DNA of 39,263 nt. Source: a virus. Made by a program: the position numbers and the translations under genes. Of this stretch, positions 1 through 39,263 are shown one piece after another. Numbering within the stretch: position 1 is the stretch's first letter; each line of letters opens with the position of its first letter. Below the pieces are notes generated by a model that worked only from the letters and a program-made list of their open reading frames with translations, was not told the origin of the DNA and did no database searches. The stretch is taken from positions 1 through 39,263 of the IMG/VR virus record IMGVR_UViG_3300042876_000714; one strand, 5' to 3'.

Positions 1-477
1 CTTGTGCTTGGTCACGCCGCGCACCGGGTTCTCGCCGGCGGTGTGGCCCCACTCGCGGGCGCGGTTATAGACGTGGCTCAGCAGCGCGATCTCGCGATTG
101 GCCAGCACCTTGGCGCTGCGCGCGTCGAGGTAGGCGCGCACGTCCTGCGGGCGAATGTCGGCCACCGGCATGGCGCCAAAGACGGCGATCAGGCGATCGA
201 GCTGCTTGTCCTGCTCGAGCTGGGTCTTGCGGCCCTTGGTGGGGAGCACGTCCTTGCGATAGCGCTCGGCCACCTTCTTGAACGTGCCGTCGATCGCGGC
301 AAGCGGGCCTGCCTCGAGCTCGGCCCATTGGCGCAGCGCCCTGGCCAGGTCATCGCCCAGCGGGATCTTGGCGCCGGCGCCGCGGTAGTAGTAGAGCGTG
401 CGGCCGCCGCTGTCGCGCGCGCTCATGCGCGGCGGCAGATCTCGGTTCTTGGTCTTGGGGCGGCCCATGCGCTCCAT
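1..477 (-). CDS. int: Tyrosine recombinase (phage integrase), N-terminal part, cut by window start
   Basis: The first 159 codons of a site-specific tyrosine recombinase that integrates and excises the phage at attP. Residues about 4-55 look like the small beta-rich arm-binding domain of phage integrases (GRPKT, then LPPRM, then RTLYYYRG). A helical core-binding domain follows (YRKDVLPTKG, later VYNRAREWG). The ATG at 477-475 is preferred because GAGG lies four bases upstream, and it follows the stop of the DUF4224 gene by six bases. The catalytic half is missing here but present at 38449-38982. Joining the two gives a continuous 336-residue protein, so this is most likely one gene on a circular molecule. 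Family assignment is firm; joining is inference from the 281-bp overlap. Confidence 0.9.
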   Translation of the reverse strand, partial: MERMGRPKTKNRDLPPRMSARDSGGRTLYYYRGAGAKIPLGDDLARALRQWAELEAGPLAAIDGTFKKVAERYRKDVLPTKGRKTQLEQDKQLDRLIAVFGAMPVADIRPQDVRAYLDARSAKVLANREIALLSHVYNRAREWGHTAGENPVRGVTKHK

Positions 478-483
478 GATGCC

Positions 484-717
484 TCAGCGCACGGCGGCCA
501 GATTGGGCTCCACGGCGCGCAGCTCGCGCACCGGCGCCCTGGCCGGCGCCTGGCGCCGCTCCAGCGCCGCGCGCAGCAAGCGCGGCTTGCCGGCGGCGTT
601 GATGAAGAAGTCAGCCTTCTCGACGAAGCCGTTGCGGGTCAGCCAGTCGAGCTGCTTCGCCGGGACCTTGTAGCCCGTGAAGTCCTGCAGCTCGGCGTCG
701 GCGAGCCAGGAGGTCAC
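484..717 (-). CDS. DUF4224-domain protein upstream of integrase
   Basis: A 77-residue protein starting with GTG at 717-715, which overlaps the stop of the gene before it (GTGA), implying translational coupling. The sequence WLADAELQDFTGYK, then KQLDWLTRNG and later GKPRLLR is the pattern of the DUF4224 family, small phage proteins almost always encoded directly in front of integrases. By position they are thought to act as excisionase-like or integrase-accessory DNA-binding proteins, but the function is not established. It lies six bases before the integrase start in the same leftward operon. The end of the protein (about residue 52 on) is Arg/Ala-rich and looks flexible. Confidence 0.85.
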   Translation of the reverse strand: MTSWLADAELQDFTGYKVPAKQLDWLTRNGFVEKADFFINAAGKPRLLRAALERRQAPARAPVRELRAVEPNLAAVR

Positions 718-1349
718 GCGGGCACCCGCTTGAACTCGAGCATCCACACCCAGGGATTGGCGTCCCAGCTGTCGGGGCCGTTGATCTGCTCCCACAGCGT
801 GCGGTAGCTGTGGGTAGGGCTGATGGTGGTGCCGCCGGTCCTGTACTCGCGCCACAGCGGCGCCGTGTCGCCAGCCTGGACGTCGGCCTCGATCCCCTCG
901 GCAATCGCATCGGCGTGGCTGATGTCCTGCGGCCGCTCGACGCGCACCGCAGTGATCTCCAGCGTGATGCGGCTGGCGGCGCGCGGCATGAAGATCGACG
1001 GGCGCCACTTGTAGGACTCCCATGTGAAAGGCCCGTCGTGCGTCGCCCGGTAGGCGTAGGTGCCATCGCCCAAGCGTTCACGCCACGTCTCGCGCACCCA
1101 CAGCCGATCGCCCGGCTTGCCGTAGGGGCAGCGCATCGGCTTGTCGTAGTTCGGCCAGTGCTGCAGATCGTCCGTGTCCTCGTTGCGGTCGGTCCACTCC
1201 CACAGGCCATCGGCCGGCACGCCGACCTGCTGCGGGAACTTCGCCCACTCGGGCGGCTGCGGCTTTACCGCCCGCCGCGTCTGCGTCTTGGTCCCCGCCA
1301 GCAGGGCGCGCACCATCGGTGCGCTGAACAGGATGCCGCGCTCGGCCAC
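714..1349 (-). CDS. Phage protein of the ASCH/PUA-like kind
   Basis: A 211-residue protein opening with MAERGILFSAPMVRALLAG and KTQTRR, then CPYGKPGDRLWVRETW, a tryptophan-rich middle, and MPRAASRITLEITAVRVER followed by an acidic helix. This layout matches a common phage family often labelled only as hypothetical or morphogenetic protein. Its beta-barrel-like signature (KPGDRLWVRE, then RITLEI) resembles ASCH/PUA-type RNA- or nucleotide-binding folds; that relation is inference. It stops inside the start of the DUF4224 gene and follows the ParB-like stop directly, so it is part of the leftward operon. The true biochemical role is unknown. Confidence 0.8.
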   Translation of the reverse strand: MAERGILFSAPMVRALLAGTKTQTRRAVKPQPPEWAKFPQQVGVPADGLWEWTDRNEDTDDLQHWPNYDKPMRCPYGKPGDRLWVRETWRERLGDGTYAYRATHDGPFTWESYKWRPSIFMPRAASRITLEITAVRVERPQDISHADAIAEGIEADVQAGDTAPLWREYRTGGTTISPTHSYRTLWEQINGPDSWDANPWVWMLEFKRVPA

Positions 1350-2948
1350 CTACTTCTTCCCCTTCGCCTTGGCTGCCTTCGCCGGCTTCGCCTTCTCCTC
1401 CGGCTTGCCGTACACCTTCTCGCGGATCGGCTCCACGTCGATGGCGTAGCGCTTGATCAGGCGCTCGATCGACTCGTTGTCGATGCCGTTGTTGAAAACC
1501 TCCTGCCACACCAGCAGCTGCATCAGCGCGCGCGCCAGCACCGGCGCCGCCAGCGTGTTGACCTTCGTGAAGTCCAGGGTCTCGCCCTTGATGGCGCCGC
1601 CAAAGACCTTGTTCAAGGCCGCGCCGGCGATGTTGGAGCCGGCGTACATCACCATCACCGCGTCGGCCAGGTCGCCCGGCTGCGGGCCGCCGGTGGCGAT
1701 CGCGGCGCACAGCGCCTCGCGTACCTGCTCCTCGAACTCGCGGTTCAGCCTGTAGCTGTCCATCGTCACTTTGGGCGACTTCTGCGCCTTCGTGGTCTCG
1801 CTGGCCTTGGCCTTCTTTGCGGCCTGTTTGGCGAGCTCGCTCTCGGCGGTAATGCCCGCGTCCTTGAGCGCCTTCTGCAGCGCGCCTGGCTCCATCGCAA
1901 TGGTCTTGATGCCGCCGCTGTAGTCGGTGAGCGCGACGGCGCCGGCAAGCTTGTTGCCGAGTACTTCGGCGAGCGGCCGGTCCTTGTCAATCGCCGGGTC
2001 GATTGACTGCAGGTCGATCATCTGGCCGCGGCGCACCTTGTGCTCGGCGTCGTAGCTCTTGCTGTAGTCGAGCAGCTTTACGTTCGCCTTCTGCAGCGCC
2101 TTCTTCTTGGCGGTGTAGTGGGCGTCTTCCTTGGCGTCGAAGCACTTGGCATCGCCGCAGCGGTTGGGGTCCTCGCCGGGCTGGTGCTCGGGGCTGTTGC
2201 CGCTGCGGTGCGGGCAGGCCGTGCACGCGCCGGCCTTGGGCAGGAGCTTGGCGTCGGTGATGTCGAACACGGCCTTGCCGAGCGGCTTGGTGCGCAGCTT
2301 GATGCGCAGGCGCAGCTGGTCGACGGTCATGGGGAAGTCGACGTTGTCGCCTTCGTCCTGGTTCCACTCGCTGCCGCCGTCGGTCTTGGCCTGGTGCAGC
2401 CAGTCGAGCTGCGTGCTCTGCGGCTGGCGGGCGATGAGCTGCCCGACCTCGGCGGAGATCTCGCCGGCGGCCACCGCCTTCTGCACCTGGTCGACGGCCG
2501 TGAGCAGGCGCAGGCGCTGGGAGATGTGCGCCTCGCTCTTGCCCACCCGCGCGGCCAGGGCCTTCTGGTCCAGCTTGAGCGCGGCGAGCAGCGTCTTGTA
2601 CTGCTGCGCTTCGTCCAGCGGCGTGAGGTCCTCGCGCTGCAGGTTCTCAATGGCCTGGGCGGTGCGGACGTCGTCGTCCGTCATCTCGCACACCATGGCG
2701 GGGATGTCGGTGAGGCCGGCCAGGCGCGCGGCCGCGGCGCGGCGGTGGCCAAAGACGATCTCGCACTCTTCCGGGCCCACCACGCGCACGAGGATGGGCT
2801 GCAGGACGCCGGTCTCGCGGATGCTGGTGGCCAGCTCGGCCAGGGCGGCGGGGTCGACGTGCTGGCGGGGCTGGAAGGGCGACTCGAGCAGGTGCTCGAG
2901 CTGGATGGGCTGCACGGTGGTGGTGGGGGGGTGGGGGTCGAGGGGCAT
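1350..2948 (-). CDS. ParB/Spo0J-like DNA-binding protein
   Basis: A 532-residue protein. Residues about 9-95 form a ParB N-terminal (ParB/Srx, CTP-binding) domain, with QPRQHVDPAALAELATSI, then GVLQPILVR and the GHRR box. A ParB-type helix-turn-helix follows (LTPLDEAQQYKTLL, then LAARVGKSEAHISQRLRLL). The middle holds a cysteine cluster (CTACPHRSG, then NRCGDAKCFD) that may bind zinc, and the C-terminus is Lys/Ala-rich. The frame stays open to 3143, but the ATG at 2948-2946 begins the conserved part and lies two bases after the previous stop. No ParA is recognised nearby; the 97-residue P-loop protein just upstream is too short. A partition role is therefore uncertain; transcription or replication control is equally possible. 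Confidence 0.88.
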   Translation of the reverse strand: MPLDPHPPTTTVQPIQLEHLLESPFQPRQHVDPAALAELATSIRETGVLQPILVRVVGPEECEIVFGHRRAAAARLAGLTDIPAMVCEMTDDDVRTAQAIENLQREDLTPLDEAQQYKTLLAALKLDQKALAARVGKSEAHISQRLRLLTAVDQVQKAVAAGEISAEVGQLIARQPQSTQLDWLHQAKTDGGSEWNQDEGDNVDFPMTVDQLRLRIKLRTKPLGKAVFDITDAKLLPKAGACTACPHRSGNSPEHQPGEDPNRCGDAKCFDAKEDAHYTAKKKALQKANVKLLDYSKSYDAEHKVRRGQMIDLQSIDPAIDKDRPLAEVLGNKLAGAVALTDYSGGIKTIAMEPGALQKALKDAGITAESELAKQAAKKAKASETTKAQKSPKVTMDSYRLNREFEEQVREALCAAIATGGPQPGDLADAVMVMYAGSNIAGAALNKVFGGAIKGETLDFTKVNTLAAPVLARALMQLLVWQEVFNNGIDNESIERLIKRYAIDVEPIREKVYGKPEEKAKPAKAAKAKGKK

Positions 2949-2950
2949 GG

Positions 2951-3244
2951 TCAGTCCGATGCTGAAGAAGTGAGGACAGAAGGCTGCAACCCGGCGCGCA
3001 TCAACTGGAGCGCTCTGTGCAGCGGCATGATGGTGATGACGACGTTGGGTGCGTCGCGCTTCAAGGGCTTCCAGTGCCAGTCCTGGTCGACCTCTTGTGT
3101 CAGATGCAGCGCGCCACTGACGACCGGCTGGTCTGTGGTCCATTCGTCAACGATGGTGCTGCAGCCGAAGTGCGCGGCGAGGTCTTCGGCGTGCTGCGAC
3201 TTCCCGTCGCCCTGTGGGCCGTGGATGATGAAAGTGGGTGCCAT
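2951..3244 (-). CDS. Small P-loop (Walker A) protein
   Basis: A 97-residue protein with a clear Walker A near the N-terminus (IIHGPQGDGKSQHAEDLA), then a beta strand with acidic residues (STIVDEWT) and another strand ending VVITIMPL. The size covers little more than a minimal nucleotide-binding core, so it may be a mini-ATPase or a kinase-like fold. It starts at ATG 3244, inside the stop of the upstream gene, and ends two bases before the ParB-like start. The tight coupling suggests the two products work together, but it does not match an ordinary ParA in length. Function unknown. Confidence 0.75.
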   Translation of the reverse strand: MAPTFIIHGPQGDGKSQHAEDLAAHFGCSTIVDEWTTDQPVVSGALHLTQEVDQDWHWKPLKRDAPNVVITIMPLHRALQLMRAGLQPSVLTSSASD

Positions 3245-3468
3245 CAGTCGTCATTCCGCGCTTGCAGCGCTTTGTGGTCGATCCGCGCCGGCCGCGGCCG
3301 CCGCGCGATCGCGGCGCCGAGCTCGAGGGTGGCGCGGTACATGGGATGGGTGCAGGCCTCGTAGAAGCTGATGCCCTTGTTCTTGTAGACGCGGTCATAG
3401 GCAGCGCGCAGCTCCTCGACAGTCGCCTGCGCCTTGCGGCTGGGCTGCGGGTGCGCCGGCACTTTCAC
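3244..3468 (-). CDS. Small protein of unknown function
   Basis: A 74-residue basic protein starting with GTG at 3468-3466, overlapping the preceding stop, and ending in the start of the P-loop gene. It contains an amphipathic stretch (ATVEELRAAYDRVYKNKG) and a motif around SFYEACTHPMYRATLELG. I do not recognise a family. Overlapping stop/start contacts on both sides and normal composition support it as a real early gene. Confidence 0.65.
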   Translation of the reverse strand: MKVPAHPQPSRKAQATVEELRAAYDRVYKNKGISFYEACTHPMYRATLELGAAIARRPRPARIDHKALQARNDD

Positions 3469-3752
3469 TTGAGCGCCTCGCCTGTCAGCCGATCACGCTT
3501 GATGCCCTGGCACAGCACCCGCTTGCTGCCTTCTTCGAAGCCGGCGTTGAACGCGCGCTGCATGTCGGCCGCGCGCGCAGCCTCGTTGCGGTCCAGAGTC
3601 GCCACCAGGCTGTGCAGCAGGAGCAGGATGGCGATCGCCAGCGCGCCGAGGATCACGGCCTGGCTGCCGGCGGTGTCGCGCACGGGGGTGGCGCGCAGGT
3701 GCTTCATGTCACGCAAGCCTTGGTCGCCGAGGCCCTGGGTGCGCGCGCTCAC
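3465..3752 (-). CDS. Single-pass membrane protein, unknown function
   Basis: A 95-residue protein if GTG 3752 is the start (it overlaps the previous stop as GTGA); an internal ATG at residue 16 is an alternative. One strong membrane segment (VILGALAIAILLLLHSLV, residues about 33-50) is followed by a charged C-terminal tail rich in Arg, Glu and Lys. This bitopic layout recurs in phage early operons, where such proteins sometimes target host membrane processes. Nothing here shows a specific target. Confidence 0.65.
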   Translation of the reverse strand: MSARTQGLGDQGLRDMKHLRATPVRDTAGSQAVILGALAIAILLLLHSLVATLDRNEAARAADMQRAFNAGFEEGSKRVLCQGIKRDRLTGEALK

Positions 3753-4165
3753 GCCGCCTCCTTCATCGCACGCGCGATCGCGCGCTTGGCGGCCGCGCTG
3801 GCGACCATGCAGGCCTTGCACCAGCTCTGCAGGCGGACGTTGCCGTGGCGCACGTGCGTGCTGAAGGCGTTGGCCGGCAGCTCCTTCTTGCAGCACGGGC
3901 AGCGCTTGGTGTCCGGCAGCACCGGCGCGAGCTCGCGCGCGTTGCGGGCGTGGTCAGCGGCGTCGCGCAGGCGCTTGCGCGCTGGCTGGTGCACGGTCGG
4001 CACGGAGATGGGCATGCTGACGCGGGCCGGCTCGCGGATCTCTTCGCCGTCGGGGCGGGAGATCTGCGTGCGCTCGACGACAAACACGCCGGCGTGGTTC
4101 TGGAAGCCGATGAAGTAGCGGCTGTGGGCAGCGCCTGGGACCAGGCGGCGGAAGTAGGCGGCCAT
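3749..4165 (-). CDS. Zinc-ribbon protein, possibly endonuclease-associated
   Basis: A 138-residue protein. The N-terminal half holds aromatic-rich strands (RYFIGFQNHAGVFVVERT). The C-terminal half holds a CxxC...CxxC zinc-binding module (CPCCKKELPANAF, then LQSWCKACM). That module resembles the treble-clef or zinc-ribbon part found next to HNH or recombination endonuclease VII-like domains, but the catalytic His-Asn-His residues are not evident. The start ATG (4165-4163) abuts the preceding TAG stop. A nucleic-acid-binding role is likely; a nuclease role is unproven. Confidence 0.65.
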   Translation of the reverse strand: MAAYFRRLVPGAAHSRYFIGFQNHAGVFVVERTQISRPDGEEIREPARVSMPISVPTVHQPARKRLRDAADHARNARELAPVLPDTKRCPCCKKELPANAFSTHVRHGNVRLQSWCKACMVASAAAKRAIARAMKEAA

Positions 4166-4432
4166 CTACTCGACCCGCCAGACGCGCCAGCCACCGTCCA
4201 CCTTGCGGGTGGAGTACTTGTGGCCCAGCTTCTTCAGGGCGCCGCCGATGGTCTTGGCGTTGGTCTCCATCGGGCAGAGCACGCTGTCGCCTGCCTGCAT
4301 CTGCGCGGCAATGCGGCCCCAGAGGCCGCGTGGCGAGGCGCCGGCCGGCATTGGGATGCCGCGTTCGATCTTTGGAACAGCCGCAATCGGGGGTGGCGCT
4401 CCGGCGCCGTTCTTGTTGGGAACGAAAGGCAT
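4166..4432 (-). CDS. Small protein of unknown function
   Basis: An 88-residue protein with a Pro/Ala-rich N-terminus, then GLWGRIAAQMQAGDSVLCP and KTIGGALKKLGHKYSTRKV, ending in a Trp/Arg-rich strand. The second half reads like a short winged or beta-hairpin DNA-binding domain of the sort seen in small phage proteins (inference). It directly abuts neighbours on both sides with no spacer, as expected in this operon. Confidence 0.65.
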   Translation of the reverse strand: MPFVPNKNGAGAPPPIAAVPKIERGIPMPAGASPRGLWGRIAAQMQAGDSVLCPMETNAKTIGGALKKLGHKYSTRKVDGGWRVWRVE

Positions 4433-4696
4433 CTAGGTGCTCTGTGGTTGGGTGGAAGGGGCCTGCGTCCAGGTGACGGCGCAGTCGTGCATGGGCGCGT
4501 AGCAGGTGCCGCCGACGCGGCGCCAGGGCACCTGGGCGACGTCGAGCGCCTGCTCGATGCGGCCAGGCACGCGCAGGGTGATGAGGGGGCACAGCGGGCC
4601 GCTGGCGTGGATCTCGATGCGGTCGACCACGGCGCCGAGCTGCTCAAGCGCGGTGACGGCGAGCTGGGCCATCCCGAGTTTGTCGGCGGCGGTCAC
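4433..4696 (-). CDS. Small protein of unknown function
   Basis: An 87-residue protein with a predicted N-terminal helix (GMAQLAVTALEQLGAVVDRI) and then beta strands containing two cysteines (GPLCPLITLRV, then GGTCYAPMHDCAVTW). I do not recognise a family. Its start overlaps the stop of the upstream membrane protein gene by four bases, and its stop abuts the next gene. Confidence 0.62.
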   Translation of the reverse strand: MTAADKLGMAQLAVTALEQLGAVVDRIEIHASGPLCPLITLRVPGRIEQALDVAQVPWRRVGGTCYAPMHDCAVTWTQAPSTQPQST

Positions 4697-4887
4697 TGGC
4701 AGCGCTCCGCGTGCTCAAGCAGCGCCAGGACCACCAGCAGGATGTAAAGCATGTCGATGACCACGTGCCACATGTCGTCGCGTTCGGAGTACGTGGCCAC
4801 GCGCGGGTAGACGGGCTTGCGGAACAGCCGGTAGAGCACCCTGAGCGACAGGATCGCCAGAAAGAGCCAAAGGACGGCGCCGATCAC
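4693..4887 (-). CDS. Small two-helix membrane protein
   Basis: A 64-residue protein with two hydrophobic segments, residues about 2-17 (IGAVLWLFLAILSLRVLY) and about 42-57 (VVIDMLYILLVVLALL), joined by a basic and then acidic loop (RLFRKPVYPR, then SERDD). It overlaps both neighbours by four bases. Likely an inner-membrane protein made early after infection; role unknown. Confidence 0.65.
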   Translation of the reverse strand: MIGAVLWLFLAILSLRVLYRLFRKPVYPRVATYSERDDMWHVVIDMLYILLVVLALLEHAERCQ

Positions 4888-5105
4888 GAGAGCACCTGTT
4901 CAGGCGTCTGAACCGGCTCGATGCGCGTGGCGTCCATGGCCACCGCGGCGCCACTGACCCGGCGCGCGCCGAGCATGGCCGCGGTGGCGTTGGTGGCGCG
5001 CACGCGATAGATCTCGCAGTTGCGGTGGTCCTCGAGGTAGGCGCTGAGGTTGCGCACCACGCGCACGGCGTAGCTGTGTGTGGGGCCGGTGTGCGTGGTG
5101 CTCAT
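4884..5105 (-). CDS. Small protein of unknown function
   Basis: A 73-residue soluble protein beginning MSTTHTGPTHSYAVRVVRN, with alternating strands and helices (NCEIYRVRATNATAAMLGAR). The pattern of a strand followed by NATAA and a helix resembles small domains of the phage DUF type that fold as a single alpha/beta unit, but I cannot name the family. Start ATG 5105 lies in the stop of the gene before it. Confidence 0.62.
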   Translation of the reverse strand: MSTTHTGPTHSYAVRVVRNLSAYLEDHRNCEIYRVRATNATAAMLGARRVSGAAVAMDATRIEPVQTPEQVLS

Positions 5106-5491
5106 GAGCGGTCACTCCGCAGGATGAGCAGCGCAAGGCAGGCGACGCCGAAGGCGCCGGTCCAGATGCCGAAGCCGGCCAGGCTCTCGTGGCCCAGCCA
5201 GGCGCCGACCAGCGCGGCGCCGGTGCCCACGAACATGCAGGCCAGGCTCACCAGGCCGAGCAGCCAGGCGCCGAGGCTGAGCTCGGCGTTGCGGCCGATG
5301 CGGCTGACAGCGCGCGTGGGCTGCGGCACCTCCTGCAGGGTGCGATGGGGGCGCAGCCAGGCGTCCTCTGCCGCTCGCTGGGCGGGGCGGCCGGCCTGGA
5401 CGACCTTGAGTTGGCCACCGGTGTGCGGCTGGATGCGGGAGGCGGGGCTGGCGTTGGCGTCGCCAACGTCGATGTCAACGGGCAGGGGCAT
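5102..5491 (-). CDS. Two-helix membrane protein of unknown function
   Basis: A 129-residue protein starting at ATG 5491-5489, which shares its last base with the upstream stop (TGATG). The frame stays open further upstream, but that part is Arg/Pro-rich and lacks protein-like character. The first 70 residues are polar and Gln/Arg-rich. Two hydrophobic spans follow (LGAWLLGLVSLACMFVGTG and FGIWTGAFGVACLALLIL), with a short basic tail. It fits an inner-membrane protein with a cytoplasmic N-terminal domain. No family recognised. Confidence 0.62.
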   Translation of the reverse strand: MPLPVDIDVGDANASPASRIQPHTGGQLKVVQAGRPAQRAAEDAWLRPHRTLQEVPQPTRAVSRIGRNAELSLGAWLLGLVSLACMFVGTGAALVGAWLGHESLAGFGIWTGAFGVACLALLILRSDRS

Positions 5492-5691
5492 CAGAGGTCC
5501 CTCGATGCAAGAGTGGACAAAGCGCGCGTGCGCGGCGTCGGGCCGGGCTCGTGCGAGCCGGCAGGAAAGCAGTCGACCGCGTCGAGGCAGTAGCCGGCCA
5601 ACTCCATATGCAGGTCGCCTTGCCGGTGCGTGGTGGGCAAGCGCATGGCGCGAATGCCGGCAACGGCCTGGCGGAACAGGTAGGGCGTCAT
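5491..5691 (-). CDS. Small protein of unknown function
   Basis: A 66-residue protein (MTPYLFRQAVAGIRAMRLP at the start, then MELAGYCLDAVDCFPAGS). Overlap contacts on both sides (stop/start TGATG at 5491, four bases at 5688) and a protein-like N-terminal half support it. The C-terminal 20 residues are Thr/Arg/Pro-rich. No family recognised. Confidence 0.55.
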   Translation of the reverse strand: MTPYLFRQAVAGIRAMRLPTTHRQGDLHMELAGYCLDAVDCFPAGSHEPGPTPRTRALSTLASRDL

Positions 5692-6008
5692 GCCGGCACC
5701 TCATCCAGGCGACGGCCACGCGCGCGCTCCCACGCGTACTGCCCAAGCCAGGCGCCACGCACCAGCACGCGCGGCGCTTTGCGTTTGCGGGCGCGGTCGG
5801 GGCCGCAGAGCGCAACGCGCGCCGTGGTGTCCGAGTAGTCAGTGCGGCGAGCGTTGTCCATGAGGATCTCGTCACGCACGCGCGCCAGCCCGTGCCAGCC
5901 GTAACCGCGCAGCCCGGAGTACCAGAGCGATGCGGACAGTTCGAGCGAGATGAACGGCAGCGGGTCGTCGATCGCGCGGCGCACTGCAGTGACGACGGGG
6001 CCGGCCAT
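5688..6008 (-). CDS. Small protein of unknown function
   Basis: A 106-residue protein started at ATG 6008-6006, which overlaps the previous stop as TGATG; a GTG nine bases upstream is possible but less likely. It contains an aromatic-rich segment (LPFISLELSASLWYSGLRGY), then a basic C-terminal half with GAWLGQYAWERARGRRLDE. It resembles a small nucleic-acid-binding protein by charge only; no family recognised. Confidence 0.6.
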   Translation of the reverse strand: MAGPVVTAVRRAIDDPLPFISLELSASLWYSGLRGYGWHGLARVRDEILMDNARRTDYSDTTARVALCGPDRARKRKAPRVLVRGAWLGQYAWERARGRRLDEVPA

Positions 6009-6451
6009 CAGCGGCACCCGTTGAGGAAGGCGCTGAACCGCTGCTTCAGCGTGGCGGGTTCAAGGACGTCGCTGCTGCGGATGACGGCCGGCTGGGCTGG
6101 CTCGGCGCTGACCGCAAGCGGGTGCGCGGGCAGCGGGCCGCCGGCAGACCGGTCAGCCTGGGGCTGCGGCGCAAGGACGTGGCGTTGCCCGTCGAGCACC
6201 ACCTCGCGCACCTCGTTGGCGGCCAGGTGGTCGCGGTAGGCGCCGATCAAGGCGGCGAGGGCCAGCTCTTCAGCGCGCTCGAACTCGGCCAACTTGGTGT
6301 CGGCGAGGTCCTTCTGGCTGGGGATGCTGTCCGCGTCGCAGACGATCTGCAGGTGCATCTGCGCCGCGATGTCGAGCGACTCGCGGGCGCTGATGAACGC
6401 CGCTAGGGCCTGGAGCAGGGCCGCCTGGGCGGCGGCGGGGGTCTTTGACAT
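6008..6451 (-). CDS. First gene of the leftward early operon, unknown function
   Basis: A 147-residue, mostly helical protein. Residues 1-90 are Ala/Leu/Glu-rich helices (AAAQAALLQALAAFISARES, then LAEFERAEELALAALIGAYR). A Pro/Ala-rich linker follows, and the end reads FSAFLNGCR. The ATG at 6451-6449 has GGAGG just upstream. It is the first gene after the leftward promoter region at 6461-6520, so it should be among the earliest proteins made. No family recognised. Confidence 0.65.
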   Translation of the reverse strand: MSKTPAAAQAALLQALAAFISARESLDIAAQMHLQIVCDADSIPSQKDLADTKLAEFERAEELALAALIGAYRDHLAANEVREVVLDGQRHVLAPQPQADRSAGGPLPAHPLAVSAEPAQPAVIRSSDVLEPATLKQRFSAFLNGCR

Positions 6452-6460
6452 TGCGCCTCC

Positions 6461-6520
6461 GGCTAATGTTTCTAGAACATTAGCCGAGGGATAACCTACG
6501 TGTCAATAGCCACGGGCTTA
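6461..6520 (-). promoter_or_regulatory. Leftward early promoter (PL-like) with operator palindromes
   Basis: On the minus strand there is a perfect -35 TTGACA (6506-6501) and a -10-like TAATGT (6482-6477), spaced 18 bases. A 10-bp inverted repeat, GGCTAATGTT (6461-6470) and AACATTAGCC (6476-6485) around a 5-base centre, covers the -10 and the probable transcription start. A second AGCC/GGCT pair sits just upstream of the -35 (6508-6511 and 6515-6518). The gene at 6008-6451 begins ten bases beyond the palindrome. This is a repressible promoter by layout; binding by CI or Cro is inferred. Confidence 0.7.
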
Positions 6521-6602
6521 ACTAAGGAGCGTCTTTGCCCCTTGATTGGAAGCGTTGCGTCTGACAGCGTTGCGCCTCAACGCACCACGTAAGGACATGG
6601 CC

Positions 6603-6803
6603 ATGCAGGGCAAGCCCACCGTCATCGAGCAGACGAGCAAGAAGTGGAAGGCGCAGCAGCTGATCGCCGCGGCGCTGTGTGCACTGGGTGTCGTGCTTGG
6701 GGTCAGTGGCACCGAGGCCGGCCTGCTGGGGCTGCCGCTTTTTATGCTCGGCCTGTTGTGGTTCATCGTTGCGCGCGTGCTGGCCTGGTGGCATCACGGC
6801 TGA
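6603..6803 (+). CDS. Small two-helix membrane protein, convergent with the repressor
   Basis: A 66-residue protein with a polar N-terminus (QGKPTVIEQTSKKWKAQQ), two membrane spans (LIAAALCALGVVLGVSG and GLPLFMLGLLWFIVARVLAW) and a short WWHHG end. AAGGA at 6591-6595 fits the ATG at 6603 (seven-base spacing) better than the ATG at 6597. It is transcribed away from the leftward operon and toward the repressor gene. Expression alongside the repressor in a lysogen and a role in superinfection exclusion would be a reasonable guess from position, but nothing in the sequence proves it. Confidence 0.6.
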   Translation: MQGKPTVIEQTSKKWKAQQLIAAALCALGVVLGVSGTEAGLLGLPLFMLGLLWFIVARVLAWWHHG

Positions 6804-6834
6804 GCTGGGTCACATCTGTACGCAGCGGATCTCG

Positions 6835-7605
6835 CTAAAGCCCGCCGCCGCCGCTCACATTGATCACTCGACCGATTATGCGAAGGGCGGCCGTTTCATC
6901 GCTGCCCAGGGTCATGTCGGGATAGCGGGACGTGTTGTCGCTGCGGATGACAATGCCGCCACCGGGGCGACGGTAGAGCCTCTTGACGCGCTCGCCGCCT
7001 TCGAACCACACCGCGTACACCGCGCCATCGATAACCTCGAGCTGCGACGTATCGACCAGCAACTGATCGCCGTCGCAGATGCGGGGCTCCATGCTGTCCC
7101 CGCTCGCGTACAGCACTGCCAACTTGTTGGGCTTGAGCCGGCGCTTGCGGATCCAGTCGGCACGGAACGCGTCCGGCTGCCTCGCGTTGTAGTGCGTCTC
7201 CACTTGCTCTGAGCCGTGACCGGCTGAGAGCGTGACGTCCAGCCGCGGCACAAGTACAAACTCTCCTGAGGGCAGCGCGTCGTGGTGCTCCCAGGCGCGA
7301 ATCATCGGTGCCGCGTAATCGGCCGGCAGGCTTTCTTCGGCGACGTCGAGACCATGAACGTCGTGTGTTTCCCGGTGGCTGACGTCCATCCAGCCTGCCG
7401 GCTTGCCGAATGCCAGCTCTAGTTCCCTGGCCATGCTGCTGCCCACTGAGCGGGGCCGGCCGGTGGTGCTGTGTGGGCTGCGGTTGAGCAGCTGGCTGAT
7501 CTGTGACTCAGCTTTGCCCACCTTTTCAGCCAAGCGCGCGACGCCGCCCGCCTCTTGAACAAGGACGCGCAGGTTGAGGTGCCGAATTACATCAATCGTT
7601 TGCAC
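6835..7605 (-). CDS. CI-type phage repressor with S24 self-cleaving domain
   Basis: A 256-residue repressor (from GTG 7605). An N-terminal helix-turn-helix (LAEKVGKAESQISQLLNR, residues about 25-42) binds operators. The C-terminal LexA/S24-like domain has the catalytic serine in ASGDSMEP (Ser171) and the lysine in GGERVKRL (Lys208). An Ala-Gly pair in LSAGHG (128-129) is a typical self-cleavage site, so SOS induction is expected. The frame stays open to a GTG at 7641, but that codon overlaps an operator and lacks a ribosome site. A TTGTGG/TATGCA promoter with an 18-base spacer would start a nearly leaderless message at about 7605. The start is the uncertain part; the family is not. Confidence 0.88.
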   Translation of the reverse strand: MQTIDVIRHLNLRVLVQEAGGVARLAEKVGKAESQISQLLNRSPHSTTGRPRSVGSSMARELELAFGKPAGWMDVSHRETHDVHGLDVAEESLPADYAAPMIRAWEHHDALPSGEFVLVPRLDVTLSAGHGSEQVETHYNARQPDAFRADWIRKRRLKPNKLAVLYASGDSMEPRICDGDQLLVDTSQLEVIDGAVYAVWFEGGERVKRLYRRPGGGIVIRSDNTSRYPDMTLGSDETAALRIIGRVINVSGGGGL

Positions 7606-7640
7606 CCCTGCATTGCATAGCTTGTGGCTAAACGGCGCCA

Positions 7641-7680
7641 CAAGCCACGGCTTGCGCGTAAGGTAAGCCTTGGCTAATCT
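7641..7680 (+). promoter_or_regulatory. Rightward promoter with two CI/Cro operators
   Basis: Two closely related 14-bp palindromes lie 23 bp apart centre to centre between the divergent repressor and Cro-like genes: CAAGCCACGGCTTG (7641-7654) and TAAGCCTTGGCTAA (7664-7677). Shared half-site: YAAGCC. A rightward promoter, TTGCGC (7652-7657), 17 bases, TAATCT (7675-7680), is overlapped at the -35 by the first palindrome and at the -10 by the second. This is the arrangement expected for an OR-type switch. The 11-base leader before ATG 7692 has no clear ribosome site. Confidence 0.75.
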
Positions 7681-7691
7681 CTTGCCTGCTT

Positions 7692-7925
7692 ATGACGCTC
7701 ATCGAACTGACTCCTGCCGAGCGCAAGGCCCTGGCGCAGGCGGTCGGATGCAATCCGATCTATCTGCACCAGCTGGCCACGCGGTTCCGCAACAAGAAGC
7801 CGTCACCCGAGCTGTGTCGGCGTCTCGTGGCGGCTGACCGACGGTTGACGCTCGAAGAACTGCGGCCGGATATCTGGGGAGATCGGAGCGTTGTCGAGCT
7901 GGCCCAGCAGGGAGGGGCGCAGTGA
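7692..7925 (+). CDS. Cro/YdaS-like helix-turn-helix regulator
   Basis: A 77-residue protein. LTPAERKALAQAVGCNPIYL and later KPSPELCRRLVAADRRLT, then LRPDIWG, follow the pattern of YdaS/Cro-type phage DNA-binding proteins, which carry a short helix-turn-helix and end in an LRPD-W motif. It is divergent from the repressor and lies directly behind the two operators, so it is the expected Cro counterpart that shuts off repressor synthesis in lytic growth. The ATG at 7692 lies about five bases after the predicted transcription start. Confidence 0.82.
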   Translation: MTLIELTPAERKALAQAVGCNPIYLHQLATRFRNKKPSPELCRRLVAADRRLTLEELRPDIWGDRSVVELAQQGGAQ

Positions 7926-7949
7926 GCTCCCCGCTTGCATTTGCCTCGA

Positions 7950-8255
7950 CTACTGACGTCGCTGCCCTGGCAGAAATGTGGCGACTAGATCTTGAACGAC
8001 TGGATCGGCTGGCGCTGCGTTCTGTGCCTTCAGCACCGCCAGTCGCACGGCGTCGATCAGCAGGTTGTCGCGCACCGGGTCCGGTCTTGTTTGCTGGCGG
8101 GCGCGATAGGCCGCGGCGAGATGAACGGCCGTGGGGACGCGTGCTGTTGCCTCCGAAAACAGGCCAACGATGAGGGTGAGTGCATCTGCCACTGAGTGGC
8201 CAAATCGGTTGAGTTCGTCCTCGGTCAAGACGCGGGGGCGCGAAGAAGAGGGCAT
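7950..8255 (-). CDS. Small helical protein of unknown function
   Basis: A 101-residue protein, mostly amphipathic helix (LTEDELNRFGHSVADALTLI, then ARVPTAVHLAAAYRAR, then NLLIDAVRLAVLKAQ). It faces the rightward genes and would run toward the Cro-like gene. The competing open frame on the plus strand (7922-8173) becomes Arg/Pro-rich and looks like a shadow. No ribosome site is visible before ATG 8255; instead a long hairpin begins one base upstream (8256-8326). It may be a lysogenic or antisense-regulated gene; function unknown. Confidence 0.6.
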   Translation of the reverse strand: MPSSSRPRVLTEDELNRFGHSVADALTLIVGLFSEATARVPTAVHLAAAYRARQQTRPDPVRDNLLIDAVRLAVLKAQNAAPADPVVQDLVATFLPGQRRQ

Positions 8256-8326
8256 CGGGGTCTCGCTGTAAGGGTTGGCGGGCGGGTCGTGGGGACGACT
8301 GACGCCAGCCTATCAGCGAGACCCCG
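8256..8326. repeat. 71-bp three-tier nested inverted repeat
   Basis: Outer arms 8256-8268 and 8314-8326 are a perfect 13-bp inverted repeat (CGGGGTCTCGCTG and its complement). Inside, 8273-8280 and 8303-8310 pair over 8 bp with one G:T. At the tip, GTCGT (8286-8290) and ACGAC (8295-8299) pair around GGGG. All three tiers are coaxial, giving one long hairpin or cruciform. It fills the space between the minus-strand gene at 7950-8255 and the plus-strand gene at 8386. It could be an operator, a structured leader or a replication element. No T-run follows, so it is not an ordinary terminator. Confidence 0.75.
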
Positions 8327-8385
8327 CCAGCAACGAAGACAGCCGGGACAGACCGGCACCAAACAACAGCAAGAAGGCGGCGGCA

Positions 8386-8589
8386 ATGGCATTGGAGTTG
8401 AAACCGGTACAGGTGAGGCTGTCCGATGAGGCCTATGAGGCCTTGCGTCTGATGGCCGACGTCGAGGACAAGGATCTCGGCGAGAAGGCGCGGGAACTGT
8501 TGACGCGTGTGCTGTTGGGCGAAGCGCATGTTGTCAAGGTACAGGCCCAGCGCTTTGCGCGCGCGGTAGCTTCCGTCAACAAGCGTTAA
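8386..8589 (+). CDS. Ribbon-helix-helix (Arc/CopG-like) regulator
   Basis: A 67-residue protein. LKPVQVRLSDEAYEALRLMA at the start is a classic ribbon-helix-helix pattern (strand then SDEAYEAL helix), followed by a second helix (GEKARELLTRVLLG) and a basic tail. The frame is open upstream, but ATG 8386 is preferred because GAAGGCGG precedes it and homology-like sequence begins there. Probably a DNA-binding regulator; the 71-bp hairpin about 60 bases upstream is a possible target (inference). Confidence 0.72.
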   Translation: MALELKPVQVRLSDEAYEALRLMADVEDKDLGEKARELLTRVLLGEAHVVKVQAQRFARAVASVNKR

Positions 8590-8608
8590 CCGACGGGAGA
8601 GTGCGCAA

Positions 8609-9136
8609 ATGAAGGGTGTCGACAAAGAGCGGTGCAGGCAAGCTGGCGTCGAGGAAGACGCGTTCCAGCCAGAGGCTCGCAACATTGAACTGCGGCTTAC
8701 ACGCCTGACGTGGCGGATCGTGCGGGCGCAGTGCGAGATTGATGACTTGCCGGTCGAGGTCGCTTTGGCGCAGCTGCTAGACGCCTGGGCGGCGGATCGG
8801 TACGTCGCTGCACACAAGCTGTTGCCGGTTATCGAGAAGTTCGGTGCGCTTTCCCCGCCGCCGCCGGGGAGATTGCCAAAGCGCCTGTACTTCGTGCGGC
8901 GTGGCGCGGACGGACCGATCAAGATCGGCGTGAGTGAGGACGTGACTGCACGCCTACGCCAGCTGCGGACCGGCTCCGATGAGGCAATTGTCGTCCTGGC
9001 CGTGGTCGAGCAGACCGACGTCATCAATGAGCGCGCTCTCCACGTGCGCTTTGCTCAGCATCGAAAGCAGGGTGAGTGGTTTGAGCCGCATGAAGAGTTG
9101 TTGCGGTTCATCGACTCCCTGAAGGGATCGGAATGA
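8609..9136 (+). CDS. T5orf172/GIY-YIG-related DNA-binding protein
   Basis: A 175-residue protein. Residues 1-85 are helical and unrecognised. Residues about 92-170 match the T5 Orf172 / MUG113 branch of the GIY-YIG superfamily: LYFVRRG (93-99), IKIGVSEDVTARLRQLRTG (104-122), a glutamate in NERALHVRF (Glu141) and GEWFEP (155-160). Family members are found in phage early regions and are predicted to bind or cut DNA. Stop and next start overlap by four bases, placing it in the replication operon. This is one of two GIY-YIG-class proteins here. Confidence 0.85.
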   Translation: MKGVDKERCRQAGVEEDAFQPEARNIELRLTRLTWRIVRAQCEIDDLPVEVALAQLLDAWAADRYVAAHKLLPVIEKFGALSPPPPGRLPKRLYFVRRGADGPIKIGVSEDVTARLRQLRTGSDEAIVVLAVVEQTDVINERALHVRFAQHRKQGEWFEPHEELLRFIDSLKGSE

Positions 9137-9432
9137 CCCGCCGTGGCCGCCGTCTTGGGCAGGTCTCGCAGGCCGTGCTCACCATGATCCGGGCCCGCGC
9201 GCTCGAGCAGCCGATGACGCTCCATGAGGTGGCGGTCACGGCGCAGCTGAGCTACTCGGACGCCAAGCGCACGGTGCAGAAGCTCAACACCGGCGGCTGG
9301 ATACGCTACGGCGATCAGGTGCCGGGCCGCGGCAACAGGCCCGCGCGCGAGCTCTTGCCTGCTGAAGAGCCGCAGCAGCGCGCTGCGGAGCTGCATGCGG
9401 TCATGGGTCTGATGATCCGCAGCGGTCGCTGA
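9133..9432 (+). CDS. Small winged-helix DNA-binding protein
   Basis: A 99-residue protein. MTLHEVAVTAQLSYSDAKRT, then VQKLNTGGWIRYGDQV and GRPARE-like sequence form a helix-turn-helix plus wing, as in small phage replication or regulatory proteins. It overlaps the T5orf172-type gene by four bases and sits eight bases before the next gene. Likely binds phage DNA, possibly in replication initiation; no exact family recognised. Confidence 0.7.
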   Translation: MTRRGRRLGQVSQAVLTMIRARALEQPMTLHEVAVTAQLSYSDAKRTVQKLNTGGWIRYGDQVPGRGNRPARELLPAEEPQQRAAELHAVMGLMIRSGR

Positions 9433-9439
9433 GGCGCGC

Positions 9440-9856
9440 ATGCAGTCGACCCAGGCGCGTGTGGCGGCGGCCGCCAATGGCTACGCTCCCCCTCGAACAA
9501 GTGTCACCGGCACACAGCAGCTGCAGCGCCTTGCTGATCTGCGCGCGCGCGGCCACATGCCGCCTGGCGGCTGGGTGTGGCTGTGGCTGGATACGCCATG
9601 CGCCAGGCTGTCACCGGAGCATGTGCAGATCGGTCCCGATGAGGATCTCAAGGCGCTGGACCTGCGCGGCTGCGCGGGGCTGAGCGTTGAGGTGGCCGGT
9701 CGCGACCCGTCGCCTTGGCGATTGGCCACGCTCCTCGGGCGACTGCATCGCGTGCCCGTGCGCCAGCTTGGTTACGTGGAGCTGGGTTGGCAGGTGCTTG
9801 ATGCCAATGGTGCGCGCAAGCCGCTGTTGGCCAACCTCGTGCTGAGGCGCCTGTGA
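9440..9856 (+). CDS. Protein of unknown function in the replication operon
   Basis: A 138-residue protein containing GGWVWLWLDTPCARLSPEHV and then an alpha/beta segment (LRGCAGLSVEV, then WRLATLLGRLH). Its stop overlaps the start of the VirE-like helicase by four bases, so the two are translationally coupled and probably cooperate. I do not recognise a family. Confidence 0.65.
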   Translation: MQSTQARVAAAANGYAPPRTSVTGTQQLQRLADLRARGHMPPGGWVWLWLDTPCARLSPEHVQIGPDEDLKALDLRGCAGLSVEVAGRDPSPWRLATLLGRLHRVPVRQLGYVELGWQVLDANGARKPLLANLVLRRL

Positions 9857-11289
9857 GCACGCCGCCTACTGGCTGGACCACGGAGACGCCAGACGCCGCG
9901 GCTGCGTTTGCTGCCGCGCAGGCTCCACACCCCACGCGGGCTTCCGCGCGGCAGTTCAACCTGCCGGAATACACGGGCGGCGATCTGCTGCTCGACGCCA
10001 AGCAGGGCGTCACCGCGCACCGCGACAACCTGGTGCGGCTGCTGCGCTGGTTGCCAGATTGGCAGGGGGTGCTGGCGATCGACGAGTTTGCCAAGCGCAT
10101 CGTCTGCATGCGCGCCTCACCGCTGGGCCACAAGGCGGGTGATGCCTGGCACGAGGATGAAGACGCCACCGAGCTGTCGCTGTGGCTCAGCGCCCAGGCG
10201 CGCTTCTGCTTCGTGCCGCCGTTTTCCAGCGACCCCAAGCCGGTGCGCCTGGTGCCGGGGCACCTGGACACCATTCGCATCGCCGTGCGCGCGGCCGCGC
10301 GGCAGCGGCGCTTCAACCCGCTGACCGACTATCTGAGCGGCCTGCAGCACGATGGAAAGCCGCGGGTAGATACGTGGACCTTCCGCCTGCTCGGCGCGAG
10401 TGCGACCGAGTACCACCGCCTGGTGGGCCGCTGGATGCTCATCAACATGATCCGGCGCGCCTTTGAGCCTGGCTGCGTGCTGCGCACGGTGGTGGTGCTG
10501 GAAGGGCAGCAGGACCGTGGCAAGAGCAGTGCGCTGCGGGCGCTGGCCAACCCTTGGTTTGCCGACACGCCGTTCCGCGTGGGCGACAAGGATGCCTACC
10601 TGCTCATATGGGGCAACTGGCTGTACGAGATCGCCGAGCTGGACAGCTTCAGCCGCGCGGAAGCCACGCAAGTCAAGGCGTTCATCAGCTCGCCGGAAGA
10701 CAACTTCCGCGCGCCCTACGAGGCCTCACCGGCCAAGCACAAGCGCTACTGCTGCTTTGCCGCCACCACCAACCAGTACGAGTGGGCGCAGGACAGCACT
10801 GGCAACACGCGATTCCATCCGCTGCACTGTGGCGCGCGCATCGACTACGAGGCCGTGGCCGCTGAGCGCGACCAGCTCTTTGCGGAAGCCCTGCTCGCGT
10901 ACCGCAAGGGTGAGCGGGCGCACCCGACGCCTGAGCAGGCGCCGATGTTCGAGCGTGAGGTCGAGGCGCGCACCTTTGTGCATCCGTGGTCGGAAAAGCT
11001 GCGGGAGTATTGCAGCCGCGAGGTCGGCACCAGTGGCGTGACGATCCGCGAGCTGATGGCCAGCGGTCTGCACATCGACCTTGGGCGCGTGAGCCCCAAC
11101 GGGCTGGAAGCGCGCAAGGTGGGGCAGATCATGCAGCAGCTCGGTTACCAGAAGCGCCGGGCCCGCGTGACGGTGAACGGCAGATCAATCGAGGGTCGCG
11201 AGTGGCGCTATTACCCGCCGGCGGCCGGGCCTGGCCCGGACGTTACAGCGGATAACCGCGCCGACTACGACGACAGCTCCATGCGTTAG
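9853..11289 (+). CDS. VirE-like helicase/primase replication protein
   Basis: A 478-residue protein starting at GTG 9853 (overlaps the previous stop). Residues about 140-400 match the virulence-associated E (PF05272) domain, a superfamily 3-like P-loop ATPase common in phage and plasmid replication proteins. It has FNPLTDYLSGL, then the Walker A variant EGQQDRGKSSAL (residues about 217-228), an acidic strand (LYEIAELDSFSRAEA) and the sensor-like FAATTNQYEW. The C-terminus (TIRELMASGLHI, then VGQIMQQLGYQKRRARV) is a winged helix. It most likely unwinds phage DNA at the origin; the symmetric repeat element begins 11 bases after its stop. Confidence 0.9.
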   Translation: MSTPPTGWTTETPDAAAAFAAAQAPHPTRASARQFNLPEYTGGDLLLDAKQGVTAHRDNLVRLLRWLPDWQGVLAIDEFAKRIVCMRASPLGHKAGDAWHEDEDATELSLWLSAQARFCFVPPFSSDPKPVRLVPGHLDTIRIAVRAAARQRRFNPLTDYLSGLQHDGKPRVDTWTFRLLGASATEYHRLVGRWMLINMIRRAFEPGCVLRTVVVLEGQQDRGKSSALRALANPWFADTPFRVGDKDAYLLIWGNWLYEIAELDSFSRAEATQVKAFISSPEDNFRAPYEASPAKHKRYCCFAATTNQYEWAQDSTGNTRFHPLHCGARIDYEAVAAERDQLFAEALLAYRKGERAHPTPEQAPMFEREVEARTFVHPWSEKLREYCSREVGTSGVTIRELMASGLHIDLGRVSPNGLEARKVGQIMQQLGYQKRRARVTVNGRSIEGREWRYYPPAAGPGPDVTADNRADYDDSSMR

Positions 11290-11300
11290 CAGCCACTCAC

Positions 11301-11404
11301 GGTCTAGGTGGTCTAGGTGGTCCAAGTCAGGGCCTCGGGCGTGCGTGTGCGCACGCGCACGCGCGCGCGTGGAAATGACCTAGACCACTTGGACCATAGA
11401 GACC
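11301..11404. repeat. Symmetric iteron element, candidate replication origin
   Basis: Three head-to-tail 9-bp repeats at 11301-11327 (GGTCTAGGT twice, then GGTCCAAGT) are mirrored by three inverted copies at 11378-11404 (ACCTAGACC, ACTTGGACC, ATAGAGACC). Between them, 11339-11371 is a strictly alternating purine-pyrimidine run of 33 bases (GCGTGCGTGTGCGCACGCGC at its start), a sequence type prone to Z-DNA, whose centre is itself a near-perfect palindrome. The whole element is symmetric about 11352. Position right after the replicative helicase and iteron layout suggest an origin; a transcription-control role is an alternative. Confidence 0.72.
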
Positions 11405-11420
11405 AGAGAAGGGGGTAGGG

Positions 11421-11849
11421 GTGGGGTTCGGTTCAGCGGTGAGCAAATACTGGGAAGGGCGGCTGTGCCTCTGGGCCATCTGGCTGTGCGGCGGGCGCAG
11501 CGTGGGCGTGGCCAAATGGGCGCGCATGCGCGAAGGCACGCCGATGCGACCAAGCGACGAGCGTCAGGTGCCCGAGCTCAACCTCGAGGCGCGCGAGACC
11601 GAGGAGTTGGTGCAGCACCTGCCGCAGGACGTGAAGGCCTTTGTGCACGTGGCCTACACCTCGCCAGGCCGCCTCAGCCGCGTGCTTGGGCTGAGCGAGG
11701 CAGCGATCACGGAGCGCAAAAAGGCCGCCCACCGCATGCTGGCCAGGCTGCTGGATCAGCGCAAGCAGGGCCGGCCGCTCGACCCGGGCGCGCGCCGACC
11801 CCGTGGCCACCGCCAGCGCGGCAGCCATGCATCGGTTGCTGCAGAATGA
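11421..11849 (+). CDS. Putative late-gene regulator with sigma/antiterminator-like helix-turn-helix
   Basis: A 142-residue protein starting at GTG 11421 with AGAAGGGGG upstream. The N-terminus reads KYWEGRLCLWAIWLCGG. The C-terminal half (LVQHLPQDVKAFVHVAY, then LSRVLGLSEAAITERKKAAH and RMLARLL) resembles region-4-type helix-turn-helix domains of phage antitermination Q and RinA-like late regulators. It lies between the replication genes and a terminator at 11941-11975 in front of the late genes, just where such a regulator is expected. The last 25 residues are Arg/Gly-rich. Assignment rests on motif and place, not on a named family. Confidence 0.65.
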   Translation: MGFGSAVSKYWEGRLCLWAIWLCGGRSVGVAKWARMREGTPMRPSDERQVPELNLEARETEELVQHLPQDVKAFVHVAYTSPGRLSRVLGLSEAAITERKKAAHRMLARLLDQRKQGRPLDPGARRPRGHRQRGSHASVAAE

Positions 11850-11940
11850 ATTTGGATACTTAGGGCGAAATCAGGAAGATCCGGCATGATCCTGCGGAGC
11901 GTGCAGCCTCGCAGCGTCGCCTTCAAGCAGTCTCCTCCTC

Positions 11941-11975
11941 GCCGGCAGCGCCTCACGGCCTGCCGGTTTTTCTTT
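11941..11975 (+). terminator. Rho-independent terminator before late genes
   Basis: A hairpin with arms CCGGCAG (11942-11948) and CTGCCGG (11960-11966) is followed by TTTTTCTTT. It ends the early rightward transcript just before the packaging genes, and would be the natural target for the antiterminator-like protein encoded immediately upstream. Confidence 0.75.
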
Positions 11976-11985
11976 GGACGTCTGA

Positions 11986-12747
11986 ATGGCGATCGGCGTG
12001 AAGGTGGAGGCCAACTTCGGCCGCCTGCAGGCGCTGCTGACAAACGCCGAGAAGCAGGTGCGGTTCGCGACGGCAGTCGCGTTGACCAAGACTGCCAAGA
12101 TTGCCGAGGGCGACGTCACCCAAGCAATGCAGCAGGTGTTCGATCGGCCGACCAGGTGGGCGTTGCGGGCCACGCGCGTGATCCCGGCAACCAAGCAGCG
12201 GCTGATCGCGCAGCTGTGGCTTAAAGATCGGCGCGGCCTTCCGCAAGGCAAGGACAGCAACTTCCTCGTGCCGCAGGTGTTTGGTGGGCCGCGCGGGCGC
12301 AAGGCCTACGAGACACGGCTGATGCAGGTTGGCTGGCTACGCTCCAATGAGTTCACCGTGCCATCACGGGATCTACCGCTCGACAGCAATGGCAACGTGC
12401 CGGTCGGTGTGATTCGTTCCATCCTTTCGCAAGCCAAGGCCGCGGGTGGTCTGGGCTTCAACAGCAACGCGAGCAACAGCCAGCGCAGCCGCCGCACAGT
12501 ACAGCGTGCCGGCACCTACTTCGTGTCGCGCGGCCAGTCCACCGGCAACCCGCTGCCTCGAGGCATCTACCAGCGGGTGCGCATGGGCAGCGGCTGGGGC
12601 ACGCGCCTAGTGCTCTTGATTGTTCAGGGCAAGCCGATGTTCAAGCAGCGGCTGCGCCTCGGTCAAATTGCTGACCGTGCGGTCGATCGGCACTTTCAGC
12701 AGCAGTTCGACCAGGCCTATGCCAACGCGCTGCGCACAGCTCGATAG
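11986..12747 (+). CDS. Phage structural protein, possibly minor tail protein Z-like
   Basis: A 253-residue basic protein. The N-terminal helices (LQALLTNAEKQVRFATAVAL, then KTAKIAEGDVTQAMQQVF) and DRPTRWALRATRV, then strands and a Gly/Asn-rich middle, recall minor tail protein Z / tail completion proteins of lambdoid phages. The position, before the terminase, is unusual for such a gene. The first Met follows the terminator with no strong ribosome site. The protein is certainly coding by composition and length; the functional label is tentative. Confidence 0.6.
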   Translation: MAIGVKVEANFGRLQALLTNAEKQVRFATAVALTKTAKIAEGDVTQAMQQVFDRPTRWALRATRVIPATKQRLIAQLWLKDRRGLPQGKDSNFLVPQVFGGPRGRKAYETRLMQVGWLRSNEFTVPSRDLPLDSNGNVPVGVIRSILSQAKAAGGLGFNSNASNSQRSRRTVQRAGTYFVSRGQSTGNPLPRGIYQRVRMGSGWGTRLVLLIVQGKPMFKQRLRLGQIADRAVDRHFQQQFDQAYANALRTAR

Positions 12748-12895
12748 GCAGCTTCGTGTTGTCCGTTTGGCAGCGCGTAACTCGTTGAGCTTTCGGGTCC
12801 TTCCCATGACCAAGGCTCGCGGGTAATTCGGACCGCGTTGTCGCGCTAGTGGGTCCGGTCTTTGGGCTCGGTCACCTACCCGGTCAATCGGTCAC
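12748..12895. other. Non-coding gap before terminase, candidate packaging site
   Basis: A 148-bp gap without a credible gene. CGGGTCCTTCCC (12794-12805) can pair with GGG (12821-12823) and GGACC (12830-12834) as a split hairpin. CGGTC then occurs four times in the last 40 bases (12856, 12869, 12881, 12889), ending at the terminase start codon, which lacks a ribosome site. Direct repeats just ahead of a small terminase gene are typical of TerS-binding (cosB/pac-like) sites; this is inference. Confidence 0.45.
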
Positions 12896-13432
12896 ATGGT
12901 TCGACAGACGGTCTCCTTGCGCAAGGGCGCGCAGGCGCTGGGCATGGCGCTCAGCACCCTGCAGCACCACATTGCGCGCGGCCACGTGACGCTGATCGAC
13001 GGCAAAGTCGACGTCGAGGTGGCGCGCGTGCAGCTGGCGAAGTACACCGACCCGGACCAGCAGATGCGGGCGCTGGGCGGCAAGGCGGCAATGCGCGGTG
13101 AGGCGGAGACCGAGGTGCTGCCACCGTCGGTGAAGGGCGCCGACGACGCGCGCTTCATGCAGGAGAAGGCGCGGCGCGAGCGGACGCTGGCAGATCTCGC
13201 CGAGCTCGAGCTGGCGGAGAAGCGCGGCGAGCTGGTGCGGCGCTCGGATGTCGAGCGCAGCCTGGCGGGCCGCCTGGTGGCTGTGCGCGAGCGTGCGATC
13301 TCCATGCCGGACCGGTTGACGGCGCGCATCCGCGGGGCCGAGTCGGATGCTGAAGCGCACAAGCTGTTCCGCGACGAGGTCCTGCAGATGCTCGAGGACC
13401 TCACACGCGAGGCGCCGCAGGCGACGCAGTGA
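12896..13432 (+). CDS. Terminase small subunit (Nu1-like)
   Basis: A 178-residue protein. VSLRKGAQALGMALSTLQHH, then IARGHVTLIDGKVDVEVARV form the winged helix-turn-helix of Nu1/DUF1441-type small terminases. The C-terminal half is a long charged helix (EKARRERTLADLAELELAEK) suited to oligomer formation and TerL contact. It recognises the packaging site and recruits the large subunit. It is followed at ten bases by the lambda gpA-type TerL. The CGGTC repeats directly upstream are a plausible binding site. Confidence 0.82.
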   Translation: MVRQTVSLRKGAQALGMALSTLQHHIARGHVTLIDGKVDVEVARVQLAKYTDPDQQMRALGGKAAMRGEAETEVLPPSVKGADDARFMQEKARRERTLADLAELELAEKRGELVRRSDVERSLAGRLVAVRERAISMPDRLTARIRGAESDAEAHKLFRDEVLQMLEDLTREAPQATQ

Positions 13433-13442
13433 GCAGGACCGA

Positions 13443-15452
13443 GTGAGCATCGTCGAGACGTTCTCGGCGGCCGACGCCGAGCGCCTGGTCGACCGGATCT
13501 TTGCGCAGTACCTGGCGCCGCCGCCGCGGCTGACGGTGTCCGAGTGGGCCGACCAGTTCCGCATCCTGTCGCGCAAGGCGGCCGCGGCGCCTGGACCGTA
13601 TCGCACTGACGTCACGCCCTACCTGCGCGAGCCGATGGATCTGCTGTCGCCGAGCAGCCTGATCGAGGAGGTGGTCCTGATGTTCCCGGCGCAGGTCGGG
13701 AAGAGCGAGGCCGGCAACAACTTCATCGGGCACAGCGTCGACGTCGACCCGTGCCCGGTCATGATCGTGCAGCCGACCATCGATCTAGCCAAGCGCTACA
13801 GCCGGCAGCGCATCGCGCCGATGATCGAAGAGACGCCCGCGCTGCGGAAGCGGGTGCGTGAGAACCGCAGCCGGGATGAAGCCAACACCACCCTGCTGAA
13901 GGACTTCACCGGCGGTTTCCTGGTGCTGGCCGGCGCCAACAGTGCCGCAGGCCTGCGCTCGGTGCCGGTGCGCAAGCTGTTCCTCGACGAAATCGACGCC
14001 TACCCGCTGGACGTCGACGGCGAGGGCGACCCGATCGCCCTGGCCGAGAAGCGCACTGACACCTTCATCGGCCGGCGCAAGCTGCTGAAGACCAGCACGC
14101 CGACGCTGAAAGGCTTCAGCCGCATCGAGGCCGCGTTCGATGCCGGCGATCGCCGCCGCTTCCAGGTGGCCTGCGTGCACTGCGCGCTGCCGCAGGTGCT
14201 GGAGTTCAGACGCCTGAACTGGGTGCGCGACGACGTCGGCGCGCCGATCCCGGGCAGCGTGCGCTACGTCTGCCAGGGCTGCGGCGGCACGATGACCGAG
14301 GGCGACAAGCCGGCGCTGCTGCGCAGCGGGCGCTGGGTGGCCGAGCGGCCGACGCGCAAGGTGGCCAGCTTCCACCTCAACGCGCTGTACTCGCCCTGGC
14401 TGCCGTGGGAGGGTGTGGTCGCCTCGTTCTACGAGGCCAACGAGGCCGCCAAGGCCGGCGACGTGTCCAAGCTCAAGGCCTGGACCAACACGGTGCTGGC
14501 CGAGACCTGGGAAGACGACGGCGACCGCGTCAGCGAGCACGAGCTCGCCAAGCGGGCCGAAGATCTGCGCCGTCGCGTGATGCCGCGCTGGGCGCTGGTG
14601 GCCACCGCCGGCGTCGACGTCCAGGCCGATCGCCTCGAGGCCTACGTGTGGGGCTGGGGCCGCGGCGAGCGCAGCGTCTTGGTTGAGCGCGAGATCGTGT
14701 ACGGCTCGCCGGCGGACGAGAGCACCTGGCGCCGGCTGGATGAGTTCCTGGCGGTCGAGCTCGAGCACGAGAGCGGCGCCAAGGTGAAGCTGGCCGCGGT
14801 GGCCGTCGACTCCGGTGGCCACCACACGCAGGAGGTCTACAACTTCTGCCGCGCCCGCGCCTGGCGCCGTGTGTTCGCGATCAAGGGGCAAAGCCAGGCG
14901 GGCAAGGCCATCCTCGGCAAGCCCACCGACATCGACGTCAACTATCGCGGCGTGAAGATCCGCCGCGGCGTGAAGCTGTGGCCAGTGGGCAGTGACACTG
15001 CCAAGGCCACACTGTACGGCCGCCTGCGCCTGAGCGAGCCTGGCGCCGGCTACGTGCACCTGGGCAAGTGGCTGCCGGCCGAGGTGTTCGAGCAGCTCAC
15101 CGCCGAGCGCCTGGTCACCAAGTACCACAAGGGCCGCCCGCGGCTGGAGTGGATGAAGCCCGCCGGCCGCCGCAACGAGGCGCTCGACTGCGCGGTTTAC
15201 GCGCTGGCCGCGGCGCACTTTCTGGGCATGCCGCGCTGGCGTGAGCCCGACTGGAAAAAGCTCGAGCTGCGCGTGGTGCAGGCCGAGCTGCTGCAGGACT
15301 TGCAAGACACGGACGGTTCCACCCCCGTGGAAAGCGCCGAGGCATCCGCCGAGGCACCCGCCGGTGCGGCTTCGGCTGCACCGGCACCTACCCCCAAACC
15401 GGCCGCCCCGCGCATCAAGCGTGTGGGGCGAGTCGGTGGTTTCAAGCGCTAG
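13443..15452 (+). CDS. Terminase large subunit (lambda gpA family)
   Basis: A 669-residue packaging motor started at GTG 13443; the open frame extends upstream only as Arg-rich shadow. The ATPase domain shows a Walker A variant FPAQVGKSE (residues 81-89), Walker B KLFLDEID (178-185) and TSTPTLKG. A four-cysteine pair (CVHC, then CQGC) follows, as in the GpA family (PF05876). The nuclease domain has an RNase H-like start (ATAGVDVQADRLEAYVWGWG) and later VAVDSGGH. It cuts concatemers and pumps DNA into the prohead. The C-terminal 50 residues are a Pro/Ala-rich tail. Membership in the gpA family predicts cos-type ends. Confidence 0.93.
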   Translation: MSIVETFSAADAERLVDRIFAQYLAPPPRLTVSEWADQFRILSRKAAAAPGPYRTDVTPYLREPMDLLSPSSLIEEVVLMFPAQVGKSEAGNNFIGHSVDVDPCPVMIVQPTIDLAKRYSRQRIAPMIEETPALRKRVRENRSRDEANTTLLKDFTGGFLVLAGANSAAGLRSVPVRKLFLDEIDAYPLDVDGEGDPIALAEKRTDTFIGRRKLLKTSTPTLKGFSRIEAAFDAGDRRRFQVACVHCALPQVLEFRRLNWVRDDVGAPIPGSVRYVCQGCGGTMTEGDKPALLRSGRWVAERPTRKVASFHLNALYSPWLPWEGVVASFYEANEAAKAGDVSKLKAWTNTVLAETWEDDGDRVSEHELAKRAEDLRRRVMPRWALVATAGVDVQADRLEAYVWGWGRGERSVLVEREIVYGSPADESTWRRLDEFLAVELEHESGAKVKLAAVAVDSGGHHTQEVYNFCRARAWRRVFAIKGQSQAGKAILGKPTDIDVNYRGVKIRRGVKLWPVGSDTAKATLYGRLRLSEPGAGYVHLGKWLPAEVFEQLTAERLVTKYHKGRPRLEWMKPAGRRNEALDCAVYALAAAHFLGMPRWREPDWKKLELRVVQAELLQDLQDTDGSTPVESAEASAEAPAGAASAAPAPTPKPAAPRIKRVGRVGGFKR

Positions 15453-15469
15453 GCGCAGGCGAGGCCAAG

Positions 15470-15886
15470 ATGGCGAGTCTCATCTACAACAGCTTCTTCG
15501 AGGACCTGGCGCGCGGCGCCATCGATCTCGACACCGACACCTTCTGGGTGATGCTGACCACGTCCGGCTACAGCGAGAACAAGGACACCCACACCAAGCG
15601 CAGCGACGTCACCAACGAGGTCAGCGGTACCGGCTACAGCGCCGGCGGCCAGGCCGTCACTGTCACGGTCACCAAGGACACGGCCAACGATCGGCTTGAT
15701 GTGAGCCTTGGCAGCGCAAGCTGGGCCAGCAGCACCATCACCGCCCGCAAGGCCGTCTACTACAAGCGCCGCGGCGGTGCCGCCAGCGCGGACGAGATCA
15801 TCGCCGTCAACGACTTCGGCAGTGACGTCACCAGCACCGGCGCCACGTTCACGCTCAACGCCAGCACGTTGCGCATCCAGAACTAA
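15470..15886 (+). CDS. Phage structural protein, conserved hypothetical
   Basis: A 138-residue protein opening with LIYNSFFEDLARGAIDLDTD, then TFWVMLTTSGYSENKDTHTK, SDVTNEVSGTGYSAGGQ and ASSTITARKAVYYK. This is a recurring family of phage virion-region proteins made of beta strands, seen among head genes; I know no firm function (decoration or head completion is plausible). It is one of three small structural genes inserted between TerL and the gpW-like gene. Confidence 0.78.
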   Translation: MASLIYNSFFEDLARGAIDLDTDTFWVMLTTSGYSENKDTHTKRSDVTNEVSGTGYSAGGQAVTVTVTKDTANDRLDVSLGSASWASSTITARKAVYYKRRGGAASADEIIAVNDFGSDVTSTGATFTLNASTLRIQN

Positions 15887-15891
15887 GCGCC

Positions 15892-16734
15892 ATGACCATC
15901 ACCACGCTTGACCAGCTCATCGACGCGCTGGGCAACAGCGCGTCGCGCCTGGTTATCGACAAGTCCAGCCTTGGCAACGCGGTTGCGGGTCAGCTGTTCT
16001 CGTTCTGGCGCGCCACCGGGCAGCCTGCGCAGGGCGCCATTCCTGGCACCACACCGGCGGTGCCCACCAAGGCCACCACGGGCGCGCCGGACTTCACCAA
16101 CCAGACCGCGCCGGCCACCAGTTATCTCGCCTGGCTGGCGCTGCAATCAAGCAACAGCACGCAGTCGATCGAGGTGCACGATCGCATCGCCCACATGGGC
16201 GGCCTCGTGCTCAACACCACCACCGCGCAGACCATCACCGGCCTCGATCTCGACCCCGGTGCGCTCAATCCGCCAGCCGAGCGGCTCGGCGCCAGCGACT
16301 ACAGCGATGTGCAGTGGTTCCTCGAGGTCTACACCGACGGCGGCGCCACTGCATCCAACGCCACCATCAACGTCACGTACAACGACGCCAGCACCGGCAA
16401 CCTCAACGTGCAGGCTGTCGGCGGCACGCTGCGCGCGGGCCGCATGATCCCGCTCACGCCGCTGATCCCCACCGGTGACCAGGGCAAGCGCATCCGCGGC
16501 ATCAACTCGGTGACGCTGAGCGCAAGCACCACGGTGGCCGGCAACTTCGGCTTCACCTGCACGCGCCAGCGCACCGTGCTGCCGCTGCTGCTCGCCAACA
16601 AGACAGAGGCCGGCGACTGGGCCACGCTCGGCATGCCGGGCATCCCGAATGACTCCTGCCTGATGTACGTGTGCCTGACCTCGGCCACGTCCACCGGCAC
16701 CCTGCGCGGCCAGGGCAAGATCATCCACGGCTAG
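15892..16734 (+). CDS. Phage structural protein of unknown function
   Basis: A 280-residue, beta-rich, Thr/Ser/Ala-rich protein with low cysteine and strong strand pattern (TITGLDLDPGALNPPAERLG, then VQWFLEVYTDGG, then GFTCTRQRTVLPLLL). It has the composition of a virion surface protein. It starts six bases after the previous stop and ends five bases before the repeat protein, so all three are one cassette, probably head decoration or fibre components. Confidence 0.72.
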   Translation: MTITTLDQLIDALGNSASRLVIDKSSLGNAVAGQLFSFWRATGQPAQGAIPGTTPAVPTKATTGAPDFTNQTAPATSYLAWLALQSSNSTQSIEVHDRIAHMGGLVLNTTTAQTITGLDLDPGALNPPAERLGASDYSDVQWFLEVYTDGGATASNATINVTYNDASTGNLNVQAVGGTLRAGRMIPLTPLIPTGDQGKRIRGINSVTLSASTTVAGNFGFTCTRQRTVLPLLLANKTEAGDWATLGMPGIPNDSCLMYVCLTSATSTGTLRGQGKIIHG

Positions 16735-16738
16735 GCCG

Positions 16739-17485
16739 ATGCCGCTGCTGTACAGAGAGCCGCAGACGCGGGCACCGCGCGGCGCGGCCGCCGTGTGGTG
16801 GTCTCCCGAAGCTGACGGCACCATCGCGCGGGGCGAGTTCTTCGGAGTCGGCGCCACGGCCGCTGGCGTAACGCTCACCGCCACCGCCAGCCTCATTGCC
16901 GGCAGTGCATCGGCCGGCGGCACGCCGGGCACGGCGAATGGCGTCACGCTAACCGCAAGCGCCAGCCTCGTCGCTGGCAGTGCCACCGGCGCAGCCACGC
17001 GCGCCGGTGCAACGGTCACGGCGGCCGCGAGCCTGATCGCTGGCGCCGCCAGCGGCGCAGCCGCGCGCGCCGGTGCAACGGTCACCGCCACGGCGAGCCT
17101 GATCGCTGGCAGCGCAAGCGCTGGCACCAGCGCGACGGCGAGCGGAGTGACGCTCACGGCCACCGCCAGCCTCATCGCCGGCAGCGCCGTCGGCGGCGCC
17201 GGCGACACCACTGCCAGTGGCGTCACGTTGACGGCGAGCGCCGTGCTCGTGGTGCGCGGCGCCTCCGCCAACAGCGCTGCCGCGCCGGGCGGCACGTTGG
17301 TCGCGCTGGCCACGCTCGTACCCGGCATGGCCGGCTTTGGCACTTTCAGCGCGAGTGCGCTCACGCAGCAGGTCGTGGCCCAGGCGCGCCGCATCGGGCC
17401 GAGCAGCGTGCAGGACACATCGCAACGGATCGGCAGCGCCACGGTGCAGAGCACGCGGCGCCGCATCGGAAAGGCACCCGTATGA
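16739..17485 (+). CDS. Tandem-repeat protein, GVTLTATASLIAGSA repeats
   Basis: A 248-residue protein. After a 35-residue head containing AVWWSPEADGTIARGEFFG, it is built of about seven imperfect repeats of roughly 23 residues with core GVTLTATASLIAGSASAG or close variants. A 40-residue tail follows with three shorter repeats around RRIG/QRIG (ARRIGPSSVQDT, then SQRIGSATVQST). The alternating strand pattern would suit a stacked beta structure such as a fibre or surface spike. Repeats at DNA level make copy-number change likely. It is part of the TerL-gpW cassette; function unknown. Confidence 0.72.
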   Translation: MPLLYREPQTRAPRGAAAVWWSPEADGTIARGEFFGVGATAAGVTLTATASLIAGSASAGGTPGTANGVTLTASASLVAGSATGAATRAGATVTAAASLIAGAASGAAARAGATVTATASLIAGSASAGTSATASGVTLTATASLIAGSAVGGAGDTTASGVTLTASAVLVVRGASANSAAAPGGTLVALATLVPGMAGFGTFSASALTQQVVAQARRIGPSSVQDTSQRIGSATVQSTRRRIGKAPV

Positions 17486-18030
17486 GCATGGTCGACACGC
17501 TGATCGCCGGCGACACGCTCGACTTCACCGACGTCGTGGCCGCCTACCCGGCCACGGACGGGTGGACGCTCAAGTACCGCCTGGTGCCTCGGTTTGCGGC
17601 GCCCGTGCAGGCGCCGATTGAGCTCACGGCGACACCCAGCGGCGCTGACTATCGCGTGCAAGAGACGTCTGTCGGCACGTCGTCATGGACGGCCGGCGCC
17701 TACAACTGGTTCCGGTGGGTCGAGAAGACTGGCGAGCGGCAAAGCCTTGGCAGCGGTTCCCTGACGGTGCAGCTGGACCCGGCGACGGCGGCCCAGGGCA
17801 CCGACACCCGCTCGCACATCGAGAAGGTGCTGGCCGCGATCGAGGCGCTGATCGAGGGCCGCACCGATGTGCAGGAGTACTCCATCGGCAACCGCAGCAT
17901 CAAGAAGATGCCGGTGCCGGAGCTGCTCAAGTGGCGCAACCTCTACCGGCAAGAGCTGCGCTCGGCGCAAGCGGCTGACCGGATTGCGGCCGGGCTGCCC
18001 GGTCGGAAGGTGCAGGTGGTGCTGCGATGA
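17482..18030 (+). CDS. gpW-like head-tail joining protein with N-terminal extension
   Basis: A 182-residue protein. Residues about 1-100 form a beta-rich domain (LIAGDTLDFTDVVAAYPATD, then WTLKYRLVPRF). Residues about 110-182 (SHIEKVLAAIEALIEGRTDV, then QEYSIGNRSIKKMPVPELLK, WRNLYRQEL) fit the joining protein gpW pattern that seals the portal ring. It overlaps the repeat gene and the portal gene by four bases each. Typical gpW is under 80 residues, so the N-terminal half is an added domain. Confidence 0.75.
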   Translation: MSMVDTLIAGDTLDFTDVVAAYPATDGWTLKYRLVPRFAAPVQAPIELTATPSGADYRVQETSVGTSSWTAGAYNWFRWVEKTGERQSLGSGSLTVQLDPATAAQGTDTRSHIEKVLAAIEALIEGRTDVQEYSIGNRSIKKMPVPELLKWRNLYRQELRSAQAADRIAAGLPGRKVQVVLR

Positions 18031-19556
18031 GTGACCTGGACCGCTACAGCTCGCGCGTGCTGGCCGAGTTCGTGGCCAAGCGCAAGATCGAGCGCGCCAT
18101 TGCGGCGCGCGGCCGCAGCAACGTGCGGGCCGGTGCCGAGTTCGCCGGTGGCCTGAACAATCGGCTGACGGCGGCCATGGCCGGCTACAGCCTGGCGCTC
18201 AACGCGGACCTCGACACCGCGCTGATCCCGCTGCGCTCGCGCGCGCGCCAGCTGGCGCACAACACGGACTTTGGCCGCCGCTTCTTGAGCCTGGTGGCCA
18301 ACAACGTGATCGGCCGCCACGGCCCGCTGCTGCAGGTGCGCGCCAAGGTCGCCAGCGGCGCGCTCGACAAGCCCGCCAATGACGCGGTCGAGATGGCTTG
18401 GTACCGCCATCAGCCGCAGTTCGACATCCGCGGCCAGATGTCGCTGGCCTGGCTGCAGCGCGTGGCGATCAAGGCCGTGGCGCGCGACGGCGAGGTCCTC
18501 CTGCGCAAGGTGGTCAGCCGCAACAGCTTCCGCCTGCAGCTGCTCGAGGCCGATCGGCTGGACGAGAGCTGCAACATGTTCTCGCGCGCCACCGGCAACT
18601 GGATCCGCCAGGGCGTGGAGATGGACAGCGCCATGCGGCCGGTGGCGTATCACATCAAGACCGCGCACCCGGGCGAGACCTGGCGCGGCGCGCAGGTGTA
18701 TGACACCGAGCGCGTACCGGCAGAGCAGGTCCTGCATCTGTTCGTGCCGGAGCGGCCGGAGCAGGTGCGCGGCTACAGCTGGCTGCATGCCGTCATCATC
18801 AAGAGCGGCCTGCTCCACCAGTTCACCGAGTCGGCCGTGGTGGCCGCCCGCGTGGGCGCCAGCAAGATGGGCGTGTTTACCCGCGAGCTCGAGGCGGCCG
18901 ACGACGCGCTCAAGCAGATGGCCGACGGCCAGGACGGCGAGGCGCTGCACATCAGCGCCGAGGCCGGCGAGTTCATCGAGCTGCCGGCCGGCTATGACCT
19001 GAAGAGCTGGGATCCGCAGTTCCCCAACGAGACCTTCGACTCGTTCGTCAAGGCCTGCATGCGCAGCATCAGTGCCGGCCTCGACGTCGCCGCGCACAAC
19101 CTCAGCGGCGACATGACGGATGTGAACTACAGCAGCGCCCGCATCGCCGAGCTGGCCGAGCGCGAGATGTGGATGGCACTGCAGGACTGGTGGATCGACT
19201 CTGCCCTGGTTCCCGTGTACCGGCACTGGCTGCAGTGGTCGCTGCTGCGTGGTGACGTGACCTTTGAAAGCAGCGGCGCCGCGCTGCCGGCCGACCGGTT
19301 CGACAAGTTCTTCACCGCCAGCTTCTTCCGCGGCCGCCGCTGGCCGTGGGTGGATCCGGGCAAGGACATCCAGGCCAAGCGCGAGGCCGTCGCGCTGAAG
19401 GTCACCTCGCGCACCCGCATCGCCGCCGAAGAGGGCGTCGAGTGGGATGACGTGCTGCTCGAGCTGGCCGCCGAGGAGCAGCAGATCAGCCAGGCGGGCC
19501 TCACGCCCGCGCCAGCGCCGGCGCCCGCACCTGCAGCGCCACCCGCAAGCGAGTAA
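18027..19556 (+). CDS. Portal protein (lambda gpB family)
   Basis: A 509-residue protein that forms the dodecameric DNA channel at one head vertex. SRARQLAHNTDFGRRFLSLV, then NVIGRHGPLLQV, GEVLLRKVV, QVRGYSWLHAVI and SAGLDVAAHNLSGDMTDVNY match the lambda portal family (PF05136). The C-terminus is a flexible Ala/Pro repeat. Length is normal for the family. It follows the gpW-like gene and precedes the protease-capsid gene, the standard lambda-type order. Confidence 0.93.
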   Translation: MSDLDRYSSRVLAEFVAKRKIERAIAARGRSNVRAGAEFAGGLNNRLTAAMAGYSLALNADLDTALIPLRSRARQLAHNTDFGRRFLSLVANNVIGRHGPLLQVRAKVASGALDKPANDAVEMAWYRHQPQFDIRGQMSLAWLQRVAIKAVARDGEVLLRKVVSRNSFRLQLLEADRLDESCNMFSRATGNWIRQGVEMDSAMRPVAYHIKTAHPGETWRGAQVYDTERVPAEQVLHLFVPERPEQVRGYSWLHAVIIKSGLLHQFTESAVVAARVGASKMGVFTRELEAADDALKQMADGQDGEALHISAEAGEFIELPAGYDLKSWDPQFPNETFDSFVKACMRSISAGLDVAAHNLSGDMTDVNYSSARIAELAEREMWMALQDWWIDSALVPVYRHWLQWSLLRGDVTFESSGAALPADRFDKFFTASFFRGRRWPWVDPGKDIQAKREAVALKVTSRTRIAAEEGVEWDDVLLELAAEEQQISQAGLTPAPAPAPAPAAPPASE

Positions 19557-19587
19557 CCAGACGCCAGCAGGCGTCGAGGAGCCACAC

Positions 19588-21582
19588 ATGCAGCACTTCT
19601 ACCGCACCGCTGTCATCAGCAACCGCGCCGCCAAGGGCGACGACGACAACGAGATCGAGCTCGCGATCAGCAGCGAGGCGCCGTACGAGCGCTGGTATGG
19701 CATCGAGATCCTGGGCCACGGCGAGAAGGAAATCGACCTGTCGCGCCTGGCCGACGGCCGCCACCCGCTGCTCATGGACCACGACACGCGGCGCCAGGTG
19801 GGCGTGCTGCCCAAGGCCTGGGTCGACGAGGACAAGGTCCTGCGCGGCGTGGCCAAGTTCTCGCGCCGGGCCGAAGCGCAGGACGTCAAGATGGACGTCG
19901 CCGACGGCATCAAGACTCTCGTGTCCGTTGGCTACCTTGTGCTCGAGATGGTCGAGATGGGCAAGAACGAGAAGGGCCAGCTGGAGGCCAAGCGCACGCT
20001 CAGCTTCGACGAGTTCAAGGCCGAGATGCGAGCGTTGCATGGCGAGCATCTGACCGACGAAGACTTCTATCGCGCCGGCCCGTATGCCGCGCGCAAGGGC
20101 GGCGACGAGCCGCCCGTGTACCGAGTCACACGGTGGCAACCGTTTGAGGCATCGCTGGTTGCGGTGCCTGCGGACGTCACCGTCGGCGTGGGCCGTGCGG
20201 CCGAGGGCAAGGCGCCCGAAGCCAAAGTGCAGCAGCAGCAAGCAACCGCCCCGGCCACGCCGGCGGCTCCATCCGCAACACCATCCACTGTGAGGATCCA
20301 AGTCATGGAAGCAACCACCACGGTTGATCCGGCGGCCGCCGAGCGCAAGCGCACGGCCGACCTGATCGACCTCGGCATGCAATACAAGGACTACATCGGC
20401 GACAAGGACGTCGCCGAAGCCATCCGCAACGGCCACACCGTGGACATCTTCAAGGACAAGATCATGTCCAAGATGCTGTCCAGCCACACGGAGGCCGCGG
20501 CCAAGATCGGCATGTCCAGCAAGGAGATCAAGCGCTACAGCTTCAGCCGCGCCATCGCGGCCGTTGCCGGCCTGATCCCGCGCGAGGAGGCCGCGTTCGA
20601 GTTCGAGGCCAGCGCCGCTGCCGCCAAGCAGTTCGGCCAGAAGCCCGAGGGCATCCTTCTGCCCTATGACGTGTACGGCAAGCGCGACTTCAACGTCGGC
20701 ACCGGCACCGAGGCGGGCAACCTGGTGCAGACCACGCTGCGCGAGGACATGTACGTCGACGTGCTGCGCCCCATGCTCGCCATGGGCCAGCTCGGCGCCA
20801 TCATCCTGCCGGGCCTGCGCGACACGCTGACGCTGCCGCGCAAGAGCGTGGCCTCGACGATCACCGTGGCCACCTCGGAGATCGCCGGCACCACCGAGAC
20901 CCAGCCCAACACGGCCACCGCGACGCTGTCGCCCAAGCGCATCAGCGCCTTCGTGGAGCCGTCCAAGCAGGCCCTCATCCAGGGCGCGCTGGGCGTGGAA
21001 GCGATGATCCGCGACGACCTGCTGCAGGGCGGCATGGTGCAGATCGAAAACCAGTCGATCAACGGTGCGGGCACGGCCGGCCAGGCGCGCGGCATCCGCA
21101 ACACGTCGGGCATCCAGACCACGACCGCTGGCGCCAACGGTGCCAACCTGACCTGGGGCCACATCGTGGGCCTGGAGACGGCGGTGGCCAACGCCAATGC
21201 GGAGCCCGACGCCCAGTCTGGCTACCTGACCAACACGCGCGTGCGCGGCTCGGCCAAGACCACGGTCAAGAGCACGTCGGCGGTTGCCGGCTTCATCTGG
21301 GACAACGGCGCACAGCCGCTCAACGGCTACCGCGCCGTGGTGACCAACAACGTGCCCAACAACCTGACCAAGGGCACCTCCACCGGCAGCTGCAGCTCGA
21401 CGATGTTCTCGAGCAACTGGCGCTGGGCGGTGCTCGGCATGTTCGGCGCGCCGGACGTGACGGTCGACCCGTTCACGCTGGCCACCAGCGGCCAGGTCCG
21501 CATCACGCTCAACCAGTTTTTCGACTTCGCGCTGCGCCAGCCCGGCGGCTTCAGCGTGATCGACGACCTGCTGACGCCGTAA
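19588..21582 (+). CDS. Fused prohead protease and HK97-type major capsid protein
   Basis: A 664-residue fusion. Residues about 1-205 are an HK97-type prohead protease (S78/U35), with catalytic His in LLMDHDTR (His65), Ser in TLVSVGYL (Ser113) and the ending PFEASLVAVPADVT. A Gln/Ala/Pro linker (about 210-238) leads to a capsid domain (about 330-664) with HK97 features (LPYDVYGKRDFNVGTG, then GFIWDNGAQPLNGYRAVVTN). ATG 19588 has GAGGAGCC upstream. An internal ATG at 20305 with TGAGGA nine bases ahead could give the 425-residue capsid part alone. A strong terminator follows. Confidence 0.9.
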   Translation: MQHFYRTAVISNRAAKGDDDNEIELAISSEAPYERWYGIEILGHGEKEIDLSRLADGRHPLLMDHDTRRQVGVLPKAWVDEDKVLRGVAKFSRRAEAQDVKMDVADGIKTLVSVGYLVLEMVEMGKNEKGQLEAKRTLSFDEFKAEMRALHGEHLTDEDFYRAGPYAARKGGDEPPVYRVTRWQPFEASLVAVPADVTVGVGRAAEGKAPEAKVQQQQATAPATPAAPSATPSTVRIQVMEATTTVDPAAAERKRTADLIDLGMQYKDYIGDKDVAEAIRNGHTVDIFKDKIMSKMLSSHTEAAAKIGMSSKEIKRYSFSRAIAAVAGLIPREEAAFEFEASAAAAKQFGQKPEGILLPYDVYGKRDFNVGTGTEAGNLVQTTLREDMYVDVLRPMLAMGQLGAIILPGLRDTLTLPRKSVASTITVATSEIAGTTETQPNTATATLSPKRISAFVEPSKQALIQGALGVEAMIRDDLLQGGMVQIENQSINGAGTAGQARGIRNTSGIQTTTAGANGANLTWGHIVGLETAVANANAEPDAQSGYLTNTRVRGSAKTTVKSTSAVAGFIWDNGAQPLNGYRAVVTNNVPNNLTKGTSTGSCSSTMFSSNWRWAVLGMFGAPDVTVDPFTLATSGQVRITLNQFFDFALRQPGGFSVIDDLLTP

Positions 21583-21602
21583 TCGCGGCCACGCAATGAG
21601 AG

Positions 21603-21637
21603 GGGCGGCACGTGTACGCGTGCCGCCCTTTCTTTTT
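21603..21637 (+). terminator. Strong rho-independent terminator after the capsid gene
   Basis: Perfect 10-bp stem, GGGCGGCACG (21603-21612) and CGTGCCGCCC (21619-21628), with a 6-base loop, then TTTCTTTTT. It lies inside the late operon just behind the capsid gene, so it may limit downstream expression relative to capsid unless read through by antiterminated polymerase. Confidence 0.88.
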
Positions 21638-21658
21638 GTTCCCACGGGAGTGCAACCC

Positions 21659-21865
21659 ATGCTGAAAGTGAAGATCACCGCGCTGGCGCGCATCGGCTCC
21701 GAGCACTGCGAGCCGTACACCGCCGAGCCGGGCGAGATCGTCGAGGTCGACGAGCAGTGCGCGGCGTCGCTGTATGGCTCCGGCCAGGCGGTGCCGTACA
21801 CCGAGGCGATGGCCGCGGCCGACGCCAAGGCAGCCGAAAAGAAGGCCAGCAAGAAGGCCGAGTAG
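21659..21865 (+). CDS. Small head-region protein of unknown function
   Basis: A 68-residue protein started at ATG 21659 (CGGGAG upstream; the open frame before it crosses the terminator). A small beta domain (LKVKITALARIGSEHCEPYT, then GEIVEVDEQCAASLYGSGQA) is followed by an Ala/Lys-rich tail ending KKASKKAE. Such small SH3-like proteins are common after phage capsid genes and may act in head-tail joining, but this is inference. Confidence 0.72.
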   Translation: MLKVKITALARIGSEHCEPYTAEPGEIVEVDEQCAASLYGSGQAVPYTEAMAAADAKAAEKKASKKAE

Positions 21866-21895
21866 TCCGAAGTTCAACAACCACGGGGGTGGTAA

Positions 21896-22726
21896 ATGGC
21901 AAACGGAGCAACGAAGCAGTACAAGTTTGGAACTAAGAACAACTGGCGCCGGCAGATGTGGAACCAGTTTCGGGCGCGATTGCGCAACCCAAAATTGGCT
22001 AAGGGGCTGTATCTGGCTGGCCCAGAAAACTTGGACTTATCGATTGCAGTCAGCAAGGGGTTTGACCCCCGCAACTTGGTCGCTGTTGAGAAAGACCAAG
22101 CAGCTGTGGAACAGCTGCGAGCAAGCGGGCAGTTGGTAATCAAGGGCGACTTCGCGGAGGTCTTGCTTTCGTGGCCAGCCGACATTCCTCTTGATTTTGT
22201 GTACGGCGATTTCTGCTCAGGACTTACTCGTGACTTAGACGCTCGTCTCGGTTGCGCATGGCATCGGGCGCCTTTCCGCAATGCTGTTTGGGGCCTCAAC
22301 TTTCTGCATGGGAGAGAGAGCGGCGTTCAGCACTGGCTGGAGTTTCACAAAGACGAGCGCCAGGTGCTGGACAGGCATCGCGGGGTGATCTTCCTTTGCA
22401 ATCGCTTTGCGATTGGTCCTTCTGAAGAGCTTTCAGTGGTAACGGGCACAACCGAGCAAGTTCGCGAAGCGATTCGCGAATCGCTTCGCGAAGCGCACCA
22501 TCGAATGATGCCGTGGGTTCGTCGATACAAGTCGGACGTTGGCAATCTTTACTTCGACTCGATAGTGGTGAATCGCGCCGCGCCGACGGATGTCTGTCCA
22601 AAGCTGGATGCAATGTTGATGGGGGAGGTTGACGCTGGGCTGCGGAGACGCATTGCTGCCGCGCTTGCGCTTCGCACAATGAAGCATCGCCAGGTTGGCC
22701 CCTATGCAGATCGGAGGGCCGCGTAA
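21896..22726 (+). CDS. Low-GC accessory protein, methyltransferase-like fold
   Basis: A 276-residue protein. The region LYLAGPENLDLSIAVSKGF, then NLVAVEKDQAAVEQL (an acidic residue after a second strand) and DFVYGDFCSGLT has the strand/helix order of a class I S-adenosylmethionine-dependent methyltransferase, though the usual GxGxG loop is altered. A cysteine-tryptophan segment (LGCAWHRAPFRNAVWGLNF) follows. Its base composition and codon use are clearly lower in G+C than neighbours, a sign of recent transfer. A 32-bp palindrome lies inside it. It is coupled by a shared base to the methyltransferase-glycosyltransferase gene. Fold is likely; substrate unknown. Confidence 0.62.
   Translation: MANGATKQYKFGTKNNWRRQMWNQFRARLRNPKLAKGLYLAGPENLDLSIAVSKGFDPRNLVAVEKDQAAVEQLRASGQLVIKGDFAEVLLSWPADIPLDFVYGDFCSGLTRDLDARLGCAWHRAPFRNAVWGLNFLHGRESGVQHWLEFHKDERQVLDRHRGVIFLCNRFAIGPSEELSVVTGTTEQVREAIRESLREAHHRMMPWVRRYKSDVGNLYFDSIVVNRAAPTDVCPKLDAMLMGEVDAGLRRRIAAALALRTMKHRQVGPYADRRAA
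22461..22492. repeat. Perfect 32-bp palindrome inside the low-GC accessory gene
   Basis: The 32 bases are exactly self-complementary. They contain three copies of TTCGCGAA (22461-22468, 22473-22480, 22485-22492) at 12-bp spacing, separated by GCGA and TCGC. In the gene they encode a short repeat (REAIRESLREA). A strong hairpin or cruciform is possible within a coding sequence. Confidence 0.85.
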
Positions 22727-24378
22727 TGGTTTGGAAAGCAAACGCGCCGCAGGGCGCAGAGGCATTCAAGATCAGGTTCGACCTGATCCCGTACTGCGGC
22801 GGCAGCGTGCTGGATCTCGGCTGCGGGCCGAGCAAGGTGTTTGCGCACGCGGTCGGTGTCGACAACTACACCGAGACGCGGCTCTTCGGCATCCAGATGA
22901 AGCCGGACGTTGAGGTCGAGACCTGCGAGCGGCTGCCGCAGTTCGCCGATGCCAGCTGGGACTGCGTGTTCAGCAGCCACCTGCTCGAGCACATCGTCGA
23001 CTTCAAGGCGGCGCTGCAGGAGTGGTGGCGCCTGGTCAAGCCCGGCGGCACGCTCGTGCTGTACCTGCCGCACAAGGCGTTCTATCCCAACATCGGGCAG
23101 GAGGGCGCCAACCCGGACCACAAGCACGACTTTTACCCAAGCGACATCGTGCTCGCAATGGTCGAGGCCTGTGCCGATTGGGACCTGGAGCTCAACCAGG
23201 AGCGCAACAAGTACCTGGAGTACTCGTTCCTGCAAGTGTTCCGCAAGAAGCCGGCCGGCAGCGGCGTGAGCTACAGCTACAAGGACCAGCCCAGCGCCAA
23301 GCGCTGCGCGGTGGTGCGCCTGGGCGCCTACGGCGATGCGCTGTGGGCCAGCAGCATCCTGCCGCACCTGAAGGCCGAGGGCTATCACGTGACGGTCTTC
23401 ACGCAGCGCCAGGGCCTCGAGGTGCTGCGGCATGACCCGCACGTCGATGCGTTCGTCGACGTGCAGGACCGCCTGTTCCAGCACATGCCGCTGCTCGGCT
23501 ACTGGGTCTGGCTGGAGGAGAACTTCGACCGCGTCATCAACCTGACCGGGTCGGTGGAGACGCGGCTGCTGCCGGCCCACAACGACAACGAGTTCTACTG
23601 GCCGGACAGCACGCGCCGCGCGCTGATGAGCCAGGCCAACTACCTGGCCGACATCCACACCATGGCGGGCGTGCCGCACGTGTGGTGCCAGAAGTTCTAC
23701 GCCACCGCCGGCGAGCAGATCGACGCGGCCGCCCTGCGCGCCACGCTGCCGCTGAACGCCGAGCAGCGCCTGGCCGGCTATGAGCTGGCGCCGCTGGTGG
23801 TGGTGGCGCCGACCGGCAGCAGCGTGGCCAAGTGCTGGCCGCACGTGCAGGAGTTCATGGAGCGCATGGCCGACGCCGGCGTGCACACGGTGGTGGTGGG
23901 CGAGCTGCGCGGCCCCACGGGCCGCGACGAGCTCAAGCTCAGCCCGGTGGTGCGCAACGGCATCACTTACGGCCACGTGTGGGGCGTGAGCAAGCCGATC
24001 CGCCAGGTGATGGCGCTGGCGCAGATCGCCGACGCGGTGGTCGGCACCGAGTCGGCGGTGGTCAACGCGGTGGCGTTCGAGCCGATGCTCAAGGTGGTGC
24101 TGCTGAGCCACAGCACGCACGCCAATTTGACGAAGCACTGGAATGCCACGGTGCACTTCGCGGCCGAGGGGCTCAAGTGCTACCCCTGCCACCGCATCCA
24201 CAGCGACCTGAGCTTCTGCACGCGCCATCCGCAGACCCGGGGCGCCATGTGCCAGGCGCTCGCCACTGCCGACGTGATCGCCGGCGAGGTGCTGCAGTAC
24301 CTGGGCTGGCGCCTGAGCAACAGCGAGCCGCCGGCCGAGCGGGCGGTTCAGGCGTCTGAACTGAAGCAAGCGGCCTAG
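22726..24378 (+). CDS. Methyltransferase-GT9 glycosyltransferase fusion
   Basis: A 550-residue fusion. Residues about 1-175 are a class I methyltransferase with motif I SVLDLGCGPSKV (27-38), FSSHLLEHIVDF and LVKPGGTLVLYLPH. Residues about 190-545 are a glycosyltransferase family 9 (ADP-heptosyltransferase-like) domain: VVRLGAYGDALWASSILPHL, VVVAPTGSSVAKCWPHVQEF, and IADAVVGTESAVVNAVAF, with a cysteine-containing end (CYPCHRIHSDLSFC). GT9 enzymes normally add heptose to lipopolysaccharide. In a phage head region it could alter host surface sugars, phage DNA or virion proteins. Base use matches the phage, unlike its upstream partner. Two domains are firm; the substrate is unknown. Confidence 0.88.
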   Translation: MVWKANAPQGAEAFKIRFDLIPYCGGSVLDLGCGPSKVFAHAVGVDNYTETRLFGIQMKPDVEVETCERLPQFADASWDCVFSSHLLEHIVDFKAALQEWWRLVKPGGTLVLYLPHKAFYPNIGQEGANPDHKHDFYPSDIVLAMVEACADWDLELNQERNKYLEYSFLQVFRKKPAGSGVSYSYKDQPSAKRCAVVRLGAYGDALWASSILPHLKAEGYHVTVFTQRQGLEVLRHDPHVDAFVDVQDRLFQHMPLLGYWVWLEENFDRVINLTGSVETRLLPAHNDNEFYWPDSTRRALMSQANYLADIHTMAGVPHVWCQKFYATAGEQIDAAALRATLPLNAEQRLAGYELAPLVVVAPTGSSVAKCWPHVQEFMERMADAGVHTVVVGELRGPTGRDELKLSPVVRNGITYGHVWGVSKPIRQVMALAQIADAVVGTESAVVNAVAFEPMLKVVLLSHSTHANLTKHWNATVHFAAEGLKCYPCHRIHSDLSFCTRHPQTRGAMCQALATADVIAGEVLQYLGWRLSNSEPPAERAVQASELKQAA

Positions 24379-24389
24379 GGAGATCTGCC

Positions 24390-24686
24390 ATGCCGGGTGC
24401 CTTCCTGACGAGCGACCAGGTGGTCTTCGACAACGTCGGCGAGTTCGCCGAGGCGTTTGTCATTGGCACCGGCACGGCCACCAGCACCGGCAGCGGCATC
24501 TTCGACAACGGCTATGTCGAGGCCGAGGGCGTGTACGCGACCGCGCCCCTGCTCAACGTGCGCGAGTCGCTGCTGGCCGGCCTGCCGGTGGGCCAGACGG
24601 TGACCGTGCGCGGCACGGCGTTCAGCGTCATCAACGTCGAGCCGGATGGCCTGGGCCGCGCCGACGTGCGGCTGGAGCGGCAGTAA
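24390..24686 (+). CDS. Head-tail joining/attachment protein (gpFII-like)
   Basis: A 98-residue beta-rich protein: AFLTSDQVVFDNVGEFAEAF, then GIFDNGYVEAEGV, then GQTVTVRGTAFSVINVEPDG. The pattern and place (after head genes, before the tail terminator) match the lambda gpFII-like head-tail attachment family, which caps the portal after packaging. It overlaps the next start by one base. Confidence 0.75.
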   Translation: MPGAFLTSDQVVFDNVGEFAEAFVIGTGTATSTGSGIFDNGYVEAEGVYATAPLLNVRESLLAGLPVGQTVTVRGTAFSVINVEPDGLGRADVRLERQ

Positions 24687-25135
24687 TGGCCGACCATGTG
24701 CGCAAGCAGATCCGCGACGCAGCGATTGCGCGCCTGGCCGGCCTGGCCACCACGGCCGCGCGGGTGTACGCCGGCCGCGTCAAGGTCCTGCAAGAGACCG
24801 AGCTGCCGTGCCTGCTGGTCGACACCGGCGACGAGCAGATCGTCGACGGCAGCCGCCAGTTCGAGCGCGCGCTGGCGCGCCGCATCGTGCAGCTGCGCGT
24901 GCGCTGTGTGGTCAAGCAGGTCAGCGGCTATCTGGACACGCTCGACCAGATCGCGCAGGAGGTCGAGATCGCGCTGGCCACCGCGGCCACGCTCGGCGGC
25001 GCCAAAGGCTGGTGGCTGACCGGCACCACCGCGCCGGAGCTCGACGGCGATGGCGATCGCCCGGTCGCCGTGCTCGAGCTCGCGTTTGACGTGCACTACG
25101 CCACCACTGAGGCGACGCCCGACGTCGCCGCCTGA
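24686..25135 (+). CDS. Tail terminator protein (gpU-like)
   Basis: A 149-residue protein. HVRKQIRDAAIARLAGLATT, then LPCLLVDTGDEQIV and later VAVLELAFDVHYAT follow the minor tail protein U pattern (an alpha/beta protein of about 130-150 residues). It forms the ring that stops tail tube growth and docks on the head. It lies between the gpFII-like gene and the tail tube gene, the canonical position. Confidence 0.78.
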   Translation: MADHVRKQIRDAAIARLAGLATTAARVYAGRVKVLQETELPCLLVDTGDEQIVDGSRQFERALARRIVQLRVRCVVKQVSGYLDTLDQIAQEVEIALATAATLGGAKGWWLTGTTAPELDGDGDRPVAVLELAFDVHYATTEATPDVAA

Positions 25136-25170
25136 TCCAGGTCACTGAGGTCTTCAACGGTTCCATCGCT

Positions 25171-25191
25171 GCCGGCGCTGCCGGCTTTTTT
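25171..25191 (+). terminator. Rho-independent terminator before the tail tube gene
   Basis: GCCGGC (25171-25176), loop GCT, GCCGGC (25180-25185), then six T. The tail tube gene begins 18 bases later with GGAGAG ahead of its ATG, so this hairpin may also act to separate or attenuate expression of the tail genes. Confidence 0.7.
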
Positions 25192-25209
25192 CGTTCATAG
25201 GAGAGCACC

Positions 25210-25851
25210 ATGCCCAGCAGCGCAATTTCCGCGCAACAGTCCGCCCTGCGGATCGGCACCAGCACCGGCACCGGCCGCGCCATCACCGGCATCAGCAAGG
25301 CCAACCCGGCGGTCGTCACCTCGACCGGCCACGCTTTGGCTGACGGCTCCATCGTCCGCATCGACGGCGTCGGCGGCATGGAGGAGGTCAACGGCCGCGC
25401 CTTCGTGACCACGAGCTCGGCCGCCAACAGCTTTGCGCTGCGCGGCATCGACTCGACCAACTTCACCAACTTCACCAGCGGCGGCACGGCGGTGCAGCAG
25501 TCCATGACGCTGATCGGCAACGCCAAGACCTTCGACATCCAGCCCGACGAGGCTGCCGACATCAGCGTCACCAACCTGGCGTCGATCGCGCAGGAGTTCC
25601 GCATCGGCCTGAAGGGGTCCTGGTCCATGTCGGCCGACATCGACATCGACCCGGCCGACGCCGGCCAGACGCAGCTGATCGCAGCGCAGTCCGCCGGCGC
25701 GGCGCGTGCCTTCACGGTCACGCTGCAGAACGGCCGCGTGTTCGCCGGCGTGGGCTACGTCAAGAGCCTGTCCGCAGCGGGCAGCCCGGACGGCGTGGTC
25801 AGCGGCCAGCTGAACATCCGCGGCACCGGCGAAGCGGCGTACTTCGTCTAA
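25210..25851 (+). CDS. Major tail tube protein
   Basis: A 213-residue beta-rich protein. An inserted small domain (AITGISKANPAVVTSTGHAL, then GSIVRIDGVGGMEEVNGRAF) resembles the FCCH/Ig-like fold often inserted in phage tail proteins. The remainder (KTFDIQPDEAADISVTNLAS, then FRIGLKGSWSMSADIDID) is typical of tail tube subunits of the lambda gpV type. A good ribosome site and an own terminator upstream suit a highly expressed protein. It forms the long tail tube. Confidence 0.8.
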   Translation: MPSSAISAQQSALRIGTSTGTGRAITGISKANPAVVTSTGHALADGSIVRIDGVGGMEEVNGRAFVTTSSAANSFALRGIDSTNFTNFTSGGTAVQQSMTLIGNAKTFDIQPDEAADISVTNLASIAQEFRIGLKGSWSMSADIDIDPADAGQTQLIAAQSAGAARAFTVTLQNGRVFAGVGYVKSLSAAGSPDGVVSGQLNIRGTGEAAYFV

Positions 25852-26228
25852 TGGACATCGCCGCATTGAAGGCCGCGGCGCTGCAGGCGCGCGAGTTCGA
25901 GGTCACGCTTGCCGAGAACGTCACCGTGCGCCTGCGCCTGCCCACGCGGTACGAGCTCGAGCTGCACAGCCTGGCCAAGACCGAGCCGGGGCGCGTCGGC
26001 GCCGCCAAGGTGCTGCGCGCGATGCTGGAGGCGGCCTTCGTCAGCTGGTCCGGCGTGTGTGCATCGCACCTAGTGCCCGAGGCGCCAGCCGAGCCACTGG
26101 CCTTCTCGCGTGAGGCGGTAGAGCTGCTGCTGGACGAGCGCCCGGACTGGGGCGACAGGCTGCGCAACGTGTTTTCCGAGGCGCTGGCAGCACGCAGCGC
26201 CGACCTCGAGGCCAACCGAAAAAACTAG
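25851..26228 (+). CDS. Tail assembly chaperone (gpG-like)
   Basis: A 125-residue protein (EFEVTLAENVTVRLRLPTRY, then helices to FSEALAARSADLEANRKN). Position between tail tube and tape measure and size fit the lambda gpG chaperone, which coats the tape measure during tail assembly. The last codons carry the slippery heptamer AAAAAAC in the right phase, so part of the ribosomes should shift -1 and extend the protein through the frame ending at 26476. Confidence 0.82.
   Translation: MDIAALKAAALQAREFEVTLAENVTVRLRLPTRYELELHSLAKTEPGRVGAAKVLRAMLEAAFVSWSGVCASHLVPEAPAEPLAFSREAVELLLDERPDWGDRLRNVFSEALAARSADLEANRKN
26219..26225 (+). promoter_or_regulatory. Programmed -1 ribosomal frameshift site (A AAA AAC)
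   Basis: The heptamer A AAA AAC occupies 26219-26225 in the phase of the chaperone gene (codons CGA AAA AAC TAG), directly before its stop. A -1 slip continues as CTA GTG GCG into the downstream frame. This is the X XXY YYZ form used for G/GT fusions in lambda-like tails. Confidence 0.85.
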
Positions 26229-26476
26229 TGGCGCACGTCCGGGCGCAACGGGCCGATCAGGCCATGTGGCGCCGGGGCGTGCTTCCCTGGGGTGAAGCGG
26301 CCAACCCGCGGCCGCCCATGAGCGCCGCCATGCTGGGCGCACTGCACTGCTGGCACTTCATGGGTGGCGTGTACCGGCCGGAGCTGCTGCCCGTGTATGC
26401 GGGCCTGCACCCGGTCGGCGATCTTGAACAGCTCCTCGAGCTCCTGCTCGTGATCCGCGAGGCCCTGCATGGCTGA
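26225..26476 (+). CDS. Tail assembly chaperone extension (gpGT-type frameshift product)
   Basis: About 83 codons read after the -1 shift at 26219-26225, giving a fusion of about 208 residues with the gpG-like part. The extension (VLPWGEAANPRPPMSAAMLG, then WHFMGGVYRPELLP and an acidic leucine-rich end) resembles GTA/phage tail chaperone T-domains that bind the tape measure. It has a GTG at 26228 but no ribosome site, so independent translation is unlikely. It overlaps the tape measure start. Confidence 0.8.
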   Translation, partial: LVAHVRAQRADQAMWRRGVLPWGEAANPRPPMSAAMLGALHCWHFMGGVYRPELLPVYAGLHPVGDLEQLLELLLVIREALHG

Positions 26477-28202
26477 AGCCAAAGTCGTCATCAGCGCGGA
26501 AGACCGAGCGAGCTCTGTCCTGCGCAACGTGCGCGGCTCCGTCGACGGCGCCGTGGCCACGTTTGCGCGCCTGAGCGCGGCCGCGGCCGCCATTGGCGCG
26601 GGCGCGGCGGTCGCCGGCATCACCGCCCTGGTCGGCCAGCTCGACGACCTGGCCGACACCGCCCAGGGCCTGGGCCTAGCGGCCGAAGAGCTCAGTGCCT
26701 TCCAGCAGGCGGCGCGCGCCAGCGGCGTCGACGCCGAGTCCTTCAACGGCGCGATCGCGCGGCTCAACACCAAGCTGACCGAGGCGCAAGACCCGGCCAG
26801 CACCGCGGCGGAGCTGTTCCGGCGGCTGGGGGTGGCCACCAAGAATGCCGACGGGAGTGTGCGCGGTACCGGCGAGGCCTTGCGCGACATCGCCGATCGC
26901 TTTGCCAGCTACCGCGACGGCGCACAAAAGGGCGCGCTGTCGGCGGAGATCTTCGGGCGCGCCGCGGGACCGAAGCTGGTGGCCGCGCTGAACGAGGGCC
27001 GCGAGGGCCTGACCAAGTTTGGCGGCGCGAGCAAAGAGAGCATCGAGCAGGCCAGCCAGCTGCAGGGCGAGATCGACAAGCTGGCGGCCAGCTGGGAGAA
27101 CCTGAAGCTGAAAATCGGCGGGGCCGCGGCCGCGCTCATCAACAGCTTCATCGGCCAGGGGACGCTCGAGCGGCAGCTGGAGATCACCGAGCAGCAGATC
27201 AACGACACGATCGCGGCGCTCGACTCCACGCGCAGCCCGCGCATCCGCAGCAACCTGGAGGCCTCGCTTGACGAGGCCATCAAGAAGGCCGACCAGCTGC
27301 GCGCCGCCATCAAGCGGGCGCAAGGTGGCGATGAGCGTGCAGCGCCGCCGCCGGTCGAGACCGAGGCCGAGCGCAAGGCGCGCGAAGCGGCGGCCGAGGC
27401 CAGCCGCAAGCGCCTGCTCGAGCTCGACAAGCTGCTGGCCGATGCCATCAAGATCCAGAACGAGGACCTGCAGAAGCAGCTCGAGCTGGAGGCGCGGCGC
27501 CAGCTGCTGGCGATCGAGCGGTTCGAGGCCGCCGAGGCGGCCGCCGATGAAGAGGAGCGCCGCCGGCGCGCGCGCCTGGATGACCTGACCGGCCGCACTG
27601 CAGAGAACCAGCAGGCCGAGGACATCGAGCTCATCAAGCAGGCGCTCGACGAGGGCCGGATCTCGCTGGAGGAGTACGCCCGGGCCTTCGACCGCGTCTT
27701 TGGGCTGGAGGCCAACAAGAGCGTCGAGCGGACCGCAGACGAGACGGAGCGCTTTGCGCTGGTGCTGACCAGCTCGCTCGGCGAGTTCATCAGCAGCGGC
27801 GGCGACGGCGGCATCAAGTCCTTCCTCGACTCGCTGCTCGAGGACGTGCTGAAGCTCACCACCCAGCTGCTGATCCTGGAGCCGCTAACGAAAAGCATCC
27901 GCGCCGCCTTCAGTGAGGGCGGTGGCGGTCTTGGCGGCCTGCTTGGATCGCTCGCCGGTGCGTTTGGCTTCGGTGGTGCGCGCGCCATGGGTGGGCCGGT
28001 GGCGGCTGGCACTGGTTACCTGGTTGGCGAGGAAGGGCCGGAGCTTTTTGTCCCGCGCAGCCCCGGCACGATCGTGCCCAACGGCGGTGGCGGCAACAGC
28101 ATCACCGTCAATGTGCAAGGCAACGCGACGCGCGAGACCGCCAACCAGATCGCCGCGGCGGTGTCGCGCCAGCTGGCCATCGCCAATAGCCGGTTCAACT
28201 AA
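26469..28202 (+). CDS. Tape measure protein
   Basis: A 577-residue protein that sets tail length. It begins with AEAKVVISAEDRASSVLRNV, then a hydrophobic stretch (residues about 35-58). A helical domain (DTAQGLGLAAEELSAFQQAA) and a long charged coiled-coil region (about 190-410) follow. The C-terminus has the hallmark Gly-rich end GGPVAAGTGYLVGEEGPELF. At roughly 0.15 nm per residue the tail would be near 85-90 nm (inference). Overlaps the chaperone extension by eight bases. Confidence 0.9.
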   Translation: MAEAKVVISAEDRASSVLRNVRGSVDGAVATFARLSAAAAAIGAGAAVAGITALVGQLDDLADTAQGLGLAAEELSAFQQAARASGVDAESFNGAIARLNTKLTEAQDPASTAAELFRRLGVATKNADGSVRGTGEALRDIADRFASYRDGAQKGALSAEIFGRAAGPKLVAALNEGREGLTKFGGASKESIEQASQLQGEIDKLAASWENLKLKIGGAAAALINSFIGQGTLERQLEITEQQINDTIAALDSTRSPRIRSNLEASLDEAIKKADQLRAAIKRAQGGDERAAPPPVETEAERKAREAAAEASRKRLLELDKLLADAIKIQNEDLQKQLELEARRQLLAIERFEAAEAAADEEERRRRARLDDLTGRTAENQQAEDIELIKQALDEGRISLEEYARAFDRVFGLEANKSVERTADETERFALVLTSSLGEFISSGGDGGIKSFLDSLLEDVLKLTTQLLILEPLTKSIRAAFSEGGGGLGGLLGSLAGAFGFGGARAMGGPVAAGTGYLVGEEGPELFVPRSPGTIVPNGGGGNSITVNVQGNATRETANQIAAAVSRQLAIANSRFN

Positions 28203-29119
28203 TGGCATTTCTCGAAACCCCGCGCTTTTCTGACCGCCTGGCCTTTGGGATTACCGGGGGCCCCGGCTTCAGCACCGAGGTGGCCACGGTGCGCTCTGGC
28301 TACGAGCAGCGCAACGCCAACTGGCAGCAAAGTCGCGGTCGCTGGGACGCCTCGAGTGCGGTGCGCACGCTGGCTGACTTCCAGGAGATCGCCGACCACT
28401 TCATGGCGGTGGGTGGGCGCCTGCACGGCTTCCGCCTGCGCGACCTGGCCGACTACCAGGTCACGCAGGCCAACGGCTTCCTGCGCGGCATGATCGGCAC
28501 CCAGCAGCAGGGCACGCAGGCCGGCACTGGTTATGGCGTGGCCAGCTACCAGCTGGTCAAGCGCTACGCGCGCGGCGCGCTGCTGCATGAGCGCGACATT
28601 CGCAAGCCGGCGGCCGGCAGCGTCACCGTCTACCGCGCCGGCACGCCGGTCACCGTGGGCGTGAGTGCGGGCCAGATCGCGCTCGACACCACCACCGGCC
28701 TGGTCACCTTCGTGGCCGATGCCTCGCGCACGATCACCGCCGTGGCGGTGGGCGTCAACACGACGGTCACCGTCACCGGTGGCCTGCTGCCTGGCGTCAG
28801 TGTCGGCGGTCGGCTGTGGGTGCAGGGGCTCACGGGGGCGGATGCGGCGCTGCTCAATGGCCGCTCGCACCTGGTCAACTCGGTCGGCGCCTCCTCCTAT
28901 GACCTGACCATCGACACCACCGGCCGCACCATCACCGCCGGCAGCGGGCTGGCGGTGCAGTTTCCGCAGCCCACCCAGGCGCTCACCTGGGTCGGTGACT
29001 TCGATGTCCCGGTGCGGTTCGACACGGACCTCCTGCAGCGGACCATCGTCGATCGCATCGCGGGCGGGGCCTTCCTCGTGCAGGCGGCCAGCATCCCGCT
29101 GGTGGAGGTGCGCACATGA
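28202..29119 (+). CDS. Distal tail protein, DUF2460 family
   Basis: A 305-residue protein. FLETPRFSDRLAFGITGGPG, then STEVATVRSGYEQRNANWQQ and GRLHGFRLRDLADY are typical of DUF2460, a distal-tail-like protein of gene-transfer-agent-type tails. The middle (VTVYRAGTPVTVGV to about residue 260) includes an inserted beta domain, before the family's closing part (VGDFDVPVRFDTDLL). It connects the tube with the tip complex. Confidence 0.85.
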   Translation: MAFLETPRFSDRLAFGITGGPGFSTEVATVRSGYEQRNANWQQSRGRWDASSAVRTLADFQEIADHFMAVGGRLHGFRLRDLADYQVTQANGFLRGMIGTQQQGTQAGTGYGVASYQLVKRYARGALLHERDIRKPAAGSVTVYRAGTPVTVGVSAGQIALDTTTGLVTFVADASRTITAVAVGVNTTVTVTGGLLPGVSVGGRLWVQGLTGADAALLNGRSHLVNSVGASSYDLTIDTTGRTITAGSGLAVQFPQPTQALTWVGDFDVPVRFDTDLLQRTIVDRIAGGAFLVQAASIPLVEVRT

Positions 29120-29961
29120 GGACCGTGAGCGCTGGCCTGCAGGCGCACCATGCGCTCGACACGCTCACGCTGGCCACGCTGTGGCGCGTCACGCGGCGCG
29201 ATGGGCAGGTCTTCGGCTTCACGGATCTGGACCGCGACATCGAGTTCAACGGCGTCACTTACCACGGCGACACCGGCATCAGCGGCTCGGCCGCCGCCAC
29301 TGCGGCCGGGCTGCAGTCCGACAACCTCGAGGTGCAGGGCTTCTTGCAGGGCGGCGCGTTCACCGCGGCAGATCTCGCCGGCGGCGTGTGGGATGGCGCC
29401 ACTGTGCGCGTGTCGGTGGTCAACTACGCCGACCTGTCGCAGGGCGAGCTCATCGTGCGGGTGGGCGAGCTGGGCCAGGTGCGCGTGGAGGGCGAGACCT
29501 TCGTGGCCGAGGCGCGTGGCCTGGCCGACAAACTCAACCGCAGCATCACGCGTGCGTACCTGCCGGTGTGCGATGCCGATCTCGGCGATGCGCGCTGCAA
29601 GGTCAACCTGGCGCCGCTCACGGTGGCCGGCACGGTCACCAGTGTCGCCTCGCGCGAGCTCTTTACCGCCAGCGGTGTCGTCAATGCCGCCGGCTATTTC
29701 ACCTTCGGCGTCATCACCTGGGTCACCGGCGCCAACGCCGGCCTGCAGATGGAGGTCAAGACGCATGCCGGCGGCGGTGTGTTCACGCTGCAGCTGCCAA
29801 TGCGCTCGGCGATCGCCGTGGGCGACACCTTCAACGTGGTGCCGGGCTGCGACAAGACCACCGGCGCCGGTGGCTGCGCCAAGTTCAGCAACATCGTCAA
29901 CTTCCGCGGCTTTCCACACGTGCCTGGGCTCGACAAGATGACCCGGCCGGGGGGCGTGTGA
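29116..29961 (+). CDS. Tail tip protein, DUF2163/BR0599 family
   Basis: A 281-residue protein. TLATLWRVTRRDGQVFGFTD, then GVTYHGDTGISGSA and DNLEVQGFL fit DUF2163, and GCDKTTGAGGCAKFSNIVNF, then RGFPHVPGLD fit the C-terminal phage BR0599 domain. In gene-transfer agents the matching protein is a baseplate hub component. It overlaps both neighbours and belongs to the DUF2460-DUF2163-NlpC-J module. Confidence 0.87.
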   Translation: MRTVSAGLQAHHALDTLTLATLWRVTRRDGQVFGFTDLDRDIEFNGVTYHGDTGISGSAAATAAGLQSDNLEVQGFLQGGAFTAADLAGGVWDGATVRVSVVNYADLSQGELIVRVGELGQVRVEGETFVAEARGLADKLNRSITRAYLPVCDADLGDARCKVNLAPLTVAGTVTSVASRELFTASGVVNAAGYFTFGVITWVTGANAGLQMEVKTHAGGGVFTLQLPMRSAIAVGDTFNVVPGCDKTTGAGGCAKFSNIVNFRGFPHVPGLDKMTRPGGV

Positions 29962-30395
29962 TGGCGGGTGTGATGACAAGCCGCAGCGCGATCGTGGCCG
30001 AGGCGCGGCGCTGGCTTGGCACCCGCTGGCAGCACCAGGGCCGCACGCTTGGCCACGGTGTCGACTGCATTGGCCTGGTGCTCGAGGTGGCCCGCGCCTG
30101 CGGCCTCACAGATCTCAGCATCAGCGAGTACGCGCGCCGCGGCGGCGGTGGCCTGCTGCATGCGGGCCTGATCGAGCACATGCAGCCCGTGGGGCTGGAA
30201 TCAATCCAGCCGGCCGACGTGCTGCTCATGCGCTTTGACGGCCAGCCGCAGCACGTGGCGCTGGTCACCGACCACCCTGCCGGCCTGGGCGTGATTCACG
30301 CCTATCTGCAGGCGCGCAAGGTCGTCGAGCACCGGCTGGATGACATCTGGCGTGGCCGCACCTTGGCTGCGTTTGCCTTCAAGGGTTTGCAATGA
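29961..30395 (+). CDS. NlpC/P60-family peptidase of the tail tip
   Basis: A 144-residue protein from ATG 29961 (TGATG contact with the preceding stop). RSAIVAEARRWLGTRWQHQG, then GVDCIGLVLEVARACG carries the catalytic cysteine, and GQPQHVALVTDH the catalytic histidine, of NlpC/P60 peptidoglycan endopeptidases. In this module it is the tail-tip enzyme that opens the cell wall during DNA entry. It overlaps the J-like gene by four bases. Confidence 0.9.
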   Translation: MAGVMTSRSAIVAEARRWLGTRWQHQGRTLGHGVDCIGLVLEVARACGLTDLSISEYARRGGGGLLHAGLIEHMQPVGLESIQPADVLLMRFDGQPQHVALVTDHPAGLGVIHAYLQARKVVEHRLDDIWRGRTLAAFAFKGLQ

Positions 30396-33300
30396 GCGGC
30401 GACGTCGCACGCACCGGGCTTGCGATCGTCGGCCAGGTGGCCGGCTTTGCGCTCGGCGGGCCTGTAGGCGCTGCCATTGGCGGGTTCATCGGCGCCGCGG
30501 CCGGCAATGCACTGTTCCCGCTCGACCCGGTGCAGGGCCCGCGCCTGGGCGATCTCAAGGTCCAGACCTCCAGCTACGGTGCCACCGTGCCGCAGGTCTA
30601 CGGCACCGCGCGCCTGGCCGGCAATGTGTTCTGGGCCGCCGACATCCGCGAGCGCAAGGTGAGCGACGTGGTGGGCGGCAAGGGCGGGCCGTCGCAGGAG
30701 GTCGAGACCTTCTTCTATGACGTCGACCTGGCGGTGGGGATCTGCGAGGGGCCGATCATCGGCATCCGCCGCATCTTTGCCAACGGCCGCGTGATCTATG
30801 ACGCCAGCGGCAGCACCATCGAGGCCACCTTCGCGTCGCTGGAAAACATCGCCACGCTGGCCATCTACTTCGGCAACGAGACGCAGGTGGCCGATCCCAC
30901 CATCGAGGCCGACAAGGGCGTGGGCAACGTGCCTGGCTATCGCGGGCTGGCCTACGTCGTGTTCAACCAGCTGCTGCTGCAGGACTTTGGCAACGCCATC
31001 CCGTCGTTCGAGTTCGAGGTTGTGGCCAATGGCAACGTGGTGCAGCACCGGCGCTTGACCGCTGCGGCCACGGCGGTGCCAGTGGGCAAGACCGACACGG
31101 TGCCAACCGACCCCACCGTCTACATCAGCAGCGTCGAGGGTGGCGTCATCCGCCGCGTGATCGACAGCAGCACCGTGGACCTGTACCAGCTCGACGGCAC
31201 CCGCATCGGCAACGACTCGCGGCTGGAGATCGACATCGCGCCCAACTTCGCGCCGGTCAGTGCCTTTGGCAATGCCAGCCCGCGTGGACGCTTGTTCGAT
31301 GGCTCCTGGCTGTATTCGTTCTCCGGGCAGTCGTTTGGCGGCGGCGCGGTGCTGCTCATTGAAAAGTTTGGGGTGGTCATCAGCCTGGCGGGGCTGTTCG
31401 GCACGCGCTGGCTCAATTCGGTGGCGCCGTGTGTGGACGGCCGTCACTTCATGGTGTTCACCACCGACGGCGTCAACCTGTCCAGCCTGCGCTATGACCT
31501 CGTGGTGTGGGATGGCGCGGGCGCCAGCATCATTCGCACCGGCCTGAGTGATGACATCGGCCTCGTGAGTGCCAGTGACAGCAACGGCGGTGGCCGGGTG
31601 GCAATCCTTGGCGGCATCGGCTGGGCAGCGTGTCTCGAGTCCGACCTGGTCAATGTCTGGTACGGGCAGGGGTTCAATCCTTATGAGCTGCGCCAGCTGC
31701 GCATCAACAGTGCCACCGGGCGGCTGGATCTGGTCAGCACGCTCAACTACTCCAACGCGTTCGATGTTGGCGGGGTCAACAAGTACATCAGCCTGTGGGC
31801 CGATGACGGCATGTGCGTGGCCACCGGCGGCAGCGTCATCTTCGTGTTCACGCGCGTGCCCGCCATTACCGTCACCGACCCGGCGCTGTCCACCTGGGTC
31901 GACAGCATTTGCGAGCGCGCCACGCTCACCGCTGGCCAGCGCATCACCAGTGGCCTCACCGAGCTTGTGCAGGGCTACGTCATCGGCCAGCCGAGCACCG
32001 CGCGCGCCGCACTCGATCAGCTGGCGAGCGCGTATCTGTTCGATGCGGTCGAGAGTGACGACAAGCTGCGCTTTGTTCCCCGCAGCGCCACACCGGCTCT
32101 GACCATCGGCGCCGATGCCCTGGGCGCCGCCGAGGGCGATGAGGCAGCGCCGCGCCTGGTCACCGAGCGCGCGCAGGAGAGCGAGCTGCCCGCGCGCGTC
32201 ACCGTCAAGTACCTGGCCGTAGGCGCGGACTATCAGGTCGGCGCGCAGTCGGCCCGCCGCGTGACCACTGGCAGCCGCCAGTCGGTCGAGCTGAGCTTGC
32301 CGATCGTGATGACCGACGCCAAGGCCGCCCAGCTGGCCGAGTCGGTGCTGTATCAGTCCTGGGTGGCGCGCAACCGCCGCACGTTTGCCACCACGCGCGC
32401 CTACCCGCAGCTGGAGCCCACCAACGTCATCACGGTCGATGACGGGCGCGAGGCCGCAACCGTGCGCCTGACCCGCCGCAGCGAGCAGGGGCCTGTGGTG
32501 CAGTGGGAAGCGGTGGACGTGGCCGCCTCCGCCTTCACGCCGGTCAACGTGGGCGGCAGCGTCACCGCCAACCAGCCGCTGGTGCTGCGTGGCCCCACGC
32601 GCCTGGCACTGATGGACCTGCCGCCGCTGCGCGATGCCGATGATGACCCCGGCCTGTACGCCGCCGTGGCCGGCTATGACAGCGACTGGCGCGGCGCCAC
32701 CGTGCTGCGCTCATCCGACAGCGGCTTCAACTTTGGCCCGGTGGGCAGCCAGGTCAATGGCGCCGTGATCGGGCTGGCCGCCACGGTGCTGGGCAACTAC
32801 ACCGGCATCAACTGCTTTGACGAGGGCAACACGGTCGACGTGACACTCACCGTGGGCCAGAGCCTGTCAAGCGTCAGCGAGGCGCAGATCTACGAGGGCG
32901 CCAACCTGGCGCTGCTCGGTAGCGAGCTCGTGCAGTTCCGCACCGCCAGCCTGGTCACCGGCACCACATGGCGACTGTCGCGCCTGCTGCGTGGCCGCCG
33001 TGGCACCGAGCGCTTTCAAGGCACGCACGTCAGCGGTGAAACCTTTGTCCTGCTGAGCACCGCCACCACGCTGCGCCTGGCCATGGCGCTCACCGAGATC
33101 GGCCGCCAGCAGCAATACAAGGCGGTGAGTTTTGGCGCCAACGCGGCCACCGCAGCGGTGCGCAGCTTCACGCCGACCGGCCAGGCGCTGCTGCCGTACT
33201 CGGTGGTGCACGTGACCGCCACGCGCGCCGCCAACAATGACGTGCTGCTGCGCTGGGTGCGGCGCGGCCGCATCGCCAACGAGTGGCGCGACGGCGCCGA

Positions 33301-34204
33301 CGTGCCACTGGGCGAGGCCAGCGAGGCCTATGAGGTCGAGATCTGGAATGGCCCCAACACGGCCGTGCTGCGCACCCTGACCGGCATCACCGCCCAGGAG
33401 GTGACCTACACCGCGGCGCAGATGCTGGCCGACTTTGGCAGCGTGCAGGCCAACCTCAACCTGCGCATCTACCAGCTCAGCGCCACCATGGGGCGCGGCA
33501 TTCCGTTCATCGGCACGCTCAGCACGCTGCGCACCGATGACGTCATCAGCGCGCTGCTGATGCAGTTCAACAGCTCGCTGGCCGACACCGGGCAGAACGC
33601 GCTCAGCGCCGTCATGCGCGCTGGCAGTGCCAATTACGACACCACCAACAAGGTGCTCGGCGCGGCCTCGTTCAACTTCACCGGCAGCGAGATGGTGAGC
33701 GTGGCCAACGCCACGCAGCTCGACTTCGGCGCCGGTGACTTCACGATCGACTTTTTTGGCACCCGCAACCTGGTGGCCAGCGGCACGCAAAACATCGTGG
33801 GCAAGTGGAACGGCGGCAACGCGGCCGAGCAGTGCTTCAAGGTCAGCGGCAACGGATTCAACCCGGGCGGCGTGACCTTCACCTACCGCGACAGCGGTGG
33901 CACGCAGAAGACGATTGCCACCGGCAACGTGCTGACCGCCGCCAGCACCACGTTCTCTCACATCGCAATCGAGCGCTTTGGCAACACCATCCGCATTTAT
34001 GTCGATGGGATCGCGCGGGCCAGTGGCACCGAAACCGGCGCGCTGCGCGACGCAAGTAGCTACCCGCTGTTCATCGGTGCCGAGGCCTTTGGCGGCAGCA
34101 ACCAGAACTTTGCCACCCTGCGCATGGACCAGCTGCGCATCGCCCGCGCGGCGGTGTACCGCGGCAACAACTTCACGCCCCCAGCAGCGGAGTACAGCTT
34201 CTAA
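30392..34204 (+). CDS. Central tail tip/host-specificity protein (J-like) with C-terminal LamG domain
   Basis: A 1270-residue protein. The N-terminus is a glycine-zipper-like hydrophobic region (VAGFALGGPVGAAIGGFIGA), then VQTSSYGATVPQVYGTARLA, the usual start of GTA/J-type tip proteins. The middle contains a phage tail baseplate-like region (RAALDQLASAYLFDAVESDD, then RFVPRSATPAL). From about residue 1045 on lies a concanavalin/LamG-like beta-sandwich (FNFTGSEMVSVANATQLDFG, then FTIDFFGTRN and IRIYVDGIARASG). The LamG part probably binds a host surface sugar. It is the largest gene, as expected for the receptor-binding tip. Confidence 0.88.
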   Translation: MSGDVARTGLAIVGQVAGFALGGPVGAAIGGFIGAAAGNALFPLDPVQGPRLGDLKVQTSSYGATVPQVYGTARLAGNVFWAADIRERKVSDVVGGKGGPSQEVETFFYDVDLAVGICEGPIIGIRRIFANGRVIYDASGSTIEATFASLENIATLAIYFGNETQVADPTIEADKGVGNVPGYRGLAYVVFNQLLLQDFGNAIPSFEFEVVANGNVVQHRRLTAAATAVPVGKTDTVPTDPTVYISSVEGGVIRRVIDSSTVDLYQLDGTRIGNDSRLEIDIAPNFAPVSAFGNASPRGRLFDGSWLYSFSGQSFGGGAVLLIEKFGVVISLAGLFGTRWLNSVAPCVDGRHFMVFTTDGVNLSSLRYDLVVWDGAGASIIRTGLSDDIGLVSASDSNGGGRVAILGGIGWAACLESDLVNVWYGQGFNPYELRQLRINSATGRLDLVSTLNYSNAFDVGGVNKYISLWADDGMCVATGGSVIFVFTRVPAITVTDPALSTWVDSICERATLTAGQRITSGLTELVQGYVIGQPSTARAALDQLASAYLFDAVESDDKLRFVPRSATPALTIGADALGAAEGDEAAPRLVTERAQESELPARVTVKYLAVGADYQVGAQSARRVTTGSRQSVELSLPIVMTDAKAAQLAESVLYQSWVARNRRTFATTRAYPQLEPTNVITVDDGREAATVRLTRRSEQGPVVQWEAVDVAASAFTPVNVGGSVTANQPLVLRGPTRLALMDLPPLRDADDDPGLYAAVAGYDSDWRGATVLRSSDSGFNFGPVGSQVNGAVIGLAATVLGNYTGINCFDEGNTVDVTLTVGQSLSSVSEAQIYEGANLALLGSELVQFRTASLVTGTTWRLSRLLRGRRGTERFQGTHVSGETFVLLSTATTLRLAMALTEIGRQQQYKAVSFGANAATAAVRSFTPTGQALLPYSVVHVTATRAANNDVLLRWVRRGRIANEWRDGADVPLGEASEAYEVEIWNGPNTAVLRTLTGITAQEVTYTAAQMLADFGSVQANLNLRIYQLSATMGRGIPFIGTLSTLRTDDVISALLMQFNSSLADTGQNALSAVMRAGSANYDTTNKVLGAASFNFTGSEMVSVANATQLDFGAGDFTIDFFGTRNLVASGTQNIVGKWNGGNAAEQCFKVSGNGFNPGGVTFTYRDSGGTQKTIATGNVLTAASTTFSHIAIERFGNTIRIYVDGIARASGTETGALRDASSYPLFIGAEAFGGSNQNFATLRMDQLRIARAAVYRGNNFTPPAAEYSF

Positions 34205-34869
34205 TGGCCAATTCATCCAGCAACCTGCCGCAGATCCTCTCAGGCCAGTTCAGCAAGGAGGTGCCGGCCAATGGCGTGCTCGACGCCGCCAGCCCGGCCA
34301 CGCTCTTCGGCCGCAACTACCAGACCACCACCGGCTTGACCTGGGGCTACCTGGGCGGGCCCATGCTGGTCGATGGCGTGTTCAGCTTCATCGCCAACGG
34401 CACGCTGGCGCTGACCAACGCCGCCACCAACTACGTCGAGGCCACGCGCGCCGGCGTGGTGAGCATCAACACCACAGGCTTCACCGCGGGCCGCATCCCG
34501 CTGTATGAGGTGGTGACCAGCGGCGGGCTGGTCACCAGCTACACCGACCGGCGCAGCTGGGTGCAGCCGGCCTACACCGCCGGCCTGCTGGCGCGCGTGA
34601 TGGCGAGCGACGCCAACATCACGCTGAACGCGGCCGAGGCGCGCAACCAGATCCTGCGCATTACGTCCAGCGTCAGCCTCACCACCACGCGAGACGTGGT
34701 GGTGCCGCTGGCGCCGCAGATCTGGATCGTGAGCAATGAAACCACCGGCGCGCAAAGCTTGCGCTTCATCGGCGCCAGCGGCACCGGCATCACGGTGGCC
34801 AACGCCCGCCGCGCGATCCTGTTCTCAGACGGCACCAACATCGTCCGCGCCACGGCCGATCAGGCGTAA
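34204..34869 (+). CDS. Tail fibre-like protein
   Basis: A 221-residue, Thr/Ala/Gly-rich beta protein (SSNLPQILSGQFSKEVPANG, then GVFSFIANGTLALTNAATNY, then VTSYTDRRSW). It overlaps the J-like stop by one base and precedes a strong terminator, closing the tail operon. Composition and place suggest a short tail fibre or receptor-binding accessory; no defined family recognised. Confidence 0.7.
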   Translation: MANSSSNLPQILSGQFSKEVPANGVLDAASPATLFGRNYQTTTGLTWGYLGGPMLVDGVFSFIANGTLALTNAATNYVEATRAGVVSINTTGFTAGRIPLYEVVTSGGLVTSYTDRRSWVQPAYTAGLLARVMASDANITLNAAEARNQILRITSSVSLTTTRDVVVPLAPQIWIVSNETTGAQSLRFIGASGTGITVANARRAILFSDGTNIVRATADQA

Positions 34870-34914
34870 CCAGTTGTCTCCTCGGCGGCTCCAGAAGACG
34901 GCCGCCGTTCACAC

Positions 34915-34959
34915 ACGGGCCCGCAGTGACCCTCCCCCCACTGCGGGCCCGTTCTTTTT
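34915..34959 (+). terminator. Strong rho-independent terminator between tail and lysis genes
   Basis: A perfect 14-bp stem, ACGGGCCCGCAGTG (34915-34928) and CACTGCGGGCCCGT (34939-34952), with a 10-base C-rich loop, followed by TCTTTTT. The lysis genes start 16 bases further on, so this hairpin probably delays or lowers lysis gene expression. Confidence 0.9.
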
Positions 34960-34974
34960 CTGGAGCAGATTCCC

Positions 34975-35382
34975 ATGTCCCAACTGCAGGCTGGTGCCTC
35001 TGTGCTCGCCGCAGCGGTGGCCGCGACGGGCGCGCTTGGCGTGCTCGAGCACTGGAGTGGCCACCTCTTTGGCCTGCCGCTGCAGGCCGTGACCGCGGCC
35101 ATGGTCGGCGCGCTGATCCCCACGCTGCTGCTCGACCCGGAGCCATGGCGGGTGGCGGTGCGGCGCTGGCTGGGCAGCGTGGCGCTGGCCCTGGTGGCCA
35201 CCGGCCTGGTGCTGCAGGCCGCTGCGCTGGACAAGCCTTTTGCAGTCGGTGTGGCGGGCCTGGTGGCCGCCTTCGCGCGCGAGCTCTTTGCGGGCGTGCG
35301 GGGCGAGCTCGGTCCGTTCTTGAGCGCAGTACGGCAGCGCCTCGTTGGCAACAGCGGCGCGCCGAAAACCCCTGGGAGCTAA
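34975..35382 (+). CDS. Putative holin with about three membrane segments
   Basis: A 135-residue protein with hydrophobic spans at about residues 7-25 (SVLAAAVAATGALGVL), 35-55 (LQAVTAAMVGALIPTLLL) and 65-100 (WLGSVALALVATGLVLQAAA). It ends in a charged tail. ATG 34975 has TGGAGCAG upstream. It is first in the lysis cassette, before a second small membrane protein and the endolysin. Holins have no shared sequence, so the call rests on topology and place. Confidence 0.75.
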   Translation: MSQLQAGASVLAAAVAATGALGVLEHWSGHLFGLPLQAVTAAMVGALIPTLLLDPEPWRVAVRRWLGSVALALVATGLVLQAAALDKPFAVGVAGLVAAFARELFAGVRGELGPFLSAVRQRLVGNSGAPKTPGS

Positions 35383-35385
35383 CGC

Positions 35386-35688
35386 ATGATCTGGACCGTG
35401 CTGGCCGTGATCTCGGCCGTCGTCATCTTTGCCTGGTGCTTCTGGCGCATCAACCAGACCCCGGCGCACGGCGAGTGGCCACTCAAGATCATCCTGGTGG
35501 CGCTGGCCTTTGGCGCGGCCTTCACCGCGGCCGAGACCGCCGTCAACGGCAACTGGGACTGGGCCGAGGCCGTGCTCCTGGCCGCGCTGGCCAGCTACTG
35601 TATCTGGGGCTGGTGGCGTGATCGGCGCCTGAACCACGCGCGCCTGGGCAACCCCGGCACGCTGCAGCCGCGCCAGGTGCGCACGTGA
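35386..35688 (+). CDS. Second small membrane protein, holin or antiholin candidate
   Basis: A 100-residue protein with three hydrophobic spans (MIWTVLAVISAVVIFAWCFW, WPLKIILVALAFGAAFTAAE, AEAVLLAALASYCIWGWW) and a basic end. It overlaps the endolysin start by four bases (GTGA). Two membrane proteins before an endolysin commonly act as holin and antiholin; which is which cannot be told here. Confidence 0.72.
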   Translation: MIWTVLAVISAVVIFAWCFWRINQTPAHGEWPLKIILVALAFGAAFTAAETAVNGNWDWAEAVLLAALASYCIWGWWRDRRLNHARLGNPGTLQPRQVRT

Positions 35689-36158
35689 CTGGCTCTGCAG
35701 ATCTGCTGCCACGCGAGCGGCTCAGCGAGTTCTTCACCTGGGACGAGGCGCTGCACTCCGAGACCGCCGTGCGGCTCGGCATCGACAACACGCCACCGCC
35801 CACCGTGCGCGACAACATCCGCCACACCGCCGAGCGCATGGACCGCGTGCGCCGCCTGATCGGCCGGCCGGTGTGGGTGACCAGCTGGTACCGCAGCCCG
35901 GCGCTCAACCGCGCCATCGGCAGCAAGGACACCAGCGCCCACGTGCAGGGCTTTGCGGTGGACTTCGTGAGCCCCGGCTACGGCCCGGTGGCTCAGCTGT
36001 TTGACCTGCTGGCGCCGCTGGCCGTGGACCTGGGTGCCGACCAGGTGATCCGCGAGTTTGCCGACAGCCCCCGCGGCGGCTGGGTGCACATCAGCTTCGA
36101 CCCGCGCGCGCGCGGGCAGAAGCTCGTGATCGACAGCAGTGGCACGAGGTTCGTATGA
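35685..36158 (+). CDS. Endolysin, M15-type peptidase
   Basis: A 157-residue protein from GTG 35685. RPVWVTSWYRSPALNRAIGS, then SAHVQGFAVDF (zinc ligands His and Asp) and GWVHISFDP (third ligand His) match peptidase M15 (M15A/PF08291), the D,D-carboxypeptidase-like endolysins that cut peptidoglycan cross-links. No signal peptide is seen, so export through the holin is expected. It overlaps a 35-residue gene at its stop. Confidence 0.92.
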   Translation: MTGSADLLPRERLSEFFTWDEALHSETAVRLGIDNTPPPTVRDNIRHTAERMDRVRRLIGRPVWVTSWYRSPALNRAIGSKDTSAHVQGFAVDFVSPGYGPVAQLFDLLAPLAVDLGADQVIREFADSPRGGWVHISFDPRARGQKLVIDSSGTRFV

Positions 36159-36262
36159 GCAAGCGCAAGTACCGCTACCGCAGCGCCGTCACCGGCCGCT
36201 ACGTCACGGCCGCCTACGCCAAGCGCTACCCGCACACCACTTGGCGCGAGCGTGTGCGATGA
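36155..36262 (+). CDS. Conserved 35-residue phage microprotein
   Basis: A tiny gene, ATG 36155 to TGA 36262, overlapping the endolysin stop by four bases and the spanin start by four bases. It encodes MSKRKYRYRSAVTGRYVTAA, then YAKRYPHTTWRERVR. The SAVTGRYVTAAYAKRYP pattern is one I recognise from many phage and prophage small proteins that are often missed by gene callers. Very basic; role unknown. Confidence 0.85.
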   Translation: MSKRKYRYRSAVTGRYVTAAYAKRYPHTTWRERVR

Positions 36263-36636
36263 CGCTTGGCATCCAGCTCGCCGCCGCCGCGATCGCGCTG
36301 GCCACCGCTTTCGGTGCCGGCTGGCAGATCAACGGCTGGCGCCTCGAGGCCGGGGAGAAGGATCGCGTCGAGAAGGCCATCCAGGCGCGCGAGGCGGGCC
36401 TGGAGCGCGTTGCCGGCGTGTCGGCTGCCTACCAGCAGCTCGCGGCCGAGCTGCGCCGCCTGGACGCTGTAAATCGCGTGGAGACCATCCGTGAGACCAA
36501 TCGCGTGGAGTATCGCTGTCAGCTGCCTGCTGATGGCCAGCGGCTGCTCGACGCTGCCGTCAACGCCGCCAACAGTGCGGCCGCAGGAGGACCTCCTGGC
36601 TCCGTGCGCGCCGATCGCCACCCGCCCGGTGGCTGA
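36259..36636 (+). CDS. Rz-like inner-membrane spanin
   Basis: A 125-residue protein from ATG 36259. An N-terminal membrane anchor (GIQLAAAAIALATAFGAGW) is followed by a periplasmic helical region rich in charged residues (EKDRVEKAIQAREAGLERVA, then LAAELRRLDAVNRVETIRET). This is the i-spanin layout. The outer-membrane partner gene starts inside it in another frame at 36491, the classic Rz/Rz1 arrangement. The two span the periplasm and fuse membranes at lysis. Confidence 0.85.
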   Translation: MTLGIQLAAAAIALATAFGAGWQINGWRLEAGEKDRVEKAIQAREAGLERVAGVSAAYQQLAAELRRLDAVNRVETIRETNRVEYRCQLPADGQRLLDAAVNAANSAAAGGPPGSVRADRHPPGG

Positions 36637-36736
36637 CCTGGGCGAGCTGCTGGTCTTCACGCGCGACCTGGCCACTCAGTACGGCGAGTGCGCCGCCCGC
36701 CACCGCAAGCTCGCCGAGGCCGTGCGCGGCCGCTGA
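36491..36736 (+). CDS. Rz1-like outer-membrane spanin lipoprotein
   Basis: An 81-residue protein starting at GTG 36491, embedded in the Rz gene in another frame and extending past it. The signal peptide and lipobox are clear (WSIAVSCLLMASGC, lipid on the cysteine), followed by Pro/Thr-rich sequence (STLPSTPPTVRPQED) typical of o-spanins. The C-terminal half (ELLVFTRDLATQYGECAARH) is longer than in lambda Rz1 and helical. It proves adaptation to a host with an outer membrane. Confidence 0.88.
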   Translation: MRPIAWSIAVSCLLMASGCSTLPSTPPTVRPQEDLLAPCAPIATRPVADLGELLVFTRDLATQYGECAARHRKLAEAVRGR

Positions 36737-36740
36737 TGCC

Positions 36741-37010
36741 GTGACCCTCCTGCGCAAGCGCCTCGAGCCCGCCGCGGCCGCGCTGCAGGCCGCCGTGCCC
36801 GACATGGTGGTCGGCGACTTCATGCAGCACGCTGCGGGGCTGATCGTGGAGCAGGGCGGTCAGTTGGCCAGCAACAGCGACGGCGCCACGATCTACCCTG
36901 GCCGCACCGATCTGTACCTCACCACCAGGGCCTGGGACCCGGCCCTGCGCCGCTACGTCACCGTGCGCGTGCGCCTGCGGGTCACTGTCGAGGCCAAGCC
37001 GTTCGAGTAG
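36741..37010 (+). CDS. Small protein of unknown function after the lysis genes
   Basis: An 89-residue protein from GTG 36741, four bases after the Rz1 stop. It has a helical N-terminal half (LLRKRLEPAAAALQAAVPDM, then GLIVEQGGQLASN) and a beta-rich C-terminal half (TIYPGRTDLYLTTRAWDP, then VTVRVRLRVTVEAK). Reasonable composition and tight spacing support it. No family recognised. It is the last plus-strand gene. Confidence 0.62.
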   Translation: MTLLRKRLEPAAAALQAAVPDMVVGDFMQHAAGLIVEQGGQLASNSDGATIYPGRTDLYLTTRAWDPALRRYVTVRVRLRVTVEAKPFE

Positions 37011-37250
37011 CTACAGCTGGCGCAGCTTAGCGACAGCCTCGGCCATGAAGTCGCCATGGGAAGTAAGTGCATCGGCGCCCATGTGACCTCGCAGTCGCTG
37101 TGCGCGACGTGCCCCTAGCAACGGGATCAGCACGCACTCCTCGACCATTTCGGCCCACTTCTCATCGCAGTTTTCCACCGGACCACGCAGCGGCGGAAGC
37201 AGCTCCGCAACGCGCTCAAGTAGTTGGTCGACTTCGTCGAATTCATCCAT
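37011..37250 (-). CDS. Small acidic protein of unknown function
   Basis: A 79-residue acidic protein (MDEFDEVDQLLERVAELLPP, then CDEKWAEMVEECVLIPLL, ending AEAVAKLRQL). ATG 37250 has GAGGAGACTGAG upstream. It converges with the plus-strand gene ending at 37010, with both stops adjacent. It may be a lysogenic or anti-host gene by position; no family recognised. Confidence 0.62.
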   Translation of the reverse strand: MDEFDEVDQLLERVAELLPPLRGPVENCDEKWAEMVEECVLIPLLGARRAQRLRGHMGADALTSHGDFMAEAVAKLRQL

Positions 37251-37268
37251 CTCAGTCTCCTCGGATAA

Positions 37269-37592
37269 CTAGTCTGCCAGCGGTGGCGGCTGCTTGCGTC
37301 TGCAGGCGGCCGCATCGGACCGCGTCTTGATCCGGTGCTCCTCAAACCGCAGCCACTGCAGGTTGCTCACCGCGTCCCGGCCACCGGCGCACAGCGCCAG
37401 TACGTGGTCCACCTCCCACCCCGGGCACGGCCCGCGCGTCTTGCCCGTCGCCGGGCAAGGCTGCAGCCGCTTGAATTCCGCCACCACAACGCGCGATCGT
37501 GCGTGCGCTGGTGCTACCCCACACAGTAGGGCGGCCAACGCAATGGCGAGGCTGTACGCGAGCCGCAGCGGCATCCCTCGCAACCCCAACAT
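37269..37592 (-). CDS. Secreted HNH-nuclease-like protein
   Basis: A 107-residue protein with an N-terminal signal peptide (LAYSLAIALAALLCGVAPAH, cleavage likely after AHA near residue 31). A compact HNH-like core follows: FKRLQPCPATGKTRGPCPGW, EVDHVLALCAGGRDAVSNLQ with His63, and KTRSDAAACRR. I recognise this type as the small exported HNH-endonuclease-like proteins of proteobacteria. Its place between the lysis region and attP is typical of a lysogenic-conversion gene. Periplasmic DNA cutting, possibly against incoming phage DNA, is a hypothesis. Confidence 0.78.
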   Translation of the reverse strand: MLGLRGMPLRLAYSLAIALAALLCGVAPAHARSRVVVAEFKRLQPCPATGKTRGPCPGWEVDHVLALCAGGRDAVSNLQWLRFEEHRIKTRSDAAACRRKQPPPLAD

Positions 37593-37605
37593 CTAGACCT
37601 CCATT

Positions 37606-37830
37606 GGTTCCAAACTAGCAGCGCTTGCCTGCGGTCCGACGCCTTCCTGCGGCGTCTTTTGGAACAACGCGCGAGCCATCGCCTTGATCGACAAGGCTTA
37701 TTGCAGTTGTTCGTAATCAGTAGGTCGGTGGTTCGAGTCCACTCAGCAGCACCAAAAATCAAGCACTTGGCGCGCTGCGTTTTCTCGGTTCCAAACGGTT
37801 CCTAACTCTGTCAGTGGCGCGTTTGGAACC
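37606..37830. other. attP: tRNA-like core with integrase arm-type sites
   Basis: The core at about 37710-37754 matches the 3' half of a tRNA: an anticodon loop TTCGTAA (anticodon CGT, threonine), ATCAG stem, T-loop GTTCGAGTC, and acceptor end CAGCAGC-A-CCA. The 5' half is absent, so it is not a functional tRNA. Arm-type repeats flank it: GGTTCCAAAC at 37606-37615 and 37787-37796, GGTTCCTAAC at 37797-37806, the inverse GTTTGGAACC at 37821-37830, and a partial inverse near 37657-37666. The integrase operon end lies 26 bases away. Integration into a tRNA-Thr 3' end would restore the gene. Confidence 0.82.
37638..37660 (+). terminator. Weak rho-independent terminator in the attP region
   Basis: GACGCC (37638-37643), 7-base loop, GGCGTC (37651-37656), then TTTT. 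It would end rightward transcription before the attP core. The short T-run makes it modest. Confidence 0.5.
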
Positions 37831-37855
37831 AGGGCCTAACGGCTGCGAGGCTCGA

Positions 37856-38452
37856 CTACAGGTTGTGCTTGATGTTGAGCCGCGGCCGCAGCGCCGCGAT
37901 ATAGCGCCGCTCCAGGTCCTCGCGCCCCAGCTCGCAAGGCACAAAGTGCCACGCGTCGAACTCGACGCCGTTGACCTGGTGCTGGCTCAGTCGCTGGCGC
38001 AAGTCGCTTGTTGATCCCACGTAGATGACCTCGCCGGCTGCAAGCAGGAAGTAGACGCCAGCCCATGCGCGATTGACCTGCGCGGCGCCGGCGATCTCCT
38101 CCGGCGTCAGCAGACGGTCGAGCTGCAGGCTGTCTCGCACTTGCGCGGCCAGCGCGAAGGCCTTGGGGCGATCGCAGCCGAGGTCGTACTGCAGCGCGCC
38201 CACCTCCACAGCAAAGCCGCTGCGCTTGGCCGTGACGCCAATCGGCAGCAGCGGCTGTCGCCTGCCTTTGAGCTTGAGCGGCGGTGCTGCACGCAGCTGC
38301 TCGGCCGTGGCCAGGGCTGTGGCCAGATGCTCACCGAGCGCCACCTTGCGTGCGCCGTCGCGCAGGTAGTACAGAGTGCGGTCGCCGCTCTTGCGCGCAA
38401 CGATGCCGGGCGGCAACCCTGCGGACGTGGTCCGTGGCCGGCCTGCCTTCAT
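37856..38452 (-). CDS. GIY-YIG nuclease fused to an integrase-like arm-binding domain
   Basis: A 198-residue protein. Residues 1-55 (GRPRT, LPPGIVARKSGDRTLYYLRD, then VALGEHLATAL) closely resemble the N-terminus of the adjacent integrase. Residues about 70-112 (LPIGVTAKRSGFAVEVGA, then KAFALAAQVRDSL) look like a second, diverged copy of a three-strand-plus-helix domain. Residues 130-195 are a GIY-YIG nuclease: GVY (132-134), YVG (144-146), Arg in LRQRL, Glu181 in LERRY and Asn193 in PRLN. The start shares ATGA with the integrase stop, so the two are co-translated. It ends next to attP. A role in integration, excision or att-site recognition is inferred. Confidence 0.85.
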   Translation of the reverse strand: MKAGRPRTTSAGLPPGIVARKSGDRTLYYLRDGARKVALGEHLATALATAEQLRAAPPLKLKGRRQPLLPIGVTAKRSGFAVEVGALQYDLGCDRPKAFALAAQVRDSLQLDRLLTPEEIAGAAQVNRAWAGVYFLLAAGEVIYVGSTSDLRQRLSQHQVNGVEFDAWHFVPCELGREDLERRYIAALRPRLNIKHNL

Positions 38453-39263
38453 TTGAGCGGCCTCACCTTCTCACCCCGGCGGTACACCCGCCGCGTCACA
38501 CTGTTGCTGGTGTGCCCAAGTCTCTCCTGGGCCTCCTGCAGCGTCTCTGAATCGCTCGCATTCTTTGCGCGCAGATCCCTGAACTGCCAGTCGGCCAGGG
38601 CGTTGGCCGCTGGGTCTTTGCCTTCGCCGCGCACCTTCGCACGCGCCAGGTCGAAGCGATCGCGCAGCTGCCAGTAGCTCAGCGGCGAGCCGTCGTCCTT
38701 GGCCAGAATCCACATGCTCGCAGCAGCGCGTTGCCGGCCCAGGGCGCGGTCGATCACCGCCTTGAGTGCTGGCGTCAGCTCGATGCGCAGCGGCTTGCCG
38801 GTCTTGGCCTGGCGCAACTCGAGGTAGCCGTCGACGATCTGTGCGCGCTTGGCGCTGAGCACATCGCGCACGCGCTGGCCGATCGATAGCGCGAGATCCA
38901 TCGCATCCTGCAGAACAGGGTCAGCCTGCTCGTACACCGCGCGGAACATCGCGTCGGTGACGTACACCTTGCGCGGCCGCTCCTTGTGCTTGGTCACGCC
39001 GCGCACCGGGTTCTCGCCGGCGGTGTGGCCCCACTCGCGGGCGCGGTTGTAGACGTGGCTAAGCAGCGCAATCTCGCGATTGGCCAGCACCTTGGCGCTG
39101 CGCGCGTCCAGGTAGGCGCGCACGTCCTGCGGGCGGATGTCGGCCACCGGCATGGCGCCAAAGACGGCGATCAGGCGATCGAGCTGCTTGTCCTGCTCGA
39201 GCTGGGTCTTGCGGCCCTTGGTGGGGAGCACGTCCTTGCGATAGCGCTCGGCCACCTTCTTGA
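38449..39263 (-). CDS. int: Tyrosine recombinase (phage integrase), C-terminal part, cut by window end
   Basis: This carries the core-binding and catalytic domains; it runs off the window at its N-terminal side. Catalytic features: first Arg in SIGQRVRDVL, beta-hairpin Lys in QAKTGKPL, the box RDLRAKNASD (Arg present, the usual preceding His replaced by Arg), His in RLGHTSN and nucleophile Tyr in RRVYRRG. The stretch 38983-39263 repeats 1-281 with five silent changes. Joined with 1-477, the protein is a continuous 336 residues. It catalyses integration and excision at the tRNA-type attP about 0.6 kb away. The stop overlaps the GIY-YIG start. Confidence 0.93.
   Translation of the reverse strand, partial: KKVAERYRKDVLPTKGRKTQLEQDKQLDRLIAVFGAMPVADIRPQDVRAYLDARSAKVLANREIALLSHVYNRAREWGHTAGENPVRGVTKHKERPRKVYVTDAMFRAVYEQADPVLQDAMDLALSIGQRVRDVLSAKRAQIVDGYLELRQAKTGKPLRIELTPALKAVIDRALGRQRAAASMWILAKDDGSPLSYWQLRDRFDLARAKVRGEGKDPAANALADWQFRDLRAKNASDSETLQEAQERLGHTSNSVTRRVYRRGEKVRPLK

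Follow-up and report, generated by a model that had tools for sequence, protein, structure and literature searches.

Lambda-type integrases and the site-specific recombination they carry out form a textbook system, whose parts list (Int, Xis, IHF, Fis) was regarded as complete. Nucleases with borrowed DNA-binding domains are also known, and several described systems come close to the phage locus described here. In the Tsy transposon, deletion of the GIY-YIG gene nuc impaired transposition, the gene itself not being essential (PMC10293859). As in our locus, a GIY-YIG gene accompanies the tyrosine recombinase gene(s), in Tsy as an operon; unlike our nuclease, and comparing by description only, nuc has no described integrase-arm or excisionase domain. 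Tsy is moreover a transposon, whose operon of YRec, HTH and TnsF lies in comM, whereas our locus belongs to a phage with one integrase and no TnsF among its ORFs. Odn of phage ICP1 (T5orf172; PMC8263062) likewise joins a GIY-YIG-superfamily nuclease to a DNA-binding domain from the core protein of a mobile element, but that domain comes from a rival's replication initiator and Odn cuts the rival's origin, whereas in our case the domain is that of the phage's own integrase and the gene lies next to its own att site. I-TevI-type and free-standing phage GIY-YIG enzymes share with our nuclease the residues of the GIY motif and the separation of a catalytic domain from a DNA-binding module; unlike in that type, no intron is seen here and the DNA-binding part is an integrase arm domain. 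P4 Vis/AlpA and DUF4224 proteins are known as small, stand-alone and nuclease-free, whereas their domains are fused to the GIY-YIG subfamily at several loci reported below (L014, L133, L134 and L370). Searches of open-access literature gave no paper on a fusion of an integrase arm domain, DUF4224 or AlpA to GIY-YIG; modular nucleases with borrowed domains are known, and att-directed ones, as far as found, are not.

The locus lies in the window, by which we mean the whole 39,263-base IMG/VR record analysed. The ends of this record (1-281 and 38983-39263) overlap by 281 bp at 98%, so that it is circular, with int wrapping round the ends; that the overlap is 98% and not 100% may reflect variation within the population or an effect of assembly, and each copy lies inside int. 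The gene of the lambda-type tyrosine integrase thus spans the contig ends on the minus strand, with its C-terminal 270 codons at 38449-39263 and its N-terminal part, including the arm domain, at 1-477 (1-281 repeating 38983-39263). The 336-residue integrase aligns to lambda Int (PDB 1z1b, 1z1g) over its full length (residues 5-324), arm domain included, with E=7.8e-13. Directly upstream of int, at 484-720 on the minus strand, is a gene for a DUF4224 protein (PF13986 above cut-off), which occupies the same position in most related int loci and is a candidate excisionase or partner of the integrase. The nuclease gene (37856-38452, minus strand, 198 aa) is coupled to int by an ATGA overlap, its ATG being at 38450-38452 and the int stop codon at 38449-38451. 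A first-pass annotation of the sequence had given these coordinates, the strand and the coupling, all correct on recheck, and had placed the gene between attP and int. Since the arm sites behind the nuclease flank the 3' part of a tRNA-Thr(CGU), the order reads DUF4224, int, nuclease, attP.

The attP core (37710-37754, plus strand) corresponds to the 3' part of tRNA-Thr(CGU), as shown by two Burkholderiales genomes that carry the intact, near-identical tRNA-Thr(cgt) gene. The 43-nt core has no exact copy in 399 Burkholderiales genomes, and the identity of the tRNA came from a shorter pattern allowing mismatches; attB is for these reasons a deduced site and not one located in a host. Around the core, putative arm-type sites GGTTCCAAAC flank the tRNA 3' end at 37606-37615 (plus strand), at 37787-37806 (plus strand, where GGTTCCAAAC and GGTTCCTAAC are adjacent) and at 37821-37830 (minus strand, 25 bp beyond the nuclease stop codon), with a putative degenerate site matching at 8/10 positions at 37657-37666 (minus strand). 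Exact GGTTCCAAAC occurs three times in the 39-kb window, always within 37606-37830, together with two degenerate copies, and GTTCCAAA is found four times within the 300 bp that follow the nuclease gene, and none of 500 shuffles gave as many. On the other side of attP, an ORF at 37269-37592 on the minus strand encodes a small protein that has what looks like a signal peptide and contains an HNH-like motif (EVDHVLAL...GGRDAVSNLQWL); Pfam gave no match for it.

The N-terminus of the nuclease had been described in the first-pass annotation as resembling that of the neighbouring integrase, and this likeness is borne out by alignment: residues 2-57 (38282-38449, minus strand) are identical to integrase residues 3-58 at 27 of 56 positions (48%; E=4e-16 in a single comparison), a score that none of 1000 shuffles matched. 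At the DNA level the two copies are 61% identical and agree at 54% of third codon positions, which marks this as an old and retained arm copy and not a fresh duplication. Against 30 sequences (the window integrase, one from Nitrosomonas and related Burkholderiales ones), the nuclease arm domain scored 130 with its own integrase, 84 with the next and 52 at the median; a tree also groups it with its own integrase, with weak support and on a long branch. In AlphaFold2 (AF2) models, residues 17-55 form three strands and a helix (E17-22, E25-32, E35-40, H43-55; pLDDT 92-95 in the full protein and 86-91 in a model of residues 1-112), and this predicted topology is that of the integrase arm domain (βββα). 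The unrelated fold that would have spoken against the annotation's reading of residues 1-60 is thus not what the models predict (pLDDT 86-95). With the 112-residue arm model, the domain being small, Foldseek returned no significant solved match and, against BFVD, marginal matches only, some of them named HNH endonucleases. The PF09003 model, with a cut-off of 22, gave no match for the window nuclease, which unlike lambda Int (PDB 1z1g) falls below that cut-off and has no recombinase catalytic domain; the window integrase itself scores 13.2, below the cut-off, and the relatives L035 and L194 score 22.2, PF09003 passing there in front of GIY-YIG. What the window nuclease carries is an arm domain and not an Xis-type DNA-binding domain.

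A second, diverged arm copy, also proposed in the first-pass annotation, fares less clearly and is moderately supported. This probable unit (about residues 65-110; 38123-38260, minus strand) scores against the first copy above all 1000 of 1000 shuffles (z=5.8), and AF2 of residues 1-112 places a second βββα at 71-108 with pLDDT of about 64-71, the alignment rows barely covering the stretch; on the other hand, BLASTP of the unit gave no alignment and the full-length AF2 model leaves the stretch mostly unstructured.

The C-terminal part of the protein is a GIY-YIG catalytic domain (about residues 131-195; 37868-38062, minus strand) in which every catalytic residue is present, in keeping with the earlier description of an intact active site: GVY at 132-134 (Y134), YVG at 144-146 (Y144), R154, H158, E181 and N193. 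Membership of the GIY-YIG superfamily follows from a PF01541 match of 26.3 bits against a cut-off of 22.6, and the predicted fold matches the GIY-YIG domain of UvrC (probability 1.00, E=1.3e-3). Among integrase-linked GIY-YIG members, the catalytic positions are intact in 19 of 20. A role as a defence gene was considered and rejected, since PADLOC gave only weak matches, confined to the GIY domain (best 2.9e-4), and linked the protein strongly to no defence system. The idea of an ordinary intron endonuclease was rejected as well, the group I intron endonuclease model matching far below its cut-off and in relatives only.

Related loci were collected by alignment scans of IMG/VR and of genomes and then checked by script; alignment queries were required, as scans of IMG/VR with the single nuclease or integrase protein gave no match. 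A complete integrase together with an arm-type GIY-YIG protein was found at seven loci: the window, L035, L040, L057, L135 (from a Myxococcales MAG), L370 and L385. The nuclease gene stands just behind int in the window, L035 and L370, further behind it in L040 (1.9 kb) and L385 (0.65 kb), and just before it in L057 and L135. When the N-termini were scored in a 7 x 7 matrix, all seven nucleases scored highest with their own integrase (own-pair scores 130, 87, 107, 64, 154, 196 and 172), for a summed own-pair score of 910 against 808 for the best alternative pairing. The first pairing test, on five loci, had given P=1/120, and L370 and L385, found later, fitted. These tests leave out L019, where the contig is cut and the integrase N-terminus missing; L033 and L194 had no usable partner, the contig of the latter arm-type protein showing no integrase in the 582 bp that precede the gene. 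Among 19 integrase-linked loci taken without filtering, five nucleases match their own integrase and the others match none, and the sum of z was reached in 1 of 100000 permutations. The survey of genomes for the same fusion, suggested in the first-pass annotation as a check, thus yielded an N-terminal match to the own integrase at seven independent loci.

These seven loci cover several arm classes, namely lambda-like, two kinds that we describe as AP2-like, and a DRHG..FRR..PGS kind. On a tree of the catalytic domain, which is short of columns and leaves many forks open, the arm label needs five changes, of which the well-supported branches force at least two. The sister nucleases L057 and L370 (97/88) differ in arm class, and the arm domain of each matches the integrase at its own locus, which indicates that the arm domain tracks the recombinase and not the nuclease; L033 and L135 are also sister nucleases with different arm classes. 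Identities within arm pairs are 36-62% in amino acids with third codon positions mostly diverged, which shows long retention of the copies. Repeats lie directly behind the nuclease gene in the window, L133, L370 and L291; for L035, L019 and L385 the repeats in that position did not reach significance in the test, L385 having copies of GGTTTAGC, one of them overlapping the stop codon. The idea that nuclease and recombinase could read the same arm sites gains support from the seven own-integrase matches and from the position of several of the genes directly before repeats that look arm-like; the annotation's interpretation as a whole is partly supported.

Other integrase-linked members of the GIY subfamily have no arm domain and carry instead DUF4224 (L133, PF13986; L134), AlpA (L014, PF05930) or HTH_17 (L271); this division into classes is descriptive, as the labels were assigned after looking. 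The N-terminus of L014 matches phage excisionases, among them P4 ORF88, which is named both as excisionase and as transcriptional regulator. In L370 a DUF4224-like gene (read from the translation) is followed by int, the arm-type GIY-YIG gene, three ATAGCACA repeats and a DUF4224/GIY-YIG gene; here, at L370:2993-5522, two GIY-YIG genes stand behind int, and the arm domain of the first is 62% identical to that of its own integrase. The DUF4224-GIY-YIG fusion is also seen at Nitrosomonas loci, L133:423-2160 and L134:3860-4384, the latter beside tRNA-Leu; in L133 the fusion gene follows int and precedes a tRNA-like 3' end that has three GTTCCGCAA sites around it. In Sinorhizobium phage NV1.1.1, int is followed by an ATGA-coupled GIY-YIG gene with an HTH-like N-terminus. 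At L211:2285-5974 a pair of integrases is interleaved with a pair of dissimilar GIY-YIG genes, of which the first is ATGA-coupled to the first integrase and the second to a small HTH_17-like gene. A further, large group (L200-L208, L165, L168, L174, L041) has an undescribed N-terminal domain (RPEFIS...DFR...KLFkV...), which could be another att- or origin-binding module; in L041 it adjoins an integrase. None of 24 TPEER-type members has an integrase within 2 kb, and two GIY members with a TPEERKA N-terminus (L005, L006) lie beside trb transfer and kfrB-like genes on MOBP plasmids, with no tyrosine integrase nearby.

As regards distribution, a related integrase is present in 24 of 399 Burkholderiales genomes (27 loci), nearly always with a DUF4224-like gene upstream of int, and at no locus is int accompanied by a GIY-YIG gene, so that the nuclease is dispensable. 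One match at E<=1e-12 among 369 genomes sampled from the class of G001 shows that the nuclease is rare in chromosomes.

The reading that we favour, and to which we give about an even chance, is that the protein is made together with Int and, as a nuclease targeting the att site of its own phage, modulates recombination by nicking or cutting. The GIY-YIG domain would be guided by an arm-type DNA-binding domain, probably by two of them, which the phage copied from its lambda-type integrase; the protein would bind the GGTTCCAAAC arm sites and, when Int is made, nick or cut at the own att site and so alter site-specific recombination. Integration of lambda requires a supercoiled attP, and excision does not. 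A site-directed nick could then relax attP, so that integration would be blocked or redirected with excision still possible; alternatively, the nuclease might stimulate recombination, as the GIY-YIG helper does in Tsy transposons. We favour involvement in recombination of the phage itself because the captured domains share the att site, the link of DUF4224 to that site resting on gene position, and because the nuclease is coupled to Int. Against an att-directed reading it counts that most integrase-linked GIY-YIG proteins have no arm domain, that the 27 related Burkholderiales loci do without the gene, and that the arm-type protein L194 is preceded by no integrase in its stretch of contig; the GIY domain may also be present as a selfish passenger.

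The nuclease might instead be an att-directed weapon or homing nuclease that cuts the att of related phages sharing its arm sites. Such cleavage would keep rivals out of the tRNA-Thr site or, through gene conversion, spread the block of int, nuclease and att, and bound Int or sequence differences would shield the phage's own att. GIY-YIG is the classic homing domain, free-standing phage nucleases are located at boundaries of genetic exchange (PMC10448857), and Odn, whose DNA-binding domain is that of the replication initiator of a rival, cleaves the rival's origin (PMC8263062); the patchy presence among related integrases is compatible with such a role without proving it. We nevertheless regard it as rather unlikely, since the N-terminal domain matches the own integrase and not that of a rival, which makes the own att the best target, and since the gene is coupled to int and not placed in a lysogeny or early operon; the weakness of the PADLOC matches points the same way. 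Own-integrase pairing and co-expression together make a part in recombination of the phage itself more likely than a purely offensive function.

It is less probable again that the protein is a binding-only regulator, which would sit on the arm sites as an excisionase does, or as a competitor that inhibits Int, with a GIY domain that does not cut in vivo: I-TevI can repress without cutting (discussed in PMC10448857) and the alternative N-termini are of excisionase type (AlpA/P4 Vis, HTH_17), but retention of all catalytic positions in nearly every integrase-linked member speaks for cutting. Chance accretion, in which a GIY-YIG gene behind int took up the neighbouring 5' end as a generic unit with no att role, is very unlikely: short tandem duplications can produce domain fusions, as is generally known, and the subfamily also has unrelated N-termini away from integrases (the TPEER type), but the degree of divergence within arm pairs and the recurrence with several arm classes, plus DUF4224 in one locus, are hard to obtain by accident.

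If modulation of the phage's own recombination is the correct reading, a co-expressed nuclease bearing the integrase's arm domain would be an unknown component of lambda-type site-specific recombination, and the question it raises is whether cutting at att sets the direction of recombination or polices rival phages at the same tRNA site. That the same pairing arose in unrelated phages with other integrase types points to an undescribed class of att-aimed nucleases. More tentatively, and with slightly less than even confidence, we suggest that in this class GIY-YIG repeatedly captures a local att-reading domain, whether integrase arm, excisionase or DUF4224, and, with the integrase, sets the direction of integration and excision or the commitment to it. 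The nucleases are compact, and their targets may be readable from the adjoining attachment site.

Elsewhere in the window, a second protein of the GIY-YIG superfamily (MUG113/T5orf172) is encoded at 8609-9136 on the plus strand, and at 22726-24378, also on the plus strand and within the structural block, Pfam identifies a fusion of a methyltransferase with a glycosyltransferase of family 9 (heptosyltransferase type).
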